Source of the DNA: Halorussus aquaticus
GTDB taxonomy: Archaea; Halobacteriota; Halobacteria; Halobacteriales; Haladaptataceae
Assembly: GCF_024218795.1 (NCBI RefSeq)
Contig: NZ_CP100400.1
Coordinates: forward strand, 1,550,001-1,614,000
Direction: 5' to 3'
DNA: 64,000 bases
Shown here: positions 1 through 64,000 of the stretch, piece after piece
Position numbering within the stretch: the first letter of the stretch is position 1
How the letters are laid out: each line of letters starts with the position of its first letter
Notes under the pieces: model-generated
Database searches by the model: none
Told to the model about the DNA's origin: nothing
What the model saw: the letters and a program-made list of their open reading frames with translations, nothing else
Program-made: the position numbers and the translations under genes

Positions 1-1015
1 CCGGATTCTCGTCCAGCAGTTCGTAGGCTCGTCCGGCCTCGCCGACGTCGAACTCGTGGGTGAGGAACCGCTCGGGGTCCACCTCGTGGAGTCGGTCCCA
101 CGCCACGGCGAGTCGCCGGTCCTTCGACCACCGGCCTCGGAGTTCCGGGTCGATGGTGCTGACCTGACTGCTCTCGACGCTGACCCGACTCCGGTGGAAC
201 CGCCCGCCGAGGTCGAGTTCCGCGGGCTTCGTTCCGTACCACGACCCGACCACGACCCGACCGTCGTAGCCCGTGGCCGCGATGGCCGAGTCGAGCGCGT
301 CCGGACACCCCGAGAGTTCGTAGGTCAGGTCCGCGCCCGCCGCCTCCTCGTCGGCGCGACCCAGTCGCTCCCGGATTCGCTCGCCGGGGTCGCCCTCGCC
401 GCCGAAATCGTGGCCGTCCGGGTCGAGCGCGGCGTCCGCGCCGAGTTCCAGCGAGCGCTCGCGCCGCGCGGCGTGGCGGTCCACCGTGACGAGTCGGTCC
501 AGCGGACAGTCGGCCAGCAGCGCGGTCGTCAGCAGGCCGACCACGCCCTGTCCGAAGACGGCCGCGCGCTCGCCGAGTCTGGGCGCGCCGTCGTGCAGGA
601 AGTTGACCGCCGTCTCGACGTTCGGCAGGAAGGTGGCCGCCGCGGCCGAGCAGTCCTCGGGCACCGCTAGCACGTCCGAGACCGGCGCGCAGAAGTGGCT
701 CTCGTGCGGGTTGAACCCGAACACGCGACGGTCCTCCCACGCGCTATCGACGCTCGGTCCGGTCGCCGTCACCCGGCCGACGACCGCGTAGCCGTACCGG
801 AGCGGGAACTCGAACCCACCCGACAGCGCGTCGATGGTCGCGTCGGCGGCCATCCCCGTCGGCACCTCGCCGCGGTAGACCAGTAGCTCCGTGCCGGGAC
901 TGACCGCCGACCGCTCGGCTCGGACCCGAACCTCCCCCTCGTCCGGGTCGGGTATCTCTCGCTCGCGCACCTCCACCGCTCCGTCCCCCGTGAAGTAGAG
1001 TGACCGTGCTGGCAT
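1..1015 (-). CDS. Medium-chain dehydrogenase/reductase, 3' end cut by window edge
   Basis: The reading frame is open from ATG at 1015 to the window edge (338 residues seen, probably only a few missing). It begins MPARSLYFTGDGAVEV and has the MDR layout: GroES-like N-terminal half, then a Rossmann half with the glycine motif FGQGVVGLL. The position that normally supplies the catalytic zinc Cys reads SAVSPGTE, as in the zinc-independent branch that includes bacteriochlorophyllide dehydrogenase-like proteins, so zinc catalysis is doubtful. GGGGGAG lies 4 bases before the ATG and a TATA-like CATAAGTC lies about 50 bases upstream. Substrate unknown. Confidence 0.75.
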   Translation of the reverse strand, partial: MPARSLYFTGDGAVEVREREIPDPDEGEVRVRAERSAVSPGTELLVYRGEVPTGMAADATIDALSGGFEFPLRYGYAVVGRVTATGPSVDSAWEDRRVFGFNPHESHFCAPVSDVLAVPEDCSAAAATFLPNVETAVNFLHDGAPRLGERAAVFGQGVVGLLTTALLADCPLDRLVTVDRHAARRERSLELGADAALDPDGHDFGGEGDPGERIRERLGRADEEAAGADLTYELSGCPDALDSAIAATGYDGRVVVGSWYGTKPAELDLGGRFHRSRVSVESSQVSTIDPELRGRWSKDRRLAVAWDRLHEVDPERFLTHEFDVGEAGRAYELLDENP

Positions 1016-1126
1016 GCTCCCCCGACGGCGCTCGGCCGTCCGACCGGGATACGACGGGCCGACTTATGCCTCTTTGGCCCCGAACCGACGCGAGAACGTT
1101 CCAGCGCCCGGAAACTGTTCGGGACG

Positions 1127-1723
1127 CTATCTCCCGAAGTAGCCGTCGAGCGCGTCCTCGACCGCCCCGCAGAGGCGCTGTCGGAGGGGCCGGACCACGC
1201 GGTTCGCGCCGACGCCGACGTAGGCGCGTCGGGGCGAGAACTCCCCCGAGCGCATCCGGAGCGCCAGCGCCACCGCGCGGTGGTTGCCGTCGGCCACGTA
1301 TCGCGGGACGCACCCCTCCCGCGTCGAGAGGACCAGCGGACCGTCGGGCATCTCGTCCACGAACTCCACCACCGTGGACACGTCGACGCCCGTCTCGTCG
1401 GTCAACTCGCCGGGGTCCCCGTCTGCGATTCTGTCGGCCGCGCCGCGAATCGTCCCGTCGGGCGAGAGGGCGCGCCACCGCAGTCTGTCGGGTCCCTCGA
1501 CCACGCGGAGGTCCGCGAAGTCCTCGCGGCCGAGGGTCGTCTCGTACCACCGCACGGGGGCGTCCCGCCAGACGAACGCGGCCGCGCCGGGTTTGCGGTC
1601 GAGCAGTTCGTCCAGCGCCGCTCGCTCGTCCAGCGATTCGACGGGGAACCAGTCCACCTCTGGGTGGCTTCGCTCCACCCGGAGCCACTCGCGGAGGACC
1701 TCGATTTGGGCTACGCGGCGCAT
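1127..1723 (-). CDS. Conserved-looking hypothetical protein with an ADGNHR motif
   Basis: A 198-residue soluble protein starting MRRVAQIEVLREWLRVERSH. Codon use matches the genome. The most distinctive stretch is YVADGNHRAVALALRMR near residue 150, which resembles the GNHR/GxHR motif of ParB-like nuclease-fold proteins. The preceding segment (DETGVDVSTVVEFVDEMPDGPLVL) is compatible with a small alpha/beta domain. No signal peptide or membrane helix is visible. It follows the dehydrogenase on the same strand, about 110 bases upstream of it, and could be cotranscribed. I do not recognise a specific family, so ParB-like is only a motif-level suggestion. Confidence 0.6.
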   Translation of the reverse strand: MRRVAQIEVLREWLRVERSHPEVDWFPVESLDERAALDELLDRKPGAAAFVWRDAPVRWYETTLGREDFADLRVVEGPDRLRWRALSPDGTIRGAADRIADGDPGELTDETGVDVSTVVEFVDEMPDGPLVLSTREGCVPRYVADGNHRAVALALRMRSGEFSPRRAYVGVGANRVVRPLRQRLCGAVEDALDGYFGR

Positions 1724-1854
1724 TCGTCGGTCCTACGGGCCGAAGTCACTCAATTCCGTTCCCCGACAGCCACGGGTCGCCCTCCCCACTGACCGGGTAC
1801 CGAATCGACTTTGACACCCGGTCGCGAACGCCGCGAACGAGTTCGACTCCCACG

Positions 1855-2706
1855 ATGACCGGTTCGCTCACCTACGTCGAGTTCCTGTCGGCCTTCCTCG
1901 CGGTCCCCGCAGTCGGGTTGACCGTCGCTGTCGCTCGCCGGACCGACGCCCCGCGACGAGTGCTCGCGGGCGTGGCCGCGCTGGTCTGCATCGCGGTCGC
2001 CTACACCGCGCCGTGGGACAGCTATCTCGTCGGTCGCGGCGTCTGGACCTACGGCGAGGGCGTGGTCGCGGCCCGGTTCGCCCGCGTCCCCCTCGGCGAG
2101 TGGCTGTTCTTCGTCCTCCAGACCGTGACGACCGGACTCTGGTACCACCTGCTCGCGCCCGGAGTGGACCCCGGAGTTCCCGGCCGCGACGCGCCCGGAC
2201 GGGCCGACGCCCGGTCCGTCGGCGCCGTCGCGTGGCTCGCGCTCGCGGCGCTCGGGGCGGTTCTCACCGTGAGCGCGACCCGGACCTACTACCTCGGGAT
2301 GATACTCGTCTGGGCCGGGCCGGTCGTCGCGTTCCTCTGGGCGGTCGGCGGCCCGGTCGTCTGGCGCTACCGCCGACTCGTCGCGGCCGCGGTCGCGGTC
2401 CCGTCGGCGTACCTCTGGGTCGCCGACCGGTTCGCCATCGGGAGGGGTCTCTGGACGATATCGCCCGACTACTCGACCGGGATCCACGTCGTCGGACTGC
2501 CGGTCGAGGAGGCGATTTTCTTCGTCCTGACGAACCTCCTCGTCGTGCAGGGTCTCCTGCTGTTCGACTGGGTGGCCGCCCGGGCCGCCGAGCGCGGTCC
2601 GGTCCACGCGGTCGCGGGACTGGTCCCGCCGTCGGTCGCGTCGCTGGCCGGGTCGCTCGCGGCCCGGGTTCCGGACGTCGCGGAGGTGCGTCGCCGATGG
2701 CAGTGA
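1855..2706 (+). CDS. crtY: Lycopene beta-cyclase, fused CrtYc-CrtYd type
   Basis: This 283-residue polytopic membrane protein is expected to cyclise both ends of lycopene to beta-carotene, the precursor of retinal. It is built of two homologous halves. Each half carries the P-x-E motif typical of the heterodimer-type cyclases of actinobacteria and archaea: PLGEWLFFVLQ near residue 82 and LPVEEAIFFVLTNLL near residue 217. About seven hydrophobic segments are visible. The ATG at 1855 fits the family start (MTGSLTYVEFLSAF); the longer open frame upstream is antisense to the neighbouring gene. The stop overlaps the start of the next gene by 10 bases, implying cotranscription and translational coupling. 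Confidence 0.9.
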   Translation: MTGSLTYVEFLSAFLAVPAVGLTVAVARRTDAPRRVLAGVAALVCIAVAYTAPWDSYLVGRGVWTYGEGVVAARFARVPLGEWLFFVLQTVTTGLWYHLLAPGVDPGVPGRDAPGRADARSVGAVAWLALAALGAVLTVSATRTYYLGMILVWAGPVVAFLWAVGGPVVWRYRRLVAAAVAVPSAYLWVADRFAIGRGLWTISPDYSTGIHVVGLPVEEAIFFVLTNLLVVQGLLLFDWVAARAAERGPVHAVAGLVPPSVASLAGSLAARVPDVAEVRRRWQ

Positions 2707-3770
2707 ACGGCGAGCGCGATTCGGGCGGGACCGGTTCCGTCAGCGGTGGTCCGCCCGACGGGTTCGGCGGGGAACTGTTCCGAATCGCGGTCGTCCCCGC
2801 GTGGGTCGCCCTCGCGGCGGTCGCGGCCGCGGTGGCCCTCGGCGTCGGTGCCGACCTGCCGACGGTCGCGCGCTACCTCCCGTTCCTCGCCAGTTTCGTC
2901 GCCTTCGGACTCCCCCACGGCGCGGCCGACCACCTCGCGGTCGCGCGCCTCGGCGGGTCCCGCCCGCTGGCGGCGGTCGGCGCGGTCTACCTCCTCGGCG
3001 GCGCGGGCGTCCTCGCGGTCTGGGTGACCGCGCCCGCCCTCGGGTTCGCCTCGTTCCTCCTGTTGACCGTCTACCACTGGGGGCAGGGCGACCTCTACGT
3101 CCTTCTCGCGGTCGGCGGCGACCACCTCCGGACCCGCGGCCAGCGCCTGCTCGCGCTCGCGGTCCGGGGCGGGATTCCCATGGTCGTCCCGCTCGTCTCG
3201 TTTCCCGGCGTCTACCGGTCGGTCGCCGAGGCGACGATTCGGCTGTTCGACTCGGCCTTCGTCACCGCCGCCACCCTCGACGCCGCGTTCCGGCCCGAGG
3301 TCCGATTCGCGCTCGGTGGCGGACTGGCGGCGCTCTCGCTAGTCGCCGTCGGCGTCGGGGTCGTCCGCGGGACGGGGCGGACCGACCGCGGGTGGCGAAT
3401 CGACGCGCTCGAAACCGGCCTGCTGTGGGCCTACTTCCTCGTCGTCCCGCCGGTACTGGCGGTCGGTCTCTACTTCTGCCTCTGGCACTCGGTCCGCCAC
3501 GTCGCGCGCCTGCTCGTCGTCGAGAACGACAGCGAGTCGCTCGCGGGCGGACGAATCGCCCCCGCGGTCGCGGGATTCGCTCGGGACGCGCTTCCGAACA
3601 CGGTCGGCGCGCTGGTCGTCCTCGCCGGTCTCGCGTCCGTCGTCCCACCCGACCAGAATCTGGCGTCGCTCCTCGGTCTCTATCTCGTGTTGCTGGCGGT
3701 GCTGACGCTCCCCCACACTACGGTCGTCACGTGGATGGACCTGCGCGAGGGCGTCTGGTCGGCCGAGTGA
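2697..3770 (+). CDS. brp: Brp/Blh family beta-carotene 15,15'-dioxygenase
   Basis: A 357-residue membrane protein predicted to cleave beta-carotene into two retinals. The histidine-rich motifs that bind iron in this family are all present: LPHGAADH near residue 71, YHWGQGD near 127, WHSVRHVARL near 264, and LPHTTVVTWMD near the C-terminus. Multiple hydrophobic helices surround them. The ATG overlaps the end of the cyclase gene (shared ATGGCAGTGA), so lycopene is converted to retinal by products of one transcript. No rhodopsin gene lies in the window; the retinal must serve an opsin encoded elsewhere. The first 25 residues are a Gly/Ser-rich, weakly conserved-looking tail. Confidence 0.9.
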   Translation: MAVNGERDSGGTGSVSGGPPDGFGGELFRIAVVPAWVALAAVAAAVALGVGADLPTVARYLPFLASFVAFGLPHGAADHLAVARLGGSRPLAAVGAVYLLGGAGVLAVWVTAPALGFASFLLLTVYHWGQGDLYVLLAVGGDHLRTRGQRLLALAVRGGIPMVVPLVSFPGVYRSVAEATIRLFDSAFVTAATLDAAFRPEVRFALGGGLAALSLVAVGVGVVRGTGRTDRGWRIDALETGLLWAYFLVVPPVLAVGLYFCLWHSVRHVARLLVVENDSESLAGGRIAPAVAGFARDALPNTVGALVVLAGLASVVPPDQNLASLLGLYLVLLAVLTLPHTTVVTWMDLREGVWSAE

Positions 3771-3784
3771 CTCTGCTCGCCGGA

Positions 3785-3988
3785 CTAACTCGCGGCGTCG
3801 CGGTCGCGTTCCGCCTGCAACAACTCGCGGATGTCCTCCTCGTCGAGCAGGTCCACCAGACTCTCGCCGTTCTCCCACGCGGCTATCTCCTCGGCGGTCA
3901 GCCAGTTCGAGGGGTCTCGGCCCGTCTCGTCCAGCAGGTCCGAGAGCTTCTCGTCGAGGTCGTCGGGGTCGTACCCACCCACGGGCAT
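3785..3988 (-). CDS. Small acidic hypothetical protein
   Basis: A 67-residue, strongly acidic protein (MPVGGYDPDDLDEKLSDLLDE...) ending AERDRDAAS. It has no membrane segment or cysteine. It contains WLTAEEIAAWENGES followed by a Leu/Asp/Glu-rich helix, so it is probably helical. Composition and codon use match other haloarchaeal small proteins. It converges with the dioxygenase gene, with only 14 bases between the stops. Function unknown; no family recognised. Confidence 0.6.
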   Translation of the reverse strand: MPVGGYDPDDLDEKLSDLLDETGRDPSNWLTAEEIAAWENGESLVDLLDEEDIRELLQAERDRDAAS

Positions 3989-4123
3989 GGACTGACGTAC
4001 GCGCTCGGTGGTCTTATTACTCGGGGTGGGCGCCGTCTCGGTTCTCCACGAAATCGACCTGAACGGTCCCGTGAACGCCTCTCAGGGCCACTCAGGAATT
4101 GATAGAGATGCATCATTTAGAAG

Positions 4124-4152
4124 GTGTTCGGCCGGTCCTCGGCCCCGAACAC
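4124..4152. repeat. Inverted repeat in the region upstream of ncsA
   Basis: Arms GTGTTCGG (4124-4131) and CCGAACAC (4145-4152) pair perfectly around a 13-base GC-rich spacer that can pair further. It lies in the 265-base divergent spacer between the small acidic gene and ncsA, roughly 100 bases before the ncsA ATG. It could be a transcription-factor site or an RNA hairpin; position and symmetry are all that can be seen. Confidence 0.45.
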
Positions 4153-4199
4153 AGCCACCGCCTCTCTGACTCGATGCCGATTTGCTATCGCGCTATTCC

Positions 4200-4206
4200 A
4201 TTTATC
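4200..4206 (+). promoter_or_regulatory. Putative TATA box of ncsA
   Basis: TTTATCA in an AT-rich pocket (CCATTTATCAG) centred about 51 bases before the ncsA ATG. With the usual 25-27 base TATA-to-start distance this predicts a leader of about 25 nt. Inference from spacing and composition only. Confidence 0.4.
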
Positions 4207-4253
4207 AGTCCGAGGCGAAACCGACAAACGCCCGGAACCGAAACCCACACGCG

Positions 4254-5225
4254 ATGGACTGCGACAAATGCGGCCGAGAAGCGGTGATGCACGCCGCCTA
4301 CTCGGGGCTACATCTCTGCGAGGACCACTTCGTCGCTTCCGTGGAGAAGCGAGTTCGGCGTCGTATCCGGGAGGACGACCTCGTTCCCGACGACGCCACG
4401 CCCGAGGACCCCCAGACGTGGGTCGTCGGTCTCTCCGGCGGTAAGGACAGCGTCGTCCTCACCGACATCCTCTACCGGACCTTCGAGCAGGACCCGCGCA
4501 TCCAACTCGTCGCGCTCACGATTCACGAGGGCATCGAGGGCTACCGCGACGAGAGCGTGGACGCCTGCGTGGAACTGACCGACGAACTGGGCATCCGCCA
4601 CGAACTCGTCACCTACGAGGAGGAGTTCGACGTACAGATGGACGACGTGGTCGAGAAAGACCCCGAGGGGATGGCGGCATGCGCCTACTGCGGGGTGTTC
4701 CGTCGGGACCTGCTCTCGAAGTACGCCGAGAAGTACGACGCCGACAAACTCCTGACCGGCCACAACCTCGACGACGAGGCCCAGACCGCGCTGATGAACT
4801 TCCTCGAAGGCGACGTCTCGCAGGTCGCCAAGCACTTCGACGCGAGTCTCGGCAGCTTCGAGGAGCGGGGCGAACAGGACGACTTCGTACCGCGGGCCAA
4901 ACCGCTCCGGGACGTGCCCGAGAAGGAAGTCGCGCTCTACGCGCACCTCGAAGACCTCCCGGCCCACATCACGGAGTGCCCGCACGCCAGCGAGGCCTAC
5001 CGCGGCGAGATTCAGGAACTCCTTCACAAACTGGAAGAGAACCACCCGGGGACACGCCACTCGATCATGGCGGGCTACGAGGAACTCGCGTCGCTGGCCG
5101 CCAGCGAGTTCGGCGCGCGCGACGAGGGCGACACCGAACTCGGCGAGTGCGAGCGCTGTGGCGCATCGACCACGCGCGACGTCTGCCGGAAGTGTTCGCT
5201 CCTCGATTCGATTCACGCCGTCTAA
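4254..5225 (+). CDS. ncsA: tRNA 2-thiolation protein NcsA/TtuA (Ctu1 family)
   Basis: A 323-residue cytosolic enzyme expected to thiolate U34 of Lys, Glu and Gln tRNAs using ATP and sulfur from a ubiquitin-like SAMP carrier. An N-terminal zinc site is formed by C3, C6, C22 and H25. The PP-loop SGGKDS is at 61-66. The catalytic or Fe-S cysteine pair CAYC is at 143-146, followed by TGHNLDDEAQT. A C-terminal zinc ribbon has C299, C302, C311 and C314. These are the landmarks of the TtuA/NcsA/Ctu1 family, and the length is normal. The ATG at 4254 starts directly with the zinc motif MDCDKCG; the in-frame ATG 72 bases upstream would add an unrelated leader. Confidence 0.93.
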   Translation: MDCDKCGREAVMHAAYSGLHLCEDHFVASVEKRVRRRIREDDLVPDDATPEDPQTWVVGLSGGKDSVVLTDILYRTFEQDPRIQLVALTIHEGIEGYRDESVDACVELTDELGIRHELVTYEEEFDVQMDDVVEKDPEGMAACAYCGVFRRDLLSKYAEKYDADKLLTGHNLDDEAQTALMNFLEGDVSQVAKHFDASLGSFEERGEQDDFVPRAKPLRDVPEKEVALYAHLEDLPAHITECPHASEAYRGEIQELLHKLEENHPGTRHSIMAGYEELASLAASEFGARDEGDTELGECERCGASTTRDVCRKCSLLDSIHAV

Positions 5226-5442
5226 TTCTCCCGCCGCCGAACCTGCTGCGCTCGGTGGGGACCTTTCGCGTCCGCCCGGTGAGAGAGACCACTGGAGTCT
5301 ATCTTCGACACCGCGGAACCCGCTAGGTGTTCTATCGAACGGCGAACAGACGCAACTCTCGAACGAGCGACGCGCCGCTACGCGTCCGACCTACTGCGAG
5401 AAAGAGCCAAAACGCACGATTCGTCGGAAGACGGAAGCGCCG

Positions 5443-6675
5443 TCAGCGAATCACGTCGAGACCGTTGTTCTGCTCGACCTTGTCCTGACCGCCGTCGCTC
5501 TTGGTCCCCCACTCCGCGGACTCGTTGGTCTCGCGGGAGGTACCGCCAGTTCCGCCGAGACCTCCGGCGTCTTCGACGTTCTGACTGGCGTCGAACGACT
5601 GGGCGTCCACGTCGCGCATCTCCTGACGGGACTTGTCGGCCTGCTTCTGGGTACTCGGACCGAGGACCTGCGCGCTCTGGACGCCGGTCATGATGGCCAT
5701 GACCCGGACCTTACCCTTGTAGTTGTCCTGGATGCGCGCGCCCCAGATGACGTTCGCGCTGGCTTCGAGTCGCTCGGTGATGTTCGAGGCGATTGACTCG
5801 GCCTCCTTGAGCGTGAGGTCCGGACCGCCCGTGATGTGGACGAGTCCACCGGACGCGCCGCGGTAGTCCACGTCCAGCAGCGGGTGGTTCATCGCGTCGC
5901 GGACGACTTCCTCGGTCTTGTTCTTGTCCTGGGTCTCGCCGACCAGCATCACCGCGACGCCGCCCTGATTCATGATAGAGGTCATGTCGGCGTAGTCGAG
6001 ATTGATGAGCGAGGGCTGGGTGATGGTCTCCGAGATGCCCTTGACGGTCTCGGCGATGATCTGGTCCATCACCGAGAACGCCTTGCCGATGGGCAGGTTC
6101 GGGACGTAGTCGAGCAGTCGGTTGTTGTCCAGCACGATGATGGAGTCGGCCTCGTTGCGGAGCTTTTCGAGGCCCTCCTCGGCTTTCACCGTGCGTGCGC
6201 GCTCGACGTTGAACGGCGTCGAGACCATCCCGACGACGATAGCGCCCTGCTCTTTGGCGATCTTCGAGACGACGGGGGCCGCACCGGTGCCGGTGCCGCC
6301 GCCCATCCCCGCGGTGACGAACACGAGGTCCGCGTCGCCGAGTACCTCCTTGATGGTGCCCTGCGCCATCTCGGTGGCGCGCTCGCCCATCGAGGGGTCG
6401 CCGCCAGCGCCGAGTCCGTTGGTCAGGGACTTGCCGACCAGAATCTTCGTGTCGGCCTCGATCATCTTGAGGTGCTGCTTGTCGGTGTTGATAGCGACCG
6501 TGTCAGCGCCTTCGACGCCGATGTTGTAGAGTCGGTTGACGGTGTTGTTGCCCGCACCGCCACAGCCGACGATGACGATTCGGGGGTCGCCGAACTCGTC
6601 GCCGTCGGTCGAGGCGTCCATCTCGCGGCTCTCTTCCTCGGCGTTCTCGAGGGCGTCTTGAACGATATCCTGCAT
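5443..6675 (-). CDS. ftsZ2: Cell division protein FtsZ2
   Basis: A tubulin-family GTPase of 410 residues that forms part of the midcell ring. The GTP site includes [13 protein letters not shown] (38-50) and the tubulin signature GGGTGTG (125-131). The T7-type catalytic loop region NLDYADM follows. The acidic, low-complexity C-terminal tail ends NNGLDVIR, which from memory is the FtsZ2-type ending rather than FtsZ1. The gene follows cdrS on the same strand with 3 bases between stop and start, so they form one operon. In haloarchaea FtsZ1 and FtsZ2 act together, with FtsZ2 needed for constriction. Paralog assignment rests on the tail and the cdrS linkage. Confidence 0.93.
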
Positions 6676-6678
6676 GGT

Positions 6679-6861
6679 CTACACCTTCGCCCACGAGCGC
6701 TTGTTCGCGGTCTGCTCGGTCTGTTCTTCTTCGTGTTCGTTCAACATGTCTCGAACGGCGGCCCGAATCGCTTCGCTCCGGTTCGGGAACTCGCCCGTCT
6801 CGACCATCTGTTCGACCTCTTCTATCTGCTGTTTCGGAATGCGCAGTGTCACACGCTCCAT
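6679..6861 (-). CDS. cdrS: Ribbon-helix-helix regulator CdrS
   Basis: A 60-residue protein that is almost entirely one ribbon-helix-helix domain. [11 protein letters not shown] forms the strand and [17 protein letters not shown] the second helix with the N-R-S-E turn typical of MetJ/Arc folds. A short polar tail follows. Haloarchaeal CdrS is a known regulator of cell division genes, always just upstream of ftsZ2, and that arrangement is seen here. The ATG at 6861 is preceded by an AT-rich leader. The upstream region contains palindromes of the size RHH dimers bind (see the regulatory entry), so autoregulation is plausible. Confidence 0.9.
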
Positions 6862-7047
6862 ATTTTGTAATTTCCCCTGTTGTTAGTAAGACGGCACGCG
6901 ACTTCCAGCGCGTCCTGTCTTACACTTTGTTAGCCCTCAACACGGGACAATTCCCGTCTTCGGGGCGACGTGTAAGACGACCGTCTTACGTGCCACTATC
7001 CACATAGTCAAAACTTAAATAGTTAACGCCCGTCGTAAAACACTGTC
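6862..7047 (-). promoter_or_regulatory. cdrS-ftsZ2 control region with GTAAGAC/GTCTTAC palindromes
   Basis: A 186-base spacer between cdrL and cdrS. On the minus strand a TATA-like CTATTTAAG lies near 7012-7022. About 25 bases downstream, at the expected transcription start, is a near-perfect palindrome formed by GTAAGAC (6972-6978) and GTCTTAC (6983-6989) with a 4-base spacer. Further down the leader the same heptamers recur at 6886-6892 and 6917-6923. A related dyad, GTCGTAA at 7032-7038 and TTACGAC at 7048-7054, spans the cdrL stop codon. The repeated half-sites, their symmetry and their position over the start site suggest a repressor operator. The natural candidates are the RHH proteins CdrL and CdrS encoded on either side; their actual sites are not shown by the sequence. 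Confidence 0.7.
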
Positions 7048-7710
7048 TTACGACCGGTCGAGAACGTCGGCCGCGGGCGTTCGGCGGCCGCAGCTCGGAC
7101 AGAACCCCCAGTCGGAGCGCACTTCGTCACCGCACTCACAGAAGACCCGTCGTGCGGCCTTCTCTCCGCAGTTCGGACAGTAGACGTGGTCGTCGGACAG
7201 CGACTCGCCGCACTGTCCGCAGGCGTTCTCTGTCTCGTCGGACGGCTCGCGGCCGTCCGCGTCGGCGGCGCGTTCCGGCGGGCGTCCGTCGGACAACTCG
7301 TCAGACGCGTTCGCGTGCCGGTCGGCCGACGCGTCGGTTCGGGCCGCATCGGTGTCGAGCGTCACGTTGACGTTCACGTCTCGTGCGCGCTCGCCGCGGT
7401 CGCGTTCGCGCTCGCTGGCCTCCCACGCGGCGAGTCGCTCGGCGACGAGTTCGTCCACGCGCTGCGCGAGGACGTCGTCGATCCTGTCGGCACTTCGGCG
7501 CTCGCCGTGGCCACCCTCCGAGGTGGTCGCTCGGCGTACGTCGCGCACGCGGTCCGCGTCCGCGGTGGGGCTGCGACGGGCGCGGTTCGCGTCGTCGGAC
7601 GCGTCGAGGTACTCGCGGAGCGCCTCCCGCATGATCTCGCTCTTCGAGGCGTCGCGGGCCTCGATGCGCTCGACCAGTTCCTCGTCCGCGCGGAACGTTA
7701 TCTTGCTCAT
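7048..7710 (-). CDS. cdrL: CdrL: ribbon-helix-helix regulator with double zinc ribbon
   Basis: A 220-residue protein with an N-terminal RHH domain (MSKITFRADEELVERIEARD...SEIMREALREYL, residues 1-40), a long charged and probably disordered middle, and two C-terminal zinc ribbons. The first ribbon is CGQCGES...CPNCGE and the second is CECGDE...CPSCGRR. This matches CdrL, the long partner of CdrS, described in haloarchaea as controlling the cdrS-ftsZ2 operon. It lies immediately upstream of that operon on the same strand. The ATG at 7710 is about 35 bases downstream of an AT-rich stretch near 7740-7750 (minus-strand GAAATAGG), consistent with a very short leader. Confidence 0.85.
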   Translation of the reverse strand: MSKITFRADEELVERIEARDASKSEIMREALREYLDASDDANRARRSPTADADRVRDVRRATTSEGGHGERRSADRIDDVLAQRVDELVAERLAAWEASERERDRGERARDVNVNVTLDTDAARTDASADRHANASDELSDGRPPERAADADGREPSDETENACGQCGESLSDDHVYCPNCGEKAARRVFCECGDEVRSDWGFCPSCGRRTPAADVLDRS

Positions 7711-7942
7711 GTGCCAGTTCGACCCACAGGTTTACGACCAACCTATTTCAATCTTCCCCAAACATGTCCGACGAGCGGAAGACGATGGGAGACGGGCGGC
7801 CGTCGGGAGGTTTCCGGTCCGTCTGTCGTTCAGAACGCCGCGTAACGTGTGACCTCATCCGATGGTCACCGGGGGTGTCGGGGTCGAACACTGAACGGCG
7901 ACGTGACTCGGTGGCAGGCGACGCGCTCTCACCGAATAATAA

Positions 7943-7951
7943 CCCTTAAGT
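7943..7951 (+). promoter_or_regulatory. Putative TATA box of tRNA-Tyr
   Basis: CCTTAAGTC sits in an AT-rich island (AATAATAACCCTTAAG) about 35 bases before the mature 5' end of tRNA-Tyr. That distance fits an archaeal box A with a short 5' leader removed by RNase P. The spacer 7711-7981 holds no credible gene. Confidence 0.5.
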
Positions 7952-7981
7952 CTGGCAGGGCACCTACGTGAAACTGCGTGC

Positions 7982-8054
7982 CCGCCCTTAGCTCAGACTG
8001 GTAGAGCAGTCGACTGTAGATCGACTTGCCCCCCGTTCAAATCGGGGAGGGCGG
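7982..8054 (+). tRNA. tRNA-Tyr, anticodon GTA
   Basis: All arms can be drawn. The acceptor stem is CCGCCCT with AGGGCGG and begins with C1-G72, the archaeal tyrosine identity pair. The D arm is GCTC...GAGC. The anticodon stem GTCGA/TCGAC closes the loop CTGTAGA, giving anticodon GTA. The T arm is CCCCG-TTCAAAT-CGGGG. The gene has no intron and no encoded CCA. Its 3' end is repeated in degenerate form downstream, consistent with use as an integration site. Confidence 0.95.
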
Positions 8055-8060
8055 ATTTGT
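8042..8060. repeat. Copy 1 of island direct repeat (tRNA-Tyr 3' end)
   Basis: TCGGGGAGGGCGGATTTGT covers the end of the T arm, the acceptor 3' strand and 6 bases beyond. It matches copy 2 at 8153-8171 at 14 of 19 positions. Counting the preceding GTTCAAA, which is also shared with copy 2, the similarity starts at 8035. It is the probable intact attachment half. Confidence 0.55.
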
Positions 8061-8152
8061 TCTACAAATCCGATCGACGCGATTTGAGCCTGTGAGCCGC
8101 AGTCCCGGAACGGCCGAAGGCCGCACGCCCGGAACGTCTCACAACGTTCAAA

Positions 8153-8171
8153 TCGGAAAGAGCGGACTTCT
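8153..8171. repeat. Copy 2 of island direct repeat
   Basis: TCGGAAAGAGCGGACTTCT, preceded by GTTCAAA exactly as in the tRNA T arm (8146-8152). It differs from the copy at 11337-11355 at one of 19 positions. It lies about 100 bases past tRNA-Tyr, just before the truncated ATPase. Confidence 0.6.
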
Positions 8172-8199
8172 CCCGAATTTACAACGACGAGCGAAGCGA

Positions 8200-8628
8200 G
8201 TCCACGATTCAGAAACGCATTTTCCGTTCGTGGTCATCGACGAGGCCTCAACGCACTTCGACGCTCGGACCTACCGCCACGAGGTGGCGACCCAATGGAC
8301 GCCGCTCGCCAAGCGGTTCGCCAAGATTGGCGTGGACGTGTGCGGTCTCATCTGCCACTCCGGGAAGGACCTCCACCCCGAGGCGAAGCGGCTCTCGACA
8401 ATGCCGTACTTCAAGCGCGAGAAGAAGGTCGTGGACTTCTTCGAGCGGTGGCCTGCCGACGCCGATATGCCTGCTGACTCGTTGTTCGGTGGCTCCGTTG
8501 AGAATTTAGAGCCGACCGGGACCGAGTACGACCCTAACGACGCCGCGCCATGGTCGTGGGATTTGGAGTCCGATTTGTTCTCACTTGACCTCAACTGGTC
8601 ACAGCTACTCCATCGGATATCTTCCTAG
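8200..8628 (+). pseudogene. 3' fragment of a virus/plasmid-type P-loop ATPase
   Basis: About 142 codons resemble the C-terminal part of a DNA-translocase-like ATPase. FVVIDEAS is a Walker B motif. LICHSGKDLHPEAKRL and ENLEPTGTEYDPNDAAPWSWD resemble the conserved segments of the putative ATPases encoded by haloarchaeal pleolipoviruses and related plasmids. No Walker A motif or start codon precedes it; upstream the frame runs into the tRNA-derived repeat. It is therefore a truncated relic, joined to the repeat at about 8175-8200. Family assignment is from remembered motif patterns. The gene is GC-richer than the next one, suggesting separate origins. Confidence 0.6.
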
Positions 8629-8668
8629 ATGTAAAATAAGGATACAACTATCATTATGTTTCTCTAAT

Positions 8669-8680
8669 GCAGAAAGCTTA
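8669..8680 (+). promoter_or_regulatory. Putative TATA box of the HEPN gene
   Basis: CTTAATAATACG is centred about 32 bases before the ATG at 8707. A start site 25-27 bases downstream would leave almost no leader, the common haloarchaeal arrangement. The whole 8629-8706 spacer is AT-rich, so the box is not unique. Confidence 0.45.
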
Positions 8681-8706
8681 ATAATACGTGATACGATTAA
8701 GGTTGC

Positions 8707-10176
8707 ATGCAAGAAATTAACTTCGAACTAAGAAAGAAACTTAAACTGGCTGTTGAAGATTACACATCATATATTGAAGAGCAAGAAGATGGTAAAATAC
8801 CGACATCGGAATATTTTATTCCCGGAGAGAAGGGAATGGAGAAGCAAGAAATTCCTAATATGAGCAAACTACCAGAGTTTTATGAGGAGAAACGCCCCGA
8901 ATTCTTCCGTGATTTAGCAAAGTGGTTTATCACATCTGGAAACTCATATAATCAGAAAAGCATCTTTAAGAAGATCGAAAAAGAAGACCACATCTCATAT
9001 CAATCAATAAAGGCTGAAGAGGCTGAAATGGACCAAATCATCACACAATACGAATCTGACTTTAGTTCTTTTGCAGGTCAAGTATTAGACTATGCTGGAT
9101 CATATGACTTCGATAGTGATGATTACGATCGGGCCTTTGAGGATTTCTTTGGGGAGAGATATGATAAGAAAACTTGGGAAAAGCACATACTCCCAATAAG
9201 TAATTTAGAAGTTGAAGATTCCATTAGCTTAGAAGAAGACATTAGCTGGTTGAATAATGCAGATATAGAAAATATCTCCATAGAGATTGATGATATTACT
9301 GACTCCGAATTAGCCGCTATAAGATCTTCTCAAAACAATTTCGCCACGAAATCAACCTTACGAAGTTATGGCTACGATTGGAAGAGTATCATTAGAATCG
9401 AATTTAATGGCTCACTATTGACTAATAAATTGGTTGAATCGATAATAACCTCTTTGAGGCTATTTTCACCTACATCCTCAGAGATTCATTCTGGGAAAAT
9501 ATATATGATAGAAAAAACAGGTAAGACCTATCGAGAAGGAATTGAAGATTGCGTTGGTGTCTCTCCTATTGAAAACCCGACTTCAGGGGTAAACCCAAGA
9601 AATTGGCAAAGCCTCGATAACGAGAGTGAATTCCGGGAGTTTTGGTCGGAATACAGAAACTACCTAAATCTATCTCAAGCAGAAGAAAAAGCAGGTAAAC
9701 TTTCAGGGGCACTTCGTCGATTTAATGAATCTTATTTGAAGCACAATCTTGAAGACAAAATCGTTGATATAGTTATAGCGTTTGAATCTACTCTATTACG
9801 CGATGTACCGAAAAATTCCTCCTATTCTTTTCGACTAGGTTTGCGTGCTGGACTCCTACTTGAGGACTTTGTCGACTACGATCGCGAAGTGATACGCAAC
9901 TTGTTCAAGAACTTGTATTATACTCGTGGAGAGATTGTACATCAGGACCGTGAACTTACAGAAATACAACAAGATGACCAATTCCAGGAGATTGATGCGG
10001 TCTCGTCAGAAGAGAACATATCTGATTATAGACTCTTGCTTGCTAAATCGATAATCAAATATTTCGACCTTATTAACGAATACTCTCTAAGTATTACACA
10101 AATAAATCAAAAACTTGACCAAGCGGTTTGGGAAACTGCTTCGTTTGAATTGGGAAATAATGAATATGATGACTAA
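8707..10176 (+). CDS. AT-rich accessory protein with C-terminal Apea-like HEPN domain
   Basis: A 489-residue protein of foreign composition: codons end mostly in A/T, and it is rich in Lys, Ile and Asn, unlike every other gene in the window. Residues 1-330 are mostly polar and helical with no motif I recognise. The C-terminal part (about 335-465) fits the Apea-like HEPN pattern: IVDIVIAFESTLL, then SFRLGLRAGLLLE, then LYYTRGEIVH, where R407 and H412 make the R-x4-H signature of HEPN RNases. HEPN proteins of this kind act in abortive infection and anti-phage defence by cutting RNA. Position in a tRNA-linked island next to a phage-type ATPase relic supports a defence role, but target and trigger are unknown. 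Confidence 0.75.
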   Translation: MQEINFELRKKLKLAVEDYTSYIEEQEDGKIPTSEYFIPGEKGMEKQEIPNMSKLPEFYEEKRPEFFRDLAKWFITSGNSYNQKSIFKKIEKEDHISYQSIKAEEAEMDQIITQYESDFSSFAGQVLDYAGSYDFDSDDYDRAFEDFFGERYDKKTWEKHILPISNLEVEDSISLEEDISWLNNADIENISIEIDDITDSELAAIRSSQNNFATKSTLRSYGYDWKSIIRIEFNGSLLTNKLVESIITSLRLFSPTSSEIHSGKIYMIEKTGKTYREGIEDCVGVSPIENPTSGVNPRNWQSLDNESEFREFWSEYRNYLNLSQAEEKAGKLSGALRRFNESYLKHNLEDKIVDIVIAFESTLLRDVPKNSSYSFRLGLRAGLLLEDFVDYDREVIRNLFKNLYYTRGEIVHQDRELTEIQQDDQFQEIDAVSSEENISDYRLLLAKSIIKYFDLINEYSLSITQINQKLDQAVWETASFELGNNEYDD

Positions 10177-10203
10177 TTCTAATAAATGGTATGAAAGTGT
10201 CTT

Positions 10204-10250
10204 AGCTCAGATGAGCTTCAACCGACCCACCCACCTACCCACCTTGTGGG
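10204..10250. terminator. Possible termination hairpins between the HEPN and PH-like genes
   Basis: AGCTCA (10204-10209) pairs with TGAGCT (10212-10217). Then CCCAC-CTT-GTGGG (10238-10250) forms a second small hairpin after a run of CCCAC-like units. The stretch lies between two convergent genes, where a bidirectional terminator would be expected. No oligo-T tract follows on the plus strand, so this is a weak call. Confidence 0.3.
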
Positions 10251-10254
10251 GTAT

Positions 10255-10752
10255 TTACTCGTGACCGCGAACAGCGTGAGCAATATCCTGAATCGCTCTA
10301 TCGGTCGACGCAAACGTGTATGTCGTATTCGGAGTTCTGAACTTTATCGTAGACCGTTTCAGAAACTGTCCAGCAACGAGAATTGCCAGGCTAATTAATC
10401 CGAAGAATACAATCGCTAGCATCAGGTCCGGTATTGAAGAATCACCTACGAACTCGGCAACCCCCGTAAGAAAAGCCAATACGCCGAAGCCTCCGCCCCA
10501 ATAGAGGAAACTTTTCGGATACGACGGTGCGCTGAACTCGATAGAATTGATTCCGTTGAGCGAGATATCAATTACATTCTCTCCTTGGACGTACACGACC
10601 CGATTCGGCGTACAGGCCAATTTTCCTTTTCTACTGTCTGAGACTGCATCAACGCTCTCGAACGCCTCGACCTCCTTCGTCACGGACTCGTTTTTCGCTA
10701 AATATGAGTCTAACTTCATCTCTAATCGCTCTATCCTCTCAAAACTAGCCAC
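10255..10752 (-). CDS. Membrane protein with split bacterial PH-like domain
   Basis: A 165-residue protein starting at GTG. An N-terminal helix (RIERLEMKLDSYLAKNESV) leads into a strand-rich segment, KGKLACTPNRVVYVQGENVIDISL, typical of bacterial PH (YdbS/YokE-like) domains. Two membrane helices follow: FLYWGGGFGVLAFLTGVAEF at about 84-103 and LMLAIVFFGLISLAILVAG at about 109-127. A second strand segment, STIKFRTPNTTYTFAS, completes the fold. PH-like domain proteins with helical hairpins occur in membrane stress and defence modules, but nothing here fixes a role. It starts 17 bases after the stop of the broken wHTH gene and lies inside the island; base composition is intermediate. Confidence 0.65.
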   Translation of the reverse strand: MASFERIERLEMKLDSYLAKNESVTKEVEAFESVDAVSDSRKGKLACTPNRVVYVQGENVIDISLNGINSIEFSAPSYPKSFLYWGGGFGVLAFLTGVAEFVGDSSIPDLMLAIVFFGLISLAILVAGQFLKRSTIKFRTPNTTYTFASTDRAIQDIAHAVRGHE

Positions 10753-10769
10753 TTTAAATTACCGAGAAG

Positions 10770-11057
10770 TTATCCACGAAGTACGCGCGGGTTCGGCCTT
10801 GGTTGATGTTGCGCGTCGATTTTCCCTTCCAAGTACCGCATCCCCCATGTCGTAATCTCGTACATCTCTCCGTGAACTGGCGCGATGAGTCCTGTTGACG
10901 CCAGTACCTTACAACGCTCTCAAATCCGTCGCTTCGACGCTCGTAGCCTCGGAAGTGACTTCATCACTGACGGCGATGACCACGGCTCCTCGTTCAGGTG
11001 TTCGAGGATTCGGTCCTCGAGTTGCTGCATCCATCTTGCTGACTTCCGAGGTGGCAC
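10770..11057 (-). pseudogene. Winged-helix (PhiH1 repressor-like) gene with an in-frame stop
   Basis: A 95-codon frame opens at GTG 11057, 9 bases after a good GGAGGG. It reads ARWMQQLEDRILEHLNEEPW...RLRASKRRI, hits TGA at codon 46 (10920-10922), and then continues in the same frame as ERCKVLASTGLIAPVHGEMY and EITTWGMRYLEGKIDAQHQ to TAA at 10770. Both halves match the haloarchaeal winged-helix pattern (recognition helix, GLI..VHGEMYEIT wing, YLEGxIDA end). The TGA stands where Arg is usual, a one-base CGA-to-TGA change. No frameshift is needed, so the lesion is recent or the copy is a sequencing variant. Confidence 0.75.
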
Positions 11058-11060
11058 GAA

Positions 11061-11323
11061 TTATCCCTCCTCTGGCGTTCCCGTCTGGTGACCGTTGTTG
11101 TTCTCGACTCCGTTGGTATAATCGTCCGGTGCGTCTTCGGCCGTGTCCAGCTCGCCATCGAGGTACTTCTCGCCCTGCTCGGTGATGACGTAGACGCCGT
11201 TTCGAGATGCTTCAGAAGCCCGTGTTCCTCCAGCGTCTCCACCCAACGAGACACGTGTTGACGAAATACTAGAACGCACTCGTTATCGGCAGTGTTCGTC
11301 GCCTGATAGAGAACGTGAATTGT
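11061..11323 (-). pseudogene. Second winged-helix gene, frameshifted
   Basis: One frame gives IHVLYQATNTADNECVLVF and HVSRWVETLEEHGLLKHL, the helical part of a winged-helix domain. A second frame then gives SRNGVYVITEQGEKYLDGEL and a polar tail ending at TAA 11061-11063. The two halves make one PhiH1-repressor-like domain if a small indel near 11205-11215 is repaired. The 5' end is also unclear, since a TAG stands at 11324-11326. It ends 3 bases before the GTG of the other broken winged-helix gene, so the pair looks like a decayed operon leading to the PH-like gene. Confidence 0.6.
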
Positions 11324-11336
11324 CTAGTAACGTCAC

Positions 11337-11355
11337 TCGGAAAAAGCGGACTTCT
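11337..11355. repeat. Copy 3 of island direct repeat, distal boundary
   Basis: TCGGAAAAAGCGGACTTCT matches the copy at 8153-8171 at 18 of 19 positions, in the same orientation, 3.18 kb away. Immediately beyond it the GC-rich PepSY gene ends, so the repeat marks the change from island to chromosome. Confidence 0.65.
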
Positions 11356-11367
11356 TCACCTCACGAT

Positions 11368-11937
11368 TCACGTTCGAGGGACGGCGGCGACGTGAACCTC
11401 GCTCTCACCGTCCGGCGTCGAATACTCGACTTCGTAGACGAGCGTCGAGTTCTCGATTTCGAGCGACACCCGCGAGACGTTCGTCACCGTCGCGCTCCGG
11501 TTCCGGACGACTTCCACCGCTTCGACGGCCGAGCGCATCTCCGAGACGTTGCGGGTCCGATTGGCGGGCAGGAGACCCTCGGAAGCACCGCCCACGAGGA
11601 CGCCCCCGTTCTCGACGCTGCGTATCGCGCCGGTCCCGGCGTGGACGTCTACCTCGAACCGCGCCGCGTCCTCGCGCAGCACTTCGACCTCCCAGACCGG
11701 CGTCCCGTCCTTGCGTTCGCGTTCCACGCCGATGGCCGTCCCGTTCGTCTCGTTCTCGGCGGCGACCATCGCATCGACTGCGGTCACGTTTCGGGCGGTC
11801 TCTTCGACCGTCGGCGCGGGACTCGTGGCTCGCTCTTCCGACGAGTGGGACACGGCGCTCGGAGCGGCCGCTCCGACCGGTGCGCCGACGACCAGCAGGA
11901 CGGCGAGTCCGAGCACGAACCGTGGATAGCGTGTCAT
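11368..11937 (-). CDS. Secreted PepSY-domain protein
   Basis: A 189-residue protein with a Sec-type signal (MTRYPRFVLGLAVLLVVGAPVG, likely cleaved or anchored near residue 25). The mature part contains two PepSY-like units. The first runs from VTAVDAMVAAENETNGTAIG through WEVEVLREDAARFEVDVHAGTGAI. The second runs from SEMRSAVEAVEVVRNR through LVYEVEYSTPDGESEVHVAA. PepSY modules are extracytoplasmic and are thought to inhibit or bind peptidases or ligands; the specific role here is unknown. It is the first chromosomal-type gene beyond the island and lies convergent to it. Confidence 0.75.
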   Translation of the reverse strand: MTRYPRFVLGLAVLLVVGAPVGAAAPSAVSHSSEERATSPAPTVEETARNVTAVDAMVAAENETNGTAIGVERERKDGTPVWEVEVLREDAARFEVDVHAGTGAIRSVENGGVLVGGASEGLLPANRTRNVSEMRSAVEAVEVVRNRSATVTNVSRVSLEIENSTLVYEVEYSTPDGESEVHVAAVPRT

Positions 11938-12081
11938 TCAGTTCACCGACTGACCGTCGTCGGTAGTGGTGCGGACTACCGCAAAGGACTGACGGCCGTT
12001 CCGTGCCGTCGGTCGCCGACCCCGAGTCGTCGGTTCAAAGGAGGAGCCAATTATAAGAGGGTAGACGGGTTGGTCTGGAGT

Positions 12082-12519
12082 ATGCCTCGGTCGGTATCGC
12101 TCCGTCCCGCGACCCGTCAGGACGTGGACCGCATCTACCGGTGGAGAAACGACCCGGACATCTATCGCTGGTTCCGCGAGCAGGACGACGAACTGGAGTG
12201 GCACGACCACGTCGAGTGGTTCCGGAACCGCCCCGCGGACCGCGACGACCTGATGATCGAGTATCTGGGGAGGCCGGTCGGAGTCGTTTCCGTCGCGGCA
12301 GACGGCGACGTGGGTATCTACATCGGTGAGAAGCGCCTCTGGGGACGGGGACTCGCCTCCGCGGCGTTGGAGCAGGCGCTCGACGGGAGCGACCGGACCC
12401 TCTCCGCCGAGATACGCGCCGAGAACACCGCGTCCCAGCGGTTGTTCGAGCGACACGGGTTCGAGACGGTCGGTCGGGACGGGGAGTGGCTCCAGTACCG
12501 ACGCGAGCGGAGCGAGTGA
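12082..12519 (+). CDS. GNAT-family N-acetyltransferase
   Basis: A 145-residue acetyltransferase expected to move acetyl from acetyl-CoA to an amine. The start region LRPATRQDVDRIYRWRNDPDI is typical of RimJ/RimL and PseH-like GNATs. The CoA-binding region is recognisable as GEKRLWGRGLASAALEQAL, and the end NTASQRLFERHGFETVG is the classic GNAT finish. ATG at 12082 is preferred over earlier in-frame codons because the preceding sequence lies in the divergent promoter zone next to the PepSY gene. The W-R-N-D motif resembles enzymes acting on nucleotide-sugar amines, but the substrate cannot be told. Confidence 0.8.
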   Translation: MPRSVSLRPATRQDVDRIYRWRNDPDIYRWFREQDDELEWHDHVEWFRNRPADRDDLMIEYLGRPVGVVSVAADGDVGIYIGEKRLWGRGLASAALEQALDGSDRTLSAEIRAENTASQRLFERHGFETVGRDGEWLQYRRERSE

Positions 12520-12600
12520 AGGGTGACGACTGGACGCGGACTCTGAGAACGCCGACCGTCTTCCAGTACCTTTAGGGCCTCACCTCCGTGGTCGGGAACG

Positions 12601-13119
12601 ATGCTCGAATCCGTCACGACGGCGCTCGCCGCCGTCGCCGTCGTCGTATTACTCGCGCTCAGTGCGTTCTTCTCAAGCAGTGAGACGGCAATCTTCTCGC
12701 TGTCCGTCGACTGGGTGGCCGAACGCGCGGCCGGAGGCGACCGCCACGCGGTGTTGCTCCAGAAACTCCGCGACGACCCCCACCGACTGCTCGTGACGCT
12801 CCTCGTCGGCAACAACCTCGTGAACGTCGCCATCTCCAGCGTCGTCACGGTCCTGCTCGTGGACGCGTTTCCGCCGGGTATCGCGGTGACCGTCGCCACG
12901 CTCGTCGTCACCTCGATAGTGCTGATATTCGGCGAAATCATCCCGAAGTCGTACGGACTCGGGAACGCGGAGGCGTGGGCGCTCGACATCGCGGGCCCGA
13001 TAACGCTCGTCCAGCGCGTCCTCTCCCCGCTCGTGACGCTGTTCGACGGCGTTACTCGGGGCGCGAGTCGCCGCCTCGGCGGCGACGCCGACATCGAGGA
13101 GCAGTATCTCGACGAGTGA
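12601..13119 (+). CDS. DUF21 (CNNM-type) membrane protein without CBS domains
   Basis: A 172-residue protein consisting only of the CNNM/DUF21 transmembrane module. SAFFSSSETAIFSL is in helix 1, LLVTLLVGNNLVNVAIS in helix 2, and IFGEIIPKSYGLGNAE is the conserved EIIPK signature, followed by a last helix. Full-length CNNM/CorC proteins, linked to magnesium or sodium/magnesium exchange, carry CBS and CorC domains after this part. Here the protein ends at DADIEEQYLDE with a proper stop and no decayed remainder, so it is a natural short form. Transport by the short form is unproven. Confidence 0.8.
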   Translation: MLESVTTALAAVAVVVLLALSAFFSSSETAIFSLSVDWVAERAAGGDRHAVLLQKLRDDPHRLLVTLLVGNNLVNVAISSVVTVLLVDAFPPGIAVTVATLVVTSIVLIFGEIIPKSYGLGNAEAWALDIAGPITLVQRVLSPLVTLFDGVTRGASRRLGGDADIEEQYLDE

Positions 13120-13122
13120 CCG

Positions 13123-13668
13123 TCAGTGGACGCCGTCTCCGAATCCGAAGCTCTCGGGGTTTGGCTTCCCGAGAACGTCCATCACGACCTCGTAGAGGTC
13201 CCGAATCTGCGGACGGGCGCGACCGCTTCGGTTCCGGTCGGCGACCCACCGATACCGGACGACGCCGTCGCGGTCCACGAAGAAACAGGCCCGGCGCGCC
13301 CGCGGGGCGATTCCGAACGCGCGATAGGTCACGCCGTACGACCGGGCTATCGAGAGGTCCCGGTCCGAGCAGAACGGGTAGGTCACGTCGAGGTAGTCCA
13401 CGAACTCCCGATTAGTCCGGGGTCTGGCGCGGTTGACCCCGACGACCCGGACCCGGTCGTCGGTCGTGAACCAGTCGTACTCGCCGAGCGCGTGGCGTTC
13501 GGCGAACGAACCCAACTCGAAGTCGGTCGGCTGAAACACCAGCAGGACGGCCCCGTCGTCGAGCAGCGACGACAGCGAGACGTCCGACACCGACCCGTCG
13601 GGCGTCGCCAGCGGTGCGGTGAACTCCGGGGCGTGCGAACCGACTGCCGGACCGGCCGAATCTCCCAT
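13123..13668 (-). CDS. AhpC/TSA-fold peroxiredoxin-like protein lacking the peroxidatic Cys
   Basis: A 181-residue thioredoxin-fold protein of the peroxiredoxin superfamily: SHAPEFTAPL start, core strand VLLVFQPTDFELGSFAE, later RVVGVNRA and FFVDRDGVVRYRWV. In active peroxiredoxins the segment after the strand reads P-x-x-x-T-x-x-C; here position 54 is Ser. Remaining cysteines are C100 (TYPFCSDRD) and C128. It may be a non-peroxidase redox or structural protein, or use C100. ATG 13668 gives the normal N-terminus; the longer frame upstream runs over the divergent promoter. Confidence 0.75.
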   Translation of the reverse strand: MGDSAGPAVGSHAPEFTAPLATPDGSVSDVSLSSLLDDGAVLLVFQPTDFELGSFAERHALGEYDWFTTDDRVRVVGVNRARPRTNREFVDYLDVTYPFCSDRDLSIARSYGVTYRAFGIAPRARRACFFVDRDGVVRYRWVADRNRSGRARPQIRDLYEVVMDVLGKPNPESFGFGDGVH

Positions 13669-13750
13669 CGTCCGACGTATCTCTCCAAGTGGGTTTAAAA
13701 TTACGTCAGACACCGACCCCTTTATCACGGCCGAAGCCAACGCGCTTGGC

Positions 13751-14092
13751 ATGGTATCGCCACTGCTCGCCGACGCGCTGGTCGTCGTGGCGCTGGTCGG
13801 CTTCTACGGGGGGTTGGCGCGGGACCTCGGCGCGACCACCGAGTTCCTCGACCGGCGACTCGGTCTGGGCCTCTCGCTCGGCGCGTACGTCGCGGGCGGC
13901 GTCGGCGCGTTGCTGTCGCTGGCGACGGTCGCGGTGGAGGTGTCGCGGTTGCGGTCGAGTACCGCCAGCGGGGCGCTGGCCGCGGTCGGTCTCGCGCTGC
14001 TGTTCACGGTGGTCTTCGGCCTGTTCTTCCGCTTCGGTGTCGCGGTGTACGCGGTTCTGCTCCGGGTGGGGCTGAACCTTCCCCGGGGGTGA
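13751..14092 (+). CDS. Small integral membrane protein, unknown function
   Basis: A 113-residue protein with about three hydrophobic segments: LLADALVVVALVGFYGG, LGLGLSLGAYVAGGVGALLS and GALAAVGLALLFTVVFGLFF. It has a short soluble stretch (ARDLGATTEFLDRRL) and ends LLRVGLNLPRG. Start ATG 13751 is the first Met in frame after the divergent peroxiredoxin-like gene. No family recognised. It probably has its own promoter in the 82-base spacer, where TATCACGGC and other short AT pockets are visible but not compelling. Confidence 0.6.
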   Translation: MVSPLLADALVVVALVGFYGGLARDLGATTEFLDRRLGLGLSLGAYVAGGVGALLSLATVAVEVSRLRSSTASGALAAVGLALLFTVVFGLFFRFGVAVYAVLLRVGLNLPRG

Positions 14093-14173
14093 GTCCCACG
14101 GCGAGGCGGGGCAGTCCGGCCGGGTTGCCCACACGTCAATGTTTAACCGATAGGATTGCGTGGTTCGGTCCGT

Positions 14174-15376
14174 ATGCCGACGCGCGTACCCGACGCCGAG
14201 TTTCAGGACCGACTCGCCGCCGTCCGCGACCGCATCGCGGAGACCGGCGCGGACGCGGGAGTCTGGTTCGGCGCGACAAGCATCGAATATCTGACCGGCT
14301 TCGACCACATCCAGACCGAGCGCCCGGTCGTCCTCGCGGTGACCGACGACCGCGTCGAGATAACCGTGCCCCGCCTCGAAGTCGAGCGCGTCGAGGCCAA
14401 CTCGCGCATCGACGCGGTCCACCACTACTTCGACTACCCCGGCGGCGAACCGGTCGAGACGGCGGCCGAGATGCTGTCGGGTCTCGGCGTCGAATCGGTC
14501 GCCACCGACACCGACGGCGCGCCCGGCGTGATGGGGTACGAGGGGCCAGCGCTCTCGGCGTTCGTGGACGTCGAGACCCAGAACTGGATCGACCGGATGC
14601 GGTGGGCCAAGTCCGACGTGGAGGTCGAACTGGTCCGCGAGTCCGCGCGCTGGGGGAACCTCGCCCATCGCTACCTCGCGGACTTCACCGAGGTCGGCGA
14701 GCATCCGGCGACGGTGAGCCAGCGCGCCTCGATGGAGGCCTCGCGGGCGATGCTCGACACGCTGGGCGACGAGTACGTCCCGCGGACGCGCGGCGACGGC
14801 CCGGCGATGGCGGGGTTCATCACGGGCGAGCAGACCGCCCTGCCCCACGGCCACACCGCGAACCGCCGCCTGCAGGAAGGCGACGTGCTGGTCACGGGCG
14901 CGAGCGCGAACGTGGACGGCTACCACTCGGAACTGGAGCGCACGATGTTCCTCGGCGAACCCACCGACGAGCAGGCCCACTACTTCGAACTCATGCTGGA
15001 GGCCCAGACCGTCGCCATCGACGCGCTCGGGCCGGGCGTCGAGCTGTCGTACGTGGACGAGCAGGTCTGGGACTTCTTCGAGGAGCAGGGCGTCACGGAC
15101 CTCGCCCAGCACCACGTCGGCCACAACATCGGTCTGGGCGCGCACGAACCGCCCTACATCGACCGCGGGTGGACCGACCACTGCGAGGAGCGCGAGGGCC
15201 GCGAGGAGCGCGACGCCGAGATGGAACCGGGCCACATCTACACCATCGAACCCGGCATCTACACCGACGAGTACGGCTACCGCCACTCGGACACCATCGC
15301 CATCACCGAGGACGGCGTGGACTGGCTGACCTACTTCCCGCGGGACCTCAAATCGAACGTCATCAGCGTGGAGTAG
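14174..15376 (+). CDS. M24-family (Xaa-Pro peptidase/creatinase-like) protein with altered metal site
   Basis: A 400-residue protein with the creatinase N-terminal domain (1-130, IAETGADAGVWFGATSIEYL) and the pita-bread catalytic domain. The substrate and metal landmarks are only partly kept. HHVGHNIGLGAHEPPY and TIEPGIYT supply the expected His and one Glu. The first Asp ligand is missing in VTGASANVDGY, the second is Glu (SELERT), and the last Glu is replaced in YRHSDTIAI. It may be a peptidase with modified metal binding or a creatinase-like metal-free hydrolase. ATG at 14174 is about 10 bases after TGGTTCGGTC, with an AT-rich TTTAACCGATAG about 35 bases upstream, suggesting a short leader. 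Confidence 0.8.
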   Translation: MPTRVPDAEFQDRLAAVRDRIAETGADAGVWFGATSIEYLTGFDHIQTERPVVLAVTDDRVEITVPRLEVERVEANSRIDAVHHYFDYPGGEPVETAAEMLSGLGVESVATDTDGAPGVMGYEGPALSAFVDVETQNWIDRMRWAKSDVEVELVRESARWGNLAHRYLADFTEVGEHPATVSQRASMEASRAMLDTLGDEYVPRTRGDGPAMAGFITGEQTALPHGHTANRRLQEGDVLVTGASANVDGYHSELERTMFLGEPTDEQAHYFELMLEAQTVAIDALGPGVELSYVDEQVWDFFEEQGVTDLAQHHVGHNIGLGAHEPPYIDRGWTDHCEEREGREERDAEMEPGHIYTIEPGIYTDEYGYRHSDTIAITEDGVDWLTYFPRDLKSNVISVE

Positions 15377-15430
15377 TGTTCCCGTCTCGGCGACTACTCT
15401 CCCCGACAGCTACTCGGCGACCAATCCATC

Positions 15431-15560
15431 TCGGCGCGTGCCGGTGCGGCCTCGTGCCGCGCCGAGCGCGCGAGGGAGTCGGCCACGTTCGGGCGGCCGA
15501 CGAGGCTGGGGCGGAGTGAGGCGGCGGTGCTGTGCGGTGACTCCTCGGCTCAAGCAGTAG
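15431..15560. repeat. Structured, probably dispersed haloarchaeal repeat
   Basis: Part of a 500-base gene-free stretch (15377-15876). TCGGCGCG (15431-15438) pairs with CGCGCCGA (15458-15465), and TCGGCC (15479-15484) with GGCCGA (15495-15500). A purine/GC-rich tail with GGCTGGGGCGGAGTGAGGC follows. I recall very similar strings at many intergenic sites in haloarchaeal genomes, which suggests a dispersed element or structured RNA. That recollection needs a search. Open frames crossing it have no coding character. Confidence 0.45.
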
Positions 15561-15767
15561 CTAGCTCCTTCGTCGATTTCCTCTGGTTAGTTGCTATGCG
15601 GTGCAATGCCCTTCCAGTAGCGTCGATAGAACGTAACTCGTCGCTAGTCTGCGAGAGGGGGACGTTACCCGCGCGCTCCAACCAATCGTAACGGCACCGC
15701 CTCGCACCGCAACCGCAGGCCGCACCCTAACGTTTCTCCGTCGCCGGTCTCTTCGGTCGTTCTCCCT

Positions 15768-15797
15768 GCGCCCTCGTCTCGCGCGCGACGAGGGCGC
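15768..15797. repeat. Perfect 11-bp stem hairpin upstream of the cobamide operon
   Basis: GCGCCCTCGTC (15768-15778) and GACGAGGGCGC (15787-15797) are exact complements with an 8-base CG-rich loop. It lies about 80 bases before the first cobamide gene. A DNA palindrome, an RNA structure in the leader or a terminator of upstream transcription are all possible. Confidence 0.5.
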
Positions 15798-15852
15798 GGC
15801 ATACCGTGCCAGCACGTACTGGGCGAACAACGCCGAGTCCGAGCGATTCAAG

Positions 15853-15866
15853 TTAGTTTGCACTAA
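15853..15866. promoter_or_regulatory. Operator-like palindrome just before the cobamide operon
   Basis: TTAGT-TTGC-ACTAA is a perfect 5-bp-arm palindrome ending 10 bases before the GTG start of the first gene, in the only AT-rich pocket of this spacer. Position suggests a regulator site or part of the core promoter. No cobalamin riboswitch core is visible. Confidence 0.4.
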
Positions 15867-15876
15867 TCACGGCGTA

Positions 15877-16500
15877 GTGGCAGTATCGTTCGACCTGTTC
15901 GGAACCCTCGTCGAGGCAGAGCGCCCCGCCGACCCCGCCGAGGCCGTCGGCGCGGCACTCCGCGAGCGCGGCGTGGCGGTCCCCGACGACTGGGCCGACG
16001 CCTACCGCGAGGTACACGTCGACGCGCCCGAGGGGGCCGAGGTCCCGCTGATGGCTCACGTGAGCGCCGCGCTCGCCAGCAGGGGCGCCGAGGCCCCCGG
16101 CAACGCCGCGCGCCGGGCGGTCGTCTCGGCGTTCGACCCCGCGGTCGAGACCCGCGAGGGCGCGGTGGAGGCGGTCGAGGCCGCGAGCGAGCGCGGGCCG
16201 GTCGCCGTCCTCTCGAACTGCGCGGTGCCCCAACTCGCGCGCACGGCGCTGATTCGCTCCGACCTCGACCGCGAGGCGTTCGACGCCGTCGTCACCAGCG
16301 TCGCCTGCGGGTGGCGAAAGCCCGACCCGCGGGCCTTCGAGACCTGCGCCGACCGCCTCGGCGTCCCGGTCGCCGACCTCGTCCACGTCGGCGACGACCC
16401 CGAGACCGACGGCGGTATCGCGGACTGCGGGGGCGAGGCGGTCCTCGTCTCGGACGTGCCCCTGACCGCGTTCCCCGACTGGCTGGAGGGTCGGCGATGA
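15877..16500 (+). CDS. HAD-family phosphatase in the cobamide operon
   Basis: A 207-residue HAD hydrolase. Motif I is FDLFGTLVE near residue 5 (catalytic Asp pair D/..T form), motif II lies in VAVLSNCAVP, motif III Lys in CGWRKPDPRAF, and motif IV in HVGDDPETDGG. It begins at GTG and its stop overlaps cbiB by 4 bases (ATGA), so it belongs to the cobamide operon. No classical CobC or CobZ phosphatase is in the cluster. This HAD enzyme is therefore a candidate for the alpha-ribazole-phosphate or adenosylcobalamin-phosphate phosphatase step. That is inference from context; the fold alone allows many substrates. Confidence 0.8.
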   Translation: MAVSFDLFGTLVEAERPADPAEAVGAALRERGVAVPDDWADAYREVHVDAPEGAEVPLMAHVSAALASRGAEAPGNAARRAVVSAFDPAVETREGAVEAVEAASERGPVAVLSNCAVPQLARTALIRSDLDREAFDAVVTSVACGWRKPDPRAFETCADRLGVPVADLVHVGDDPETDGGIADCGGEAVLVSDVPLTAFPDWLEGRR

Positions 16501-17474
16501 ACCCGCCCGGCGGCGTCTCGGTCGGGGCGGCCGCCGCTGGTGTCCTACCGGCCGCCACGGTGGCGCTCGCGCTCGCGCTCGACGCCGCCGTCGCGGAACC
16601 GCCCCGGCGACTCCACCCCGTCGCGTGGTTCGGGTCGCTGGTCGCTCGCTTCGACCGCGAGTGGTCGCACCCGGCAACGGTCGGTCTCGCCGTCGCGGTT
16701 GCGCTCCCGCTGTTCGCGGCCGCGGCGGTCGCGCTGGCGGTCGGACTGGCGACTCGCCTCCACCCCGCCCTCGGCGTCGCCGCGGCCGGACTCGCCGTCT
16801 TCGCCGCGACGAGTCTCCGGATGCTCTCCTCGAAGGCCGCCGAGGTGGTCGCCGCGTCCGACGCCGACCTGCCGACCGCCCGCGAGCGCTTGCGGTGGCT
16901 GGCGGGCCGGGACGCCGCCGACCTCTCGGCGGGCGAGGTCCGGAGCGCCGCGGTCGAGAGCGCGGCCGAGAACCTCGCCGACGGCGCGGTGGCCCCGCTG
17001 CTGGCGTTCGCCCTGTTCGCCCCGTTCTCGCTGGCCGCCGGGGCCGCGGCCGCGGCGTGGGTCAAGGCGGTCAACACCCTCGACTCGATGCTGGGTTACC
17101 TCGACGTGTCCCACGGGACCGCGAGCGCCCGCCTCGACGACCTCACGATGTGGATTCCCGCACGCGCGAGTGCGGTCCTGCTCGCGCTCGCGGCGTCGCT
17201 CCCCGCCTCGCTCCTCGCCGCCCGCCGGTGGGCCGACGCTCCGCCCTCGCCCAACTCCGGGTGGCCGATGGCGACGCTGGCGGCGGTCGTGGACTCGCGC
17301 CTCGAAAAGCCGGGCGTCTACGTGCTGAACCCCGGCGGCGCTCTGCCGTCGGTCGAAACCTCGCGGGCCGCGATTCGCGTCGTCTCGGTCGCGGGCGTCC
17401 TCGCCTTCCTGTTCGCCGGACTCCTCGCGGGGGTCGCCACAGTGCTTCTGCCGGAGGTGGTCGCGTGGCTCTGA
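16497..17474 (+). CDS. cbiB: Adenosylcobinamide-phosphate synthase CbiB
   Basis: A 325-residue membrane enzyme that attaches aminopropanol phosphate to adenosylcobyric acid. Family marks are LALDAAVAEPPRRLHPVAWFG near the start, ESAAENLADGAVAPLLAFA in the middle, KAVNTLDSMLGY and RLDDLTMWIPAR around residue 190-220, and SPNSGWPMATLAAVVDSRLEKPG near the C-terminus. Five or so hydrophobic segments are visible. Its ATG overlaps the HAD gene stop, and its end overlaps the next gene by 10 bases. All later loop-assembly genes follow, so the operon order mirrors the pathway. Confidence 0.93.
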   Translation: MNPPGGVSVGAAAAGVLPAATVALALALDAAVAEPPRRLHPVAWFGSLVARFDREWSHPATVGLAVAVALPLFAAAAVALAVGLATRLHPALGVAAAGLAVFAATSLRMLSSKAAEVVAASDADLPTARERLRWLAGRDAADLSAGEVRSAAVESAAENLADGAVAPLLAFALFAPFSLAAGAAAAAWVKAVNTLDSMLGYLDVSHGTASARLDDLTMWIPARASAVLLALAASLPASLLAARRWADAPPSPNSGWPMATLAAVVDSRLEKPGVYVLNPGGALPSVETSRAAIRVVSVAGVLAFLFAGLLAGVATVLLPEVVAWL

Positions 17475-18328
17475 CCGCCGTCGCGAGTCGAACCCGCGAG
17501 TTCGTCGGCCGCCGTCTGACCGCGGCGAAGGGCGCGCTGGGCTTCCTCACTCGGATTCCGACCGGCCGGAGCGAGTCGGCGTGGACCGCCTTCAGCGAGA
17601 CCCCCGCGGCGTTCCCGCTGGCCGGATGGGTCGTGGGCGCGCTGGCCGCGACGCCGTTCCTCGCGGCCGCGCTCGTCCCGGTTCCCGCCCCGACGGTCGC
17701 GTTCGGTTATCTGCTCGCGCTCTACGCCGTTACCGGAATCAACCACGCCGACGGGGTGGCCGACCTCGGCGACGCGGCGGCGGTCCACGGTGACCCGGAG
17801 GCGCGCCGCGCGGTCCTGAAGGACACCGAAGTCGGCGTCGGCGCGGTGCTGGCGCTCGGTCTCGTCGTCGTCGGACTCGCGCTCGCCGCGCTCGCGCTCG
17901 CCCGTCTCCCCCTCGCGGCGGCCGTGACGGTGGTCGTCGCCGCGGAAGTCGGCGCGAAGTTCGGGATGGCCGCGCTGGCCTGCCTCGGCGACCCCGCGTT
18001 CGAGGGCCTCGGGTCGGCGTTCACCGACAACGCCCCGGTCGCGCTGGTCGCTCCGGCCGCGGTCGCCGCTCCGGTCGTCGGTCTCGGCCGCTTCGTCACC
18101 CCTCTCGCGGCCGTCGGCTTCCCGGCTGTCACACTCGGCGCGTCCGCCGCCGGTCTCGTCGCCGCCTCAACGGCCGCACTCGCCGGAGCGGTCGCCGTCG
18201 CGCTCGCGCTCCTGCGGTGGTCGCGGGCGAACCTCGGCGGCGTCAACGGCGACGTGTTCGGCGCGGCGAACGAACTCGCCCGCATCGCGGGCCTCCATCT
18301 GGGGGTGGTCGCGTGGACGCTCTCGTGA
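17465..18328 (+). CDS. cobS: Adenosylcobinamide-GDP ribazoletransferase CobS
   Basis: A 287-residue polytopic membrane enzyme joining adenosylcobinamide-GDP to alpha-ribazole (phosphate), the last ring-closure step. Characteristic segments are [12 protein letters not shown] near residue 20, [12 protein letters not shown] (the acidic metal-binding motif) near 95, and [14 protein letters not shown] just after it. The C-terminal half is made of Ala/Val-rich helices, with [16 protein letters not shown] near the end. GTG at 17465 is the start that overlaps cbiB; the frame further upstream is a shadow of cbiB. Confidence 0.92.
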
Positions 18329-18882
18329 TGTGCGGCGGGCGCGGGACCCGACTCGACGCCCCGACCGAGAAACCGCTGTTCGAGGTCGGCGGGCGGCCGA
18401 TGGTCGCCCGGGTCGCCGACGCCCTCGCCGAGAGCGCCGTCGAGACCGTCCACGCGGTCGTCTCCCCCCACGCGCCCGAGACCCGCGAGTTCGTCGCGCA
18501 ACGCGACTCGCTGTCCGCAATCGAGACGCCCGGCGAGGGTTACGTCGCGGACTTGCAGATTGCTCTCGAAGCGGTCGAACCGCCGGTCTTGACCGCGGCC
18601 GCCGACCTGCCGCTGCTCGACGCCGACGCCGTGAACGCGGTCCTCCGGAGCCATTCCGAGGGGTCGCTGACGGTCTGCGTCCCGGCCGCGCTCAAGCGCG
18701 CGCTCGGCGCGAGCATCGACACGACGTTCGAGCGCGAGGGCCGGGAACTCGCGCCGACCGGCGTCAACGTCGTCGCCGACCCCGACACCGAAACCGAAAC
18801 CATGTACGAGACCTACGACGCACGACTGGCCGTGAACGTGAATCGACTGTCGGACGCCGACCTCGCGGAGGAGTTGCTATGA
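18313..18882 (+). CDS. cobY: GTP:adenosylcobinamide-phosphate guanylyltransferase CobY
   Basis: A 189-residue nucleotidyltransferase, the archaeal replacement of CobU, which activates adenosylcobinamide phosphate with GTP. The start [14 protein letters not shown] is the nucleotide-binding G-rich loop with the downstream lysine in [29 protein letters not shown] carries the metal-binding Asp. The end ([23 protein letters not shown]) is typical. GTG 18313 lies inside cobS (16-base overlap), consistent with translational coupling. No kinase domain is present, as expected for CobY. Confidence 0.92.
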
Positions 18883-19934
18883 GCGAGGACGGAAGCGCTC
18901 CGACGAGACTGGTGCTGTTCGCCGGGACGACCCGGACCGCCGAAATCGACGGACTGAGCGCCGCGGGGGCCGACCCCGAGGTGATGGTCCACACGCCGAG
19001 CGCCGACGCCGAGATACTGGAGTACGGCGAACCCGTCCGCGCGCCGGTGGTCCCCGTCAGTCCCTCGGGATGTCCGACCCCGGCGGTCGTGACCCGCGCG
19101 GTCCGCGAACTCGCGGACTTCGAGACGACGGTCGTGGACGCCGGACTCGCCGAACCCACCGCCGCGCCCACGGTGACGGTGGGCGCGCGACCCGGCGAGG
19201 ACGTCCGGGCGTCCGACCCCGTCTCGACAGCGCCGGGGGCCTTCGCCGCCGCCCGGGAGTTCGGCCGCCGGATTCCGGACGAGGAGGTGCTGGTCGCCGA
19301 GACGATTCCCGGCGGCACTACCACCGCGCTCGGCGTCCTGACCGCGCTGGGGGAGGAGTTCGGCGTCTCGTCGTCGCTGCCGGACAATCCCGTGGACCAG
19401 AAGCGCGAGGTGGTCGCCGAGGCGCTCGACGCGAGCGGTCTCGAACCGGGCGACGCCGCGGGCGACCCGCGTCTCGCGGTCCGGCGCGCGGGCGATCCCG
19501 TGCAGGCGAGCGCCGCCGGGTTCGTCGTCGGGGCCGCCCAGTCGGGCACTCGCGTCACGCTCGCCGGGGGCACCCAGATGGTCGCGGTGGCGGCGCTGGC
19601 GCGCCACGCCGGACTCGACGCGCCCCTCTCGCTGGCCACGACGCAGTTCGTCGCCGACGACCCGGCCGCCGACCTCCGGGCCGCGGCCGTCGATTTCGAC
19701 TTCGACCTGACCGTCACCGACCCCGGGTTCGACGCGGCCGACTCCCCCGCGATGGCGCGGTACGTCGCCGGGGAGGCCAAGGAGGGCGTCGGCATGGGCG
19801 GCGCGCTGGCGCTCGCCGACCGCGAGGGAATCGAGATGGCCCGCGTCCGCGACCGGATTCGGTCGGTGTACGACCACCTGCTGGACGGCGAGGCCGACCC
19901 GACCGACTCGGAGACCGCCGATGCACCCCGATAG
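18879..19934 (+). CDS. cobT: Archaeal CobT-like nicotinate-nucleotide:dimethylbenzimidazole phosphoribosyltransferase
   Basis: A 351-residue protein of the archaeal CobT-like family (UPF0284 type), proposed to make alpha-ribazole phosphate from a lower-ligand base. Recognisable regions are [20 protein letters not shown] at the start, [19 protein letters not shown] (phosphate-binding Gly/Thr stretch), [19 protein letters not shown] and [16 protein letters not shown]. The stop lies 14 bases into the following gene and the start overlaps cobY by 4 bases. The biochemical step for this archaeal branch is assigned mainly by homology and clustering, so substrate detail is less certain than for CobY or CobS. 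Confidence 0.85.
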
Positions 19935-20982
19935 CGTCCGCGAGACCGACCGCGTGCCCCACGGCGGGAGCGACGACCCGGACCTGCTGGAGTTCAGCGC
20001 GAACACCAACCCCCGGACGCCCGAGGGCGTCGCCGAAGTCTACGCCGACGCGCTCGACGCGGCCCGGTCGTACCCGAACGACGACTACCCCGAGTTCCGG
20101 GCGGCGGCCGCCGACTTCGCGGACTGCGACCCCGGCGACGTCGTCCCCACGCCGGGCGGTCTCGCGGCGCTCCGACTCGCGTTCGCCGTCCGCGTCTCGC
20201 CCGGCGACTCCGTGCTGGTTCCGTACCCGAGTTTCGGCGAGTACGCCCGCGAGATTCGCTTGCAGGGCGGCGACCCCGAGTTCGTCCCTCACGACGAACT
20301 CCTCGACGCCGACCCCGCCGACCACGCTGCGGCCGTGGTCTGCAACCCCAACAACCCGACCGGCGACGCCTACGACCCCGATGCGCTCCGTGCGTTCGCG
20401 GCGCGGTGCCGTGACGCCGACGCCCTGCTCGTGGCCGACGAGGCGTTCCTCGGGTTCACCGACCGGCCCTCGCTCGCGGGCACCGACGGCGTCGTCGTCG
20501 CGCGCTCGCTGACCAAACTGTTCGGCCTGCCGGGCCTCCGGGCCGGGTTCGCGGCGGCGACCGGCGACCTCGGCCACGACCTCGCCATCGCCCGGCGGGC
20601 GTGGAGTCTCGGGACGCCCGCGGCCCGCGTCGGCGCGCACTGTCTGGGCCAGTCGGCGTTCGTCGCCGAGACCCGCGAGCGCGTCCGCCGGGAGCGCGCC
20701 CGGATGGCCGACGCGCTCCGCGACGACTTCGCCGTCTACGCCCCCGACGCGCCGCCGCTATCGGCCTCGTCGGCCCCCTTCCTCCTGCTCGACCTGCGCG
20801 AGGGCGGGCCGGAAGACGGCGAGCAGTCGCCCGCGGAACTCGTCGCGGCGGCGCGCGAGCGAGGGGTCGCGGTCCGGGACGCGACGACGTTCCGCGGACT
20901 GGACGCCCACGTCAGGGTCGCGGTCCGGACCCCCGACGAGAACGACCGCCTGCTGGAGGTGCTGTCCGATGTTCGAGACTGA
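19921..20982 (+). CDS. cobD: PLP-dependent aminotransferase-fold enzyme, likely CobD (threonine-phosphate decarboxylase)
   Basis: A 353-residue fold-type I PLP enzyme of the HisC/CobD group. It has [15 protein letters not shown] near the start, the substrate/PLP motif [17 protein letters not shown], and the Schiff-base lysine in [15 protein letters not shown] near residue 205. In cobamide operons this enzyme makes (R)-1-amino-2-propanol phosphate, the group CbiB attaches. The context next to cbiB, cobS, cobY and cbiZ favours CobD over histidinol-phosphate aminotransferase, although sequence alone does not exclude the latter. It overlaps both neighbours by 14 bases. Confidence 0.88.
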
Positions 20983-21721
20983 GACCCGCGAGGGCGTCCT
21001 CCGAGTCGGCCGCGAGGGCGCGCGCTGGCTCTCGACCGGGTGGGACGGCGGGGAGTGGCGGGCCGACGCGGCCTACAACGTCTCGGTGCCCGAGGGGTTC
21101 GACCGGACCGACCTCGACGCCTACCTCGCCGAGCGCAGGCGGTCGGCGGGGTTCGACGACCCGGGTCCCGCGCTCCTGACCGGCGTCGCGTTGCGCCACG
21201 CCCGCGGCGCGCGGTGCGGGCCGGTCTCGGCGGTGGCGACCGCGGGCGTCTCGAACCCGGCCGCGCTCCCGATGGACCCCGACGGCGAACCCGCCGAGGG
21301 CGACGGCGGTCCGTCGGACTCCGACTCGGACGCGTCCGACTCCGATTTCGACTCCGGCCCCGAAATCGGCACCGTCAACGTCGTCGTCGGGACCGACCGG
21401 GCGCTCGCGCCCGGCGCGCTCCCCAACCTGCTCGCGGTCGCCGTCGAGGCCAAGACCGCGACCCTGCTCGCCGAGACCGGCTTTCCCGGGACGACGAGCG
21501 ACGCCGTCGTCGCGGCCTGCGACCCCGCGGGCGAGGAGACGACGTTCTCCGGGAGCGCCACGGAAGTCGGGGCCTGCGCGCGGGTCTGCGTCCGGGAGGC
21601 GGTGCGCGCCGGACTCGAATCGCGCTACGGCGACGCGACCGACGCCACGATTCCGGAGTCGGTCGCCGACGCCGACTACGGCGCCACCGCGACCCGACGC
21701 GCGACCGTGTTCACGCCGTGA
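20969..21721 (+). CDS. cbiZ: Adenosylcobinamide amidohydrolase CbiZ
   Basis: A 250-residue enzyme that removes the aminopropanol side chain from imported cobinamide or foreign cobamides, giving cobyric acid for re-use by CbiB. Family marks are WDGGEWRADAAYNVSVPEGF, ALLTGVALRHARGAR, AVATAGVSNPA, TVNVVVGTDRALAPGALPNLL and ETGFPGTTSDAVVAAC. Between the last two blocks' lead-in, about residues 106-131, there is an acidic low-complexity insert (repeated D-S-D-S units) with matching repetitive DNA at about 21314-21360. It is the last gene of the operon and overlaps cobD. Its presence shows salvage and remodelling of corrinoids. Confidence 0.92.
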   Translation: MFETETREGVLRVGREGARWLSTGWDGGEWRADAAYNVSVPEGFDRTDLDAYLAERRRSAGFDDPGPALLTGVALRHARGARCGPVSAVATAGVSNPAALPMDPDGEPAEGDGGPSDSDSDASDSDFDSGPEIGTVNVVVGTDRALAPGALPNLLAVAVEAKTATLLAETGFPGTTSDAVVAACDPAGEETTFSGSATEVGACARVCVREAVRAGLESRYGDATDATIPESVADADYGATATRRATVFTP

Positions 21722-21797
21722 GTCCGATTCGGAGTCCGCGAAGGACCTGGCGAATCGAGACCCTTGTACTGACCTTCTAGGAGGCCCACGGACCGAC

Positions 21798-22754
21798 ATG
21801 GCCCGCCGAAACCGACCACTGACGAGATTGGTCGTCGCCGCGCTCGCCATCGCGTTCGCGGCGCTGGTTGCCCTCGTCCGGGCGCTGCGACGTTCTGCCG
21901 AACGCGCACGGGGCGTTCCGCTCAGTCCCCTCACCGCGGGATGGCGCGTCGGCGCGGACTACCCCGAGCGCCGAGGTATCGTCAGCGAGGCGCGAAGCGC
22001 CTCGGAACGTCGAGGGGGGAGCGACGACCCCCGAGACGCCGACGGCGAAATCGCGGGCGAGATGGACGACGTGAGCGAGTACGCCGGTCCCGCGTTCGAC
22101 CCGGACGCTGTGGCCCCTTCGGTCCGGTCGTTCTACGAGCGCACCGCCGACTACCGTCTCGCCTACGACGTGCGCTGGCACCGCCCGTTCCGCCTCGGCG
22201 CGGCGCTCGCCAGCGCGGCCACCAGTCGCCTCCGGCAGTTGAACCTCCCCGGTCCCGGCGAATCGGGGCCCTCGGGCGACTCGCGGGTCCGCGAACTCGA
22301 CGGTCGGTTCGCGTGCGTGGACCCGGACGCCGACCCCCGCGAGGGCGCGCGAGCGTGGGTCCGGACGAACGTGGCGGGCGAAGCCGTCTTCGTGGCGATT
22401 TACGCGCACCACGAGCGCGACGGGACGACGTACGTCAACGTCGCCGTCCCGCTTCCCGGCGCGAACCTGAGTACCGTCCTCCGGCCTCAGAACCTCGGCG
22501 ACGGTATCGAACTGACGACCCTCGACGCCGACGGCGACGAAGGTCTGTTTCTGGTGACGCCGCTCGGCGCGCTCTCGCTCCCCCTCGACCAGCGGTTCCG
22601 GGTGTGCCCCGCCTCCGCCGGTTTCCCTGGCACGGACCCGTTCAACGACGTTGACGGCGACGAAGCCGCCATCGTGGCCACCCACGAGATGTGGCTGTTC
22701 GGCCGAAAGTTCCTCACGATACGGTACGCGGGGCGAGAGAACCCGTCTGAATAA
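21798..22754 (+). CDS. Membrane-anchored hypothetical protein
   Basis: A 318-residue protein with one N-terminal membrane helix (LTRLVVAALAIAFAALVALV) and a large soluble domain. The clearest conserved-looking segment is TYVNVAVPLPGANLSTVLRP, followed by DGIELTTLDADGDEGLFLVT and LPLDQRFRVCPA, a beta-rich region. An insert near residues 63-72 (SEARSASERR) comes from a palindromic element. I do not recognise a family. It begins 76 bases after cbiZ on the same strand but is not overlapped, so membership of the cobamide operon is doubtful. Confidence 0.65.
   Translation: MARRNRPLTRLVVAALAIAFAALVALVRALRRSAERARGVPLSPLTAGWRVGADYPERRGIVSEARSASERRGGSDDPRDADGEIAGEMDDVSEYAGPAFDPDAVAPSVRSFYERTADYRLAYDVRWHRPFRLGAALASAATSRLRQLNLPGPGESGPSGDSRVRELDGRFACVDPDADPREGARAWVRTNVAGEAVFVAIYAHHERDGTTYVNVAVPLPGANLSTVLRPQNLGDGIELTTLDADGDEGLFLVTPLGALSLPLDQRFRVCPASAGFPGTDPFNDVDGDEAAIVATHEMWLFGRKFLTIRYAGRENPSE
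21986..22004. repeat. Intragenic palindrome CGAGGCGC-GAA-GCGCCTCG
   Basis: Perfect 8-bp arms around GAA inside the hypothetical gene, encoding SEARSASE in frame. The same element with GTA in the centre occurs at 50405-50423 in an unrelated hydrolase gene. Both are translated in frame, giving Ser/Glu/Ala/Arg-rich peptides that look like surface insertions. Confidence 0.6.
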
Positions 22755-23017
22755 TCGGGGGGCGAAAGCGGCGGTCCGCGCCGCCCGAAGACGCGGCCCG
22801 ACTCCGCCGGCGCGGCACGTGAGGGGGCCGACAGTACCGAGTCGAGACGGGGTTCGACCCGATGGAAGGCCGAAACGGGGGACCCGAACAGCGGAGAGCG
22901 CCGAAACCGAGACGCGTTCGCAGGGGCCGAAGCGAGTAACTGCGGACGACTGGCGTTCGCCGGCGGACGGCAGACGCCCCGCCAGCAGCGGGAGTCAGGT
23001 CGACGGTAGAGGGCCGG

Positions 23018-25597
23018 TCAGTCCTGCTGTCCCGCGGGCGTGGGACCCGCCGACTCCGTGTTCGGAGTCGCGCGGACGTAGCGCGTCCAGACGAACAGCA
23101 GACTCGGCAGGACGAAGATGCTCACGACGAACGAGAGCGTCAGCGCGAGGACGACGAGCGTCCCGAAACTCTGGATCTGCGGGTGTGGGTGCAGTATGAG
23201 CGCGCTGAACGCACCGGTAGAGGTCAGCGTGCTGCCGAACAGCGCGCCGCCCGTCCCCGTCACGGCTTCTCGGAGCGCGCGGTAGGCGTCCCGGCCCGCG
23301 TCGAGTTCCTGCGCGAACCGGTCGCTGATGTGGATGTTGTAGTCGATGCCGAGACCGATTATCAAGCTCATCAACAGCGCCGTGAGCAGCGTCAGCGGGA
23401 CGTCGAGCAGGTACATCCCGCCGACGACGAAGGCGGTGACCAGCGCGATGGGAACCACCGTAACCGCGCCGAGCGAGGCGCTCCCCTCGGCGAGTCGGTA
23501 GACGACCATCAGCATGGCGAACACCGCGGCGAGCGCGACGACCAGCGTAGTCAGGATGCTGTCGGCGGTCTGGGCCGACTCGGCCTCGCTCACGGTCGCC
23601 GATCCGACCGCGGTCGCGGTGAGCGCGTCGCCGTCGCCCTCGACCGCGGCCGCGACTGCGCGCATCTCGTCGGCCTGCGTCTCGTACTTCGCGTCGGGTT
23701 GGATCGGCACGACCATCCGGAGCGACCGGAACTCGCTGCTCGCGGTACCACCGCTCGCCTTCGAGGCGCTTCCCGCCCCGCTGTCCGTCCGCTCGACGAC
23801 GCGACTCGCCCGCTCGGGGGCCGCGTCGTAGAGCGCGGCGTAGACCGCTTCGAGGTCGCGGTCGGGCACCCCGTCGCCGTCGGTGTCGGCCTCGCGGAAC
23901 GTCTGGGCGAACGCCTCGTCTTCGGCGGCCACCGACTCCATCACGGTCAGGGGCGTGACGAACGGAACCTCGCCAGCGCGCTCGAAGACGACGTCGCTGT
24001 CGGCGGCGCGCTCGCGGCCGTCCCGGAGGCGTTCGAGCGTCGCCGGGTCCGTCACGTCGCCCTCGACGAGAACCTGTGACATCCGGCGGTCGCTCTCGTC
24101 GGCCGAGCGGTAGCGTTCGCTCACGTAGTTGCTGTTGCGCTCCTCCTCGGTGACCTCCCACGCGAGCGGACCGGGGAGGTCCTGTTTCCACTCGGCGACC
24201 TCGTCGTCGCCCTGCTGGAACGCCGTGCGGTCGAGTTCGGTCCACGCGAATCCGCTCGCCGCGCCCGCCACGAGCGCGAGGACGATGACGACCGGCGCGG
24301 CCTTCCGCGCGAGGTCGGCGCCGCTGGCGAGCAGGGGTTCGAGGAGTCGCGTCTTGCCGAGCGACTGCTTGCGACGGTCGAATCCGACGCGTTCGAGCAG
24401 GCGGTCGACGGTCACCTTCAGCGCCGGGACGATGGTCACGAAGATGACGAACGCCGAGACCACCCCGAGCGTGATGCCGACCGAGAGGTCCTTGATGAGG
24501 TCGAACTCGTTGGTGACGTTCGACATGAAGCCGACCGCGGTGGTCACGGTGACGAGACCGACGGCGACCGCGACCGACGACAGCGACCGGGCCATCGGCT
24601 CGCGGACGCCCTCGCCCTCGCCGCGCTCCTCGCGGTAGCGCATGAAGACGTGGAGTCCGTAGTCCACGCTCAACCCGACGATGAGGACCGGGCCGATGAT
24701 GAGCGTGAACCCGGCGGGAATCTGAAGCCACCCGAGGATGCCGAACATCCAGAGGACCGACAGGACGACGCCGACGAAGCCGACGATCACGTCCACGAGG
24801 TCGCGGTAGGAGAACGCGAGGACGAGCAGGATGGCCGCGAGCGCGGCGGGGAGTATCAGCTCGAAGGTGTCCTGCTGGGTCTGCTCGTTCGCGACCATCT
24901 GCGCGTGCGGACCGGCAGTGAAGTGGTCGCCCGTCTCCTCGGCCTGCTCGTAGAGCGCGCGGGTCGCGGGCGTTCCCTGCGGTCGCCCGCTGGCGTCACT
25001 GCCGCCGTCCTCGCCGACGCTCTCGAACGGGAACACCATCCGGCGACTCGTCGCGCTCGCGGTGCCGGGTTCGTACTCCTTCGGCATCAGGTCGAGCGCG
25101 GGCGACCCCGCCGCGAGCGTGCGCTCGACGGTCGCCTCGACTTCGGTCTCGCTCGCCGATTCGAGCGCCGCTATCTGGTCGCTCAGCGGAGCGGACCGAC
25201 CCCCGGCCAGTCGCGTCGCGACGAGGTTCGAGACGCCGACGACGCCGCCCCGGTCGGGGAGCGCCGCGGCGACCGACTCGTTGTCCCGGACCGCCCGCTG
25301 GTAGCGGAGCGAGTCGAGCAGCGACGCCTTCGAGAGGACGTTACCGTCGTCGTCCCTGACGTAGACCGGCGTCGGCGAGCCGTTGCTGTCGTTGCGCTGG
25401 GCGTAGTTGTTCTTGACGTAGTCGTACTTCTGTGCGACCTCGGTATCGCCGATGGCGTCGCTGTCGCCGACCGTACTCCCCATCTGGAGCTTCGTGACGC
25501 CAGCGCCCACTCCGGCCGTCAGCAGCAGCATCACGAGGACGACCACGAGGCTGTGGTCGGTGACGAACCGGGCGGACTTCTCGAACAGTCTCTTCAT
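23018..25597 (-). CDS. MMPL/RND-superfamily transporter
   Basis: An 859-residue membrane protein with the duplicated RND plan. An N-terminal helix precedes a large extracytoplasmic loop (residues 30-240). Five or six helices follow (LILPAALAAILLVLAFSY, VDVIVGFVGVVLSVLWMFGI, LIIGPVLIVGLSVDYGLHVFMRYREE and so on), then a second loop and a second helix bundle containing IIGLGIDYNIHISDRF. The paired GLSVDYGLHVF/GLGIDYNIHI segments are the helix-4/helix-10 Asp-bearing motifs of MMPL and sterol-sensing-like RND proteins, implying a proton- or sodium-driven exporter or lipid transporter. Substrate unknown. It stands alone with gene-poor flanks (22755-23017 and 25598-25826 hold nothing I can call). 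Confidence 0.88.
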   Translation of the reverse strand: MKRLFEKSARFVTDHSLVVVLVMLLLTAGVGAGVTKLQMGSTVGDSDAIGDTEVAQKYDYVKNNYAQRNDSNGSPTPVYVRDDDGNVLSKASLLDSLRYQRAVRDNESVAAALPDRGGVVGVSNLVATRLAGGRSAPLSDQIAALESASETEVEATVERTLAAGSPALDLMPKEYEPGTASATSRRMVFPFESVGEDGGSDASGRPQGTPATRALYEQAEETGDHFTAGPHAQMVANEQTQQDTFELILPAALAAILLVLAFSYRDLVDVIVGFVGVVLSVLWMFGILGWLQIPAGFTLIIGPVLIVGLSVDYGLHVFMRYREERGEGEGVREPMARSLSSVAVAVGLVTVTTAVGFMSNVTNEFDLIKDLSVGITLGVVSAFVIFVTIVPALKVTVDRLLERVGFDRRKQSLGKTRLLEPLLASGADLARKAAPVVIVLALVAGAASGFAWTELDRTAFQQGDDEVAEWKQDLPGPLAWEVTEEERNSNYVSERYRSADESDRRMSQVLVEGDVTDPATLERLRDGRERAADSDVVFERAGEVPFVTPLTVMESVAAEDEAFAQTFREADTDGDGVPDRDLEAVYAALYDAAPERASRVVERTDSGAGSASKASGGTASSEFRSLRMVVPIQPDAKYETQADEMRAVAAAVEGDGDALTATAVGSATVSEAESAQTADSILTTLVVALAAVFAMLMVVYRLAEGSASLGAVTVVPIALVTAFVVGGMYLLDVPLTLLTALLMSLIIGLGIDYNIHISDRFAQELDAGRDAYRALREAVTGTGGALFGSTLTSTGAFSALILHPHPQIQSFGTLVVLALTLSFVVSIFVLPSLLFVWTRYVRATPNTESAGPTPAGQQD

Positions 25598-25826
25598 CGT
25601 CTCCTCCGCGGGTGGTCGGTTGCGCGTCGATACCGCCGCCGCGCGCCGTCAGCGCGCGGCGGGTCAGTGTCGCGTCGTACGGAGTCGCTCATCGGTACAC
25701 CGCAATCTGCGACCCCGGACACCGTATAAAAACACCCAGAGTTGCTGGCGACGCAATCGCGGGAAAGGTTTATCCGTCTCGGCGCGACTCTCCTCGCTTC
25801 GCCGACCGACTACGCGGCGTCTGCAC

Positions 25827-26603
25827 CTACACGTCGGGCGTCTCCATGATGCGCGGGACCCCGGCCGCGGTGATGGTCTCGCCCACGACGTACGACGCCG
25901 CGGGGCTGGCGAGGAACTGGGCGATGTCGGCTATCTCCTCGGTGGTGCCGATGCGGCGCTCGACCTCGTCGCGGTCGAGGTCGTCGGCGCTGACGCCCAT
26001 CTGGCTCTCGACGCCCGGCGTGGCGACGAACCCGGGCGCGATGCAGTTGACCCGTACGTCGTCGCTCGCCCACTCGAACGACAGCGTCGAGGTGAGGTTG
26101 ATGACGCCCGCCTTGGCCGCGCCGTAGTGGCTCATGTGGGGCGACCCTTTCTGGCCCGCGACGCTGGCGAGGTTGATGACCGCGCCGCCGCCGTCCTCGC
26201 GCATGCGCTCGCCCGCGACCTGCGTGCAGTGGTAGGTGCCGTGGAGGTTGATGTCCACGATGGTCTCCCACCCGTTCTCGCTGATGTCCTCGAACGGGGC
26301 CATGAAACTCGCGCCCGCGTTGTTCACCAGTACGTCGATGCCGCCGAACTCCTCGACGGTGGCGTCCACCAGCGCCTCGACGGCGTCGCGGTCGGTCACG
26401 TCGCACTCGACCGCGAGCGCGCTTCCCTCGCGGTCGCTGTCCTCGATGCCCTCCGCGACCGGTTCGACGTTCTCCAGTTCGCGCGAGCAGACCACGACGT
26501 TCGCGCCGTCGTCGGCGAACCGCTCGGCGATGGTCCGGCCGATACCGCTCGACGCCCCAGTGACGATGGCGGTGTCGTCGGCGACGCCGAACTGCTCTCT
26601 CAT
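25827..26603 (-). CDS. Short-chain dehydrogenase/reductase (SDR)
   Basis: A 258-residue classical SDR. The cofactor motif is TGASSGIGRTIAERF. DVTDRDA and NNAG (DVLVNNAGASF) follow, then the catalytic Ser/Tyr/Lys in NLASVAGQKGSPHMSHYGAAKAG, and APGFVATPG after it. The N-terminal region and VVCSRELENVE favour NADP-type or mixed use but this is not decisive. It is divergent from an acyl-CoA synthetase and shares its control region, so it probably acts on acyl-CoA-derived hydroxy or keto intermediates. Start ATG 26603 follows a GGAGGG-like stretch by about 8 bases. Confidence 0.85.
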   Translation of the reverse strand: MREQFGVADDTAIVTGASSGIGRTIAERFADDGANVVVCSRELENVEPVAEGIEDSDREGSALAVECDVTDRDAVEALVDATVEEFGGIDVLVNNAGASFMAPFEDISENGWETIVDINLHGTYHCTQVAGERMREDGGGAVINLASVAGQKGSPHMSHYGAAKAGVINLTSTLSFEWASDDVRVNCIAPGFVATPGVESQMGVSADDLDRDEVERRIGTTEEIADIAQFLASPAASYVVGETITAAGVPRIMETPDV

Positions 26604-26630
26604 GCGCGACCCTCCGCGGAGTGGATTGGC

Positions 26631-26645
26631 GTTACCATTGTTAAC
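26631..26645. promoter_or_regulatory. Shared 15-bp dyad GTTACCATTGTTAAC between SDR and acyl-CoA synthetase genes
   Basis: GTTA and TAAC arms flank a 7-base centre. The dyad lies about 40 bases downstream of an AT-rich TATA candidate for the SDR gene (minus strand ATATTTATTAAC near 26672-26684), so it would sit just past the transcription start. The same 15-mer with one change (GTTACCATCGTTAAC) occurs at 61229-61243 in the equivalent place of the ABC importer operon. Confidence 0.55.
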
Positions 26646-26699
26646 TACGCACTACAATTCTCGCCCGCTGTTAATAAATATGGGGTGGTGTTTGCAATC

Positions 26700-26710
26700 G
26701 TTATCTTAAT
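26700..26710 (+). promoter_or_regulatory. Putative TATA box of the acyl-CoA synthetase gene
   Basis: TTATCTTAATC ends about 25 bases before the ATG at 26735, so transcription would begin almost at the start codon (leaderless). It lies in an AT-rich divergent spacer shared with the SDR gene. Confidence 0.5.
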
Positions 26711-26734
26711 CTACGATGCTAGTCATTATATCGC

Positions 26735-28300
26735 ATGGACAAGTCCGCGTTCGGCGAGAACGCACGTTCGGGCAACGTCGCGCGACTCCACGACCAGACC
26801 GCAGAGCGCCACGCCGACGACCTCGCGCTGGAAATGCACGGCGCTGAAATCACTCACGGACAGCTTCGGGACCGCTCGGCGCGGTTCGCGGGCGGACTGC
26901 GCGAACACGGAGCCGGAACCGACGACCGAGTGTTACTCTACCTGCCGAACTGCCCGGAGTACGTCGTGGCCACCCTCGGGACGCTCAAGGCCGGGGCGGT
27001 CGCGTCCCCGATGAACCCCCAGTACAAGGCCCGCGAAATCGGCCACCAGCTCCGCGACACCGGAGCGTCGGTCGTCGTCACCCACGCCGCGCTCCGCGAA
27101 CACCTGACCGACGCCCTCCGGGAGACCGACCGCAGTCCGACGGTCGTCACGGTGGGCGACCCCGACGCAGTCCCCGAGGGAGACGTTCCCTTCCCGGAGG
27201 TGGACGGCGACCCGACCACCGTCGAGCGCGAGAGCGACGACGTCGCGCTCCAACCGTACACCAGCGGGACGACGGGCGAACCGAAGGGCGTCCTGCTCAC
27301 GCACCGCAACCTCCGCGCGCAGGCGTTCTCCGGGTTCGAACTGGTAGACGTGGACCCGGACGAGGACCGCAGTCTCGGGGTCCTGCCGCTGTACCACATC
27401 ACGGGCTTCGTCCACTCGACGTGGCAGACGCTGATTCGGGGCGGCGCTGTCTACGTCCGCGACCCCTCGCGGTGGGACGCCGAGGACGCCATGCGGACTA
27501 TCGAGGAGGAAGGTATCACCGGATTCATCGGCGTCGCGGCGATGTACGTGGACCTCGTCAACCACGAGGCGTTCGGGGAGTACGACCTGTCGAGTCTGCG
27601 CGAGACCGGACAGGGCGGCGCGAAGATGCCCGTCGCGGTCCAACAAGAGTTCGAGTCGGTCGCGGGCGTGGACACGTGGGAGGGGTACGGTCTCACCGAG
27701 ACGACGGCGGCGACCCACACCGGCGCGGGGACGACGTTCGGCCACAAACTCGGGACTATCGGACAACCGCTCCGGATGACCGACTGCAAGATAGTAGATG
27801 AAAGCGGCGAGGAGGTGCCGCCGGGCGAGGAGGGCGAACTGCTCGTCCGCGGCCCGCAGGTGATGGAGGGGTACCACGACCTGCCCGAGGCGAACGACGC
27901 GGCGTTCACCGAGGCTGGCTACTTCCGGACCGGCGACGTGGCGCGGCGCGACGCGGACAACTACTACGAGATAATCGACCGGAAGAAGCACATGATAAAC
28001 ACGGCGGGGTACAACGTCTACCCCAGCGAAGTCGAGGAACTGCTCTTCGAGCACGAGGGCGTGGCCGACGCCGCCGTGGTCGGCATCCCGGACGAGCGCC
28101 GGGGCGAGACGGTCAAGGCGTTCGTCGTGCCTACGCCGGAGACAGACGTGACGCCGGAGGAACTCAAGCAGTTCTGTCTGGACAACCTCGCTGAGTACAA
28201 GCACCCCCGCGAGGTCGAGTTCGTCGAGGAGTTGCCCCGGACCGCGAGCGGGAAGGTCCAGAAGTTCAAGTTGGTCGAAGGCGAGGAGGGCGAGAGCTGA
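26735..28300 (+). CDS. Long-chain-type acyl-CoA synthetase (AMP-forming)
   Basis: A 521-residue ANL-superfamily ligase that activates a carboxylic acid with ATP and CoA. The P-loop is YTSGTTGEPKGV near residue 174. The A5 motif is YGLTETTAATH near 320. The hinge region reads GYFRTGDVARRDADNYYEIIDRKKHMI, and the C-terminal catalytic lysine is in RTASGKVQKFKL. The closing segment NLAEYKHPREVEFVEELPRT is almost identical to that of the ligase at 54449-56026, so the two are paralogs. Substrate range (fatty versus aromatic acids) cannot be fixed. It heads a plus-strand set with a HAD gene 2 bases downstream. Confidence 0.9.
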   Translation: MDKSAFGENARSGNVARLHDQTAERHADDLALEMHGAEITHGQLRDRSARFAGGLREHGAGTDDRVLLYLPNCPEYVVATLGTLKAGAVASPMNPQYKAREIGHQLRDTGASVVVTHAALREHLTDALRETDRSPTVVTVGDPDAVPEGDVPFPEVDGDPTTVERESDDVALQPYTSGTTGEPKGVLLTHRNLRAQAFSGFELVDVDPDEDRSLGVLPLYHITGFVHSTWQTLIRGGAVYVRDPSRWDAEDAMRTIEEEGITGFIGVAAMYVDLVNHEAFGEYDLSSLRETGQGGAKMPVAVQQEFESVAGVDTWEGYGLTETTAATHTGAGTTFGHKLGTIGQPLRMTDCKIVDESGEEVPPGEEGELLVRGPQVMEGYHDLPEANDAAFTEAGYFRTGDVARRDADNYYEIIDRKKHMINTAGYNVYPSEVEELLFEHEGVADAAVVGIPDERRGETVKAFVVPTPETDVTPEELKQFCLDNLAEYKHPREVEFVEELPRTASGKVQKFKLVEGEEGES

Positions 28301-28302
28301 CC

Positions 28303-29058
28303 GTGTCGGGCGACTCACCGGATTACCGGGCGGTGTTCTGGGACATCGGCGGCGTCGTCCTCGACCCCGACTCGGTCCGTGAGGCCCACGAGGCGTTCGT
28401 CGAGCGACTGGTCGAGGAGTACGTCCCCGAACGCTCGCCCGAGGACGCCGCAGGAAACGGCCCTGCGAGCCCTCGTTCGCAGGCTCACGAGGACGCGATA
28501 GCGACGTGGCGGGCCGCGGTCGGGTCGTACTTCCGGGAGCGCGAGGGCACCGAGTTCCGGTCTGCGCGGACCGGCTACGACCGCGCCGTCGCCGAAATCG
28601 TCGGCGAGCAGGTCCCCGAAGACGAGTGGCTCCCGCTCTTCGAGGCGGCGACGACCGAGACCCTGCGGCCCGAACCCGGCGCGGTCGAGGCAATCGAACG
28701 ACTGGCCGACGGCGACCGCCACGTCGGCGTCGTCAGCGACGTGGACACCGAGGAGGGACTGCGGATTCTGGAGACGTTCGGGGTCCGCGACCGGTTCGAC
28801 TCGATTACGACCTCCGAGATGGTCGGGCGAACCAAGCCCGACCGCCGGATGTTCGAGACCGCTCTGCGGGAGGCCGACGTCGCGGCGAGCGAGGCGCTCA
28901 TGATAGGTGACCGGTACGACCACGACGTGGCGGGCGCGAAGGAAGTCGGACTGGCGACCGTCGCGTACGGGGCCGAGGACGGTCCGGCGGTCGATTACCG
29001 GGTGGACGACCTGCGCGAGATACTCGAAGTCGTCGGCGTTCGTGACTCGCTCGACTGA
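28303..29058 (+). CDS. HAD-superfamily hydrolase
   Basis: A 251-residue HAD phosphatase-like protein starting at GTG (MSGDSPDYRAVFWDIGGVVLD). Motif I is FWDIGGVVLD, motif II lies in VGVVSDVDTEEG, motif III lysine in VGRTKPDRRMF, and motif IV in MIGDRYDHDVAGAKEVG. The C1 cap contains an insertion, GPASPRSQAHED, created by a short palindromic element flanked by a repeated GAGGACGC. The gene follows the acyl-CoA synthetase by 2 bases, so they are cotranscribed; substrate unknown. Confidence 0.85.
   Translation: MSGDSPDYRAVFWDIGGVVLDPDSVREAHEAFVERLVEEYVPERSPEDAAGNGPASPRSQAHEDAIATWRAAVGSYFREREGTEFRSARTGYDRAVAEIVGEQVPEDEWLPLFEAATTETLRPEPGAVEAIERLADGDRHVGVVSDVDTEEGLRILETFGVRDRFDSITTSEMVGRTKPDRRMFETALREADVAASEALMIGDRYDHDVAGAKEVGLATVAYGAEDGPAVDYRVDDLREILEVVGVRDSLD
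28441..28496. repeat. Intragenic palindromic insert encoding PRSQAHED, with flanking duplication
   Basis: CCTCGT (28471-28476) and ACGAGG (28487-28492) form the arms. The unit is bracketed by GAGGACGC at 28441-28448 and 28489-28496. A near-identical unit (CCTCGTTCxCAxGCTCACGAGG) occurs in the histidine kinase gene at 45731-45754, where it encodes PRSHAHED. Same peptide frame in both genes. Confidence 0.65.
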
Positions 29059-29284
29059 GGTGACGATGCCGACCGAACTGGCGTGCGGACATCGCGTCAC
29101 CTGACCAGCCATCATCTTTAATGGACCGTTTGTGTCGATTGTGAACGCGATTCACCATGACAGACGCCCTGCTATCACGAACGGCGAGGTCCGCACCGCG
29201 GCGAGGAGACGGCGAGACCGAGTCCCTCCGCCCCACGAATCCGGTCGCGGGAACCGGCGGACGCGAGCGGCGGGAGGGGGACCG

Positions 29285-30454
29285 ATGAGGGCGCTCACGT
29301 GGCACGGCGCGGAGGACGTCCGCGTCGAGAACGTCCCCGACCCGGAAATCGTCAACCCGCGGGACGCGATAATCGAGATAACCGCCACCGCCATCTGCGG
29401 GTCGGACCTCCACCTCTACGACGGGTACGTGCCGACGATGCGGGAGGGCGACGTGCTGGGTCACGAACCGATGGGCGAGGTGGTCGAAGTCGGGAGCGCC
29501 GTCGAGAACTTAGAGGAAGGCGACCGCGTGGTCGTGCCCTTCACGATTAGCTGCGGCTCCTGTTGGTTCTGCGAGGAGGAACTCTACTCGCTGTGCGACA
29601 ACTCCAACCCGAACGAGGAGATAGCCCGCGAGATGATGGGCCAGTCGCCCGCCGGACTGTTCGGCTACTCGCACATGATGGGCGGGTACGCGGGCGGGCA
29701 GGCGGAGTACCTGCGGGTGCCGTTCGCCGACGTCGGCCCGGTCAAGATAGAGTCGGACCTGCCGGACGAACAGGTCCTCCTGCTCTCGGACGTCTTCCCG
29801 ACGGGGTACATGGCCGCCGAGAACGCCGACATCGAGGCGGACGACACGGTCGCGGTCTGGGGGTGCGGACCGGTCGGGCAGTTCGCCATCCAGAGCGCGT
29901 GGATGCTCGGTGCCGGCCGCGTGGTCGCCATCGACCGGGTGCCCGAGCGACTCCAGATGGCGCGGGAACACGGCGACGCCGAGACAATCGACTTCGAGGA
30001 CGAGGACGTCTACGACCGCCTGATGGCGATGACCGGGGGTCGCGGCCCGGACAGGTGCATCGACGCGGTCGGGACGGAGGCCCACGGCACGGGTCTCATG
30101 GGGGTCGCGGACAAGATGAAGCAACAGGCGCATCTGGAGGCCGACCGACCGCACGTCCTCCGGCAGGCCATTCGGTGCTGTCGGAAGGGCGGGACGCTCT
30201 CGGTTCCCGGGGTCTACCTCGGCCACGCGGACAACGTTCCCGTCGGCCCGCTGATGAACAAGGCCCTGACCGTGAAGTCGGGCCAGACCCACGTCCAGCG
30301 CTATCTCGACCCGCTCTTGGAGAAGATAGAGGACGGCGACATCGACCCCTCCTTCGTCGTCACCCATCGGGAACCGCTGGAGAAGGGGCCGGAGATGTAC
30401 GAGACGTTCCGAGACAAGAAGGACGGATGCATCAAGACGGTGCTGACGCCCTGA
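29285..30454 (+). CDS. Zinc-dependent alcohol dehydrogenase, formaldehyde-dehydrogenase-like
   Basis: A 389-residue MDR enzyme. Catalytic zinc ligands are in [12 protein letters not shown] and GHEPMGEV. The structural zinc loop is [17 protein letters not shown]. The Rossmann motif is [14 protein letters not shown] followed by AIDRVPERL. The long middle section ([39 protein letters not shown]) is characteristic of the glutathione-independent formaldehyde dehydrogenase-like group. Actual substrates in haloarchaea of this group are broad alcohols. ATG 29285 follows GGGAGGGGG by 4 bases. The 226-base spacer before it contains CATCTTTAATGG (29111-29122), a likely TATA element. Confidence 0.87.
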
Positions 30455-30496
30455 CGGACTTCGGCGACCGGAGGCGAACGCGCAGTTCCACCGACC

Positions 30497-31711
30497 TCAC
30501 TCGCCGAACCGGAGCAGGTGTTCGACCTCGCTCGGGTCGGTGTCCTCGAAGGCGTCGCGCGCGATGACGCGCTTGTGGACCTCGTCCGCGCCGTCGATGA
30601 TGCGGAACTGGCGGACGTTCTCGTAGAAGTCCGCGAGCGGCAGGTCCTTGCCGATGCCGTTGCCGCCGCATATCTGGACCGCGGTGTCGATGGCGTCCTG
30701 CGTGACGTTGGCGGCGAACGTCTTGCTCATCGCCACCTCGATGCGGGCCTCGTTGCCCGCGTCTATCTGGCGGGCGGCGTGGCGGACCATCGACCGGGCG
30801 GCGTGCAGGCGGGTCTCGGCCTCGGCGATTTCGAACCGGAGCGCCTGCTTGTCCGAGAGCGTCCCGTCGAAGGCGCGTCGCTCCTCGGCGTAGGCCTTCG
30901 CCACGTCGAGCGCACGCTCGGCCATCCCGGAGAAGCGCATGCAGTGGGTGAGTCGCGCCGGACCGAGGCGCTGCTGGGCGATGGCGAACCCGGCGTTCTC
31001 CTCGCCGAGCAGGTTCTCCTCGGGCACGCGGACGTCGTCGTACCGAATCTCGGCGTGGCTCGCGCCCGTGAGACCGCCGCCGAGGTGCGGGATGTCGCGC
31101 ACCACTTCGACGCCGGGCGTGTCGGCGGGCACGAGGAAGATGGAACAGCCCTGATACGGGTGGGCGTCCTCGTCGGTCCGGGCCATCACTAGCAGCACGT
31201 CGGCTTCGCTGCCCTGCGTGGTCCACCACTTGTGGCCGTTTATCACCCACTCGTCGCCGTCCTTCTCGGCGCTCGTGCGAATCATCTTCGGGTCCGACCC
31301 CGCGCCCTGCATGGGTTCGGTCATCGAGAACCCCGACCGGGCCTCGCCCTCGGCCAGCGGTCGGAGCCACTCGTCTCTCTGTTCGTCGGTGCCGACCAGT
31401 TCGAGGGTGTGCATGTTGCCCTCGTCGGGCGCGTTCGCGCGGACGGCCGTCGCGCCGAGGAGGCTCCGCCCGGCCGCCTCGAAGACGGGCAGCATCTCGC
31501 GGAACCCCATCCCCAGACCGCCGTACTCCTCCGGTATCTGGGGGCCGTACACGTCGTACTCCCGCGCCGTCTCGCGGAGTTGGCGGACGGCGTCGCGGGG
31601 GACCGGCCCGTCGCCGAGGTGCTCGCGCTCGACGGGAATCACCTCCTCTCGGACGAACTCTCGCACGCGCTCGGCCACCGCTCGGCCTCGCTCGGGGTCG
31701 TCGTACTCCAT
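30497..31711 (-). CDS. Acyl-CoA dehydrogenase, ACAD10/11-like
   Basis: A 404-residue FAD enzyme. The core acyl-CoA dehydrogenase motifs are present: FSMTEPMQGAGSDPKMI, DEWVINGHKWWTT, EIRYDDVRVPEENLLGE and QICGGNGIGKDLPLADFYENV. The end FRIIDGADEVHKRVIAR is the DGxDEVH ending of the ACAD10/ACAD11 and LvaC-type branch, not the EGTSEIQ form used by the other dehydrogenase in this window. It is divergent from an aminoglycoside-phosphotransferase-like kinase, the domain that human ACAD10/11 carry fused. ATG 31711 is chosen over the TTG six codons upstream because GGAG precedes it closely. Confidence 0.88.
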   Translation of the reverse strand: MEYDDPERGRAVAERVREFVREEVIPVEREHLGDGPVPRDAVRQLRETAREYDVYGPQIPEEYGGLGMGFREMLPVFEAAGRSLLGATAVRANAPDEGNMHTLELVGTDEQRDEWLRPLAEGEARSGFSMTEPMQGAGSDPKMIRTSAEKDGDEWVINGHKWWTTQGSEADVLLVMARTDEDAHPYQGCSIFLVPADTPGVEVVRDIPHLGGGLTGASHAEIRYDDVRVPEENLLGEENAGFAIAQQRLGPARLTHCMRFSGMAERALDVAKAYAEERRAFDGTLSDKQALRFEIAEAETRLHAARSMVRHAARQIDAGNEARIEVAMSKTFAANVTQDAIDTAVQICGGNGIGKDLPLADFYENVRQFRIIDGADEVHKRVIARDAFEDTDPSEVEHLLRFGE

Positions 31712-31756
31712 ACTCCAACCTCTCCACAACGATGTAAAAATATTTCCCCGATTCTA

Positions 31757-31794
31757 TTACCCTCGTAAGTTCTTTACCGGAGTTGTACGTACAA
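31757..31794. promoter_or_regulatory. Two palindromes in the divergent ACAD/kinase control region
   Basis: TTACCCTCGTAA (31757-31768) has TTAC/GTAA arms, and TTGTACGTACAA (31783-31794) is a perfect 12-bp palindrome. Both lie between the TATA-like AAAAATATTT (31737-31746, for the minus-strand dehydrogenase) and the kinase gene, suitable for a dimeric regulator of both genes. The first site recurs as TTACGAGGGTAA at 61215-61226. Confidence 0.5.
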
Positions 31795-31871
31795 TCGACA
31801 CGAAACGTCCGGGCCGCGCGAGAGTACAGCGCGGGCCGCGGAACCGCCGACCGACACTGCAGGACGAACTC

Positions 31872-33023
31872 ATGACAGGTGACGAACGCGACCACTCCAC
31901 GACCGAGACCGACCGAGACCGCTCCGCGAGCGAAGAGGGGAGAGACCACTCCGAGAGCGAGGGCGAACGCGACTACTTCGAACGACTCGTCGACCGGAGC
32001 GCGCTCCGGGAGTACCTCGACCACCAGTTGGGCGAGGCCGACGGCTACGAGGTCCGACACCACGAGGAGGGCCACTCCAACGAGACGCTGTTCGTGACGT
32101 GGGGCGACCGGGAACTCGTCGTCCGGCGGCCGCCGCCCGGCGAGACGGCCGAGACCGCCCACGACGTGCTTCGAGAGTACCGGGTGCTGGACGCCCTACA
32201 GGACACCGCCGTCCCGGTTCCGGGGACCGTGCTGGCCTGCGAGGACCACTCGGTCGTCGGCAGCGACTTCTACGTGATGGAGCGCGTGGCGGGCGACGTT
32301 CTCCGGGACGCCGAACCAGACCGCTTCGGGACGCCCGACGCCCGCCAGCGAATCGGCGAGGAACTCGTGGACACCCTTGCGGCGATTCACGCGCTCGACT
32401 ACGAGGAGGTGGGACTCGGCGAGTTCGGCCACCCGCCGGGCTACACCGAGCGACAGGTCGAGCGCTGGACCAAGCAACTCCACTGGGCCTTCGAGCGGAC
32501 CGCCGACGAGCGGACGGTGCCCGAACTCCGAGAGGTGGGCGACTGGCTGGCGGAGCACTGCCCGACCGACCACGAACACGCGCTGGTCCACGGCGACTAC
32601 AAACTCGACAACGTGCTGTTCGCGCCGGGCACGCCGCCGGAACTCGCCGCCGTCTTCGACTGGGAGATGGCGACCCTCGGCGACCCGCTGGCCGACCTCG
32701 GGTGGATGCTGTCGTACTGGCGCGACCCCGGCGACCCCGACCCGGCGACGCCGGAACTGACGGCCACGTTCATGGAGGCGGAGGGGTACTCGACCCGTCG
32801 CGAATTGGTCGAGCGCTACGAGCGCGCGACAGGCATCGAGTACGAACACGACCGGTTCTACCGGTCGCTCGCGGTGTACAAACTCGCGGCGCTCGGCGAG
32901 ATGTTCTACCGGCGCTACCTCGAAGGCAACAGCGACGACCCGATGTATCCGGCCATGGAACACCGCGTCCCGGACCTCGCCCGGCGCGCGAAGCGAATCA
33001 TCGACGGCGACGAACCGCTCTGA
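31872..33023 (+). CDS. Aminoglycoside-phosphotransferase-like kinase (LvaA/ACAD10-11 kinase type)
   Basis: A 383-residue APH-fold protein. The nucleotide-binding start (NETLFVTWGDRELVVRRPPPG) is followed by the Brenner catalytic motif LVHGDYKLDNVLF near residue 240 and the metal site VFDWEMATLGDPLADLGW near 265. The first 40 residues are an acidic tail (repeated D-R-D-R/E-S-E). Members of this branch accompany acyl-CoA dehydrogenases; in Pseudomonas LvaA phosphorylates 4-hydroxyacyl-CoA so that LvaC can convert it. Divergence from an ACAD10/11-like gene here supports the same role. An antibiotic kinase function is unlikely given the context. Confidence 0.82.
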   Translation: MTGDERDHSTTETDRDRSASEEGRDHSESEGERDYFERLVDRSALREYLDHQLGEADGYEVRHHEEGHSNETLFVTWGDRELVVRRPPPGETAETAHDVLREYRVLDALQDTAVPVPGTVLACEDHSVVGSDFYVMERVAGDVLRDAEPDRFGTPDARQRIGEELVDTLAAIHALDYEEVGLGEFGHPPGYTERQVERWTKQLHWAFERTADERTVPELREVGDWLAEHCPTDHEHALVHGDYKLDNVLFAPGTPPELAAVFDWEMATLGDPLADLGWMLSYWRDPGDPDPATPELTATFMEAEGYSTRRELVERYERATGIEYEHDRFYRSLAVYKLAALGEMFYRRYLEGNSDDPMYPAMEHRVPDLARRAKRIIDGDEPL

Positions 33024-33115
33024 GGTCTCCTCCTCGAACCGACCCTCGCCGACGTTCCGCCGGACACCCCCGAGGCGACCAAATCGTTTTGCCGTCGCGC
33101 GCCGACGCTGGACGC

Positions 33116-33886
33116 ATGCCAACGCTCGACGCGTTCGACCTCTCGGGAACCGTCGCCGTCGTGACCGGCGGCACCCGCGGCATCGGCCGGGCCATCGCCG
33201 CGGGATTCGCCGACGCCGGGGCCGACGTAGTGCCGACCGCCCGCACCGAGGCGGCCGTCGAGGACGCCGTCGCGGACGTGCGCGACCGCGGGGCGTCGTC
33301 GCTCGTCGCGCCGACCGACGTGACCGACGAGCGGGCCGTCAGCGACCTGTTCGAACGAGTCGAAGACGAACTGGGCGGGGTGGACGCGGTGGTGAACAAC
33401 GCCGGTATCAACCCCGACGCCGCGCTGGGACCGCCCGAAGACGTGGACGCCGAGGCCTTCGATTTCACGGCCGACGTGAACCTCGGCGGGGCGTTCGACT
33501 GCGCGCGGGCGGCGGCCGACTCCCTCGCGGAGCGCGGCGGGACCGTCGTCAACGTCGCCAGCGTCGGCGGACTCGTCGGCCTGCCGCGCCAGCACCCCTA
33601 CGTCGCCTCGAAGCACGGTCTCGTCGGTCTCACGAAGAGCATGGCGCTCGACTGGGCACCCGACGTGCGGGTCAACGCGCTCGCGCCGGGGTACGTCCGC
33701 ACCGACCTCACCGCGGAACTGCAGGAGAACGAGCGACTCCGCCAGTCCATCGTGGACCGGACGCCGATGGCGCGGTTCGCCGACCCGGAGGAGATCGCCG
33801 GTCCCGCCGTCTTCCTCGCCAGCGACGCCGCCTCGTACGTCACCGGCGAGTGTCTGGCCGTGGACGGCGGGTGGACTGCGCGGTGA
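33116..33886 (+). CDS. SDR-family oxidoreductase, FabG-like
   Basis: A 256-residue classical SDR: TGGTRGIGRAIAAGF cofactor loop, DVTDERAV, VVNNAGINPDAAL, catalytic NVASVGGLVGLPRQHPYVASKHG with Ser/Tyr/Lys, and the C-terminal ASDAASYVTGECLAVDGGW typical of FabG/3-oxoacyl reductases. It follows the APH-like kinase by about 90 bases on the same strand. In the levulinate comparison it would correspond to the keto-to-hydroxy reductase, but FabG-like SDRs are common and the assignment is loose. Confidence 0.85.
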   Translation: MPTLDAFDLSGTVAVVTGGTRGIGRAIAAGFADAGADVVPTARTEAAVEDAVADVRDRGASSLVAPTDVTDERAVSDLFERVEDELGGVDAVVNNAGINPDAALGPPEDVDAEAFDFTADVNLGGAFDCARAAADSLAERGGTVVNVASVGGLVGLPRQHPYVASKHGLVGLTKSMALDWAPDVRVNALAPGYVRTDLTAELQENERLRQSIVDRTPMARFADPEEIAGPAVFLASDAASYVTGECLAVDGGWTAR

Positions 33887-33991
33887 CGCGGGGACTGACC
33901 CCAATCGGTTGCGTCCTCCGGTAAGACGGAGCGCGTGTTCGGCAGTACACTTTTGCAGGTCTCCCTGTACGTTCGAGGCAGGACCCGGCCG

Positions 33992-34612
33992 ATGACGCCG
34001 ACGAACCGGTGGAACAGGACTCGCTATCGGCTGTACGCTCCGATATACGATATCGTGGCGCGGCCGCTGGAGCGGGGCCGTCGGCGCGCTATCGCCCGAC
34101 TCGACCCGCGGCCGAGCGACCGCATCCTCCTCGTCGGTTGCGGAACCGGGATGGACCTCGACTACCTCCCTGAGGAGGCCGCAGTGACCGCCGTCGATTT
34201 GACGCCGACGATGGTCCGGCGCACGGAAGCGCGTGCGGAAGCACTCGACCGAACTGTCGGTCTCGCGGTCGGTGACGCGCACACACTGCCCTTCGAGGAC
34301 GACGCCTTCGACGCGGTCCTCCTCCATCTCGTCCTCTCGGTGGTCCCGGACCCGGAGGCGGTCGTCGAGGAGACGACGCGCGTACTCTCACCGGACGGCC
34401 GCGTGTCGATTTACGACAAGTTCGCTCCGGCGGACGCCGACCCGTCGCTCGCCAGACGCGTGGCTAATCCCGTGGCTCGGCTCCTGTTCGCCGACCTCAA
34501 CCGACCGCTCGAACCGATGGTCGCCGGTACTCCGCTCGACGTGGCACGCCGGGAGTCGTTCCTCGGCGGACTGTACACGGCGACCGTCGCTCGTCCGAGC
34601 GTCGAGGAGTGA
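33992..34612 (+). CDS. Class I SAM-dependent methyltransferase
   Basis: A 206-residue methyltransferase of the UbiE/PhcB-like group. Motif I is ILLVGCGTGMDLDYLP, the acidic loop AVDLTPTMV, and motif IV region GDAHTLPFEDDAFDAVLLHLVLS, with VEETTRVLSPDGRVSIYDKF after it. ATG 33992 begins MTPTNRWNRTRYRLYAPIYD, the usual start of the family; an earlier in-frame start would add an unrelated tail. The substrate (quinone, lipid or small acid) cannot be deduced. It lies between the SDR and CoA-ligase genes and may be an independent unit. Confidence 0.82.
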   Translation: MTPTNRWNRTRYRLYAPIYDIVARPLERGRRRAIARLDPRPSDRILLVGCGTGMDLDYLPEEAAVTAVDLTPTMVRRTEARAEALDRTVGLAVGDAHTLPFEDDAFDAVLLHLVLSVVPDPEAVVEETTRVLSPDGRVSIYDKFAPADADPSLARRVANPVARLLFADLNRPLEPMVAGTPLDVARRESFLGGLYTATVARPSVEE

Positions 34613-34783
34613 CGGTGCTCGTTCCGAACAGACTCTCGGCTTCTCGGAGTCCGTGGCGAACGACTACTGGCGGCAGAGAGCCTGCCCCCATTGCCGTTCG
34701 CTCGCGGCTCTTGCCCACTGTCACCAATCCCCACTTTTTAGACCGGCCCCGTCGTACCGGACGCCGATACTCGGAGAACCAAC

Positions 34784-36445
34784 ATGTCTTGGCGAATCAC
34801 GCTCGACGCTCCGACGTACGAGCAGGCCCGCGATGAGTTCTCGTGGGAGCAGATACCCGACGACTACAACATCGCTCGCGACGCGCTGGGCAAGCACGAG
34901 GACCCCGACCGACCCGCGCTCTATCAGGCGTACCCGGACGGGTCGCGGGAGACCTACACGTTCCGCGACCTCGACGCGCGCACGGACGCCGTCGCCCGCG
35001 GGTTGGCCGACCGCGGTATCGAACGCGGCGACCGCGTGGCAGTCGTCGTCCCGCAGAAACCCGCCAATCCCATCACGCACCTCGCGTGCTGGAAGTTGGG
35101 CGCGGTCTCGCTCCCCCTGTCGGTCCTGTTCGGGACCGACGCACTCCGCTATCGCCTCGCGGACTCGGGGGCGAGGGCGGTCGTCGCCGACGAGTCGGTC
35201 CTCGATACGGTGCTGGCGGTGCGCGAGGACTGCCCGGACCTCGACCACGTCGTCGCCGTCGATGCCGCGGACCCGCCGTCCGACGTCGAGCGGTTCGAGG
35301 CGCTGCACGAGGACCGGCCGACCGAGTTCGAAGTCGCCGAGACCGACGCGGACACGCCCGCCATCGTCATGTACACCAGCGGGAGTACGGGACCGCCGAA
35401 GGGCGTCCTCCACACCCACGACGTCTGGCTGGGTCACTGCCCGGCGTTCTACATGTACTTCGAGCGCGAGGTCGAGGAGTCGGTGTTCTGGACCCCCGCG
35501 GACTGGGCGTGGATCGGCGCGCTCGGCGACCTCGTCTTCCCGGCGTGGCACCACGGCCGCCCGGTCGTCGGCTACCCGATGGGCGGGTTCGACGCCGAGA
35601 CGGCCTACGAACTGCTGGCGGAGTTCGACGTCACCGACGCCTTCCTCCCGCCGACCGCCATCCGGATGCTGATGGAGGTCGAGGACCCCGCCGACGAGTA
35701 CGACCTCGACCTGAAGGCGGTCTGCTCGGGCGGCGAACCCCTGACCCCCGAGATTCTCGACTGGGCCGACGAGGAACTGTCCGGCGTCGCCGTCAACGAA
35801 CTCTACGGCCAGACCGAGGCCAACCTGCTGGTGTCGAACTGCCGGGACTGGTTCCCGGCCCGGCCAGGGAGCATGGGCAAGCCAGTTCCCGGTCACGAGG
35901 TCGCAATCGTGGACCCGGAGACCGGCGAGCGCCGTCCGCGGGACGAGGTCGGGATGATAGCGGTTCGACGGGACGGCGACCCGGTCGTCTTCGAGGGGTA
36001 CTGGAACCAACCGGAGAAGACCGCGGACGCGACCGTCACCGCGCCCGACGGCACGGAGTGGCACCTGACCGGGGACCTCGGGTCCCGCGACGAGGACGGT
36101 TACGTCTGGTTCAAGGCGCGCGACGACGACGTCATCATCACCGCGGGCTACCGGGTGGGTCCCGGCGAAGTCGAGAGCGCCGTCCTCGAACACCCCGACG
36201 TCGAGCAGGTCGGCGTCGTCGGCGTCCCCGACGAGCGACGCGGCGAAATCATCAAGGCGTTCGTGCAACCAGTCGGCGGGGCGACCCCCGAGGACGCGCT
36301 CCGCGAGGAGATTCGGGACCTCGTCCGCGAGGACCTCGCCAAGCACGAGTACCCCCGCGAGATAGCGTTCCTCGACGAACTCCCGCAGACGACGACCGGC
36401 AAGATTCAGCGCCGAAAGCTCCGGGACCGCGAGACCGATGAGTAG
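34784..36445 (+). CDS. AMP-forming acyl-CoA synthetase, medium-chain/acetyl-CoA synthetase-like
   Basis: A 553-residue ANL ligase. P-loop YTSGSTGPPKGV near residue 200, DWAWIGALGDLVFPAW (the ACSM/propionyl-type active-site helix), YGQTEANLLV, TGDLGSRDEDGYVWFKARDDDVI and the catalytic lysine in QTTTGKIQRRKL. The lack of an N-terminal acetyl-CoA synthetase cap and the D-W-A-W motif place it with ACSM-like ligases for medium-chain, branched or aromatic acids. CACTTTTTAGAC about 45 bases before the ATG may be its TATA element. It is the only ligase of this subtype in the window and could feed the ACAD/kinase pair. Confidence 0.88.
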   Translation: MSWRITLDAPTYEQARDEFSWEQIPDDYNIARDALGKHEDPDRPALYQAYPDGSRETYTFRDLDARTDAVARGLADRGIERGDRVAVVVPQKPANPITHLACWKLGAVSLPLSVLFGTDALRYRLADSGARAVVADESVLDTVLAVREDCPDLDHVVAVDAADPPSDVERFEALHEDRPTEFEVAETDADTPAIVMYTSGSTGPPKGVLHTHDVWLGHCPAFYMYFEREVEESVFWTPADWAWIGALGDLVFPAWHHGRPVVGYPMGGFDAETAYELLAEFDVTDAFLPPTAIRMLMEVEDPADEYDLDLKAVCSGGEPLTPEILDWADEELSGVAVNELYGQTEANLLVSNCRDWFPARPGSMGKPVPGHEVAIVDPETGERRPRDEVGMIAVRRDGDPVVFEGYWNQPEKTADATVTAPDGTEWHLTGDLGSRDEDGYVWFKARDDDVIITAGYRVGPGEVESAVLEHPDVEQVGVVGVPDERRGEIIKAFVQPVGGATPEDALREEIRDLVREDLAKHEYPREIAFLDELPQTTTGKIQRRKLRDRETDE

Positions 36446-36467
36446 TTCCGCGGTGGTCCCTGAGAAA

Positions 36468-36740
36468 CTACTCCGTCTTTATGAACTCCGTCGTTCCGTC
36501 CTGTTCCACCGTGATACGATAGCTCTCGTAGCTGAACTCGACCTGCATCTGAGCCTCCGCCTTCGGCGGGTTGGAGAAGAGGTGCTGGAGGACTTCGTCC
36601 GTACACTCCCACAGGTTCGGTATCTCGGTGGAGTCCTTCCCTTCGATATCCGCGACTATCTCTGCGACCGCCGTCGCCGGTTCCGCCTGCTCCGTATCGA
36701 TCTGTCGGTGGATGATGTCGCTCTCGGGTTCGTCGGACAT
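36468..36740 (-). CDS. HalOD1 output-domain protein
   Basis: A 90-residue stand-alone HalOD1 domain, a module found only in haloarchaea and often fused to receiver or PAS domains. Typical features are AVAEIVADIEGKDSTEIPNL, the helix ECTDEVLQHLFSN and the strand pair QVEFSYESYRITVEQDGTTEF. Its molecular function is unknown; it is regarded as a signalling output. A minus-strand TATA-like CAAACTTATGG at 36763-36773 lies about 27 bases before the ATG, so the transcript is probably leaderless. It converges with the CoA-ligase gene (22-base gap). Confidence 0.85.
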   Translation of the reverse strand: MSDEPESDIIHRQIDTEQAEPATAVAEIVADIEGKDSTEIPNLWECTDEVLQHLFSNPPKAEAQMQVEFSYESYRITVEQDGTTEFIKTE

Positions 36741-36878
36741 TCTGCCAGCTATACAATAGCTCCACCCATAAGTTTGGGTTACGGGCGACCGGCGCGTCCG
36801 TAATCGGGGATTGAACCGACCGCCTCGCGCGCTGACTCTCTCGACTTTCTCGGAGTCGGACGACTTCGGCGGCGTCGG

Positions 36879-37595
36879 TCAGTCGGACTCGGCCACCGAG
36901 ACCGAGAGGTACTCTTCGAGCAGGTCGTCGCGCTCGCGGAGTTCGGGCACGCTCCCCTCCCAGACGTTCGACCCCTTCTCGATGACGTAGGCGCGTTCGG
37001 CGAGGTCCAGCGCGAACTGGACGTTCTGCTCGGTCAGCAGGACGGTCACGTCCTCCTCCACGATTTCGCGGAACACGCGCCGCAGGTCCTCGACGATGAC
37101 CGGCGCGAGACCCTCGGTGGGTTCGTCCAGCAGGAGGAGGTCGGGGTTCTGGACGAGCGCGCGACCGACCGAGAGCATCTGCTGTTCGCCCCCCGAGAGG
37201 TCCCGACCCAGACTGTCGCGGAGGTCGTCGAGCGTCGGGAATATCTCGTACATCTCCTCGACCGGCCGGGGGTCCCCGGCGGTCTCGGCCGCCACCTGCA
37301 GGTTCTCGTGGACGGTCAGCGTCGGGAATATCCGGCGGTCCTCGGGGACGAGTTTGATGCCCATCCCGCTGATTCTATCGACCGCGGCGTCGGCGATGTC
37401 GGTGCCGCGGTAGGTGATGCGCCCCTCGCGCCGCGGCACGGACCCGACGATGCTCCGGAGCGTGGTCGTCTTGCCCGCGCCGTTCCGCCCGAGGAGGACG
37501 ACGACCTCGTTCTCCTCCACGTCGAGCGAGAGGTCGAACAGGACGTGACTGTTCCCGTAGTAGACGTCCACGTTCTCCATCTCCAGAATCGCCAT
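36879..37595 (-). CDS. livF: Branched-chain-type ABC importer ATPase LivF (system 1)
   Basis: A 238-residue ABC ATPase: Walker A GRNGAGKTT near residue 36, Q-loop, signature LSGGEQQMLSVGRAL, Walker B LLLLDEPTEGLAP, and H-loop region VLLTEQNVQFALDLAERAYVI. The LivF-specific GMGIKLVPEDRRIFPTLTVHENL is present. It is the last gene of a minus-strand livH-livG-livF set. The two ATPases power import of a hydrophobic amino acid or, in this CoA-ester context, possibly a carboxylic acid. Confidence 0.9.
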   Translation of the reverse strand: MAILEMENVDVYYGNSHVLFDLSLDVEENEVVVLLGRNGAGKTTTLRSIVGSVPRREGRITYRGTDIADAAVDRISGMGIKLVPEDRRIFPTLTVHENLQVAAETAGDPRPVEEMYEIFPTLDDLRDSLGRDLSGGEQQMLSVGRALVQNPDLLLLDEPTEGLAPVIVEDLRRVFREIVEEDVTVLLTEQNVQFALDLAERAYVIEKGSNVWEGSVPELRERDDLLEEYLSVSVAESD

Positions 37596-37644
37596 CAGGC
37601 CTCACCTCCCGACTCCGCCTTCGCTCTGCCGGTCGGCGTCGTCA

Positions 37645-38532
37645 TCACCCCTCACCCCCGAGGTAGGCCTCGCGGACGCGCTCGTCGGCCATCACCTCGT
37701 CGGGAGTGCCGTCGGCGATGAGTCGCCCGTTGTTGAACACGAGGATGCGGTCGGAGATGCCGAGGACCACCTCCATGTCGTGTTCCGTGACGAGGAACGT
37801 CGTGTCCGTGGTCTCGTCGAGTTCGCCGATGAGTTCGACCATCCGCCGGGTCTCGGTCGCGTTCATCCCGGCGGTGGGTTCGTCCAGCAGGACCACCGAC
37901 GGGTCGGTCCCCAGCGCGAGCGCGATTTCGACCTTCCGAACGTCTCCGTGAGAGAGGTTCGCGCACCGGGTGTCGGCGACTCCTTCGAGGTTGGTCAGTT
38001 CGAGGACGCGGCGGGCCTGCTCGTTGAGTTCGTCGTCGCTGGCGGCGACGGACGTGACGTCGAGGGTCCGGCCCTCGCGGCTGATTCGAGCGACGCGGAC
38101 GTTCTCCAGCACCGTCAGGCGCTCGAAGACGTTGTTTATCTGGAACGCGCGGGCGAGTCCGAGGCGGTTTATCTCGAACGGTTCCATCCCCGTCACGTCC
38201 ACCAGTCCGGCGTCCGCAGTGTCGTCGGGATCGGTCGCAGTCCCCGCGTTCGCGTCCGTCCCGCCGTCGGCGTCCATCTGGGTACCACCGTCGGCGTCCG
38301 CCGCCGTCCCGCCGTCGGGTACCGGGTCCTCCCGGCGCGGACGGATGGCGATGCGACCCTCGGTCGGGTCCAGTTGCCCGGCGAGCAGGTTGTAGAACGT
38401 GGTCTTGCCCGCGCCGTTCGGGCCGATGATGCTGGTGATGTCGGCGTCGTCTATCGCCACGCTCACGTCGTCCACCGCGACGAGCGCGCCGAACTCCCGC
38501 GTCAGGTGTTCGGTTTCGAGAACTGTCGTCAC
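37645..38532 (-). CDS. livG: Branched-chain-type ABC importer ATPase LivG with acidic insert (system 1)
   Basis: A 295-residue ABC ATPase: Walker A IGPNGAGKTTFYNLL near residue 38, LGLARAFQINNVFERLTVLENV Q-loop region, signature LSHGDVRKVEIALAL, Walker B VVLLDEPTAGMNATE. About 50 extra residues (roughly 63-110) of Asp/Gly/Thr-rich repeats (DADGGT units) interrupt the fold between Walker A and the Q-loop, with matching repetitive DNA near 38210-38320. LivG proteins normally lack this and are nearer 250 residues. The frame is intact, so the protein is probably functional, with the insert as a surface loop. Confidence 0.88.
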   Translation of the reverse strand: MTTVLETEHLTREFGALVAVDDVSVAIDDADITSIIGPNGAGKTTFYNLLAGQLDPTEGRIAIRPRREDPVPDGGTAADADGGTQMDADGGTDANAGTATDPDDTADAGLVDVTGMEPFEINRLGLARAFQINNVFERLTVLENVRVARISREGRTLDVTSVAASDDELNEQARRVLELTNLEGVADTRCANLSHGDVRKVEIALALGTDPSVVLLDEPTAGMNATETRRMVELIGELDETTDTTFLVTEHDMEVVLGISDRILVFNNGRLIADGTPDEVMADERVREAYLGGEG

Positions 38533-38533
38533 G

Positions 38534-39445
38534 TCAGACCCCCTCCTCGGCCCCGAACAGTCCCTGCGGTTTGAGTACGAGGACCGCTATCATCGCGAGG
38601 AACGGGAGTAACTGGCCCGCCCCGGAGATGACGATGCTCCCGACGGCGATGAGCAGCCCGATGACGTACGCGCCGACGAACGCGCCCGTGAACGACCCGA
38701 GACCCCCGATGACCACGACGACGAACGCGTTGATGATGACCTGATTGCCCATCGCCGGACTCACCGCGCCGACGGGCGAGGCGAGCGCGCCGCCCAGTCC
38801 GGCGAGGACCGCTCCGACGAAGAAGACGCCGGTGTAGAGCCGCGAGACGTCGATACCGAGCAGGCGGGCCATGTCGCGGTCGCTCGACGTCGCCCGCACG
38901 AGGCGGCCGACGTTGGTGAACCGGAGGACCGCGAACAGCGCGCCGAGCACGGCTATCGACGTGAGTATCAGGAACACCCGGTAGGTCGGGGCCGCGAGCG
39001 AACTCGTGAACCGGACGGTGCCCTGAAGCTCCGGCGGCGGCGCGATGACGAACTGGCCCGTCCCGAAGGCGACTCTGGTGAGGTCGGTGAGTATCAGGAC
39101 GAACGCGAACGTCAGCAGCAGTTGGTCGAGTACCTCCTCCTGTCGGCCGTAGAGCCTGCGGATGAACCCCATCTCGATGACCGCGCCGAGCACGCCGACG
39201 ACGAGTAGTGCGGCCACCACGCCCGGCCAGAACCCCAGTTGCGGGACGCCCAGACCCAGAACGTCGAGACCGTTGACCAGCGTCACGGCCACGTACGCGC
39301 CGATCATGTAGAGCGCCCCGTGCGCGAAGTTGAGTACGTCGAGGACGCCGAAGATGAGGCTCAGCCCGATGGCGACGAGGAACAACTGCGCGCCGATGCT
39401 GAGTCCCGTGATAACCTGATCCGCGATCAGGTCGATGCTAACCAT
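38534..39445 (-). CDS. livH: Branched-chain-type ABC importer permease LivH (system 1)
   Basis: A 303-residue permease with about eight helices. Family marks are VITGLSIGAQLFLVAIGLSL at the N-terminus, FGVLDVLNFAHGALYMIGAY, the cytoplasmic coupling region ATSSDRDMARLLGIDVSRLY, and VVVVIGGLGSFTGAFVGAYVIG near the end. ATG 39445 is preferred over a GTG two codons upstream because GAGGTG is placed 5 bases before it. The livG gene begins one base after its stop. It diverges from the binding-protein gene of the same system. Confidence 0.9.
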   Translation of the reverse strand: MVSIDLIADQVITGLSIGAQLFLVAIGLSLIFGVLDVLNFAHGALYMIGAYVAVTLVNGLDVLGLGVPQLGFWPGVVAALLVVGVLGAVIEMGFIRRLYGRQEEVLDQLLLTFAFVLILTDLTRVAFGTGQFVIAPPPELQGTVRFTSSLAAPTYRVFLILTSIAVLGALFAVLRFTNVGRLVRATSSDRDMARLLGIDVSRLYTGVFFVGAVLAGLGGALASPVGAVSPAMGNQVIINAFVVVVIGGLGSFTGAFVGAYVIGLLIAVGSIVISGAGQLLPFLAMIAVLVLKPQGLFGAEEGV

Positions 39446-39623
39446 GCGCACACCTCGACGAGAACGAGATTAAACGTTTCGCCGTTCTCGGGTGTTCTAG
39501 GTGTCGAATACCGCCGTTTTACTATTGAGACGGGACGCGGTTGGATGAGCGTCACCGGCCGGATAAACGTTGTGGCGGCGAGTGATAGAATAGAGACAGG
39601 GCGGCCCTCGTACTCAGGCGAAG

Positions 39624-39630
39624 GTATATG
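39624..39630 (+). promoter_or_regulatory. Putative TATA box of the system 1 binding-protein gene
   Basis: GTATATG in AAGGTATATGTTCAC is centred about 36 bases before the ATG at 39663, giving a leader of roughly 10 nt. The divergent livH promoter must lie in the same 217-base spacer, where ATTAAACGTT (39470-39479) and ATAAACGTTG (39562-39571) form a loose repeat. Confidence 0.45.
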
Positions 39631-39662
39631 TTCACATCTATCATCAACGATTCGTGGGTTTC

Positions 39663-41012
39663 ATGACAACAGATGACACTCCCCGTGTCGGACGGGAGGA
39701 GAGGGGTGAATCGACGGGGTGGAATCGCCGCGCGTTCCTCGGTGCGGCGGGTGCGACCGGCGTGGCCGGACTGACGGGACCGGTGGGGTCGGCCGCCGGA
39801 CAGAACGGGCCGATCAAGATCGGAGCGGTCTACCTGCTGTCGGGTCTCGGGCAGTCGCTCGGGTCGGCATCGGTCGCCGCCGCGGAACTCACGGTGAAGA
39901 AGATAAACGAGGCGGGCGGCATCATGGGTCGGGACGTCGAACTGATAGTCCGCGACCACGAGAACAGTGCCTCCACCGCGAACCAGCACTTCCGGGACCT
40001 CGTCCAGCGGCAGGGCGTCGCGGCGATGATCGGTCTGACCTCCTCGGGCGTGACGCTCTCTACCGCGCCCACGGTCGCACAGCTCGGTGTCCCCCTGACG
40101 CTGACCGACATCGGGACGCCGTTCATCACGGAACACGACGAGGACACGTACGGCGACAACGCGCAGGGGACGCCGGTTCACTTCCGGACCAACGCGAACA
40201 CCGCCATCAACACGTGGGCGATGGCGAAGTACGCGATGGAGAACCTCGACGTGACGCGGGTCGCCAACCTCGGTCCCGACTACGCGTACGGCCAGCAGTG
40301 TTGGGAGTACTTCAAGGCGTTCTCGAACGCGATGGGGGCCGACTACGAGTACGTCGCCAGCCAGTTCCCGGAGGTGGGTGCGGGCGACATGACGCCCCAG
40401 ATAAACACGGTGACCAACGCCAACCCGGAACTGGTGTTCACCTCGTTCTGGGGCGGCGACGCGGTCACGTTCGTCCAGCAGGCCACCCAGCAGGGACTCT
40501 TCGAGCAGGCCACCGACGTCTTCGACACGCTGGGCGCCGACCCGACCGTGTTCAAGGCGCTGGGCGGTAGCATGCCCGAGGGCGTCAACTACTCCTCGTG
40601 GTACTGGCACTCCACGTACGACAACGAGAACAACCAGAACTTCCTGAACGCGTGGAACGAGGAGTACGCCGACACCGACACTATCGGCGTCCCGTCGTTC
40701 ACCGGGCCGAGCGCGTGGTCGGCGCTCTGGATGTACAAGCGAGCCATGGAGAACGCGGGGAGTACCAACCCCGACGACATCGCCTCGCAGTTGGAGGGGA
40801 TGCAGTTCCAGAACGACCCGCGGGGACCGATAACCATCGACGCCGACTCCCACCAAGCGCAGGCCCCGACAATCATCGGGACCACCAGCAGCGACGACGA
40901 CGTCCCCTACGACGGCGTGGGCCTCCAGCCCTCGGAGTCGCTCAGCGTCGACCGCGGGACGCTCACCGACCTCCTGAGTCAGGCCGACACCAACCTGCCG
41001 CCGGGCGTCTGA
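39663..41012 (+). CDS. Branched-chain-type ABC substrate-binding protein, Tat-exported (system 1)
   Basis: A 449-residue type I periplasmic-binding-fold protein. The N-terminal NRRAFLGAAGATGVAGL is a Tat signal with twin arginines; no lipobox Cys follows, so it may be released or held by the uncleaved signal. The mature part starts PIKIGAVYLLSGLGQSLG and contains ELTVKKINEAGGIMGRDVEL, typical of LivK/Leu-Ile-Val and aromatic-acid receptors. It is divergent from livH and followed by livM, so the importer is encoded as two divergent transcripts. The ligand is unknown; neighbouring CoA ligases make a carboxylate plausible. Confidence 0.88.
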   Translation: MTTDDTPRVGREERGESTGWNRRAFLGAAGATGVAGLTGPVGSAAGQNGPIKIGAVYLLSGLGQSLGSASVAAAELTVKKINEAGGIMGRDVELIVRDHENSASTANQHFRDLVQRQGVAAMIGLTSSGVTLSTAPTVAQLGVPLTLTDIGTPFITEHDEDTYGDNAQGTPVHFRTNANTAINTWAMAKYAMENLDVTRVANLGPDYAYGQQCWEYFKAFSNAMGADYEYVASQFPEVGAGDMTPQINTVTNANPELVFTSFWGGDAVTFVQQATQQGLFEQATDVFDTLGADPTVFKALGGSMPEGVNYSSWYWHSTYDNENNQNFLNAWNEEYADTDTIGVPSFTGPSAWSALWMYKRAMENAGSTNPDDIASQLEGMQFQNDPRGPITIDADSHQAQAPTIIGTTSSDDDVPYDGVGLQPSESLSVDRGTLTDLLSQADTNLPPGV

Positions 41013-41051
41013 GCGCCGGACTCCCGGTTCACGGGCACACGCTATCCACAC

Positions 41052-42215
41052 ATGAGCTACACAGATACGGTACGCGACCGCGTCCGAGACCGCGACTTGG
41101 GAGTCGTCGTCGCGGGCGTCGTCGTCGCCGCGGCGCTCGTCGGCGCACCGCTGTTCCTCGGCCCGGTCGAGACCTCGCTGCTCATCACGATGCTGCTGGT
41201 CGCCATCTTCGGAACGGCGTTCAACCTCCTGTACGGCTACACGGGACTGCTCTCGTTCGGCCACGCGATGTTCCTCGCGGTGGCGGCGTACGCGACGGCG
41301 AAGGTGTTCAACGTGGTCGGTCCGCTCCTCGGCGTCGAGCAACTGTTCGGCGGGGCCAGCGTGCTGGTGACGTTCGCGCTCGCGGTCCTGATAGGGGTGG
41401 CGACGGCGACGCTACTGGCGATTCCCGTCGGCTACCTCAGCGTCCAACTGGAGGAGATATACTTCGCGATGATCACGCTGTCGTTCAGCATGGCGGTGTT
41501 CGTCGTCCTCCTGCAGGACATCACCGGCCAGTTCGCCGAAATCCTGCACCTCGGCGAGACCGCCAGCGAACTGCTCGCCACGAACGGCGACGACGGACTC
41601 ATAATCTCGTTCCGGGCCATGGGCGAGGTGGACCTGTTCGGGTGGACGTTCACGTTCATGAACATCGACGACTACCTCGCGTTCTACTTCGTGGTCCTGT
41701 CGGCCTTCGCGGCGTCGATGTACGCGCTCTGGCGAATCATTCGGTCGCCGTTCGGGCGGGTCTGCATGGCGATACGGGAGAACCCCGAGCGCGCCCGGTC
41801 CCTCGGAATCGACGTGACGCGCCACTCGTGGGCGACGTTCGTCGTCAGCGCGGCGTTCACCGGTCTCGTCGGGACGATGTGGGCACCCCTGCAGAGCAGC
41901 GTCGTCCCCGGCATCGGCCACTGGACGTTCTCGGCCACGCCCGTGCTGGTGACGGTCATCGGCGGCCCGTACTCGTTCCTCGGTCCGACGGTGGGCGCGT
42001 TCGTCTACGAGTACCTCCGGTTCACCATCGACCAGTACCCCGCGCTGGCGGCGCGCTGGCAACTGGTGTTCGGCGTCATCCTGCTGGCGGTCGTGATGTT
42101 CTTCGAGAACGGCGTCACCGGCGGCATCAAGCGCCTCTGGCGTCGCGCCCGCGACGGTCTCGGCTCCGGCGACGCAGTCACGGGCGAGGTCAGAGGCGGC
42201 CGCGAGGGCGAGTAG
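41052..42215 (+). CDS. livM: Branched-chain-type ABC importer permease LivM (system 1)
   Basis: A 387-residue permease with about nine hydrophobic segments. The LivM hallmarks are AFNLLYGYTGLLSFGHAMFLAVAAY, QLEEIYFAMITLSFSMAVF, the coupling helix RSPFGRVCMAIRENPERARSLGIDV, and VLVTVIGGPYSFLGPTVGAFVYEYL. It follows the binding-protein gene by 39 bases. A charged C-terminal tail (RARDGLGSGDAVTGEVRGG) is cytoplasmic. The 278 bases after it carry no gene; the promoter of the next gene lies there. Confidence 0.9.
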   Translation: MSYTDTVRDRVRDRDLGVVVAGVVVAAALVGAPLFLGPVETSLLITMLLVAIFGTAFNLLYGYTGLLSFGHAMFLAVAAYATAKVFNVVGPLLGVEQLFGGASVLVTFALAVLIGVATATLLAIPVGYLSVQLEEIYFAMITLSFSMAVFVVLLQDITGQFAEILHLGETASELLATNGDDGLIISFRAMGEVDLFGWTFTFMNIDDYLAFYFVVLSAFAASMYALWRIIRSPFGRVCMAIRENPERARSLGIDVTRHSWATFVVSAAFTGLVGTMWAPLQSSVVPGIGHWTFSATPVLVTVIGGPYSFLGPTVGAFVYEYLRFTIDQYPALAARWQLVFGVILLAVVMFFENGVTGGIKRLWRRARDGLGSGDAVTGEVRGGREGE

Positions 42216-42493
42216 CGTTCCAACGCCTCGATGCGGCCGGAGGCATCGACACCCCTCCGCCAACCGGTCGTCCCGCGCTTCGACTGGTCGTCCTGCTCTT
42301 CGACCGGTCGTCTCGCTCGCCGACGGGCGAGTCGCATCTCCGCTGAAGTTCGCACCGCCCGCCGACGCGTTCTAACAACGATTACGAAATTACTGTGAAA
42401 GAGTACCGATATTGTGGCAGAGATGTATTTCCTTTACAGAGATAACTACCCTCCGGTGGAGTTAAGGTCGGATGTCACGAAACGTCGTACCGT

Positions 42494-44458
42494 ATGACAG
42501 TTTCTGACATCCGACGCGTGACCGTTCTCGGAGCGGGCAACATGGGCCACGGAATCACCGAAGTCGCCGCCCTCGCCGGGTACGACGTCACGATGCGCGA
42601 CGTCGAGACGGACCTCGTGGAGGACGGCTACGACGACATCGAGTGGAGTCTGGAGAAGTTGGCCGAGAAGGACCGACTCGACGAGTCTGTCGAGGCGATT
42701 CTGGGCCGCATCGACACGACGACCGACCTCGAAGCGGCGGTGGCCGACGCCGACATCGTGATAGAGGCCGCGCCCGAGCGGATGGACCTCAAGAAGGACA
42801 TCTTCGGCGATTTGGACGAGTTCGCGCCGGACGACGCGATACTCGCGTCGAACACGTCGAGTCTGAGCATCACCGAGATGGCGACCGCGACCGCCCGGCC
42901 CGAGCAGGTGGTCGGGATGCACTTCTTCAACCCGCCGGTGAAGATGGACCTCGTGGAGGTCATCTACGGCGAGGAGACGAGCGACGACACCGCCGAGACC
43001 GCCTACGAGTTCGTTGAGTCGCTGGGCAAGACGCCCATCTACGTCCGAAAGGACGTGAACGGCTTCGTCGTCAACACGGTCCTCGGACCGTTCACCGACG
43101 AGTCGGCGTGGATGGTCTCGAACGGCGAGGCGACGATTCGGGAGGTCGACGCCGCCATGGTCCACCGGCGGGGCTACCCGATGGGTCCCTTCGAACTCGC
43201 GGACCTCACCGGCATCGACGTGGGCTACCACGTCCGGAAGGAGGCGGGCCGACCCATCCCCCCGATTACCGAGGAGAAAGTCGAGAACGACGAACTCGGC
43301 CGGAAGACGGGCAAGGGCTTCTACGACTACGAAGACGGGGAGGGCGTGAACTACGAACCCGGCGATGGCGAGGAGTTCGACACTCTGCGCGTCGAGGCCC
43401 GGATGGTCAACGAGGCCGCGCGACTCGTGGGCGACGACGTGGCGACGCCCGAGGAGATAGACACCGGGGTCAAACTCGGTCTCGGCTTCCCCGAGGGCAT
43501 CTGCCGACGCGGCGACAAACTCGGTCTCGACGCGGTCCTCGACAAACTCCGGACCCTCCGCGAGGAGACCGGCGAGGACAGATTCGAACCGGACGACTAC
43601 CTCGTGGAACTGGTCGAACAGGGACGGACCGGCGAGGAAGCGGGCGCTGGCTTCCACGAGTACGGCAGTTCGGGGGGCGACGGACCGGGCGACTACCGCC
43701 TGCTGAAATACGACCTCTCGGACGACGGCCTGCTCGCGGTCGAACTCGACCGCCCCGAGCGCATGAACGCGCTGTCCGCGGACCTGCTGAGCGAGATAGA
43801 CGACCTGCTCTCGTCGGTCGATACCGACGACGTTCGATGCGTCACCTTCGAGGGCGCGGGCGACCGGGCGTTCAGCGCGGGGGCCGACATCGGCGGGTTC
43901 GCGGACATGGACCCCACCGACGCGATGGACGTGACCCCCGCGTTCGAGACGGTCAACGACTTCGAGCGGCCCGTCATCGCGAAGGTGGACGGCTACTGCC
44001 TCGGCGCGGGACTCGAACTCGCGCTGGCCTGCGACCTCCGCATCGCCACCGAGGATTCCCAGTTCGGGTCGCCCGAAATCGGTCTCGGACTCATCCCCGG
44101 CGGCGGCGGCACCCAGCGCCTGCTCCGACTGCTCGGCGAGACGCGGGCCAAGGAACTGGTGTTCCGGGGCAACCGCATCGACGCCGAACGCGCCGAGGAG
44201 TGGGGACTGGTCAACCGCGCCGTCCCCGAATCGGAGTTCGAGGACACCGTCTCGGAGTTCGTGGCGGACGTGCTGGAGGGGCCGCCCGTCGGCCTGAAGG
44301 TCGCCAAGAAGGTGATGAACGAGGGCGCGGACGCCAGCCTCGACGCCGCGCTCGCGATGGAGAGTCAGGGCTTCGGCCTGCTGATGAGTACCGACGACGT
44401 GCGCGAGGGGACCGCGGCGTTCCGCGACGACCGCGACCCCGAATTCACCGGGGAGTGA
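42494..44458 (+). CDS. Bifunctional 3-hydroxyacyl-CoA dehydrogenase / enoyl-CoA hydratase
   Basis: A 654-residue fusion performing two successive beta-oxidation steps. The N-terminal half (1-390) is the dehydrogenase: VLGAGNMGHGITEVAA NAD loop, ASNTSSLSITEMA, GMHFFNPPVKMDLVEVI with the catalytic His, and VNGFVVNTVLGP. The C-terminal half (about 405-654) is a crotonase: ELDRPERMNALSADLL, FSAGADIGGFADMD oxyanion hole, YCLGAGLELALACDLRIA, and GLIPGGGGTQRLLRL with the catalytic Glu region. Order is dehydrogenase first, the reverse of bacterial FadB and usual in archaea. PaaI and MaoC genes follow within a few bases. Confidence 0.93.
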   Translation: MTVSDIRRVTVLGAGNMGHGITEVAALAGYDVTMRDVETDLVEDGYDDIEWSLEKLAEKDRLDESVEAILGRIDTTTDLEAAVADADIVIEAAPERMDLKKDIFGDLDEFAPDDAILASNTSSLSITEMATATARPEQVVGMHFFNPPVKMDLVEVIYGEETSDDTAETAYEFVESLGKTPIYVRKDVNGFVVNTVLGPFTDESAWMVSNGEATIREVDAAMVHRRGYPMGPFELADLTGIDVGYHVRKEAGRPIPPITEEKVENDELGRKTGKGFYDYEDGEGVNYEPGDGEEFDTLRVEARMVNEAARLVGDDVATPEEIDTGVKLGLGFPEGICRRGDKLGLDAVLDKLRTLREETGEDRFEPDDYLVELVEQGRTGEEAGAGFHEYGSSGGDGPGDYRLLKYDLSDDGLLAVELDRPERMNALSADLLSEIDDLLSSVDTDDVRCVTFEGAGDRAFSAGADIGGFADMDPTDAMDVTPAFETVNDFERPVIAKVDGYCLGAGLELALACDLRIATEDSQFGSPEIGLGLIPGGGGTQRLLRLLGETRAKELVFRGNRIDAERAEEWGLVNRAVPESEFEDTVSEFVADVLEGPPVGLKVAKKVMNEGADASLDAALAMESQGFGLLMSTDDVREGTAAFRDDRDPEFTGE

Positions 44459-44462
44459 CCGC

Positions 44463-44945
44463 ATGAGCGAGGAGTTCGCCGCGGGCGGCGACTCGCCCGC
44501 GGACGCGGCGGCCGAGATGCAGGCGTTCGTGGACCGCCACGGCTACCTCTCGTGGCTCGGTGTGACGGTCGAGGCGGTCGAACCCGGGCGAATCGTCATG
44601 TCGGTCCCGTACGAGGAGAAGTTGGTCAACCCCGACCCGGACGGGACCCCGGTCGTCCACGGCGGCATCGCGGCGACGCTGGTGGACACCGCCAGCGGGT
44701 TCGCCCTGCGGACCACGTTCGAGGACCCGGCCGAGGCCGCGCTCACGACCACCGACCTGAACGTCTCGTACCTCCGGCCCGCGACGGGCGACCTCCGGGC
44801 CGAGGCCGAGGTGGTCCGGGCGGGCGGGTCGATGGGCGTGACCGAGGTCACAGTCACGAGCGAGCGACCCGACGACGGCGAGGAGGCGACCGAAGTCGCG
44901 GTCGGACGCGCGAGCTATCGACTGTTCCGGGGTGAGACGGCGTGA
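44463..44945 (+). CDS. PaaI-family hotdog thioesterase
   Basis: A 160-residue acyl-CoA thioesterase. The core reads SWLGVTVEAVEPGRIVMSVPY and VVHGGIAATLVDTASGFALRTT, where HGG and the Asp of LVDTA are the catalytic and oxyanion features of PaaI-type enzymes. Closing strands are DLNVSYLRPATGDLRAEAEVV. It lies 4 bases after the dehydrogenase/hydratase fusion and overlaps the MaoC gene by 4 bases. It probably releases CoA from dead-end or aromatic acyl-CoA intermediates of the same route. Confidence 0.88.
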   Translation: MSEEFAAGGDSPADAAAEMQAFVDRHGYLSWLGVTVEAVEPGRIVMSVPYEEKLVNPDPDGTPVVHGGIAATLVDTASGFALRTTFEDPAEAALTTTDLNVSYLRPATGDLRAEAEVVRAGGSMGVTEVTVTSERPDDGEEATEVAVGRASYRLFRGETA

Positions 44946-45379
44946 GCCTCTCGTTCGACGAACTCGACGTGGGCCGCCGAATCACCACTCCGACGCGGAC
45001 CGTCACCGAGGCCGACGTGACCAACTTCGCGGGCGTGAGCGGCGACTTCAACCCGCTCCACACGAGCGAGACCGTCGCGGCGGAGTCGGCGTTCGGCGAA
45101 CGCGTGGCCCACGGGGCGCTCGTCTTCTCGATGATGACCGGTCTCGCGCGGCGCTCGGGCGACCGGCGCGCCGACGTGGTTGCGTTCTACGGCGTGGACC
45201 GACTCCGGTTCACCGCCCCGGTCGAGTTCGGCGACACGATTCGCGTCGAGATGGAACTGGTCGAGAAGGACGAACGCGACCACCCGACCGCGAGCGGCGT
45301 GGTCCGGTACGAGACCGAAGTGCTGAATCAGCGCGACGAAACCGTCCTGTCGTGCGAACTGCTCTCGCTCGTGAAGTAG
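44942..45379 (+). CDS. MaoC-like (R)-specific enoyl-CoA hydratase
   Basis: A 145-residue single hotdog-domain hydratase. It has the MaoC motif FAGVSGDFNPLHTSETVAAESAFGERVAHGALVFSMMTG, in which D and H of the D-x-N-P-L-H stretch are catalytic. The end (TASGVVRYETEVLNQRDETVL) matches short archaeal MaoC proteins. GTG start overlaps the thioesterase stop (GTGA). It would provide the R-enantiomer route beside the S-specific crotonase domain of the upstream fusion. Confidence 0.88.
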   Translation: MSLSFDELDVGRRITTPTRTVTEADVTNFAGVSGDFNPLHTSETVAAESAFGERVAHGALVFSMMTGLARRSGDRRADVVAFYGVDRLRFTAPVEFGDTIRVEMELVEKDERDHPTASGVVRYETEVLNQRDETVLSCELLSLVK

Positions 45380-45450
45380 GCGACGGGAGCGTTGCGGGAC
45401 GAGCGTCCGAGACAGTCACGCGGCGCTCATCGGCCGATTCTCCGCGTCGT

Positions 45451-48400
45451 TCACTCGCGTGAGGTGGTCTGGACGCCCGTGAACTCGAAGCGCGCGCCGC
45501 CTGACTCGCTCTCGGTGACAGCGTAGCCCCACTCGTAGACCTCCGCGAGTTTCCGGACGAACGCCAACCCGATTCCGCTTCCGCCGCTATCTGCGGTCGT
45601 CGTGTACCCTTCCTCGAACACCGCGTCTCGGTCCTCCGGAGGGATGCCGTCCCCGTCGTCGGCCACGTAGAACCCGTCTTCGAGTTCGCCGACCGTGACT
45701 GTCACGTCGTCGCCGCCGTGTTCCACGGCGTCCTCGTGAGCGTGTGAACGAGGACTCGCCGAACCGTGTTCGACGGCGTTTTCGAGCAGGTTCCGGAACA
45801 GGTGGTCGATGTACGTCTCGTCGGCCTCGACGACGACGTCGATTTCGGACCGGAGTTCGGCGTCGGAGGTGTCCACGTCCGCCCACGCCTGCTCGGCGAC
45901 GTCCGAGAGGTCCACCGGCGCGCGCTCGCCGACCGCCTCACAGCCGCGGGTCAGCACCAGCATCACGTCCACCATGTCCTCGATGCGGTCGAACGCCTCG
46001 GTCACGTACCCGACCGCCTCGGAGTCGGCCTCGTCGGAGAGCTGTTGGCTGTATATCTGGCCTATCATGGTCGGGTTACGGAGTTCGTGGGCGAGCATGC
46101 TGGCGAAGTTCTCCAGCCGACTGTTCTTTCGCTCCAGTTCCTCCTCCCGATGCGTGCGTTCGAGTTCGTAGCTCATGCACTGGCCCATCAGTTCGAGGAA
46201 CGTCTCCTCGGCGTCGGTGAACGTCGCGTCTCGCGGCGAGAGGTCCGTGAAACAGATAGTGCCGTACGCGTCGTCGCCCGCCGTCAGTTGCACCCCGGCG
46301 TAACACGCGAGGCCGAACTCGTGGTAGAGGGCGTCGCCGTCCCACCCGGCGGCCTCGGCGTCGGCGACGCTGACCGGACTCCCCGTATCGACGACCTGAC
46401 GACAGTAGTTGTCCGTCAGCGGCGGCGTGAGCGTCCCCTCCCCGAGGTCGGGGTGGCTGCCGTGCATCTGCTTTATCTCGAACGCCTCCTCGCGCTCGCG
46501 GGTCACCATCCCTACCGGGAGGTCGAGGTGTTCGCTTCCCAGTTCGAGGAGTCGCTCGAACTTCTCGTCGGTCGATAGCTCGTTGTCGGCCGTTATCTCG
46601 TACAGTTCTCGCTGGGACTGTTTGTACTCGCGCTGTTCGAGTTCGTAGCTCACCCACTGGCCCATCAGTTCGATGAACGTTCGTTCCGTGTCCGAGAACT
46701 GGCGGTCGCGGGGTTCCGTACTCCCGAACCAGAGCGTCCCGTACGCCGTGGTCCCGCTGGAAACCTTCGTGCCGAGGTAACTCGTCAGTCCGAACTCCCG
46801 GTGAATCGAGTCCTCGGCCCACTCGGTCCCCCTGACGTCGGCCATACTGACCGGGGTTTCGCTCTCGATGGTCTGGCGACAGAAGCAACCGTAGCCCGGG
46901 TCCGACCAGAGTTCGGCGTCGTCGCCGACGCCGAGGCCGACCCCTTTCTCCAACCGGAACGGGCCGTCCCACGACGGGAGGTGGTTGAGTCCCGCCATCT
47001 CGAGACCGAATCGCTCGCGGCCCAACTCGAACAGCGCGTCGAGTTTCTCCTCGAACGACAGACTGGGGTCGGACGTGATGTCGTAGCTCTCCCGCAGGAA
47101 CGATTCGCGCTGGCGGCGTTCGAGTTCGTACTTGACCCACTGGCTGATCAGGTCGAGGAACGTCCGCTCGGTGTCGGTAACGGGTTCGTCGCGCGGTTCG
47201 TTCGAGACGAACCAGAACGTCCGGTCGGCGTCCCCGTCGATTTCGAGATAGGTCCCGAAGTACGTCCGTACGCCGAACTGTTCGTAGCACAGTTCCCCTT
47301 CGAAGCCGTCGCCCACGGGGTCGGTGACCGCGACCGGTTCGGCGTCGGTGGTCGCCGCGTCGCCCTCGGTGACCACCCGGCAGTAGGTCTCCGAGAGGTC
47401 GGCCTGCGCTCCGGGGACGAGGTGGTCGTGGTCGTCGCTGACCATCTCGATCTCGAAGGAGTCGGTGTCGGGGACTACCTTGGCCAGTCCGCCGAGGTCG
47501 AGACCGAACTGTTCGCACCCGAGGTCACACAGCGCGTCGAGTTTCTCCTCGAACGACAGGGTAACGTCGGACGTGATGTCGTAGCTCTCTCGCAGGAACG
47601 TTTCGCGTCGGCGGCGTTCCAGTTCGTTGCCCATCCACTGGCCTATCAGGTCGAGGAACGAGCGCTCCCAGCGAGTGTAGTGCTCCTCGCGCGGCGTCTC
47701 GGACGCGAAACACAGCGTCCCGTACTCCTCGCCGCCGACGTGGACGGTCGTCCCGAAGTAGGCGTCCAGTCCGAACCGTTCGTAGGCGGGGGCGTCCGTC
47801 CATCCGGCGTCCGCGGCGTCTCGGACGGCTATCGGTCCGGGCGAGGCGAGTAACCGCTCGCAGTTCGTGTCGCAGAGCGAATCCGTGACGCCCGGTCGAA
47901 TCTGCTCGTTGGGGCCGACCGCATCGACGATAGTGAACGTGTCGTCGTCGGTGCGGGTGAAGTAGCCGATTTCGAGGTCGAACCGCTCGGTCCCGAACTC
48001 GAGCAGACGGCGGATTTTCTCCTCGAACGACCGGTCGGGGTCGGACGTTATCTCGTACAACTCCCGCTGGTCGCGTTCGCGTCGTCGGAGCGTGGCCTTC
48101 GCCACGGTTCGGTCCCGGAGCGTCCGGAGCATCCGTTCGTTCTCGCTGGCGGGCGCGTCCGGCCCGAGGAACTCCTCGGGCGGGGTGTAGTAGAAGTTGT
48201 GGCAGACCGCCCCGTCGTAGATGAGATGAGGGTGAGTTCGGATGACGTTCCGAATGGTCTCCGGCCCGAACTGCTCGCGGTCGTACTGACAGAGCGCGAG
48301 GCAGTCCTCGTCGGAGAAGAGGTCGTTTACTCTCGCCTCGTACTGCATGAACTGCTCGACGGTCGTGGCGGCGTCTCGGAGCCACGTCGTCTCGGCGACG

Positions 48401-48876
48401 ATTCGGAGCGCCTCGAACTCCTCGGTGGCGGCCGCGACGGTGTCGGCGTAGAACTCCAGCATCTCGTCCGCAGAGAACGTTCCGTCGCGGAGATAGGTGT
48501 CCTGCACCGTGTGGAACGATAGCGCTCCCGAATCGAGTGCGGTATCGACGTCGAGTCCGGCGTCCCGCACCGCCGCCCGGACCTCGGCTTCGGCGGTTTC
48601 GTCCACGACGTACAGGACGCGCTCGCCGCGTTCGAGACCGTGGCGGACGAACGGGACGGCGGCGGCGAACTTCTCTTCGGTCGTCTCGTAGATCTGTGCG
48701 AAGTGGTCGTTGCAGGTGTGGTCGTCGAGCGACTCGACGGGACCGTCGAACTCCCGATTGGACTGGAACGTCTCGAGTTCGGTTTCGAGGGTTCGAGACG
48801 GTTCCGCTGTGGTCGGAGATGCGTGTTCGCTCACGTCGCCGTCCCCCTCCCCGTCGGGCGAAAATCTCTCGGCCAC
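45451..48876 (-). CDS. MEDS / four-GAF sensor histidine kinase
   Basis: An 1141-residue cytosolic sensor kinase. An N-terminal MEDS domain (about 55-215) reads HFAQIYETTEEKFAAAVPF then GLERGERVLYVVDE. Four GAF-like modules of about 165-170 residues follow, each opened by a similar helix (LYEITSDPDRSFEEK, SYDITSDVTLSFEEK, SYDITSDPSLSFEEK, LYEITADNELSTDEK) and closed by an ELERR-type helix. The kinase core has the H-box MLAHELRNP, N-box RNLLENAVEHGS and G-boxes GDGIPPEDRD and GGSGIGLAF. No membrane helix is present. The start is GTG 48876 (GTG 48834 is an alternative); a TATA-like TAAGTTTTT lies about 45 bases upstream. A palindromic insert duplicates part of the N-box. Confidence 0.85.
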   Translation of the reverse strand: MAERFSPDGEGDGDVSEHASPTTAEPSRTLETELETFQSNREFDGPVESLDDHTCNDHFAQIYETTEEKFAAAVPFVRHGLERGERVLYVVDETAEAEVRAAVRDAGLDVDTALDSGALSFHTVQDTYLRDGTFSADEMLEFYADTVAAATEEFEALRIVAETTWLRDAATTVEQFMQYEARVNDLFSDEDCLALCQYDREQFGPETIRNVIRTHPHLIYDGAVCHNFYYTPPEEFLGPDAPASENERMLRTLRDRTVAKATLRRRERDQRELYEITSDPDRSFEEKIRRLLEFGTERFDLEIGYFTRTDDDTFTIVDAVGPNEQIRPGVTDSLCDTNCERLLASPGPIAVRDAADAGWTDAPAYERFGLDAYFGTTVHVGGEEYGTLCFASETPREEHYTRWERSFLDLIGQWMGNELERRRRETFLRESYDITSDVTLSFEEKLDALCDLGCEQFGLDLGGLAKVVPDTDSFEIEMVSDDHDHLVPGAQADLSETYCRVVTEGDAATTDAEPVAVTDPVGDGFEGELCYEQFGVRTYFGTYLEIDGDADRTFWFVSNEPRDEPVTDTERTFLDLISQWVKYELERRQRESFLRESYDITSDPSLSFEEKLDALFELGRERFGLEMAGLNHLPSWDGPFRLEKGVGLGVGDDAELWSDPGYGCFCRQTIESETPVSMADVRGTEWAEDSIHREFGLTSYLGTKVSSGTTAYGTLWFGSTEPRDRQFSDTERTFIELMGQWVSYELEQREYKQSQRELYEITADNELSTDEKFERLLELGSEHLDLPVGMVTREREEAFEIKQMHGSHPDLGEGTLTPPLTDNYCRQVVDTGSPVSVADAEAAGWDGDALYHEFGLACYAGVQLTAGDDAYGTICFTDLSPRDATFTDAEETFLELMGQCMSYELERTHREEELERKNSRLENFASMLAHELRNPTMIGQIYSQQLSDEADSEAVGYVTEAFDRIEDMVDVMLVLTRGCEAVGERAPVDLSDVAEQAWADVDTSDAELRSEIDVVVEADETYIDHLFRNLLENAVEHGSASPRSHAHEDAVEHGGDDVTVTVGELEDGFYVADDGDGIPPEDRDAVFEEGYTTTADSGGSGIGLAFVRKLAEVYEWGYAVTESESGGARFEFTGVQTTSRE
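45731..45754. repeat. Intragenic palindromic insert in the kinase ATP-lid region
   Basis: TCCTCGT (45731-45737) and ACGAGGA (45748-45754) are perfect arms. On the coding strand the unit encodes PRSHAHED. It is flanked by two 18-base copies differing at 3 positions that each encode (N/D)AVEHG, so the N-box ending is duplicated on either side of the insert. Sister of the unit at 28441-28496. Confidence 0.65.
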
Positions 48877-49073
48877 AGTGTCGTTTTCATACAGTACGAA
48901 CAGTGTTTCTGCAGGGAAAAACTTACTGCAGGCACCGTACGGCCCGTCAGGTTCGTTGTCAGGGACCCCGACGAGGGGGTGGGCGTGTGAACTGTCCGTG
49001 TCGCTCTCCGGTACGATGGGGGCGGCGCGCTTTCGGGGTGTTCGATGGAAAAGAACCGTCTCGCGGCGACCCG

Positions 49074-49601
49074 CTACTCCGGGCGTTCGCCGTTCAGGCT
49101 GTCGAATATCTCGGGGTCGGTGCCGAACTTGAGGACGTTGTGGATGACCGAGTTGCGGATGTTGGCGATGACGTCGCCGTGTTCCTTGTAGCACTCGTGA
49201 ATCCACCGGGACTCGTCCTCCCGCGTGGGGAACATCATCACGGTCTTCCACTGGTACTCGCCGTCCGAGAGGAAGTAGAACAGGGTGTGGGGGTCGTCGC
49301 GGATGTACTCCATCGCGTCGCGCCACCCGGACTCGAAGTTCTCGGGGTTGAACTTGAACTCGAACAGGCCGAAGATGTAGTACTCCTCGTTGGGGATGAT
49401 GGCCTCCCGGAAGACGCCCTCGTTGCGCATCTCCCGGATGGACTCGCTCACGGTGACGTGGGACACCTCGATGTCGTACTCCTCGGCGAGAATCGTGGTG
49501 AGTTCCCGCGAGGACAGTTGCGGGTCCCGCGTCAACTCCCGCAGGATGGCGATGTCCCTGTCCTTGAAGTTCCAGTTCGGTGATTCGGTTCCGTCGGTCA
49601 T
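49074..49601 (-). CDS. Winged-helix transcriptional regulator (Lrp-type HTH)
   Basis: A 175-residue protein. Residues 12-70 form an AsnC/Lrp-like HTH: FKDRDIAILRELTRDPQLSSRELT, then VSHVTVSESIREMRNEGVFR as recognition helix and wing. The rest (EEYYIFGLFEFKFNPENFES, HTLFYFLSDGEYQWKTVMMF) is beta-rich and not an obvious RAM domain; it may be an effector domain. ATG 49601 directly precedes the HTH; the longer frame upstream is a shadow of the hydrolase. It is the last of three minus-strand genes (acyl-CoA dehydrogenase, hydrolase, regulator) and may control local acyl-CoA genes. Confidence 0.82.
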   Translation of the reverse strand: MTDGTESPNWNFKDRDIAILRELTRDPQLSSRELTTILAEEYDIEVSHVTVSESIREMRNEGVFREAIIPNEEYYIFGLFEFKFNPENFESGWRDAMEYIRDDPHTLFYFLSDGEYQWKTVMMFPTREDESRWIHECYKEHGDVIANIRNSVIHNVLKFGTDPEIFDSLNGERPE

Positions 49602-49624
49602 GGTCTTGGCTTCCCGCGAGCGGT

Positions 49625-50512
49625 TTATGACGCTTCCCCTTCGCTCAGGAAGGAGTCGAGTCGGTCGCGGTACGCCTCCGTGCGGTCCTCGACGACCCAG
49701 TGGTAGGCCCGGTCCAGCACCGACAGTTCCGCGTCCCGCAGGTCGTCCGCGAGGCGCTCGGCGTACCGGACCGGTTGGAGCACGTCGTCGCCGCCCCACA
49801 GCAGGAGCGTCTCGGCGGTGATGGCCCCGTAGTCGAGTTCCGTGGTGTGGTTGGTGTTGGTCGCCACCGCGTTCCGCGAGAGCGACACCTTCCCCGCCTC
49901 GGACTGCCACGGCGCTTTCATGCCCGTCACGAACTCCCCGTGGCCCCCGTCGTCGTAGAGACCGTCGGCGAACGCGAAGTCGAGTTTGGCGTCGAGTTCC
50001 TCGTCGGTCGTCTCCTCGGCGACGGACGGGAGACCGAGGTCGTTGACGAACTCGACCGGCCACGAGTCGTAGCAGACCGCGTTCGACAGCACCAACTGCT
50101 CCACGGCGTCCGGGTTGTGACTCGCGTACCGGAGCGCGACCCCGCCGCCGATGTCGTGGGCCACCAGCGAGACGGTCTCGACGCCGAGTCGGTCGAACAG
50201 GTCGTCGAGCATCGCCTCCTGTGCGCGGATGGACCTGTCGAACCCGTCGCGCATCGCGGAGTTGCCGTAGCCGAGCAGGTCGGGCGCGATTACGCGCCGG
50301 TCCTCGGCGACTGCGGGTGCGACGTCGCGCCAGAGGAACGACCACGTCGGGATGCCGTGGACGAAGACGACCGGCGGTCGGTCGTCGGCGGCCCCGTCGT
50401 CCTCCGAGGCGCGTAGCGCCTCGCTATCGTAGTACGCCACCTCCAGTTCGTGACCGTCCACAGTGACGGTCGTCGCCTCCTGCCGGTCGCTCCACTCCTC
50501 GTGTCCCGGCAT
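49625..50512 (-). CDS. Alpha/beta hydrolase with Asp nucleophile (dehalogenase/epoxide-hydrolase-like)
   Basis: A 295-residue alpha/beta hydrolase. The oxyanion motif is VVFVHGIPTWSFLWRDV, the nucleophile elbow VAHDIGGGVALRYA has Asp instead of Ser (as in haloalkane dehalogenases and epoxide hydrolases), the acid lies in LLLWGGDDVLQP and the His in RAYHWVVED. An N-terminal peptide SEALRASED derives from a palindromic insert. The ATG is 2 bases after the stop of the acyl-CoA dehydrogenase gene, so they are cotranscribed. The substrate is unknown, and the fold also includes plain esterases. Confidence 0.83.
   Translation of the reverse strand: MPGHEEWSDRQEATTVTVDGHELEVAYYDSEALRASEDDGAADDRPPVVFVHGIPTWSFLWRDVAPAVAEDRRVIAPDLLGYGNSAMRDGFDRSIRAQEAMLDDLFDRLGVETVSLVAHDIGGGVALRYASHNPDAVEQLVLSNAVCYDSWPVEFVNDLGLPSVAEETTDEELDAKLDFAFADGLYDDGGHGEFVTGMKAPWQSEAGKVSLSRNAVATNTNHTTELDYGAITAETLLLWGGDDVLQPVRYAERLADDLRDAELSVLDRAYHWVVEDRTEAYRDRLDSFLSEGEAS
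50405..50423. repeat. Intragenic palindrome CGAGGCGC-GTA-GCGCCTCG
   Basis: Perfect 8-bp arms inside the alpha/beta hydrolase gene, encoding SEALRASE on the coding strand, in the variable N-terminal stretch before the first catalytic motif. Identical arms to the palindrome at 21986-22004; only the 3-base centre differs. Confidence 0.6.
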
Positions 50513-50514
50513 GG

Positions 50515-51654
50515 TCACTGCAAGTTGTCGGCGATGATGTTCTTCTGAATCTCGCTGGTCCCCTCGTATATCTTCGTGATGCGGGCGTCGCGGTAGTAGC
50601 GCTCGACGGGGTGGTCGGTGACGAATCCGGCCCCGCCGTGGACCTGAATCGCCTCGTCGGCCACGTCCACGGCGTGTTCGCTGGCGAACAGCTTCGCCAT
50701 GCTGGCGAACTGCGTCGCCAGTTGGTCGTCGCCGTCGTCGACGTACGACGCCGCCCGGTAGGTGAGCGACCGGGCCGCCTCGACGTTGGTCGCCATCTCC
50801 GCGAGTTTGTGTTCGATTGCCTGAAAGTCGCCGATCTTCTGGCCGAACTGCTCGCGCTCGTCGGCGTAGTCGAGCGCGGCGTCGAGCGCGGCCTGCGCCG
50901 CCCCGACCGCCTGCGCCGCGACGCTGGTGCGGCCCGACGCGAAGAAGTCCATCAGTTGGTAGAACCCCTTGTCCACTTCGCCGATGACGTTCTCCTCGGG
51001 GACCCGCACGTCGTCGAGGATGACCTCCGCGAGGTCCGAGGCCCGGATGCCGAGTTTGTTGTCTATCTTCTCGGTCTGGAAGCCTTCGGCGTCGGTCGGG
51101 ACGAGAAACGCGGTGATGCCGCGGTGGCCCTCGCCGGGCGTGGTCTTGGTCATCACCACTGCCACGTCGGCGACGGTGCCGTTGGTTATCCACATCTTGT
51201 TGCCGTTGAGGACGTACTCGTCGCCGTCCTGCTCCGCACGGGTTTCGATGCCCGCGACGTTCGAACCGTGGGCTGGTTCGGAGATACAGCTACAACACGC
51301 CGACTCGCCCGACGCGATTCGGGTGAGCCACTCCTCTTTCATCCACTCGTCGCCGTACTTCCGAATCATGTTGGACCCGAACCCGCGGCTCCCGATGGCG
51401 CTCCCGATGCCGGGGTCGGCCCGCCAGAGTTCCTCGGTGACGACGATGGCCGACAGCGTGTCCATCCCCGCGCCGCCGTACTCGACCGGGATGGACGGGG
51501 CCACGAAGTCGAGGTCCGCCGCCTTCTGCACGAGGTCCGCGGGGTACTTCTTCTCCTCGTCGTGTTCCCGCGCGACCGGTTCTATCTCCTCCTCGCCGAA
51601 CGTCCGGACCGCCTCTCGTATCGCCCGCTGTTCGTCTGACAGTCGAAATGCCAT
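50515..51654 (-). CDS. Acyl-CoA dehydrogenase
   Basis: A 379-residue FAD-dependent acyl-CoA dehydrogenase of the short/medium-chain or glutaryl-like branch. Motifs: CCSCISEPAHGSNVAGI (FAD/substrate loop; Cys-rich variant), EYVLNGNKMWITNG, DVRVPEENVIGE, QVHGGAGFVTDHPVERYYRDARITKIYEGTSEIQ with the catalytic Glu in YEGTSE. Length is normal. It begins a three-gene minus-strand operon with the hydrolase and wHTH regulator. The ATG is preceded by an AT-rich AAAAATACTTTTTAT segment centred about 30 bases upstream, so the leader is short. Confidence 0.9.
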   Translation of the reverse strand: MAFRLSDEQRAIREAVRTFGEEEIEPVAREHDEEKKYPADLVQKAADLDFVAPSIPVEYGGAGMDTLSAIVVTEELWRADPGIGSAIGSRGFGSNMIRKYGDEWMKEEWLTRIASGESACCSCISEPAHGSNVAGIETRAEQDGDEYVLNGNKMWITNGTVADVAVVMTKTTPGEGHRGITAFLVPTDAEGFQTEKIDNKLGIRASDLAEVILDDVRVPEENVIGEVDKGFYQLMDFFASGRTSVAAQAVGAAQAALDAALDYADEREQFGQKIGDFQAIEHKLAEMATNVEAARSLTYRAASYVDDGDDQLATQFASMAKLFASEHAVDVADEAIQVHGGAGFVTDHPVERYYRDARITKIYEGTSEIQKNIIADNLQ

Positions 51655-51694
51655 ACCCGTACATCACCTTCCAATAAAAAGTATTTTTGGTAGA

Positions 51695-51711
51695 GTTAGA
51701 ATACTGTTAAC
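51695..51711. promoter_or_regulatory. Dyad GTTAGAATACTGTTAAC in the divergent spacer
   Basis: GTTA (51695-51698) and TAAC (51708-51711) arms flank a 9-base centre, in the 125-base spacer between the acyl-CoA dehydrogenase and the alcohol dehydrogenase. The arm sequences match those of the 15-bp dyads at 26631 and 61229, but the spacing is 2 bases longer, so common recognition is uncertain. Confidence 0.35.
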
Positions 51712-51743
51712 CAAAACGCCGAGAGGTGGTTACATCGCTGCCA

Positions 51744-51756
51744 TAGATTTATGTGG
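51744..51756 (+). promoter_or_regulatory. Putative TATA box of the alcohol dehydrogenase gene
   Basis: TAGATTTATGTGG is centred about 30 bases before the ATG at 51780, so a start 25-27 bases downstream would give an almost leaderless message. It is the strongest AT-rich element on this strand in the spacer. Confidence 0.5.
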
Positions 51757-51779
51757 TACCGTGCCGCAAGATACCGACT

Positions 51780-52841
51780 ATGCGCGCCGCAGTGTTACGC
51801 GAGTACGGCGAACCTCTCGAAATCGAGGATGTGGACCGACCCGAACCGGACCCGGACGGCGTCGTGATAGAGACCGACGCCTGCGGCATCTGCCGGAGCG
51901 ACTGGCACGCGTGGCAGGGCGACTGGGACTGGATCGGCGCGAAACCACCGAAGGGGCAGATTCTGGGCCACGAACCCGCCGGTCGGGTCGTGGAAGTCGG
52001 CGAGGACGTGACCCGCCTCAGCGAGGGCGACAGCGTGGCCGTCCCGTTCAACCTCAGCGACGGCACTTGCCCCGAGTGTCTCGCCGGTCACTCGAACGTC
52101 TGCGAGAACCTGCTGCCCCTCGGGTTCGCCGAGGCCGCGCAGGGGGCGTTCGCCGAGGAGGTCCACGTCCCGGCCGCCGACCAGAACGCGGTGGCGCTCC
52201 CCGACGGCGTCTCGCCCGTGGCGATGGCGGGTCTCGGCTGTCGGTTCGTGACCGCGTTCCACGGACTCGTCCACCGGGCCGACGTGGACGCGGGCGACTG
52301 GGTGGCGGTCCACGGGTGCGGCGGCGTGGGACTCTCGGCGGTCCACATCGCCGACGCCATCGGCGCGAACGTCGTGGCGGTGGACCTCACCGACGAGAAA
52401 CTGGCGAAGGCCGAGGAGTTGGGCGCGGACGCGACCGTCAACGCCGCCGAGACCGACGACGTCGCGCGGGCCGTGAAGGGACTCACGGACGGCGGGGCGC
52501 ACGTCTCGGTGGACGCGCTCGGCATCGCCGAGACGTGTCGCAACTCCGTGGGCAGTCTGCGTCGGCGCGGCCAGCACGTCCAGATCGGGTTGACCTCCGA
52601 GGAGGAGCGGGGGACCGTCGAACTCCCGACCGACGCGATGGTGATGCAGGAGGCCGAGTTCATCGGGTCGTTCGGGATGCAACCGCCGCGCTACGGCGAG
52701 ATATTCCGGATGGTCGAGGCCGGGACGCTCGACCCGAGCGCCGTCGTCTCCGAGACGGTGACGCTGGACGACGTGCCAGACCGCCTCGCCGCGATGACCG
52801 ACTACGAGACGATGGGCATCCCGGTCGTGGACGAGTTCTGA
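51780..52841 (+). CDS. Zinc-dependent alcohol dehydrogenase
   Basis: A 353-residue MDR alcohol dehydrogenase. Catalytic zinc ligands: DACGICRSDWHAWQGDW and GHEPAGRVVEVGED. The structural zinc loop is NLSDGTCPECLAGHSNVCEN, with three cysteines clear; one of the usual four is replaced. The Rossmann motif is HGCGGVGLSAVHIADAIGA with VAVDLTDEKL suggesting NAD. The end ETMGIPVVDEF is normal for the family. It stands alone on the plus strand, divergent from the acyl-CoA dehydrogenase. The C-x-x-C-R-S-D-W-H-A form is common in haloarchaeal enzymes annotated as (R,R)-butanediol or alcohol dehydrogenases; substrate open. Confidence 0.87.
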   Translation: MRAAVLREYGEPLEIEDVDRPEPDPDGVVIETDACGICRSDWHAWQGDWDWIGAKPPKGQILGHEPAGRVVEVGEDVTRLSEGDSVAVPFNLSDGTCPECLAGHSNVCENLLPLGFAEAAQGAFAEEVHVPAADQNAVALPDGVSPVAMAGLGCRFVTAFHGLVHRADVDAGDWVAVHGCGGVGLSAVHIADAIGANVVAVDLTDEKLAKAEELGADATVNAAETDDVARAVKGLTDGGAHVSVDALGIAETCRNSVGSLRRRGQHVQIGLTSEEERGTVELPTDAMVMQEAEFIGSFGMQPPRYGEIFRMVEAGTLDPSAVVSETVTLDDVPDRLAAMTDYETMGIPVVDEF

Positions 52842-52913
52842 GCGCCGGAGACGGTCGTTCGGCCTTCACAACCGCTCCACCGACTTCGTCGCCCGCGCCG
52901 AGAGACGCGTCGC

Positions 52914-53093
52914 TCAGACGTCGATTCTGCAGCACGTCCCCTCGACGAGGTTCTCCTCGTCGATGTGCGCGGACAGGCAGGCGTAGTTACAGAACTGCCC
53001 CGCCGGTTCGCGCTCGTCGCCTCGCCGTTCGGCCACGAACAGCGCGTCGTGTTCGGACACGTCGCTCCCGCAGTAAGTACAGTCGTCGGTCAC
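52914..53093 (-). CDS. Small zinc-finger protein (59 residues)
   Basis: A short gene starting at GTG 53093 and ending at TGA 52914, reading MTDDCTYCGSDVSEHDALFV, then FCNYACLSAHI, then GTCCRIDV. The paired CTYC and CNYAC motifs make a zinc-ribbon-like knuckle, with two more Cys at the C-terminus. Haloarchaea encode many such small CxxC proteins, a few of which affect motility and biofilm. Codon use is normal, and the Cys pattern would not arise from a shadow frame. It lies alone between the alcohol dehydrogenase and a thioesterase. Confidence 0.72.
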   Translation of the reverse strand: MTDDCTYCGSDVSEHDALFVAERRGDEREPAGQFCNYACLSAHIDEENLVEGTCCRIDV

Positions 53094-53190
53094 GTCCGAA
53101 CGGAGGTGCCGAACGAAGTAAGTCGTTTTCCCGCCCGCAGAACGGTGGACGGTGACCTAGTCTCTTGCTCTGAGACGGGTTAGGTCTGGG

Positions 53191-53637
53191 TCACTCCCCG
53201 TCGGCGTTCCGCGTCGCGTCGAACCGCCGCTTCACCTGCTCGGCGAACGCCTCGCGGTTCACGACGGCGTGGCGCATCCGGCCGGTGGCCGCCACGCCGC
53301 CCTCGTCCTCGACCGTCGCGCTGGAGGTTATCTGACCGCTCTCGGCGTCCACCTCCTCGACCGTAATCGTGACCGAGACCGCCTCGCCCGCGGGCGTGGG
53401 TGCGCGATGGTTGCACTCGACGTGCACGCCGACGATGCGGTGGCCCTCGGGAAGTCGCGGGACCACCCCGTCGTAGACGGTCTGCTCCATGAAGCCGATT
53501 AGCTCCGGGGTGGCCGCGACCTCGATGCCGTCGGCGACCGTCTGGGGTTCCATCTGCCCGGCCTCCCGCGTCGATTCGTACGCGAACCCCTCGGCGACCG
53601 CCGAGAGGGGGTCGTCGCTCCGCGACTCGTCGGTCAC
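53191..53637 (-). CDS. Hotdog-fold thioesterase, FlK-like
   Basis: A 148-residue protein with hotdog features: GIEVAATPELIGFMEQTVYDGV in the central helix, VGVHVECNHRAPTPAGEAVSV and ATGRMRHAVVNREAFAEQVKRR. The pattern A-T-P-x-L-I/x-x-x-E and the H-x-A-P-T-P-x-G stretch match the fluoroacetyl-CoA thioesterase (FlK)-like group, in which Thr/Glu/His act in hydrolysis. It follows the enoyl-CoA hydratase by 1 base, so it belongs to the ligase-hydratase-thioesterase operon. Real substrate is probably an ordinary acyl-CoA. Confidence 0.8.
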   Translation of the reverse strand: MTDESRSDDPLSAVAEGFAYESTREAGQMEPQTVADGIEVAATPELIGFMEQTVYDGVVPRLPEGHRIVGVHVECNHRAPTPAGEAVSVTITVEEVDAESGQITSSATVEDEGGVAATGRMRHAVVNREAFAEQVKRRFDATRNADGE

Positions 53638-53638
53638 G

Positions 53639-54433
53639 TCAGCGCCCCTCGAACTCGGGTTCCCGGTCTTCGAGGAAGGCCCGGACGCCCTCCTCGTGGT
53701 CGTCGGTGCCGAAGACGATGCCCTGCGCGGTCGCCTCGTCGCTCATCGCCCGGTCGATGGACTTGTCGAGGCCTTCGCCGAGGAGGCGCTTGGCGTGGCG
53801 CAGCGCCACCGTCGGCCCGGTGGCGACTCGCTCGACGAACGCGTCGGCGCGCTCCTCGAACTCCTCGGCCGGGTAGACGTGGTTCACCAGTCCGAGGTCG
53901 AGCGCTCGCTCGGCGTCGAGGAGTTCGCCCGTGAACACCAGTTCCTTGGCGACGTTCTCGCCGACGAGTCTGGGGAGCAGGTAGGAGGTCCCGGCGTCGA
54001 TGCTGAGACCGACCTGCCGGAACCCGAACCCGACCGTCGCGTCGTCGCTGGCGAGTTGCACGTCGCAGGCGATGGCGAGGTTCGCGCCCGCCCCGAACGC
54101 CGCGCCGTCTATCTTGGCTATCGTGGGCAGCGGGAACGTCGCGAGTCGGGCGACAGTCTCGCTGGTGGTCCGTTCGAGTCGCCGGACCTGCTCGTCGATG
54201 GACTCGTCGGACTCGAACCGCTCGCGCATCGCGTCGATGTCCCCGCCCGCCGAGAACGCCCCGCCAGCGCCCTCGATTACGACGCACCGGGCGTCGCCGT
54301 CGGCGATGTCCGCGAGCGCGTCGCGGATGCCCGCCGAAATCTCCTCGGAGAGGGCGTTGCGCCGGTCGGGCCGATTCAGCGTTATCGTGGCGACACCGTC
54401 GTCCAGCGTCAGTTCCGTCGGTGAGTCAGACAT
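53639..54433 (-). CDS. Enoyl-CoA hydratase/isomerase (crotonase family)
   Basis: A 264-residue crotonase: TLNRPDRRNALSEEISAGI, oxyanion segments FSAGGDIDAMRERFE and IDGAAFGAGANLAIACDVQLA, then FGFRQVGLSIDAGTSYLLPRLVG. In the active-site helix the second catalytic Glu is replaced by Asp/Ala (SIDAGTS), so it may be an isomerase or a hydratase with one acid. Positions 15 bases from the upstream ligase stop and 1 base from the thioesterase indicate one transcript. Confidence 0.88.
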   Translation of the reverse strand: MSDSPTELTLDDGVATITLNRPDRRNALSEEISAGIRDALADIADGDARCVVIEGAGGAFSAGGDIDAMRERFESDESIDEQVRRLERTTSETVARLATFPLPTIAKIDGAAFGAGANLAIACDVQLASDDATVGFGFRQVGLSIDAGTSYLLPRLVGENVAKELVFTGELLDAERALDLGLVNHVYPAEEFEERADAFVERVATGPTVALRHAKRLLGEGLDKSIDRAMSDEATAQGIVFGTDDHEEGVRAFLEDREPEFEGR

Positions 54434-54448
54434 GTGTGACTCTCCGAC

Positions 54449-56026
54449 TCACTCCGCCGCCTCCGTCTCTCTGTCCCGGAGTTCGAACTTCTGGACCTTG
54501 CCCGTGGTCGTCCGGGGGAGTTCCTCGACGAACTCGACCTCGCGTGGGTGTTTGTACTCAGCGAGGTTGTCCAGACAGAACTGCTTGATTTCCTCCGGCG
54601 TCACGTCGGCGTCCGGAACCGGCACGACGAACGCCTTGACGGTCTCGCCTCGCCGGTCGTCCGGGATGCCGACCACGGCGGCGTCTGCCACCGCCTCGTG
54701 TTCGAAGAGCAGTTCCTCGATTTCGCGCGGGTAGACGTTGTACCCCGCCGTGTTTATCATGTGCTTCTCGCGGTCCACCACGTAGAAGAAGTCGTCCTCG
54801 TCCCAGTAGCCGATGTCGCCGGTGTGGAACCAGCGCGTCCCGTCTACTTCGGTGAACGCTTCTTCGTTGGCCTCCGGCAGTCCGGAGTACCCCTTCATCA
54901 CGTTCGGTCCGGAGACGACGAGTTCGCCGGTTATCTCGTCCAAGTCCACCTCCTCTTCGTCGACCGGGCCTTCCGCGACTCGGGGTCGCTCCTCGAAGTC
55001 CGAGTCCACTATCTTCGCGTCCACGCCGGGCAGGGACTTCCCGATGCTCCCGACCCGGCGGCCCTGCTCGGGCGAGTTGAAGTGGGTCACGGGACTCGTC
55101 TCGGTGAGTCCGTACCCCTCGTACACCTTCACGTCGTACAGTTCCTCGAACCGCCGTAGCACCTCGATGGGGATGCCCGACCCGCCGACGCCCGCGAGGC
55201 GGAGCGACGAGAGGTCGAACTCCTCGGCGTCCGGTTGGTTGATGATGTCGTTGTACATCGCCGGAACGCCGTGCATCAGCGTGAGTCGCTCGTCCTCGAT
55301 GAGCGAGACGGCCTCTTGGGCCTCCCACTCGGGGAGCGGGTAGTACGCGCCGCCGTTGAACAGCGTCGCGTTCATCACGACCGTCATGCCGTAGATGTGG
55401 AACAGCGGGAGGACGCCGAGTTGCTTGTCGTCGGGCCGGATACCGTCGGGGACGAGACCCGCCGCGGTGTCGGCGTTCGACGCGAGGTTGTTGTGGGTCA
55501 ACTGTACGCCCTTGGGTTGGCCCGTCGTTCCGCTTGTGTACGGTTGGACCGCCACGTCGTCGTCTGCGCAGTCCACGACTTCGAACTCGTGGTCGTCGCC
55601 GAGGAACGCCTCGAAGTCCGTCCCGGCGTCCGCCTCCTCGCCGACCGTGACGACGTGTTCCACGTCGGTGTCGTCGCGGACCTCCTCGACGAACGGGACG
55701 AGGTCCGAGAGGGTCACGACCACCTGCGCCTCGCTGTCGGACAGCAGGTGGCGAATCTCCCGGGACTTGTACTGGGGATTCATCGGGACGACGACGCCGC
55801 CCGCCCGGAGCGTCCCGTGGAACGCGGTCACGAACTGAGGCAGGTTCGGGAGGTAGACGGCGACTCGGTCGCCCTCGCCGACGCCCCGGTCGGCCAGTCC
55901 GGCCGCGAACTGCCCGGTTCGCGCCCAGAACTCCTCGTAGGTCGTCTCCCGGCCCCGGAAGGAGACCGCTACTTCCTCGGGATGCTCCTTGGCCACCGCC
56001 TGCACGTTAGTGACAAGATTTGCCAT
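54449..56026 (-). CDS. Long-chain-type acyl-CoA synthetase (AMP-forming), second copy
   Basis: A 525-residue ANL ligase. P-loop YTSGTTGQPKGVQLTHNNL near residue 172, YGLTETSPVTHFNSPEQGRR, FHTGDIGYWDEDDFFYVVDREKHMI and catalytic lysine in RTTTGKVQKFEL. The C-terminal 30 residues are nearly the same as in the ligase at 26735-28300, so these are paralogs. ATG 56026 (MANLVTNVQAVAKEHPEEVA) is the usual start; the Met seven codons earlier is less likely. It is first in an operon with the enoyl-CoA hydratase and FlK-like thioesterase and lies downstream of the second ABC importer operon. Confidence 0.9.
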   Translation of the reverse strand: MANLVTNVQAVAKEHPEEVAVSFRGRETTYEEFWARTGQFAAGLADRGVGEGDRVAVYLPNLPQFVTAFHGTLRAGGVVVPMNPQYKSREIRHLLSDSEAQVVVTLSDLVPFVEEVRDDTDVEHVVTVGEEADAGTDFEAFLGDDHEFEVVDCADDDVAVQPYTSGTTGQPKGVQLTHNNLASNADTAAGLVPDGIRPDDKQLGVLPLFHIYGMTVVMNATLFNGGAYYPLPEWEAQEAVSLIEDERLTLMHGVPAMYNDIINQPDAEEFDLSSLRLAGVGGSGIPIEVLRRFEELYDVKVYEGYGLTETSPVTHFNSPEQGRRVGSIGKSLPGVDAKIVDSDFEERPRVAEGPVDEEEVDLDEITGELVVSGPNVMKGYSGLPEANEEAFTEVDGTRWFHTGDIGYWDEDDFFYVVDREKHMINTAGYNVYPREIEELLFEHEAVADAAVVGIPDDRRGETVKAFVVPVPDADVTPEEIKQFCLDNLAEYKHPREVEFVEELPRTTTGKVQKFELRDRETEAAE

Positions 56027-56153
56027 ACAGGATAGGTATCGCATCACACCCCCTAAAGATTTGCCCCGCGCAGAACCAATTTTGCGTCAGTCCCCGAGTC
56101 ACCCTAACAGTTGTAGTGTTTGGGCGATTGAAAACTTACGGTGGAAACGAACG

Positions 56154-57005
56154 TCACCCGCCGAGGTAGGCGTCGCGGATGTACTCGTCTCCGCGGAGCG
56201 TCTCGGGTACCCCTTCGCGCTCGAATCGGCCGTTTTCGAGGAGGTACACCCGGTCGGCGTGGTCCATGGCGAACGTCACGTTCTGCTCGCACAGCACCAC
56301 GGTGACCCCGGCGTCCCGAATCTGCTCGATGCCGTCGCTGATGTCGTCCAGAATCACCGGCGCGAGACCCAGCGTCGGTTCGTCCAGCAACAGGAGGTCC
56401 GGGTCGCTCATGAGCGCGCGGCCGATGGCGAGCATCTGCTGTTCGCCGCCGCTCATTGTCCGGGCGTTCTGGTCGGCCCGGTCTTCGAGGGTCGGGAACA
56501 GGTCATAGACGAACTCGCGGCGCTCGTCGACGTCGTCGCGGTGGCGGTACGCCCCGAGGTCGAGGTTGTCGGCCACGGACATGTAGCCGAACAGGTCCCG
56601 CGTCTCGGTGCAGTGAATCAACCCCTGCGAGACGAGGTCGCTCGCGCTCTCGTCGGCGACCTCCCGGCCGCGATAGCTGACCCGTCCCTCGTAGGCGACG
56701 TGGCCCGACACCGCGTCGGCGAGCGTCGATTTCCCCGCGCCGTTCGGGCCGATGATGGCGACGATTTCGCCGTCCTCGACGTGGAAGTCGAGTCCGCGAA
56801 GCGCGACTACCTCGCCGTACGAGACCCGCAGGTCCTCGGCGCGCAGAATCGCGTCGCCGCGGTCGGGAGTCGCGTCGTCGCGCCCCCTAGTCGCGTCTGC
56901 GGACGAACTGGGCGCATTCCCGGAGGACGCGACACCGTCGCGGGACGCCGCCGCGTCGTCTCGCGTCGAGGCGTCGTCGCTCCCGGAACCGGAGTCGGTG
57001 CTCAT
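56154..57005 (-). CDS. livF: Branched-chain-type ABC importer ATPase LivF (system 2)
   Basis: A 283-residue ABC ATPase. Residues 1-50 are a disordered Asp/Ser/Ala-rich tail, absent from ordinary LivF proteins. The tail is retained here because the ATG overlaps the livG stop by 4 bases. Then come Walker A GPNGAGKSTLADAV near residue 87, signature MSGGEQQMLAIGRAL, Walker B LLLLDEPTLGLAP and VLCEQNVTFAMDHADRVYLL. It is the last gene of the livKHMGF operon. Confidence 0.88.
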   Translation of the reverse strand: MSTDSGSGSDDASTRDDAAASRDGVASSGNAPSSSADATRGRDDATPDRGDAILRAEDLRVSYGEVVALRGLDFHVEDGEIVAIIGPNGAGKSTLADAVSGHVAYEGRVSYRGREVADESASDLVSQGLIHCTETRDLFGYMSVADNLDLGAYRHRDDVDERREFVYDLFPTLEDRADQNARTMSGGEQQMLAIGRALMSDPDLLLLDEPTLGLAPVILDDISDGIEQIRDAGVTVVLCEQNVTFAMDHADRVYLLENGRFEREGVPETLRGDEYIRDAYLGG

Positions 57006-57820
57006 AACGTATCACCCCCCAAGTACGCCTCCTGCACAGCGGGGTCGCGCTTTATCTCCTCGGGGTCGCCCTCGGCGATTTTGGACCCGAACTGGATGAC
57101 GATGGCCCGGTCGATAAGCGAGAGCAGGCCTCGCATGTTGTGGTCCACGACGACCAGCGTGATGCCGTCGTCCCGGAGCGACTCCAACAGGTCCGAAATC
57201 TCGCCGACCTCCTGATTCGAGAGTCCGGCGAACGGTTCGTCCACCAGCAACAGGTCCGGGTCGGTGGCGAGCGCCCGGCCGAGTTCCAGCCGCAACAGCC
57301 CGGCGTGCGGTAACTCGTCGGGCAGTTGGTCGAGTCGGTCGCCCAACCCGACGCGCTCGCAGATTTCGGTCGCGCGCCGCCGGGTCTCGCCCCGAAGTCC
57401 CGAGAGCGACGCGATCCTGTCGGGGACGAGCGCGAGCGCCACGTTCCGGACGATGGACCGGTCGTCGAGCGGGCGAAACGACTGGAACGTCCGGGCCATC
57501 CCGCGCTTGACCATCTCGTGGGCGGGTTCGCCGGTCACGTCCTCGCCGCGGTACCAGACCGTGCCCTCGGTCGGCGGGTACGTCCCCGTCACGCAGTTGA
57601 ACGTGGTGGACTTGCCCGCGCCGTTCGGCCCGATGAAGCCCAGAATCTCGCCCTCCTCGACCGCGAACGAGAGGTCGTCCACAGCGGTCAGTCCGCCGAA
57701 CCGCTTCGTGAGACTGTCTAGCACGAGAACGCCGTCGTCCGGACCGTACGATTCGGTCGCCGATTCGTCCGTCGCGAGGGTCGTCGCGCTCTCGTCGTCC
57801 GTCGGTGTTTCAGTGCTCAT
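57002..57820 (-). CDS. livG: Branched-chain-type ABC importer ATPase LivG (system 2)
   Basis: A 272-residue ABC ATPase: Walker A GPNGAGKSTTFNCVTG near residue 69, Q-loop in MARTFQSFRPLDDRSIVRNV, signature region LPHAGLLRLELGRAL (a divergent form of LSGGQ), Walker B LLLVDEPFAGLSNQE and VVVDHNMRGLLSLIDRAIVI. The first 28 residues are acidic and probably disordered. It overlaps livM by 11 bases. Unlike the system 1 LivG it has no internal insert. Confidence 0.88.
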   Translation of the reverse strand: MSTETPTDDESATTLATDESATESYGPDDGVLVLDSLTKRFGGLTAVDDLSFAVEEGEILGFIGPNGAGKSTTFNCVTGTYPPTEGTVWYRGEDVTGEPAHEMVKRGMARTFQSFRPLDDRSIVRNVALALVPDRIASLSGLRGETRRRATEICERVGLGDRLDQLPDELPHAGLLRLELGRALATDPDLLLVDEPFAGLSNQEVGEISDLLESLRDDGITLVVVDHNMRGLLSLIDRAIVIQFGSKIAEGDPEEIKRDPAVQEAYLGGDTL

Positions 57821-58982
57821 TGTCGTCCTCCGTCGAAGCGTCGCCGCCGAGGGCCTCCCGAAACGAGGCCAGCGTCCGTTCGACCGGGGTCGTCCCGGCG
57901 TCCGATTCGACGCCGCCGTCCGGGACGGCGCGTCCGCCGTCCGGACCGCCGCCCCGTAACGCTCGCCGCCCGTTCCTGATTGTCCACCGGACGATGCCGC
58001 CGGGCAGGAAGAACAGGAGCGCGAGCGTGACCAGCGAGAACAGCAGCAGGTCGAGTTCCGACACCGGCACGTCGGCCACCGGCACGGTCCACGCGAGACC
58101 GCCGAGGTAGTCCCGGAACATGTAGTAGAACAGGCCCCCGACCGCCGGACCGACGATGGTCCCCATCCCGCCCAGCACGCTGGCGATTATCACCTCGATG
58201 CTGACGGTGAGGACGAGCAGTTGGCTCGGTTGGGGGTTGCCGACCGGCGTGTGGACGAACATCGCCCCGGCGAGACCGCCGACCGCGGCGCTCAGCACGA
58301 ACGCGAACACCTTGAACTTCGCCGGGTTGAGACCCGCCGCGGCGACCGCGTCCTCGTCCTCGCGGATGGCGGTGAACACCGACCCGGCGTCCGAGCGCGT
58401 GACCGCCAGCAGCAGCAACAGGACGAACAGGAACAACCCGAACGCAAGGTAGTAGTTCGCGGTGATGGCGGTCTCGAAGCTCTCGAACGTGACCAGATTC
58501 TCGGGACTCGACAGGCCGAGTTCGCCGCCGAACGTGTCGCTGAACACGATGAATATCTGGAGCAGGATGAGCGGCGCGACCAGCGTCACCAGCGAGAGGT
58601 ACGGCCCCTCCAACCGGAGCGCGGGCACGCCGACGACGATGCCAGCGACCGCAGCCATCGCCATCCCGACCACGACCGCCAACGCGGGTTCGACGCCCCA
58701 GTTCAGGTTGAGCAGCGCCGACGTGTAGCCGCCGACCGCGAAGAACAGTCCGTGACCGAAGCTGATCTGGCCGGTGTAGCCCGAGACGGCGTCCCAACTC
58801 ATGGCGAACACCGCGAAGTACAGCGCGCCCGTGAGTTTCAGCGCCGTCAGGGAGCCGACGCCGAACGGGAGCAGGCCCAGCGCCAGCAGTCCGAGAATGC
58901 CCAACTGGTGGCGCAACGCCAGCGAGGTCGGGTCGAGCAGGTCGCGGTAGGACTCGCCGTCGGTGGTGACTTTCTCGGACAT
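57810..58982 (-). CDS. livM: Branched-chain-type ABC importer permease LivM (system 2)
   Basis: A 390-residue permease. LivM signatures are AMSWDAVSGYTGQISFGHGLFFAVGGY, LEGPYLSLVTLVAPLILLQI, the coupling helix RSDAGSVFTAIREDEDAVAAAGLN and VIIASVLGGMGTIVGPAVGGLFYY. The last 60 residues, after the final helix, form a variable acidic tail that overlaps the livG start. About nine hydrophobic segments are visible. It begins 2 bases after the livH stop. Confidence 0.88.
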   Translation of the reverse strand: MSEKVTTDGESYRDLLDPTSLALRHQLGILGLLALGLLPFGVGSLTALKLTGALYFAVFAMSWDAVSGYTGQISFGHGLFFAVGGYTSALLNLNWGVEPALAVVVGMAMAAVAGIVVGVPALRLEGPYLSLVTLVAPLILLQIFIVFSDTFGGELGLSSPENLVTFESFETAITANYYLAFGLFLFVLLLLLAVTRSDAGSVFTAIREDEDAVAAAGLNPAKFKVFAFVLSAAVGGLAGAMFVHTPVGNPQPSQLLVLTVSIEVIIASVLGGMGTIVGPAVGGLFYYMFRDYLGGLAWTVPVADVPVSELDLLLFSLVTLALLFFLPGGIVRWTIRNGRRALRGGGPDGGRAVPDGGVESDAGTTPVERTLASFREALGGDASTEDDNEH

Positions 58983-58984
58983 GG

Positions 58985-59851
58985 TCAGGCCTCCGCGAGT
59001 TCTCGGCCGAACAGTCCCTCGGGTCTGACGAGCAGCACGACCACGAGTACCACCAGCGACGCGAGACCGCTCAGGCTCGAATCCACGTACGAGACCGTGA
59101 ACACTTCGAGGAACCCGATGAGGTACGCGCCGACGACGCTCCCGCGGATGGAGCCGATGCCGCCGATGACGACGATGGAGAACGAGAGTATCAGCGGTCC
59201 GCGCCCCATCGTCCAGCTAGCGGTCCTGACCGAGGCGAGGAACACCCCGGCCACGCCCGCGAGCGCGCCAGCGAGCAGCCACGTGTACAGGTACATGCGG
59301 TCGCTCTCGATGCCGACGAGCGCGGCCCCTTTCGTACTCATGCTGGTCGCGAGGATGGCCTTCCCGGTCTGGGTGTAGTTGACCGCCACTATCAGCGCCC
59401 CGATGAGGAGCCACGAGAGGACGAACGTCAGCGCTTGGTTCGTCTGGACGGTGCTGCCCGCGATACGCAGTTGCCCCTGCAACAGTGACGGGACCGCCTT
59501 CGGTTGGGTCCCGACCGCCACGAGGAAGAACTGCTCGATGGCGATGCTGGAGACGAGCGTGAGTATCATCACGAGTATCGGCTCGTCCTGTATCCAGCGA
59601 ATCATCCCGAGGTACAGCACCGCGCTGAACAGTGCGGCGACGACCAGCGCGGCGAGCATGCCGGTCCAGATGCCGAGACCCATCGCGCTCGTGGCGTAGT
59701 ACGCCGTGAACGCGCCGATGGTGAGAATCGCCCCGTGGGCGAGGTTCAACACGCCGCCGACGCCGAATATCAGCGTGAATCCGATGGCGACGAGTGCGTA
59801 CAACGCGCTAATCGTGACGGCGTTGATGACCGTGGTGAGAACGTCAACCAT
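58985..59851 (-). CDS. livH: Branched-chain-type ABC importer permease LivH (system 2)
   Basis: A 288-residue permease with eight helices: VITISALYALVAIGFTLIFGVGGVLNLAHGA, the coupling segment STKGAALVGIESDRMYLYTW and FSIVVIGGIGSIRGSVVGAYLIGFLEV. These are standard LivH features. It follows the binding-protein gene by 24 bases. Both permease genes share more layout than sequence with the system 1 pair, so the two importers are probably old paralogs with different substrates. Confidence 0.88.
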   Translation of the reverse strand: MVDVLTTVINAVTISALYALVAIGFTLIFGVGGVLNLAHGAILTIGAFTAYYATSAMGLGIWTGMLAALVVAALFSAVLYLGMIRWIQDEPILVMILTLVSSIAIEQFFLVAVGTQPKAVPSLLQGQLRIAGSTVQTNQALTFVLSWLLIGALIVAVNYTQTGKAILATSMSTKGAALVGIESDRMYLYTWLLAGALAGVAGVFLASVRTASWTMGRGPLILSFSIVVIGGIGSIRGSVVGAYLIGFLEVFTVSYVDSSLSGLASLVVLVVVLLVRPEGLFGRELAEA

Positions 59852-59875
59852 AATTGGGGAGTAAGTCGGTGTCGG

Positions 59876-61246
59876 TCAGACCCACGGCGGGGACTTGTAC
59901 TCGGTCGTCGAGAGGTTGTCGGGCCAGATGACCTCTTGGCTCCCCGTCCCGCCGGTCTCCTGCCACTGCAGCCAGACCGGCCACGCGTGCTTCTTCCCGT
60001 ACTTCACGTCGTGGGGGTACTCCGAGTCCTTCCCGTAGTATTCGAGCGCCGGAGACGTGGTCCCCGTGAACGACGAGTTCTCCAGCGCCGGGATGACCTT
60101 CTCCGACTCCTTGCTCCCCGCCTCCTCCACCGCCGCGGCGTACTGCTTGACGGCGTCGAAGGTGATGTATCCGGTGTAGACCGGGTACTTGCCGTACTCC
60201 TCCTGATAGGAGTTGGCGTACGGCACGGTCTTGTCGGTTATCTCGCTCGTCGGCGTCGCGGAGTTCTGGGTCACCGCGTACCGGCACGCCCCGTTCGTCG
60301 CCTTGTAGTAGGACGGGAACTGCATCGGCACGTGGATGCCGCCGAACTCGAACGGCCGCTGCTGTTTCGCCCACTGGACGACCGCCGACGTTCCGGTGTG
60401 GGCCATGACGACGTACGCCGCGTCGACGCCCGCGCTCTGGACCTCGTCGTAGATGGGCGAGAAGTTCTCCGTCCCGCCGGCGTAGCGCTTGTTGACGGGC
60501 ACGTCGATTCCCGCTTCGCCGAGCGACCCGTTGATAGCCTTCGAAATCGGCTCGGTCCACTTGTAGTCCTCGGCGAGGATGGCCACCGAGTCCCACCCCA
60601 TCGACTCGAAGTTGGCCTTGGCGAAGTCCACCATGTTCTGGCCGAGGAAGTGGGAGTTGACCGGTCCGGTGCGGAAGAAGTACTTGAATCGGTCGTAGTT
60701 CTCCGCGACCTTCCGACTCGCCTCGGGCGTCGCCGCCCCGGTGCTCATGTGGAGCGTCTGCTGTTGGGCGATGCTCGACATCAGGTTCAGCAGGACCTCG
60801 CTCGTGAACACGCCTGTGGTCAGGTCCACCTGCTGACCGACGGTGAGTTCCTGATACTTGCGCTTCCCGGTCGCGGGGTCCTCCTTCGTGTCCTTCACGA
60901 CGACCTTTACGTCCGCGCCGAGGACGCCGCCGTTCTCGTTGAGTTGGCTCGCCGCGAGTTTCGCCGAGTTGGCTATCGACGCGCCGATGGGGTTGTTCCC
61001 CGGTTCGGGCGCGAGGACGCCGATCTTTATGGGCCCCTGTAGCTGTTGGGTCTTCGAGTCGCTGGACTGGCTCCCGCCGGTACACCCCGCCAGCGACGTG
61101 GCCGCGACGCCGGTCCCGGCGACCCGGAGGAACCGACGCCGGTCGACGACGGAGCCACCCGGCGATTTCTTATCATTGTTTTCTGTGCTTCGAGCCTGCT
61201 TTCCATTTACCCGATTACGAGGGTAATCGTTACCATCGTTAACCAT
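59876..61246 (-). CDS. Branched-chain-type ABC substrate-binding lipoprotein, Tat-exported (system 2)
   Basis: A 456-residue receptor. After a long 33-residue cytosolic lead comes the Tat signal VVDRRRFLRVAGTGVAATSLAGCTGG, with twin arginines and a lipobox Cys, so it is exported folded and lipid-anchored outside. The mature domain starts PIKIGVLAPEPGNNPIGAS and has the type I periplasmic-binding fold, with SAKLAASQLNENGGVLGADV. ATG 61246 is the only in-frame start before the signal. Its first codons overlap the dyad GTTACCATCGTTAAC, which would place a regulator directly on the 5' end of the gene. Confidence 0.87.
   Translation of the reverse strand: MVNDGNDYPRNRVNGKQARSTENNDKKSPGGSVVDRRRFLRVAGTGVAATSLAGCTGGSQSSDSKTQQLQGPIKIGVLAPEPGNNPIGASIANSAKLAASQLNENGGVLGADVKVVVKDTKEDPATGKRKYQELTVGQQVDLTTGVFTSEVLLNLMSSIAQQQTLHMSTGAATPEASRKVAENYDRFKYFFRTGPVNSHFLGQNMVDFAKANFESMGWDSVAILAEDYKWTEPISKAINGSLGEAGIDVPVNKRYAGGTENFSPIYDEVQSAGVDAAYVVMAHTGTSAVVQWAKQQRPFEFGGIHVPMQFPSYYKATNGACRYAVTQNSATPTSEITDKTVPYANSYQEEYGKYPVYTGYITFDAVKQYAAAVEEAGSKESEKVIPALENSSFTGTTSPALEYYGKDSEYPHDVKYGKKHAWPVWLQWQETGGTGSQEVIWPDNLSTTEYKSPPWV
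61215..61243. promoter_or_regulatory. Operator-like sites at the start of the system 2 importer operon
   Basis: GTTACCATCGTTAAC (61229-61243) matches the dyad at 26631-26645 at 14 of 15 positions. Next to it TTACGAGGGTAA (61215-61226) is the reverse complement of TTACCCTCGTAA at 31757-31768. Both lie within the first ten codons of the binding-protein gene, about 10-40 bases past the predicted transcription start, a position suited to repression. Confidence 0.55.
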
Positions 61247-61276
61247 CGTTCCGGGTGGAAGCTTCCATAACTATCT

Positions 61277-61284
61277 ATATAAAT
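61277..61284 (-). promoter_or_regulatory. Putative TATA box of the system 2 importer operon
   Basis: Minus-strand TTTATATA is the best TATA match in the spacer. It is centred about 35 bases before the ATG at 61246, implying a leader of under 10 nt. Confidence 0.6.
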
Positions 61285-61436
61285 GTGTGGGGTGGTATCA
61301 TGGGTGTAGGATGTCCTCCGAGTTTCGACACCCTGTCACGAACGCGATCTCGGACGGTCGCCACCCCGAGGCATCACTCGACCTCATTCGTTTCACGGGC
61401 GTAGGTTTTTAACACATCGGGCGCAACTCCGGGGTA

Positions 61437-62210
61437 ATGGTCGAGGCGTTCGCGGTAGCCAGCGGGAAGGGCGGCACCGGCAAGACCACGACGACGGTGG
61501 CGCTCGGCATGGCGTTGGCCGAGGAGTACGACGTGACGATAGTCGATGCCGACACCGGGATGGCGAACCTGCTGTTCCACACCGGTCTGACCGACGCCGA
61601 CGCGACACTCCACGACCTGCTGGTCGCGGACGCCACCGCCGACGTTGCCGACGCGGTCTACGACCGATTCGGGATGTCGGTGGTCCCCTGCGGAACCAGT
61701 CTCGCCGCGTTCGAGGAGGCCGACCCCGAGCGCCTCCGCGCGGTCGTCGCCGAACTCGCGGCCGACACGGACGTTCTCCTGCTGGACTCGCCCGCCGCGC
61801 TCGGTTCGAAGAGCGCGGTCCTCCCCGTCGTCCTCGCCGACCGCGTGGTCGTCGTGCTCCAACCGACGATTCCGGCGCTCAGCGACGGCCTGAAAGTGCA
61901 GGAGTACGCCCACTCGTACGGCACCGACACCGCGGGCGTCGTGTTCAACAAGGTCCACGACCCCGGCGGCGCGGCGGGCGTCACCGAGAAGGCCGAACGC
62001 TACTTCGACGGCCGGACGCTCGCGACGGTCCCCGACTCCGACGCCGCCCGGTCGGCCCGCCGCGCGGGCGAACCGCTGCTCGCCCACGCCCCTGACAGCG
62101 ACGCCGCGCGCGCCTACCGAGGGGCCGCGGCGACGCTCGACGTGCGACCCGGTGCATCGGACGACGTGGCCGACCGCTTCCGGAGCGCCGTGGTCCCCGA
62201 CTCGCTATGA
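61437..62210 (+). CDS. MinD/ParA-family ATPase
   Basis: A 257-residue deviant-Walker P-loop ATPase: ASGKGGTGKTTTTVALGMAL near residue 8, VTIVDADTGMANLLFHTGL (switch I-like), LLLDSPAALGSKSA (Walker B/switch II) and GVVFNKVHDPGG. No clear C-terminal amphipathic membrane-targeting helix is visible; it ends ADRFRSAVVPDSL. Haloarchaea have several MinD paralogs, some positioning archaella and chemosensory arrays rather than division. The message is probably almost leaderless: GTAGGTTTTTAAC is centred about 27 bases before the ATG. The next gene overlaps by 4 bases. Confidence 0.85.
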   Translation: MVEAFAVASGKGGTGKTTTTVALGMALAEEYDVTIVDADTGMANLLFHTGLTDADATLHDLLVADATADVADAVYDRFGMSVVPCGTSLAAFEEADPERLRAVVAELAADTDVLLLDSPAALGSKSAVLPVVLADRVVVVLQPTIPALSDGLKVQEYAHSYGTDTAGVVFNKVHDPGGAAGVTEKAERYFDGRTLATVPDSDAARSARRAGEPLLAHAPDSDAARAYRGAAATLDVRPGASDDVADRFRSAVVPDSL

Positions 62211-62830
62211 CGCGTCCCGACTCGGACGACCGGAGTCCGCCGGACCGAGACGCGCCGATTCTCCCCGAGCGGTCGCTCGCAGACGGGACCCTGCTCCGCT
62301 CGCGCGTCGAGTCAGACCTGTCGGTCCCGTTCGCCGCCGCCCTCGACCGCGAACTGACCGGCTACGCCGTCCTCGAACCGCAGGACGCGCTGTTGCTCGA
62401 CGCCGACGGCGCGGGCGTGGTCGCTTTCGAGTCGGGCGTCCCCCGGTCCGCGTATCACACCGGTACCGACCGCGGCGGGTCGGCGGCGCTGGCCGACCTC
62501 GCGGCACCGGGGCCCTACGACGTGACGCTCCGGTCGCTCCCGACCGACGACCTCGCGGTAGACGCCCCGCCCGACCTGCGGGTCCCGCCCGGACTAGTCG
62601 CCGACCGCCTCGCTGGCGACCCGGACCTCGCCGAGCGCACGCGCGAGACGGCCCCGGCGGAGTGGCGGGACGGCGGCGACGAGCGACCGGACGACGACGC
62701 CGACGAGTCGCTGGACGCAGTCGAGGCGTTCTTGGACGACGAGGAGAAGATAGCCGCGATTCGGGACCGCGCCCGCGAGGAGGCCCGCGAGCGTGCTGAG
62801 GAGTGGGGTCTCGACGGAGAACTGCAATAA
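62207..62830 (+). CDS. Hypothetical protein coupled to the MinD-like ATPase
   Basis: A 207-residue acidic soluble protein. Residues 22-100 look folded (SLADGTLLRSRVESDLSVPF, LTGYAVLEPQDALLLDADG, GVVAFESGVPRSAYHTGTDR). The C-terminal third is a charged region, with a coiled-coil-like end KIAAIRDRAREEARERAEEW. The ATG overlaps the ATPase stop (ATGA), which strongly suggests that the two products work together. I do not recognise the family; it may be a regulator or adaptor of the MinD-like protein. Confidence 0.75.
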   Translation: MTRPDSDDRSPPDRDAPILPERSLADGTLLRSRVESDLSVPFAAALDRELTGYAVLEPQDALLLDADGAGVVAFESGVPRSAYHTGTDRGGSAALADLAAPGPYDVTLRSLPTDDLAVDAPPDLRVPPGLVADRLAGDPDLAERTRETAPAEWRDGGDERPDDDADESLDAVEAFLDDEEKIAAIRDRAREEARERAEEWGLDGELQ

Positions 62831-62864
62831 TCCCTTTCCCCGTCGAACCCGTAGTCCCACTGTT

Positions 62865-63047
62865 ATGACTGGACAGGTATCCCGAATGCGGGGGCGGACG
62901 ACGAACAGTCAGATGGGGACGGTCGGGTACGTCGTCGCGGCGGGGGTCGCTATCGTCCTCCTGCCGGTTCTCCCGTTGGTCCTCCTGTTGTGGCTCCTCG
63001 CGGAGTCCGGTGAGAGGGACGAGCGCGAAACGCCACACGCGAGTTGA
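62865..63047 (+). CDS. Small single-pass membrane protein
   Basis: A 60-residue protein with one membrane helix (GTVGYVVAAGVAIVLLPVLPLVLLLWLL) between a basic head (MTGQVSRMRGRTTNSQ) and a charged tail (ESGERDERETPHAS). The G-Y-V-x-A-G-x-A-I-V-L-L-P-x-L-P pattern resembles a family of short haloarchaeal membrane proteins that I remember but cannot name with certainty. Starts 34 bases after the previous gene. Positive-inside rule predicts the N-terminus in the cytoplasm. Confidence 0.6.
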   Translation: MTGQVSRMRGRTTNSQMGTVGYVVAAGVAIVLLPVLPLVLLLWLLAESGERDERETPHAS

Positions 63048-63135
63048 CGCCCGCGACCGGTCCCGTTCCGCGGCGGTGACTGTCCGGGACGCCGAGAGCG
63101 GCCTCGCGCCCGGCGAAACGTCACGAAGGGCATGA

Positions 63136-63142
63136 TTTATGT
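63136..63142 (+). promoter_or_regulatory. Putative TATA box of the beta-helix protein gene
   Basis: TTTATGT within CATGATTTATGTCTC is centred about 27 bases before the GTG start at 63165, the spacing of a leaderless haloarchaeal promoter. Confidence 0.5.
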
Positions 63143-63164
63143 CTCGTATCTTTGAACCTCCACT

Positions 63165-64000
63165 GTGAACCGCGCTCGGACTCGGATACTCGCCGCCGTC
63201 CTCGTGTTCGGTCTCGGATGTACCGCGACCGGTCTCGCTACTGTCGGCGTTCCGGCAGGCGTCGTCTCGGCGAGCGGAACGGACGACGTGACGTACGTCG
63301 AACACGACGTGACGGCTGACACGACGTGGTCCGCCGAGGACGGCCCGTACCGAGTCGCGGCGGACGTGACCGTCGAGGAGGGGGCGACGCTCCGCATCGA
63401 ACCCGGAACGACCGTCCAACTCGCGGAGGCCATCACGATTCGGGTCGAAGGGAATCTCAGTGCCGACGGCACGCGGGCCGAACCCATCGCGTTCACGACC
63501 GCGCCCGAGGCCCCCGACCGCGTCCGCTGGGCGTCGATTCGGTACGAGGGGCGGTCGAACTCGCACCTCTCGCTCTCGCACGCGACCGTCGAGATGGCCG
63601 AGAACGGACTCACCGTGAGCAGCGCGGCGGGCCGCGTCTCGGTCGCCGACGTCACCGTCCGGAACGTGAGTCGGAACGGGATTCTGGTCGAGGACACCTC
63701 GCGCACGCCGAGACTGTCGGTCGAACGCTCGACGTTCACCGATATCGGTCGGCGCGGCGTCGCCGTCACGCCCGGGATGGGAACGGTCAGCGACGCCGCC
63801 GTCGTCTCGAACTGGAGCGCGACCGGCAGGCGAGCGACCCACCGGGCGACGTTCACGGTCGGTGCGGACACGACCGTGGACGCTCTCCGGGTCGCGTACC
63901 GCGGCCACGGCGGGGTCCGCGAGGTCGAGAAGGATTCGTTCTCGACGTTCGGTCTCGACCTCAACGGCAACGGAACCGTGGAGCGGTCGCTGAAACCGCT
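63165..64000 (+). CDS. Secreted right-handed beta-helix protein, 3' end outside window
   Basis: Starts at GTG 63165 and is still open at the edge (278 residues seen). The N-terminus VNRARTRILAAVLVFGLGC is a signal peptide with a possible lipobox-like Cys. The following part (TYVEHDVTADTTWSAEDGPY, then VTVEEGATLRIEPGTTVQLA) is the start of a right-handed parallel beta-helix of the kind found in surface and carbohydrate-related proteins. Repeating rungs follow: SHLSLSHATVEMAENGLTVS, RVSVADVTVRNVSRNGILV and RLSVERSTFTDIGRRGVAV. Several N-x-S/T sites suggest glycosylation. Enzymatic function cannot be judged from the part seen. Confidence 0.8.
   Translation, partial: MNRARTRILAAVLVFGLGCTATGLATVGVPAGVVSASGTDDVTYVEHDVTADTTWSAEDGPYRVAADVTVEEGATLRIEPGTTVQLAEAITIRVEGNLSADGTRAEPIAFTTAPEAPDRVRWASIRYEGRSNSHLSLSHATVEMAENGLTVSSAAGRVSVADVTVRNVSRNGILVEDTSRTPRLSVERSTFTDIGRRGVAVTPGMGTVSDAAVVSNWSATGRRATHRATFTVGADTTVDALRVAYRGHGGVREVEKDSFSTFGLDLNGNGTVERSLKP

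Follow-up and report, generated by a model that had tools for sequence, protein, structure and literature searches.

In haloarchaeal cell division, the transcriptional control of ftsZ2 has been well studied. Ribbon-helix-helix (RHH) proteins such as CopG, Arc and MetJ have operators beside the RHH gene, built of short subsites that are spaced by about one turn of the helix. In Halobacterium salinarum, ChIP-seq of CdrL gave a single reproducible peak, located at the level of the region upstream of cdrS-ftsZ2 (accessible text of PMC7439475; CdrL ChIP-seq data GSE148065). The published Halobacterium cdrL mutant carried second-site mutations. ChIP-seq of CdrS in Haloferax gave 18 sites, with ftsZ1 included and the cdrS promoter absent, as far as the accessible text of PMC8406309 goes. 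No binding-site sequence at the cdrS-ftsZ2 promoter is given in the accessible portions of PMC7439475, PMC8406309, PMC8303175, PMC12284271 and PMC7617429. A literature search, with most subscription papers and all preprints outside its range, found no description of the boxes or of the leader fold reported here.

The same genes were found in the window (the whole 64,000-nucleotide stretch of Halorussus aquaticus DNA that was analysed), where cdrL, cdrS and ftsZ2 follow each other in this order on the minus strand, and where CdrS and CdrL both carry an RHH_1 domain, so that RHH proteins are encoded at the locus itself (Table 1). Scanning the sequence between cdrL and cdrS revealed five exact GTAAGAC/GTCTTAC heptamers, named A to E from the upstream side. 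The first-pass annotation had counted four, together with a GTCGTAA/TTACGAC dyad which is present where it had been placed; the array before cdrS is real. The heptamer had also been said to occur otherwise only in this spacer and at the cdrL stop codon, which is wrong, since further copies lie at 9521 and 33921 in the window. When the 200 bases before cdrS were shuffled 20,000 times with dinucleotides preserved, no shuffle contained more than two heptamers, compared to five observed, and in another 20,000 shuffles of the same bases the palindrome formed by B and C (the core, GTAAGACGGTCGTCTTAC) arose once. Five boxes within 200 bases are far beyond chance. No enrichment of the heptamer is seen across the window as a whole (7 copies, 4.5 expected), and the core is single-copy in the 4.7-Mb genome. 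It begins about 32 bases downstream of a TATA-like CTATTTAAG, and is thereby placed immediately past the expected start site, in agreement with what had been proposed for the tightest pair; from this spacing, we infer that the core sits at the transcription start site. Elsewhere in the window, a tRNA gene was seen at 7982-8055. Past it (about 8050-10200) come an ORF fragment and an AT-rich region containing a 489-aa ORF, which together resemble a mobile element inserted at the tRNA.

Table 1. Positions of genes, DNA boxes and predicted RNA elements (window coordinates).
Feature	Sequence or pairing	Position	Strand	Basis or remark
cdrL		7048..7710	-	RHH_1 domain, CdrL_M middle region, double zinc ribbon
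cdrS		6679..6861	-	RHH_1 protein, 60 aa
ftsZ2		5443..6675	-	Tubulin and FtsZ_C domains
Box A	GTAAGAC-AGT-GTTTTAC	7035..7051	-	upstream of TATA-like element, across cdrL stop codon
Box A, exact heptamer	GTAAGAC	7045-7051	-	
Box A, weaker right half	GTTTTAC	7041-7035	-	
Dyad	GTCGTAA/TTACGAC	7032-7038/7048-7054		
TATA-like element of the cdrS-ftsZ2 promoter	CTATTTAAG	7014..7022	-	sequence; spacing to core kept in relatives
Core palindrome B/C	GTAAGACGGTCGTCTTAC	6972..6989	-	spacer GGTC
Box B	GTAAGAC	6983-6989	-	
Box C	GTCTTAC on minus strand (GTAAGAC on plus)	6972-6978		
Box D	GTAAGAC	6917-6923	-	
Box E	GTCTTAC on minus strand (GTAAGAC on plus)	6886-6892		
RNA helix P1, 5′ strand (box B + GG)	pairs with 6886-6894	6981..6989	-	
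RNA helix P1, 3′ strand (CC + box E)		6886..6894	-	E exact in 127/131; flank complementarity, covariation
RNA helix P2, outer 5′ strand (box C + AC)	pairs with 6917-6925	6970..6978	-	
RNA helix P2, outer 3′ strand (GT + box D)		6917..6925	-	D exact in 84/131; covariation
RNA hairpin P3, between D and E		6895..6916	-	folds; interior z-scores
cdrS leader, predicted three-way junction		6862..6992, approximate	-	start inferred; fold z-score

An alignment with other haloarchaea had been suggested as a check, and the boxes are indeed real and conserved class-wide. The core with a 4-bp spacer (B and C 11 bp apart, start to start) was found in 309 of 391 genomes of the class, in a single copy in every positive genome but one, which has two; a reversed control pattern was almost absent from these 391 genomes. 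A search for other spacers covered 80 of the 82 genomes without this form, and detected one copy with a 2-6 bp spacer (9-13 bp start to start) in 69 more genomes, which brings the core with any spacer to 378 of 389 fully tested genomes. The 11 genomes without it are 3 without a clear CdrS and 8 that have cdrS with a degenerate core. In all 49 loci fetched from the scan and examined, the palindrome is followed by a CdrS ORF. Among the best 80 of 300 CdrS matches in named genomes, taken together with the window, GTAAGAC-N3-5-GTCTTAC was present in 80 of 81 loci, the sole exception being Halorientalis marina, whose right half is degenerate. B and C are thus short inverted subsites placed over the promoter at a spacing of about one turn, as in RHH operators.

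The other boxes were followed in the 131 loci with an intact core. An exact box E is present in 127 of them and an exact box D in 84, while 92 have a box on the upstream side of the TATA region. When a slightly wider region was considered, an exact half-site upstream of the TATA-like element was found in 101 of 140 loci; a control stretch taken 200 bases further upstream had one in 13 of 140. Offsets of the upstream half-sites from the core cluster at 52-53, 61-65 and 73-76. In 114 of the 140 loci, the core is preceded by a TATA-like element that starts 32-33 bases before it. Box A and the core thus appear to keep near-whole-turn spacings, as DNA sites would, the intervening TATA box also constraining the distance. 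No helical phasing relative to the core was found for D and E.

One rival reading follows the operator proposal of the first-pass annotation and takes the boxes as a pure CdrL operator array on DNA; any RNA pairing would then be a by-product of half-sites in opposite orientation. The published CdrL ChIP peak at cdrS-ftsZ2 (accessible text of PMC7439475) and the presence of one palindrome per genome agree with it, as do box A, which cannot belong to this leader RNA, and the methanogen arrays described below, which are DNA-like with an 11-bp period. Against it stand the lack of phasing of D and E and the distribution of CdrL. A CdrL profile, used to score the best 8 candidates per genome, had a match in 376 of the 391 class genomes and none in 15; in 4 of these 15 all candidates were scored, and still no CdrL was detected. 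The palindrome is present in 12 of the 15, and the other 3 also lack a clear CdrS, so the boxes are not limited to genomes with a detected CdrL. In one genus, where neither of two species had a CdrL match, the boxes were 35/35 identical and the remainder 124/167 (74%). The exact A heptamer is absent in 6 of 8 CdrL-less loci read, and box A is also variable among CdrL-bearing relatives. Two CdrL-negative genomes of one genus have a second GTCTTAC copy about 23 bases upstream of box A. CdrL as sole keeper of the boxes was rejected, since they persist in genomes without detected CdrL. Where present, CdrL would be the likeliest reader of the core and box A; as the boxes are kept where it was not detected, the operator should be readable by CdrS or a different RHH protein as well.

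CdrS could also be the main reader, binding GTAAGAC at its own promoter, with CdrL as an accessory. CdrS starts with MERVTLRIP in all 140 haloarchaeal loci, meaning that its DNA-binding strand is identical in 140/140, and R3, T5 and R7 are kept outside haloarchaea too; CdrL starts with MSKITFRAD (K3, T5, R7) in 123 of 132 loci. R3/T5/R7 of CdrS and K3/T5/R7 of CdrL are presumably the DNA-contact residues. Besides this conservation, the persistence of the boxes without CdrL and the lowering of ftsZ2 by cdrS deletion in Halobacterium speak for CdrS autoregulation.

We examined which motif CdrS may bind elsewhere by reading 30 ftsZ1 loci; GTCNGAC-N4-GTCNGAC, or a close form, is present in most ftsZ1 promoters with a placed start, the start being unplaced in several loci, where the stretch shown is not the promoter. 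This inferred CdrS motif has 8 matches in the Halorussus genome, against 1 for a reversed control. These sites precede ftsZ1, a proteasome beta subunit, a CetZ paralogue and small unknown genes, named by eye from their translations, save ftsZ1 and the CetZ/FtsZ relative, which were identified by search. The proteasome beta subunit is a published type of CdrS target, and the sites make up a candidate CdrS regulon of this genome. The cdrS-ftsZ2 promoter is not among the 8 matches. The genome scan proposed for other division genes gave the core once, and a related RHH-type motif stands before ftsZ1. That the motif inferred for CdrS elsewhere is still GTCNGAC-N4-GTCNGAC argues against autoregulation through GTAAGAC, and so does the absence of the cdrS promoter from the 18 Haloferax CdrS ChIP sites in the accessible text of PMC8406309.

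Other classes of the phylum were then compared. CdrS is present there, and the CdrL profile had no match in 10 of 11 genomes, the eleventh giving a weak one in the zinc-ribbon region. GTAAGAC was found in none of 19 cdrS leaders from these classes, and the same leaders contain 39 GTCNGAC boxes, compared to 0.5 expected. Distances between box-like sites are 11, 22, 33, 44 and 55 (14, 20, 13, 6 and 16 pairs, respectively), with few others. In methanogens devoid of CdrL, arrays of GTCNGAC-like boxes before cdrS follow a strict 11-bp period, with up to six boxes consecutively. These phased arrays suggest that Halobacteria inherited an older CdrS array and rewired it: the ancestral arrangement was apparently a phased array for CdrS, whose boxes were changed to GTAAGAC in this class. 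Ancestral arrays before cdrS where CdrL is absent are a further point for CdrS autoregulation, which on the whole we hold to be unlikely. As to the earlier proposal of an RHH operator, the related motif before ftsZ1, the phased methanogen arrays and the CdrL ChIP peak (PMC7439475, accessible text) sustain the RHH part of it. A CdrL and/or CdrS operator remains a good candidate for the core and box A, with the difference of the CdrS motif and the retention of boxes without CdrL standing against either protein as it was put forward.

Boxes D and E had been taken as additional half-sites. They are best explained as RNA arms: B:E and C:D would close two helices of a three-way junction in the cdrS leader. 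Folding gave a z-score of −4.56 for the window and a mean of −3.73 over 70 representatives (chosen at below 80% identity from 140 leaders), and in most of the 70 folds B:E and C:D paired with a probability close to 1. Half-sites in opposite orientation will pair in any case, so tests were made on parts outside the heptamers. The P2 and P3 interiors alone had mean z-scores of −2.0 and −1.1, respectively, compared to about 0 in cdrL controls (n = 55). Pairing of the bases after B with the bases before E reached 178, against 162.4±2.7 in shuffles, and the E flank was complementary to the B flank in 106 of 114 cases (84.5±2.8 in the control). Since the E flank has no likeness to the C flank (identity 47, against 52), drift of a shared DNA-binding motif does not explain this covariation, and was disfavoured as its source. 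The outer flanks of C and D pair in 337 cells, against 273±10.

Covariation was also measured on a tree-based null, with 144 sequences, anchored columns and 4656 column pairs. The top three pairs of the 4656, C+3:D−3, C+2:D−2 and sp+2:E−2, are all predicted ones. Together, the eight predicted pairs score 282, compared to 12±32 under the null, where the maximum of 100 simulations was 101; singly, the top three have p values of 1e-4 to 5e-4, short of a correction over all pairs. The helices are thus conserved with covariation above the phylogenetic background as a set, the single pairs failing the all-pairs correction. When 44 of 47 selected leaders were aligned with MAFFT (three were omitted for an expected misplacement of D), the junction had a covariation of 0.158, against 0.078±0.008 when shuffled and at most 0.075 when slid. 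Other results are less favourable. In the C:D extension, G-U is no more frequent than A-C, so the RNA signature is not seen there, and RNAalifold on 66 leaders recovered P1 alone, D being misaligned in part of them. In the window, the predicted C:D stem soon runs into an internal loop. A sequence like CCGCNGTCNGGCGGTT is frequent on the 3′ side of the P2 interior in several families, and exceeds the needs of stem pairing. A search of 6600-8100 against Rfam, with E values up to 1, returned the tRNA only, and the leader matched no described family.

The heptamers are complementary in both pairings, and the leader could in principle be a switch between B:C plus D:E hairpins and the three-way junction. 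B:C plus D:E had a covariation of 0.022, against 0.021, in the 44-leader alignment, i.e. no signal, and most of the 70 folds gave this pairing a low probability. These hairpins were rejected as the RNA fold for lack of covariation, and a switch is highly improbable. The covariation found outside the heptamers on the tree-based null, and the structured interiors, likewise go against the pure CdrL array, to which we assign a low probability.

We conclude that the cdrS-ftsZ2 control region is probably an element coded twice, as a DNA operator and as arms of a leader RNA. At the DNA level, the two 7-bp boxes of the core, separated by about one turn and located at the start site, would form with the helically phased box A an operator for RHH dimers; a protein bound over the start site, helped by A, may limit or tune cdrS-ftsZ2 transcription. 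At the RNA level, the transcript would begin about at box B and fold into P1 (B:E), P2 (C:D) and P3, between D and E, the junction closing the 5′ end with the ribosome-binding site just outside P1. Such a fold could control stability or translation. Counting against double coding are the 2-6 bp spacer, a variation that one would not expect of rigidly paired dimers, the exactness of D in 84 of 131 loci only, and the CdrS ChIP sites, without its own promoter. In Halobacterium, mRNA and ribosome footprints of the cdrS-ftsZ2 operon diverge during growth (accessible text of PMC8303175), which fits an RNA-level step and does not show one.

More tentatively, the leader may be a new class-wide archaeal cell-division RNA whose helix ends are the operator, coupling RHH transcription control with RNA-level control of CdrS and FtsZ2, and derived from an ancestral 11-bp CdrS array rewritten at the base of Halobacteria. 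The boxes and the predicted leader fold, together with the inferred CdrS motif and the methanogen arrays, lead to point mutations that would separate the DNA from the RNA function in Haloferax volcanii: changes at spacer position 2 and E−2 would alter RNA pairing, leaving the heptamers untouched. If true, double coding would help explain the divergence between mRNA and ribosome occupancy of the operon during growth, and would illustrate the rewiring of a regulator's own operator upon the arrival of a second RHH protein at the locus.

Compared to the CopG, Arc and MetJ operators, the likeness lies in box spacing near one turn, the adjacent RHH gene and the 11-bp arrays of methanogens; the differences are the overlap with a conserved leader RNA and the 2-6 bp spacer. 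With structured mRNA leaders and riboswitches, the locus shares a covarying three-way junction before the ribosome-binding site, but it has no Rfam match and its helix ends are invariant in sequence. The CdrS motif of Haloferax volcanii (accessible text of PMC8406309; inferred here from ftsZ1 promoters) has the same 7+4+7 layout and the same inner GAC-N4-GTC as the core, whereas its outer triplets are GTC/GAC instead of GTA/TAC. The closest system is the CdrL region of Halobacterium salinarum. The accessible text of PMC7439475 contains no motif, palindrome, box map or leader RNA, and the boxes described here are present also without CdrL; locus and gene order are the same, and the single-copy palindrome here matches the single peak there.

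Follow-up and report, generated by a model that had tools for sequence, protein, structure and literature searches.

Behind the tRNA-Tyr genes of Escherichia coli lie tandem units that each end in a copy of the tRNA 3' end (the RtT or rtT repeats of tyrT-tyrV, RF00391), and in each of them an upstream antisense segment, GGGGAAGGAT, pairs with this copy and closes a hairpin domain. The rtT repeats have been known for decades, to our knowledge without an accepted origin. Their copy number varies among strains, RtT being found at 1-14 places in 4695 of 5426 genomes, and a tandem GA motif has been described in them in CaCoFold work (PMC7657543). The cassettes and attC sites of integrons also stack in tandem and present a folded hairpin with a variable tip at the cassette end, with a GTT-adjacent junction. 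SNJ2-type proviruses integrate at tRNA 3' ends and encode a VP8-like ATPase, and haloarchaeal MITEs, PATEs and small mobile repeats are short, non-coding, repeated and palindromic (PMC3119063).

The locus described here lies in a 64,000-nt window of Halorussus aquaticus (contig NZ_CP100400.1, positions 1,550,001 to 1,614,000 of the forward strand; coordinates are counted from the first base of this stretch). The haloarchaeal unit found behind its tRNA-Tyr gene has the RtT layout, in which an antisense-paired copy of the tRNA 3' end closes a hairpin domain in tandem units, and is RtT-like in design, not a member of RF00391. The two have no sequence relation, and the RtT covariance model was unmatched in 7700-11500 compared to four RtT matches in the E. 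coli control. In E. coli, the rtT copy spans the 19 terminal nt, CCA included, and its antisense segment pairs with the T-stem and acceptor, whereas the haloarchaeal arm is directed at the T-loop; the haloarchaeal family occurs at approximately 27 isoacceptors and at aspS, compared to RtT as viewed here at tyrT-tyrV. An Rfam cmscan of 7700-11500, with E up to 10, returned the tRNA alone and no family for the unit, and the open-access papers searched do not describe it.

The likeness to integrons extends to a 1.6-kb interval with an oxidoreductase gene between two units in the genome G029. In contrast to integrons, no IntI was found, there is no attI, the units lack ORFs and they target about 22-33 nt at the 3' end of a gene. 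The PF00589 matches in the window's genome, considered for an integron integrase, did not lie at unit arrays except for one element adjoining a tRNA-Val unit. The strand bias of wobble pairs in helix P1 of the unit is opposite to attC bottom-strand use (PMC8946536). MITEs and PATEs as described have either no target duplication or one of the transposase type, and no gene-3'-end specificity has been described for them (PMC3119063). We consider it somewhat probable (roughly 0.55) that two things are stacked behind tRNA-Tyr, namely a hairpin cassette that inserts at gene 3' ends and a pleolipovirus-type provirus that later decayed.

The tRNA-Tyr locus and its repeated 3' ends

The tRNA-Tyr (GTA) host gene occupies 7982-8055 on the forward strand (ARAGORN; Rfam tRNA), and its 3' end, GTTCAAATCGGGGAGGGCGGA (8035-8055, forward strand), is the sequence that is repeated. 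The three similar 19-mers reported in an earlier note were found as TCGGGGAGGGCGGATTTGT at 8042-8060 (the tRNA-Tyr 3' end), TCGGAAAGAGCGGACTTCT at 8153-8171 and TCGGAAAAAGCGGACTTCT at 11337-11355; copies 1 and 2 are identical at 14 of 19 positions and copies 2 and 3 at 18 of 19. With up to three mismatches, the 21-mer GTTCAAATCGGGGAGGGCGGA occurred in the window only at 8035 and 8146, compared to 0 sites expected from 100 shuffles, and the repeats are therefore above chance. A repeat common across the genome, which the note had named as adverse to its reading, was not seen: the 17-mer CGGAAARAGCGGACTTC, shared by copies 2 and 3, is exact at these two places only, and one site elsewhere has two mismatches.

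The island behind the tRNA was said to be unlike the surrounding chromosome, and this was borne out. The GC content is 65-70% in the flanks and drops to 36-40% across a HEPN gene, and a truncated ATPase, the AT-rich HEPN gene, a weak PH-like protein and broken winged-helix (wHTH) genes were all recovered. Nor is 8060-11337 conserved core sequence in relatives, as G014 differs between the borders. In contrast, 8056-8145, taken in the note as part of the decayed element, proved to be a conserved structured unit. Upstream of tRNA-Tyr (5443-7981), ftsZ1, a ribbon-helix gene and a zinc-ribbon gene keep their order in most relatives, and this block provides a stable anchor for the tRNA-Tyr hotspot.

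A conserved hairpin unit directly behind tRNA-Tyr

The 111-bp unit begins and ends with the tRNA 3' end; in between come, in this order, a small hairpin, a stretch antisense to the T-loop of the tRNA and a conserved hairpin, all read on the forward strand. The small hairpin H1 (GGATTTGTTCTACAAATCC, 8053-8071; from sequence and fold) lies directly 3' of the tRNA, and its type in the window is also present in the Haladaptatus-group genomes G023 and G040. The antisense arm (CGATTTGAGC, 8080-8089) pairs with either 8146-8155 or the tRNA T-loop at 8035-8044, according to the alignment fold and pair counts. The P2 hairpin (8090-8145; covariance model match and covariation) has a variable tip and the conserved parts GAG(T/C)CGCA...CGTCTC, in the window GAGTCGCA...CGTCTC. 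The distal tRNA 3'-end copy (8146-8171) closes the unit and is also the left border of the provirus remnant; together with the antisense arm it forms helix P1, which closes the P2 hairpin. The covariance model R1 matched 8073-8155 with 81.4 bits (5.8e-18). When the tRNA-Tyr loci of approximately 35 relatives were aligned, the tRNA 3' end was seen to recur 83-160 bp behind the gene in most of them, and the intervening DNA was a conserved structured body made of a variable H1, the antisense segment and P2.

The covariation of the unit is very strong. In 124 aligned units (RNAalifold), 97.8% of cells were paired compared to 22-51% when the pairing was slid, and double-sided changes were seen in 315 cells compared to 77.5 in shuffles, none of 500 shuffles reaching the observed value. 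Conserved unpaired bases were also present. In P1, G.U pairs outnumbered A.C pairs (90 vs 17), and when the column holding 54 of the G.U pairs was left out the bias was weaker (binomial 0.013, uncorrected for relatedness). The excess of G.U over A.C in P1 indicates that folding of the tRNA-sense strand is favoured, as in a transcript. Wobble pairs in P2/P3 were few and without bias (12 G.U vs 7 A.C). For comparison, haloarchaeal tRNA acceptor stems had 2.4% G.U and zero A.C.

The wobble bias in P1 makes an RNA role a serious rival to insertion, even if we hold it less probable. The unit would then serve mainly as a functional RNA, produced by read-through as a structured trailer of the tRNA, and its copies would expand and contract by repeat recombination; P1 would sequester the antisense arm and spare the tRNA, and P2 would bind a protein or act as an sRNA, a role presumably like that proposed for E. 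coli rtT RNA. The strong covariation, the conserved unpaired bases, the G.U excess in P1 and the match to the layout of RtT, which is termed an sRNA in E. coli annotations, all agree with such a role, and the scarcity of wobble pairs in P2/P3 does not. It is also countered by turnover within one genus, from 5 to 37 units per genome, and by aspS units with a foreign gene end, described below.

Distribution among haloarchaea

A covariance model was built from the unit body and run on 59 relatives and 292 complete Halobacteria genomes. Units were found in 50 of the 59 relatives, with up to 36 per genome, and in 276 of the 292 sampled haloarchaeal genomes, representing 71 of 76 genera; the counts across the 292 genomes are lower bounds, and part of the matches has no tRNA link. 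In the window's genome, each of the 11 matches below 1e-6 followed the 3' end of a tRNA, or else an att copy of such an end (the Tyr, Phe, Glu, Asn, Asp, Arg, Ser, Met, Gly and Lys tRNAs and an att copy assigned to tRNA-Val by its 3' sequence). In five genomes checked, 77 of 104 matches were 3' of tRNAs of approximately 27 isoacceptors and ended in a copy of the 3' end of their own tRNA, with 0-1 mismatch over 22 nt in 60 of the 77; about a quarter of the matches were not at tRNAs. Arrays in these five genomes held up to 5 units in tandem. Phage, plasmid and viral collections yielded no unit, with one strict-pattern query and otherwise a single sequence as query. The presence of the cassette in nearly every haloarchaeon sampled, mostly at tRNA genes, suggests that it is an unrecognised small mobile or RNA-producing element.

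Several related arrangements were observed. Intergenic repeats of a second, multi-branched family run from GACTGAAAGGGGC to GGGGGCTTTC and enclose a P2-type hairpin (loci L343, L344, L345 and L347 in G010; L325, L328, L329, L331, L332 and L352 in G015). A known RNA family was rejected as a source, with no Rfam match for the unit or for these intergenic repeats, which also had no TnpB link; an origin from TnpB/omegaRNA (IS200/IS605) was rejected as well, ten TnpB loci in two genomes having no unit. In the Arg-CCT and Ser-GGA units of G005, the Arg-CCT unit of G010 and the Gly-TCC unit of G015, the copy switches after the T-loop to a common module, TTCCGAAAGACGC..., as if a different element may have replaced the acceptor part of the copy. 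The 1.6-kb interval at tRNA-Tyr of G029 (L097 7353-8947) carries a luciferase-family oxidoreductase gene, whose same-genus homologues are merely 49-51% identical, between two unit copies, and is possibly a cargo-bearing cassette. At tRNA-Tyr of G188 (L393 2117-4157), a 1.9-kb element has identical 103-bp units on both sides.

Matching to the target and proposed insertion at gene 3' ends

The antisense arm had 0.95 mismatches of 9 to its own tRNA compared to 2.46 to other tRNAs. In about 8 of 11 discordant cases the arm matched the gene end, not the decayed copy, and because its fit to the tRNA slightly exceeds that to the copy, it may act as an antisense on the tRNA. The base before TTC was G in 119 of 119 distinct units; an invariant G and a hairpin would suit an attC-like site, although the T-loop of the tRNA in itself dictates GTTC. 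The similarity of P2 was almost independent of tRNA or genome and H1 tracked the tRNA, which indicates that P2 either moves from locus to locus or undergoes homogenisation among them. In the unit-free siblings G011 and G008, the tRNA directly adjoins the sequence found beyond the unit in G003.

One match to the covariance model, in G015, was at the 3' end of a protein gene, aspS. The aspS loci listed comprised 12 empty ones and 6 with a hairpin unit of the P2 or a related type (G026 falls outside both classes), a small sample with cassettes of mixed hairpin types. At the six occupied loci, the gene end and the displaced copy differed at 28 codons, 25 of them synonymously. Such differences point to divergence under coding constraint, which is not expected from simple duplication followed by decay. 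One of each pair of aspS gene ends is therefore most likely foreign, as would result from an insertion that brought its own gene end and not from local duplication. Insertion with displacement is supported by this comparison, and we infer it for the tRNAs. The aspS 3' ends of G000 (C1:1694196, minus strand), G004, G025 and G028 have the antisense-plus-copy layout with other inner loops, and the unit class is wider than the P2 type.

Two other routes to such an arrangement were considered. The units of one gene could spread between genomes by ordinary homologous recombination via the flanking repeats, a route that explains moves from one tRNA to another less easily. That the units are passive scars, left as partial att sites by repeated integrase-mediated integration and excision and then duplicated in tandem, we judge unlikely. 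Such scars would suit tRNA 3' ends, which are standard archaeal attB sites (PMC8371274), and true att copies of integrated elements do lie near units; in contrast, a conserved covarying P2 with an adapted antisense arm over 71 genera is not expected of scars, the att copies of elements are bounded differently (by upstream anticodon-stem sequence or as 14 nt alone), and the phage, plasmid and viral collections held no units with the queries tried. The unit was also rejected as a virus's own attP, as both in G001 (Tyr) and at the tRNA-Val locus of the window's genome the unit was there first and the integrated element is located upstream of it.

A provirus remnant behind the unit

The interval 8172-11336 contains a decayed pleolipovirus-type provirus with a HEPN and a PH-like gene between its remnants. 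At 8227-8610 (forward strand), a VP8-like ATPase of the pleolipovirus kind survives as a stub of its C-terminal third (PHROG 1979, E 1.1e-40; intact homologue in G001), with 46-67% identity to proteins of pleomorphic viruses by tblastn (Humcor2 67%, HHPV-1 61%, HRPV-1 VP8 54%). It is followed by an AT-rich cargo gene of 489 aa (8707-10176, forward strand) with a C-terminal HEPN-like R-x4-H motif, RGEIVH, at residue 407, of which Arg and His are retained across the aligned homologues; it had no Pfam, PADLOC or viral (PHROG) family match, and PADLOC found no defence family in the island cargo. On the reverse strand lie a gene for a 165-aa protein with a weak PH-like match (10255-10752; bPH_3, E 0.14, below cut-off) and broken winged-helix genes (10769-11238), with 71-80% identity by blastn to provirus sequence in G001 and G015. 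The right border is a decayed attachment-site copy (11318-11355, forward strand) at a position common to G014.

The account of an element that integrated at tRNA-Tyr and decayed while keeping cargo is supported by the VP8-type ATPase stub, the wHTH remnants and a fuller element in the relative G001, where the same tRNA-Tyr holds an 11-kb element (L084 1849-12780), apparently an intact pleolipovirus-type provirus, with a Rep-like protein, a full-length ATPase and a tyrosine integrase. This integrase adjoins attR and is 61% identical to the SNJ2 integrase, and the tRNA end is repeated over 14 nt where the element terminates, consistent with the short att sites of SNJ2 (PMC8371274). A tyrosine integrase near the tRNA had been expected at related occupied sites, and besides the SNJ2-like integrase of G001 a remnant was found in G003, beside its att copy. 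As stated in the note, none was found within the island; the window remnant differs from an SNJ2-type provirus in consisting of a stub with unrelated cargo, and the window has no SNJ2-type integrase. In G015, the ATPase stub and wHTH region are kept at the same tRNA and the cargo differs from the window's HEPN and PH-like genes (two ParB-like proteins and a nuclease-like protein, named by inspection; L081 2412-5984), which suggests that the inner provirus region is a cargo-exchange hotspot.

The exact empty site that had been predicted, with 8060 joined to about 11356, did not turn up. G014 is occupied as well, but differently: its flanking proteins are 88-97% identical, 1.0 kb of unrelated sequence replaces the island with the same right border, and no island gene is present. 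The copy at 8153, which the note had read as the trace of a separate integration step, is instead the distal end of a hairpin unit widespread in haloarchaea. Because both provirus borders in the window share GGAAA where the tRNA has GGGGA, the provirus most likely entered at the distal copy of the cassette, judging from these few bases. A different route of arrival for the cargo, with the ATPase stub present by chance, is very unlikely: no viral family matches the HEPN gene, whose composition also deviates, but the stub and wHTH remnants flank different cargo at the same tRNA in G015, and G001 holds the fuller element.

Discussion

The structure of the cassette, its distribution and the differences in its presence and absence were observed directly. 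In the reading that we prefer, of a cassette inserted before a provirus, the cassette (~75-160 bp, non-coding) would consist of a gene 3' end a, H1, the antisense of a and the P2 hairpin, placed directly upstream of the displaced end a'. Cassettes would insert at gene 3' ends, mostly of tRNA genes but also of aspS, at or near G|TTC; an inserted cassette would restore the gene with its own 3' end and push the old end downstream, so that tandem stacking is possible. The folded body may serve as the recognition element for recombination. The putative agent would be either a tyrosine recombinase with the folded hairpin as its substrate or homologous recombination via the flanking repeats. No recombinase tied to the cassettes was found, the integrases of the window's genome lying mostly away from units and two integrated elements being placed outside a pre-existing unit, and the units are short for circular intermediates, which is a point against insertion. 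Folding of the cassette is probable in the tRNA read-through transcript as well. A pleolipovirus-type provirus would have entered the same locus and then decayed, leaving the ATPase stub and the wHTH remnants on either side of cargo that changes.

A broader proposal is offered tentatively, as a doubtful extension: a class-wide system in which tiny cassettes would enter tRNA and aspS 3' ends through a folded, target-matched hairpin in an integron- and RtT-like way, re-tailoring the antisense arm to each target and providing decoy attachment sites for viruses, with E. coli RtT as the bacterial counterpart.

The rtT-like layout is now present in an unrelated domain of life, at approximately 27 tRNA isoacceptors and a protein gene. 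Copies of att sites behind haloarchaeal tRNAs should not be taken automatically for traces of proviruses. The fit of the arm to its target and the aspS codons, which mark some copies as coming from elsewhere, make the origin and function of the units testable in culturable haloarchaea.

Follow-up and report, generated by a model that had tools for sequence, protein, structure and literature searches.

On balance, we favour the view that the AT-rich gene at positions 8707-10176 of the window (the whole 64-kb stretch of Halorussus aquaticus DNA analysed here) encodes a HEPN ribonuclease of antiviral defence. The protein would work in the manner of ApeA and Tha, either alone or as an accessory to other systems, and falls into a separate family that existing models do not cover. 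This function is deduced from the predicted domains of the protein, the conservation of its putative catalytic motif and the genomic settings of its homologs.

The gene and its tRNA-Tyr island

The locus contains the following features.
7982-8055, + strand: tRNA-Tyr (gta), an integration target; in locus L075 a complete 10.4-kb element with a homolog is likewise integrated at tRNA-Tyr
8145-8171, + strand: left junction of the strain-specific DNA, marked by a degenerate att-like repeat of the 3' end of the tRNA
8233-8628, + strand: relic of a pleolipovirus ATPase of the VP8/gp7 type, of which the C-terminal part is left (phrog_1979, E 1e-40)
8678-8684, + strand: TTAATAA, a TATA-box-like sequence with its centre about 26 nt upstream of the start codon
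8707-10176, + strand: gene of the HEPN-type protein (489 aa), AT-rich and intact
8707-9606, + strand: conserved N-terminal region of mixed alpha/beta structure, covering about the first 300 residues (from conservation and AlphaFold2), the proposed sensor or regulatory part
9703-10086, + strand: C-terminal HEPN-type helical domain, residues 333-460 (from alignment, AlphaFold2 and profile comparison)
9925-9942, + strand: Rx4H motif R407-G-E-I-V-H412 at the end of helix 393-413, predicted to be catalytic (from conservation and the ApeA alignment)
10255-10752, - strand: gene for a 165-aa protein of a viral family without assigned function (phrog_25924, E 1e-47)
11337-11369, + strand: right junction of the strain-specific DNA, marked by a degenerate att-like repeat of the 3' end of the tRNA

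The open reading frame begins with an ATG that aligns with the start codons of many homologs and runs through 489 codons without an internal stop. Its GC content is 37.0% (GC3 34%), while the window as a whole has 67.1% and contains 1-kb bins below 61% GC only between 8 and 11 kb. The neighbouring coding sequence at 10255-10752 has 47.8% GC, and the earlier note's description of the gene as the only strongly AT-rich coding sequence in 64 kb was thus fair. The homologous genes are likewise AT-rich relative to their own loci in all eight cases checked. By its likeness to typical haloarchaeal promoters, the TTAATAA sequence possibly belongs to the promoter of a leaderless transcript.

A sister genome of the same genus (G026) is collinear with the window on both sides, as far as 8171 on the left and from 11337 onward on the right, with flanks at about 91%. 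Between these junctions it has about 1 kb of unrelated DNA instead of the 3.2-kb strain-specific stretch, which holds the ATPase relic, the AT-rich gene and the viral-family gene. Of the tRNA-end copies, the one on the right has decayed less in G026 than in the window, and no integrase is left in the window island. The relic shares 54-67% identity with VP8 of Halorubrum pleomorphic virus 1 and its counterparts in Haloarcula hispanica pleomorphic viruses 1 and 2 and in Humcor2. The tRNA-linked island beside a phage or plasmid ATPase relic, as described from the sequence alone, is thus real, the relic being the C-terminus of a pleolipovirus ATPase. In two further genomes of the genus (G021 and G014), the same viral relic (86-91% identity) lies near the equivalent tRNA-Tyr together with other cargo. 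Since the relic recurs there in several genomes with differing cargo, the tRNA-Tyr locus is a virus-derived turnover site. The window island is best read as a decayed member of a class of tRNA-integrated elements, because homologs of the gene sit in complete tRNA-bounded elements.

Two side observations concern the surroundings of tRNA-Tyr. The ATPase remnants near this tRNA in other genomes of the genus lie at L116:3156-3490 and L117:9430-9795, and the cargo in L116 comprises a pair of ParB-like genes plus two genes of unknown kind. In the window, a core gene conserved in the genus (7048-7710, - strand), located immediately upstream of the tRNA, encodes a protein that combines RHH, CdrL-like and double zinc ribbon parts.

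Domain architecture and family conservation

The C-terminal part of the protein is very probably a HEPN domain, on four independent grounds: the invariant motif and acidic residues, the predicted fold, the profile alignment with ApeA and the HEPN names that NCBI has given to several relatives. AlphaFold2, run on an alignment of 30 sequences for the full protein and for the C-terminal domain alone, reached a pLDDT of 79.6 for the full model and of 85.9 (pTM 0.82) for the domain. It predicts helices at residues 348-360, 373-385, 393-413 and 434-459 (pLDDT 85-94), giving an all-helical domain in the range of about 100-130 residues expected of HEPN, with the characteristic acidic residue of an early helix represented by D350 and E360. 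The Rx4H motif (residues 407-412) is predicted at the end of the third helix and is followed by a loop and the long last helix; in HEPN ribonucleases, an Rx4-6H motif closes helix 3 and precedes the loop that leads to helix 4 (PMC3710099). The predicted helix order and motif position therefore fit the four-helix bundle on which the earlier note had staked its proposal, but Foldseek searches of the full and domain models against the PDB, and of the full model against the viral models of BFVD, gave no match at E <= 0.001. Sub-threshold Foldseek matches were discarded as junk, with TM-scores mostly below 0.25.

Profile comparison suggests a remote relationship of the domain to the HEPN part of ApeA. 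Against a reference of 15 archaeal proteins above the Pfam HEPN_Apea cut-off, hhalign placed the C-terminus of the family with Rx4H on Rx4H at scores of 26.9-29.5 and P values of 1.3e-3 to 4.6e-4, although the HHsuite probability of the same comparisons was just 19-33%. The broad family core gave the top score (29.5, P 4.6e-4). Controls with shuffled columns reached maxima of 16.6 and 14.5, the latter being the best of 60 shuffles for the broad family core, and comparisons with the N-domain, with reversed profiles and with DUF4145 scored 10-17. DUF4145 was rejected as the parent HEPN family, its score of 14.6 equalling background. These profile scores support a closer relationship of the domain to ApeA HEPN than to DUF4145, the one other HEPN family compared. 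Of the original label "Apea-like HEPN", the HEPN-type C-terminus holds, whereas the resemblance to ApeA is remote and no tested member of the haloarchaeal family is matched by Pfam HEPN_Apea (PF18739). A sub-threshold PF18739 match in locus L083 was set aside, as the protein concerned is a membrane protein of type II/IV secretion-like character. Neither the 489-aa protein nor any of the other members scanned is identified as HEPN by a model of Pfam, NCBIfam, PHROG or PADLOC, and the PADLOC 2.0 anti-phage models likewise lack a match to any of them. Weak and inconsistent matches from single-protein searches of Pfam, NCBIfam, PHROGs, PADLOC and PDB sequences (Mnd1, Vps53 and others) were rejected as composition noise.

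Homology searches found members of the family in 5 of 28 genomes of the taxonomic family and in 31 of 392 genomes of the class, as well as in nine plasmid records. A second member, 29% identical, is encoded on another replicon of the source genome (contig C4, 150142-150822; L046:9591-11153). The C-terminal profile also matches 14 non-haloarchaeal genomes of the Halobacteriota, with E values from 5e-28 to 5e-6. The family spans at least 30 haloarchaeal genomes and distant archaeal relatives.

The motif proposed from the sequence, R407-GEIV-H412, is indeed encoded (R407 by codon 9925-9927, H412 by codon 9940-9942), and both residues are invariant in 33 aligned full-length haloarchaeal proteins, together with P32, R338, D350, E360 and Y452; E349 is conserved in at least 90%. 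Homologs without R-x4-H, which had been named as counterevidence, were not seen: all 33 proteins keep the motif, as does every distant-relative open reading frame that reaches it, mostly as RSxIVH or RNxxVH. The presence of an Rx4H alone is weak evidence, because 22% of shuffled versions of the 489-aa protein contain at least one by chance. Its invariance across 33 proteins, at only 21-31% identity of the homologs to the 489-aa protein, is by this alignment not a matter of chance. The domain is likely an active ribonuclease, since the motif is kept and HEPN families without activity usually lack it too (PMC3710099). An inactive HEPN fold with a substrate-binding or scaffolding role, or a helical domain outside HEPN that has an Rx4H by coincidence, would agree with the negative Foldseek searches and the shuffling frequency. 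We give such a domain only a slim chance, as R407 and H412 persist into distant relatives while the rest of the protein drifts, inactive families tend to lose the motif and hhalign lays it on the motif of ApeA.

The N-terminal region is predicted to consist of strands and helices in a mixed alpha/beta arrangement. It contains its own near-invariant residues in the 33-protein alignment (P52, Y129, G131, F140, A143, L250, P255 and R276) and is also found in several distant archaeal relatives (domain E values of 8e-6, 2e-5 and 1.5e-4; hhalign P 5e-9). Judged from these comparisons, it is a conserved domain that has been co-inherited with the C-terminal HEPN domain through the haloarchaeal family into distant relatives. 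Because both groups share it, the two-part architecture is old and stable and not a fresh fusion. The first reading of the sequence had found nothing recognisable in this part. Hhalign detected no likeness to the N-domain of ApeA (P 0.31 and 0.85), and the region is conserved family-wide instead of being confined to the one gene. It is a candidate for a new sensor domain.

Mobile elements and defence neighbourhoods of the homologs

Three homologs lie in complete integrated elements, each of which has an integrase at one of its two ends.
L048: tRNA-Thr, 36-bp perfect att repeats, 7.3 kb
L051: tRNA-Thr, 35-bp perfect att repeats, 5.3 kb
L075: tRNA-Tyr (the tRNA species of the window), 35-bp perfect att repeats, 10.4 kb

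A protein frequently found on plasmids and small integrative elements could serve a toxin-antitoxin or plasmid/virus-maintenance module as its toxin, that is, a HEPN ribonuclease that stabilises the mobile element instead of defending the host against other viruses. HEPN toxins are common in toxin-antitoxin systems (PMC3710099). However, the homologs have no constant partner or antitoxin gene: the neighbours vary, no neighbour cluster occurs in more than 6 of 37 loci, and locus L049 has just a tRNA-Gly followed by an integrase and the homolog. Moreover, single-domain toxins would not need a conserved N-terminal region of about 330 residues. We therefore regard a maintenance function as unlikely.

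Another explanation is that the gene serves its resident virus or element, as a superinfection exclusion factor or a viral host-takeover ribonuclease, and stems from the pleolipovirus whose relic adjoins it. The adjacent viral-family gene and the replication-type genes of the L075 element are in line with this explanation. Yet none of 50,697 phage records contains a homolog, pattern scans of genome and viral contigs, insensitive for so divergent a protein, found none either, and homologs occur in BREX-5 and restriction-modification loci. A service to the virus appears quite improbable, and since a provirus that excludes superinfection likewise acts in defence, the two readings overlap. As a separate observation, the 10.4-kb tRNA-Tyr element of L075 encodes two further Rx4H-type proteins (8401-9204, - strand, RADCAH; 16450-17277, - strand, RGEVVH) without a Pfam or NCBIfam name above cut-off, which by their motifs are possibly HEPN proteins too.

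The favoured reading as a defence ribonuclease draws on the neighbourhoods in which homologs occur. At two loci (L041 and L057), the homolog is located inside BREX-5 between pglZ and brxHII; on a plasmid of Halobacterium sp. BOL4-2, PADLOC models place PglX, PglZ and BrxHII around it, and the gene order in L057 is equal. Constant membership in BREX-5 was rejected, as a homolog is found downstream at only one of 30 sampled haloarchaeal BREX-5 pglZ loci, plus one plasmid. Given this frequency, and because the slot is otherwise filled by different genes, the HEPN gene is an optional add-on of BREX-5. The window locus has no BREX-5, and the source genome lacks a BREX-5 PglZ. Across the haloarchaeal BREX-5 loci L173-L202, the interval after pglZ contains the N-terminal part of a type IIG-like nuclease/methylase (recurrently), PglX, a uracil-DNA-glycosylase-like gene or the HEPN gene, or else BrxHII follows pglZ directly. 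This interval looks like an accessory slot of BREX-5.

Other homologs adjoin type I restriction-modification genes (HsdR/HsdM; L059, L063, L065) or lie near a DISARM-like methylase and BrxHII-like helicase (L061, L067, L068), GmrSD (L053, L061, L064, L068), an IetA-like AAA ATPase with DUF6414 (L038, L076, L079), PD-(D/E)XK and UvrD genes (L060, L069, L071) or McrBC-annotated genes (L042). In a leave-one-out comparison, defence markers were present at 7 of 20 homolog loci versus 1 of 20 control regions matched within the same contigs (Fisher one-sided P 0.022); as the markers were drawn from homolog loci, this test is biased toward the claim and is supportive, not independent. Integrases occurred at 4 of 20 homolog loci versus 0 of 20 control regions (P 0.053). 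A recognised defence neighbour is absent at many homolog loci. The mobile and defence-related setting that the earlier note had suspected, and the defence genes it had advised looking for, are thus borne out by integrated elements, plasmids and these neighbours. Its notion of a system made up of one protein suits the small integrated elements, but at two loci or more a BREX-5 operon includes the homolog as an additional gene.

Two gene associations in these loci deserve mention in their own right. The IetA-like AAA ATPase and DUF6414 genes (L079:10864-13466, L038:5218-7826, L076:10579-13136), sometimes divergent from the homolog, are a candidate two-gene defence module. A 574-aa DUF2254 membrane protein is encoded directly beside the homolog in the type I restriction-modification loci (L059:7626-9350, L065:7779-9503, L063:10868-12592) and is a possible partner of the HEPN protein in this subclade.

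Relation to known HEPN proteins and proposed mechanism

HEPN immune proteins as such are already well known, and the HEPN call is not new for this family either, as NCBI has named several relatives "HEPN domain-containing protein"; the family itself is absent from all libraries searched. AbiJ combines a variable N-terminal domain with a C-terminal HEPN domain and is found in defence settings. The haloarchaeal proteins share this general layout and setting with AbiJ/Abi_C and DUF4145 HEPN proteins, but no member scanned matches Abi_C or DUF4145. ApeA is similar in having about 450-540 aa, an N-terminal domain of about 300 residues and a C-terminal HEPN domain with Rx4H that aligns profile to profile, and in its proximity to restriction systems (PMC3710099). 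In contrast, beta strands are described as making up most of the N-domain of ApeA, whereas the mixed alpha/beta N-domain of the haloarchaeal family has other conserved residues, and the spacer from the acidic helix to Rx4H is shorter in the latter. Going by the Pfam model and the N-domain comparison, we do not claim the family as ApeA. According to the title of a 2026 preprint cited in PMC13405049, deoxydinucleotides activate ApeA; we found no evidence for such activation in the haloarchaeal family. Tha of Staphylococcus aureus prophages, a tail-activated anti-phage HEPN ribonuclease with the motif R265NSIMH270 (PMC11087260), is also a single protein borne on mobile elements, with a C-terminal HEPN domain and an undefined N-terminal part. 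With 301 aa and an N-terminal part half as long it differs in size, and this likeness by description implies no claim of kinship. HEPN genes of the pEK499_p136 and RloC families are coupled with Pgl/BREX operons (PMC3710099) and are similarly inserted among PglX, PglZ and helicase genes. These are different HEPN families, however, and the slot here lies between pglZ and brxHII of haloarchaeal BREX-5.

The mechanism that we propose is modelled on sensing and RNA cleavage as shown for Tha (PMC11087260) and as assumed for ApeA. The gene would have been acquired horizontally and left behind in a decayed pleolipovirus-derived island at tRNA-Tyr. Its N-terminal domain may silence the HEPN domain until a product of infection, either a viral protein or a nucleic-acid signal, is sensed. 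The HEPN domain, probably as a dimer, would then cleave host and/or viral RNA by means of R407 and H412, and the resulting growth arrest before virions spread would amount to abortive infection. On small integrative elements the protein may act solo, and in BREX-5 or beside restriction systems as an accessory effector. The window copy is presumed to be expressed, but after the loss of the integrase it could also be silent. More tentatively, the family could constitute a self-contained archaeal RNA-targeting immune family in which a new sensor is fused to a HEPN ribonuclease. Small tRNA-integrating elements would carry it from one haloarchaeon to another as their chief cargo, and BREX-5 and restriction operons would take it up as an effector, causing abortive infection in the manner of ApeA and Tha.

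Annotation pipelines that rely on Pfam or PADLOC will miss the family, because it is absent from both. The literature searched contains no description of a virus-triggered RNA-cleaving defence in haloarchaea other than CRISPR-linked effectors, in agreement with the supposition that such a system was undescribed there. With a single gene, an invariant and predicted catalytic residue pair, relatives in BREX-5 and relics of a known type of virus, the defence hypothesis is directly testable with pleolipoviruses and either Haloferax volcanii or Haloarcula hispanica as the host. The interest of the gene lies in an unmodelled archaeal HEPN family, in this single-gene hypothesis and in an optional place in BREX-5. 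If the hypothesis is true, archaea would possess an abortive-infection protein of the ApeA/Tha kind that has not yet been described.
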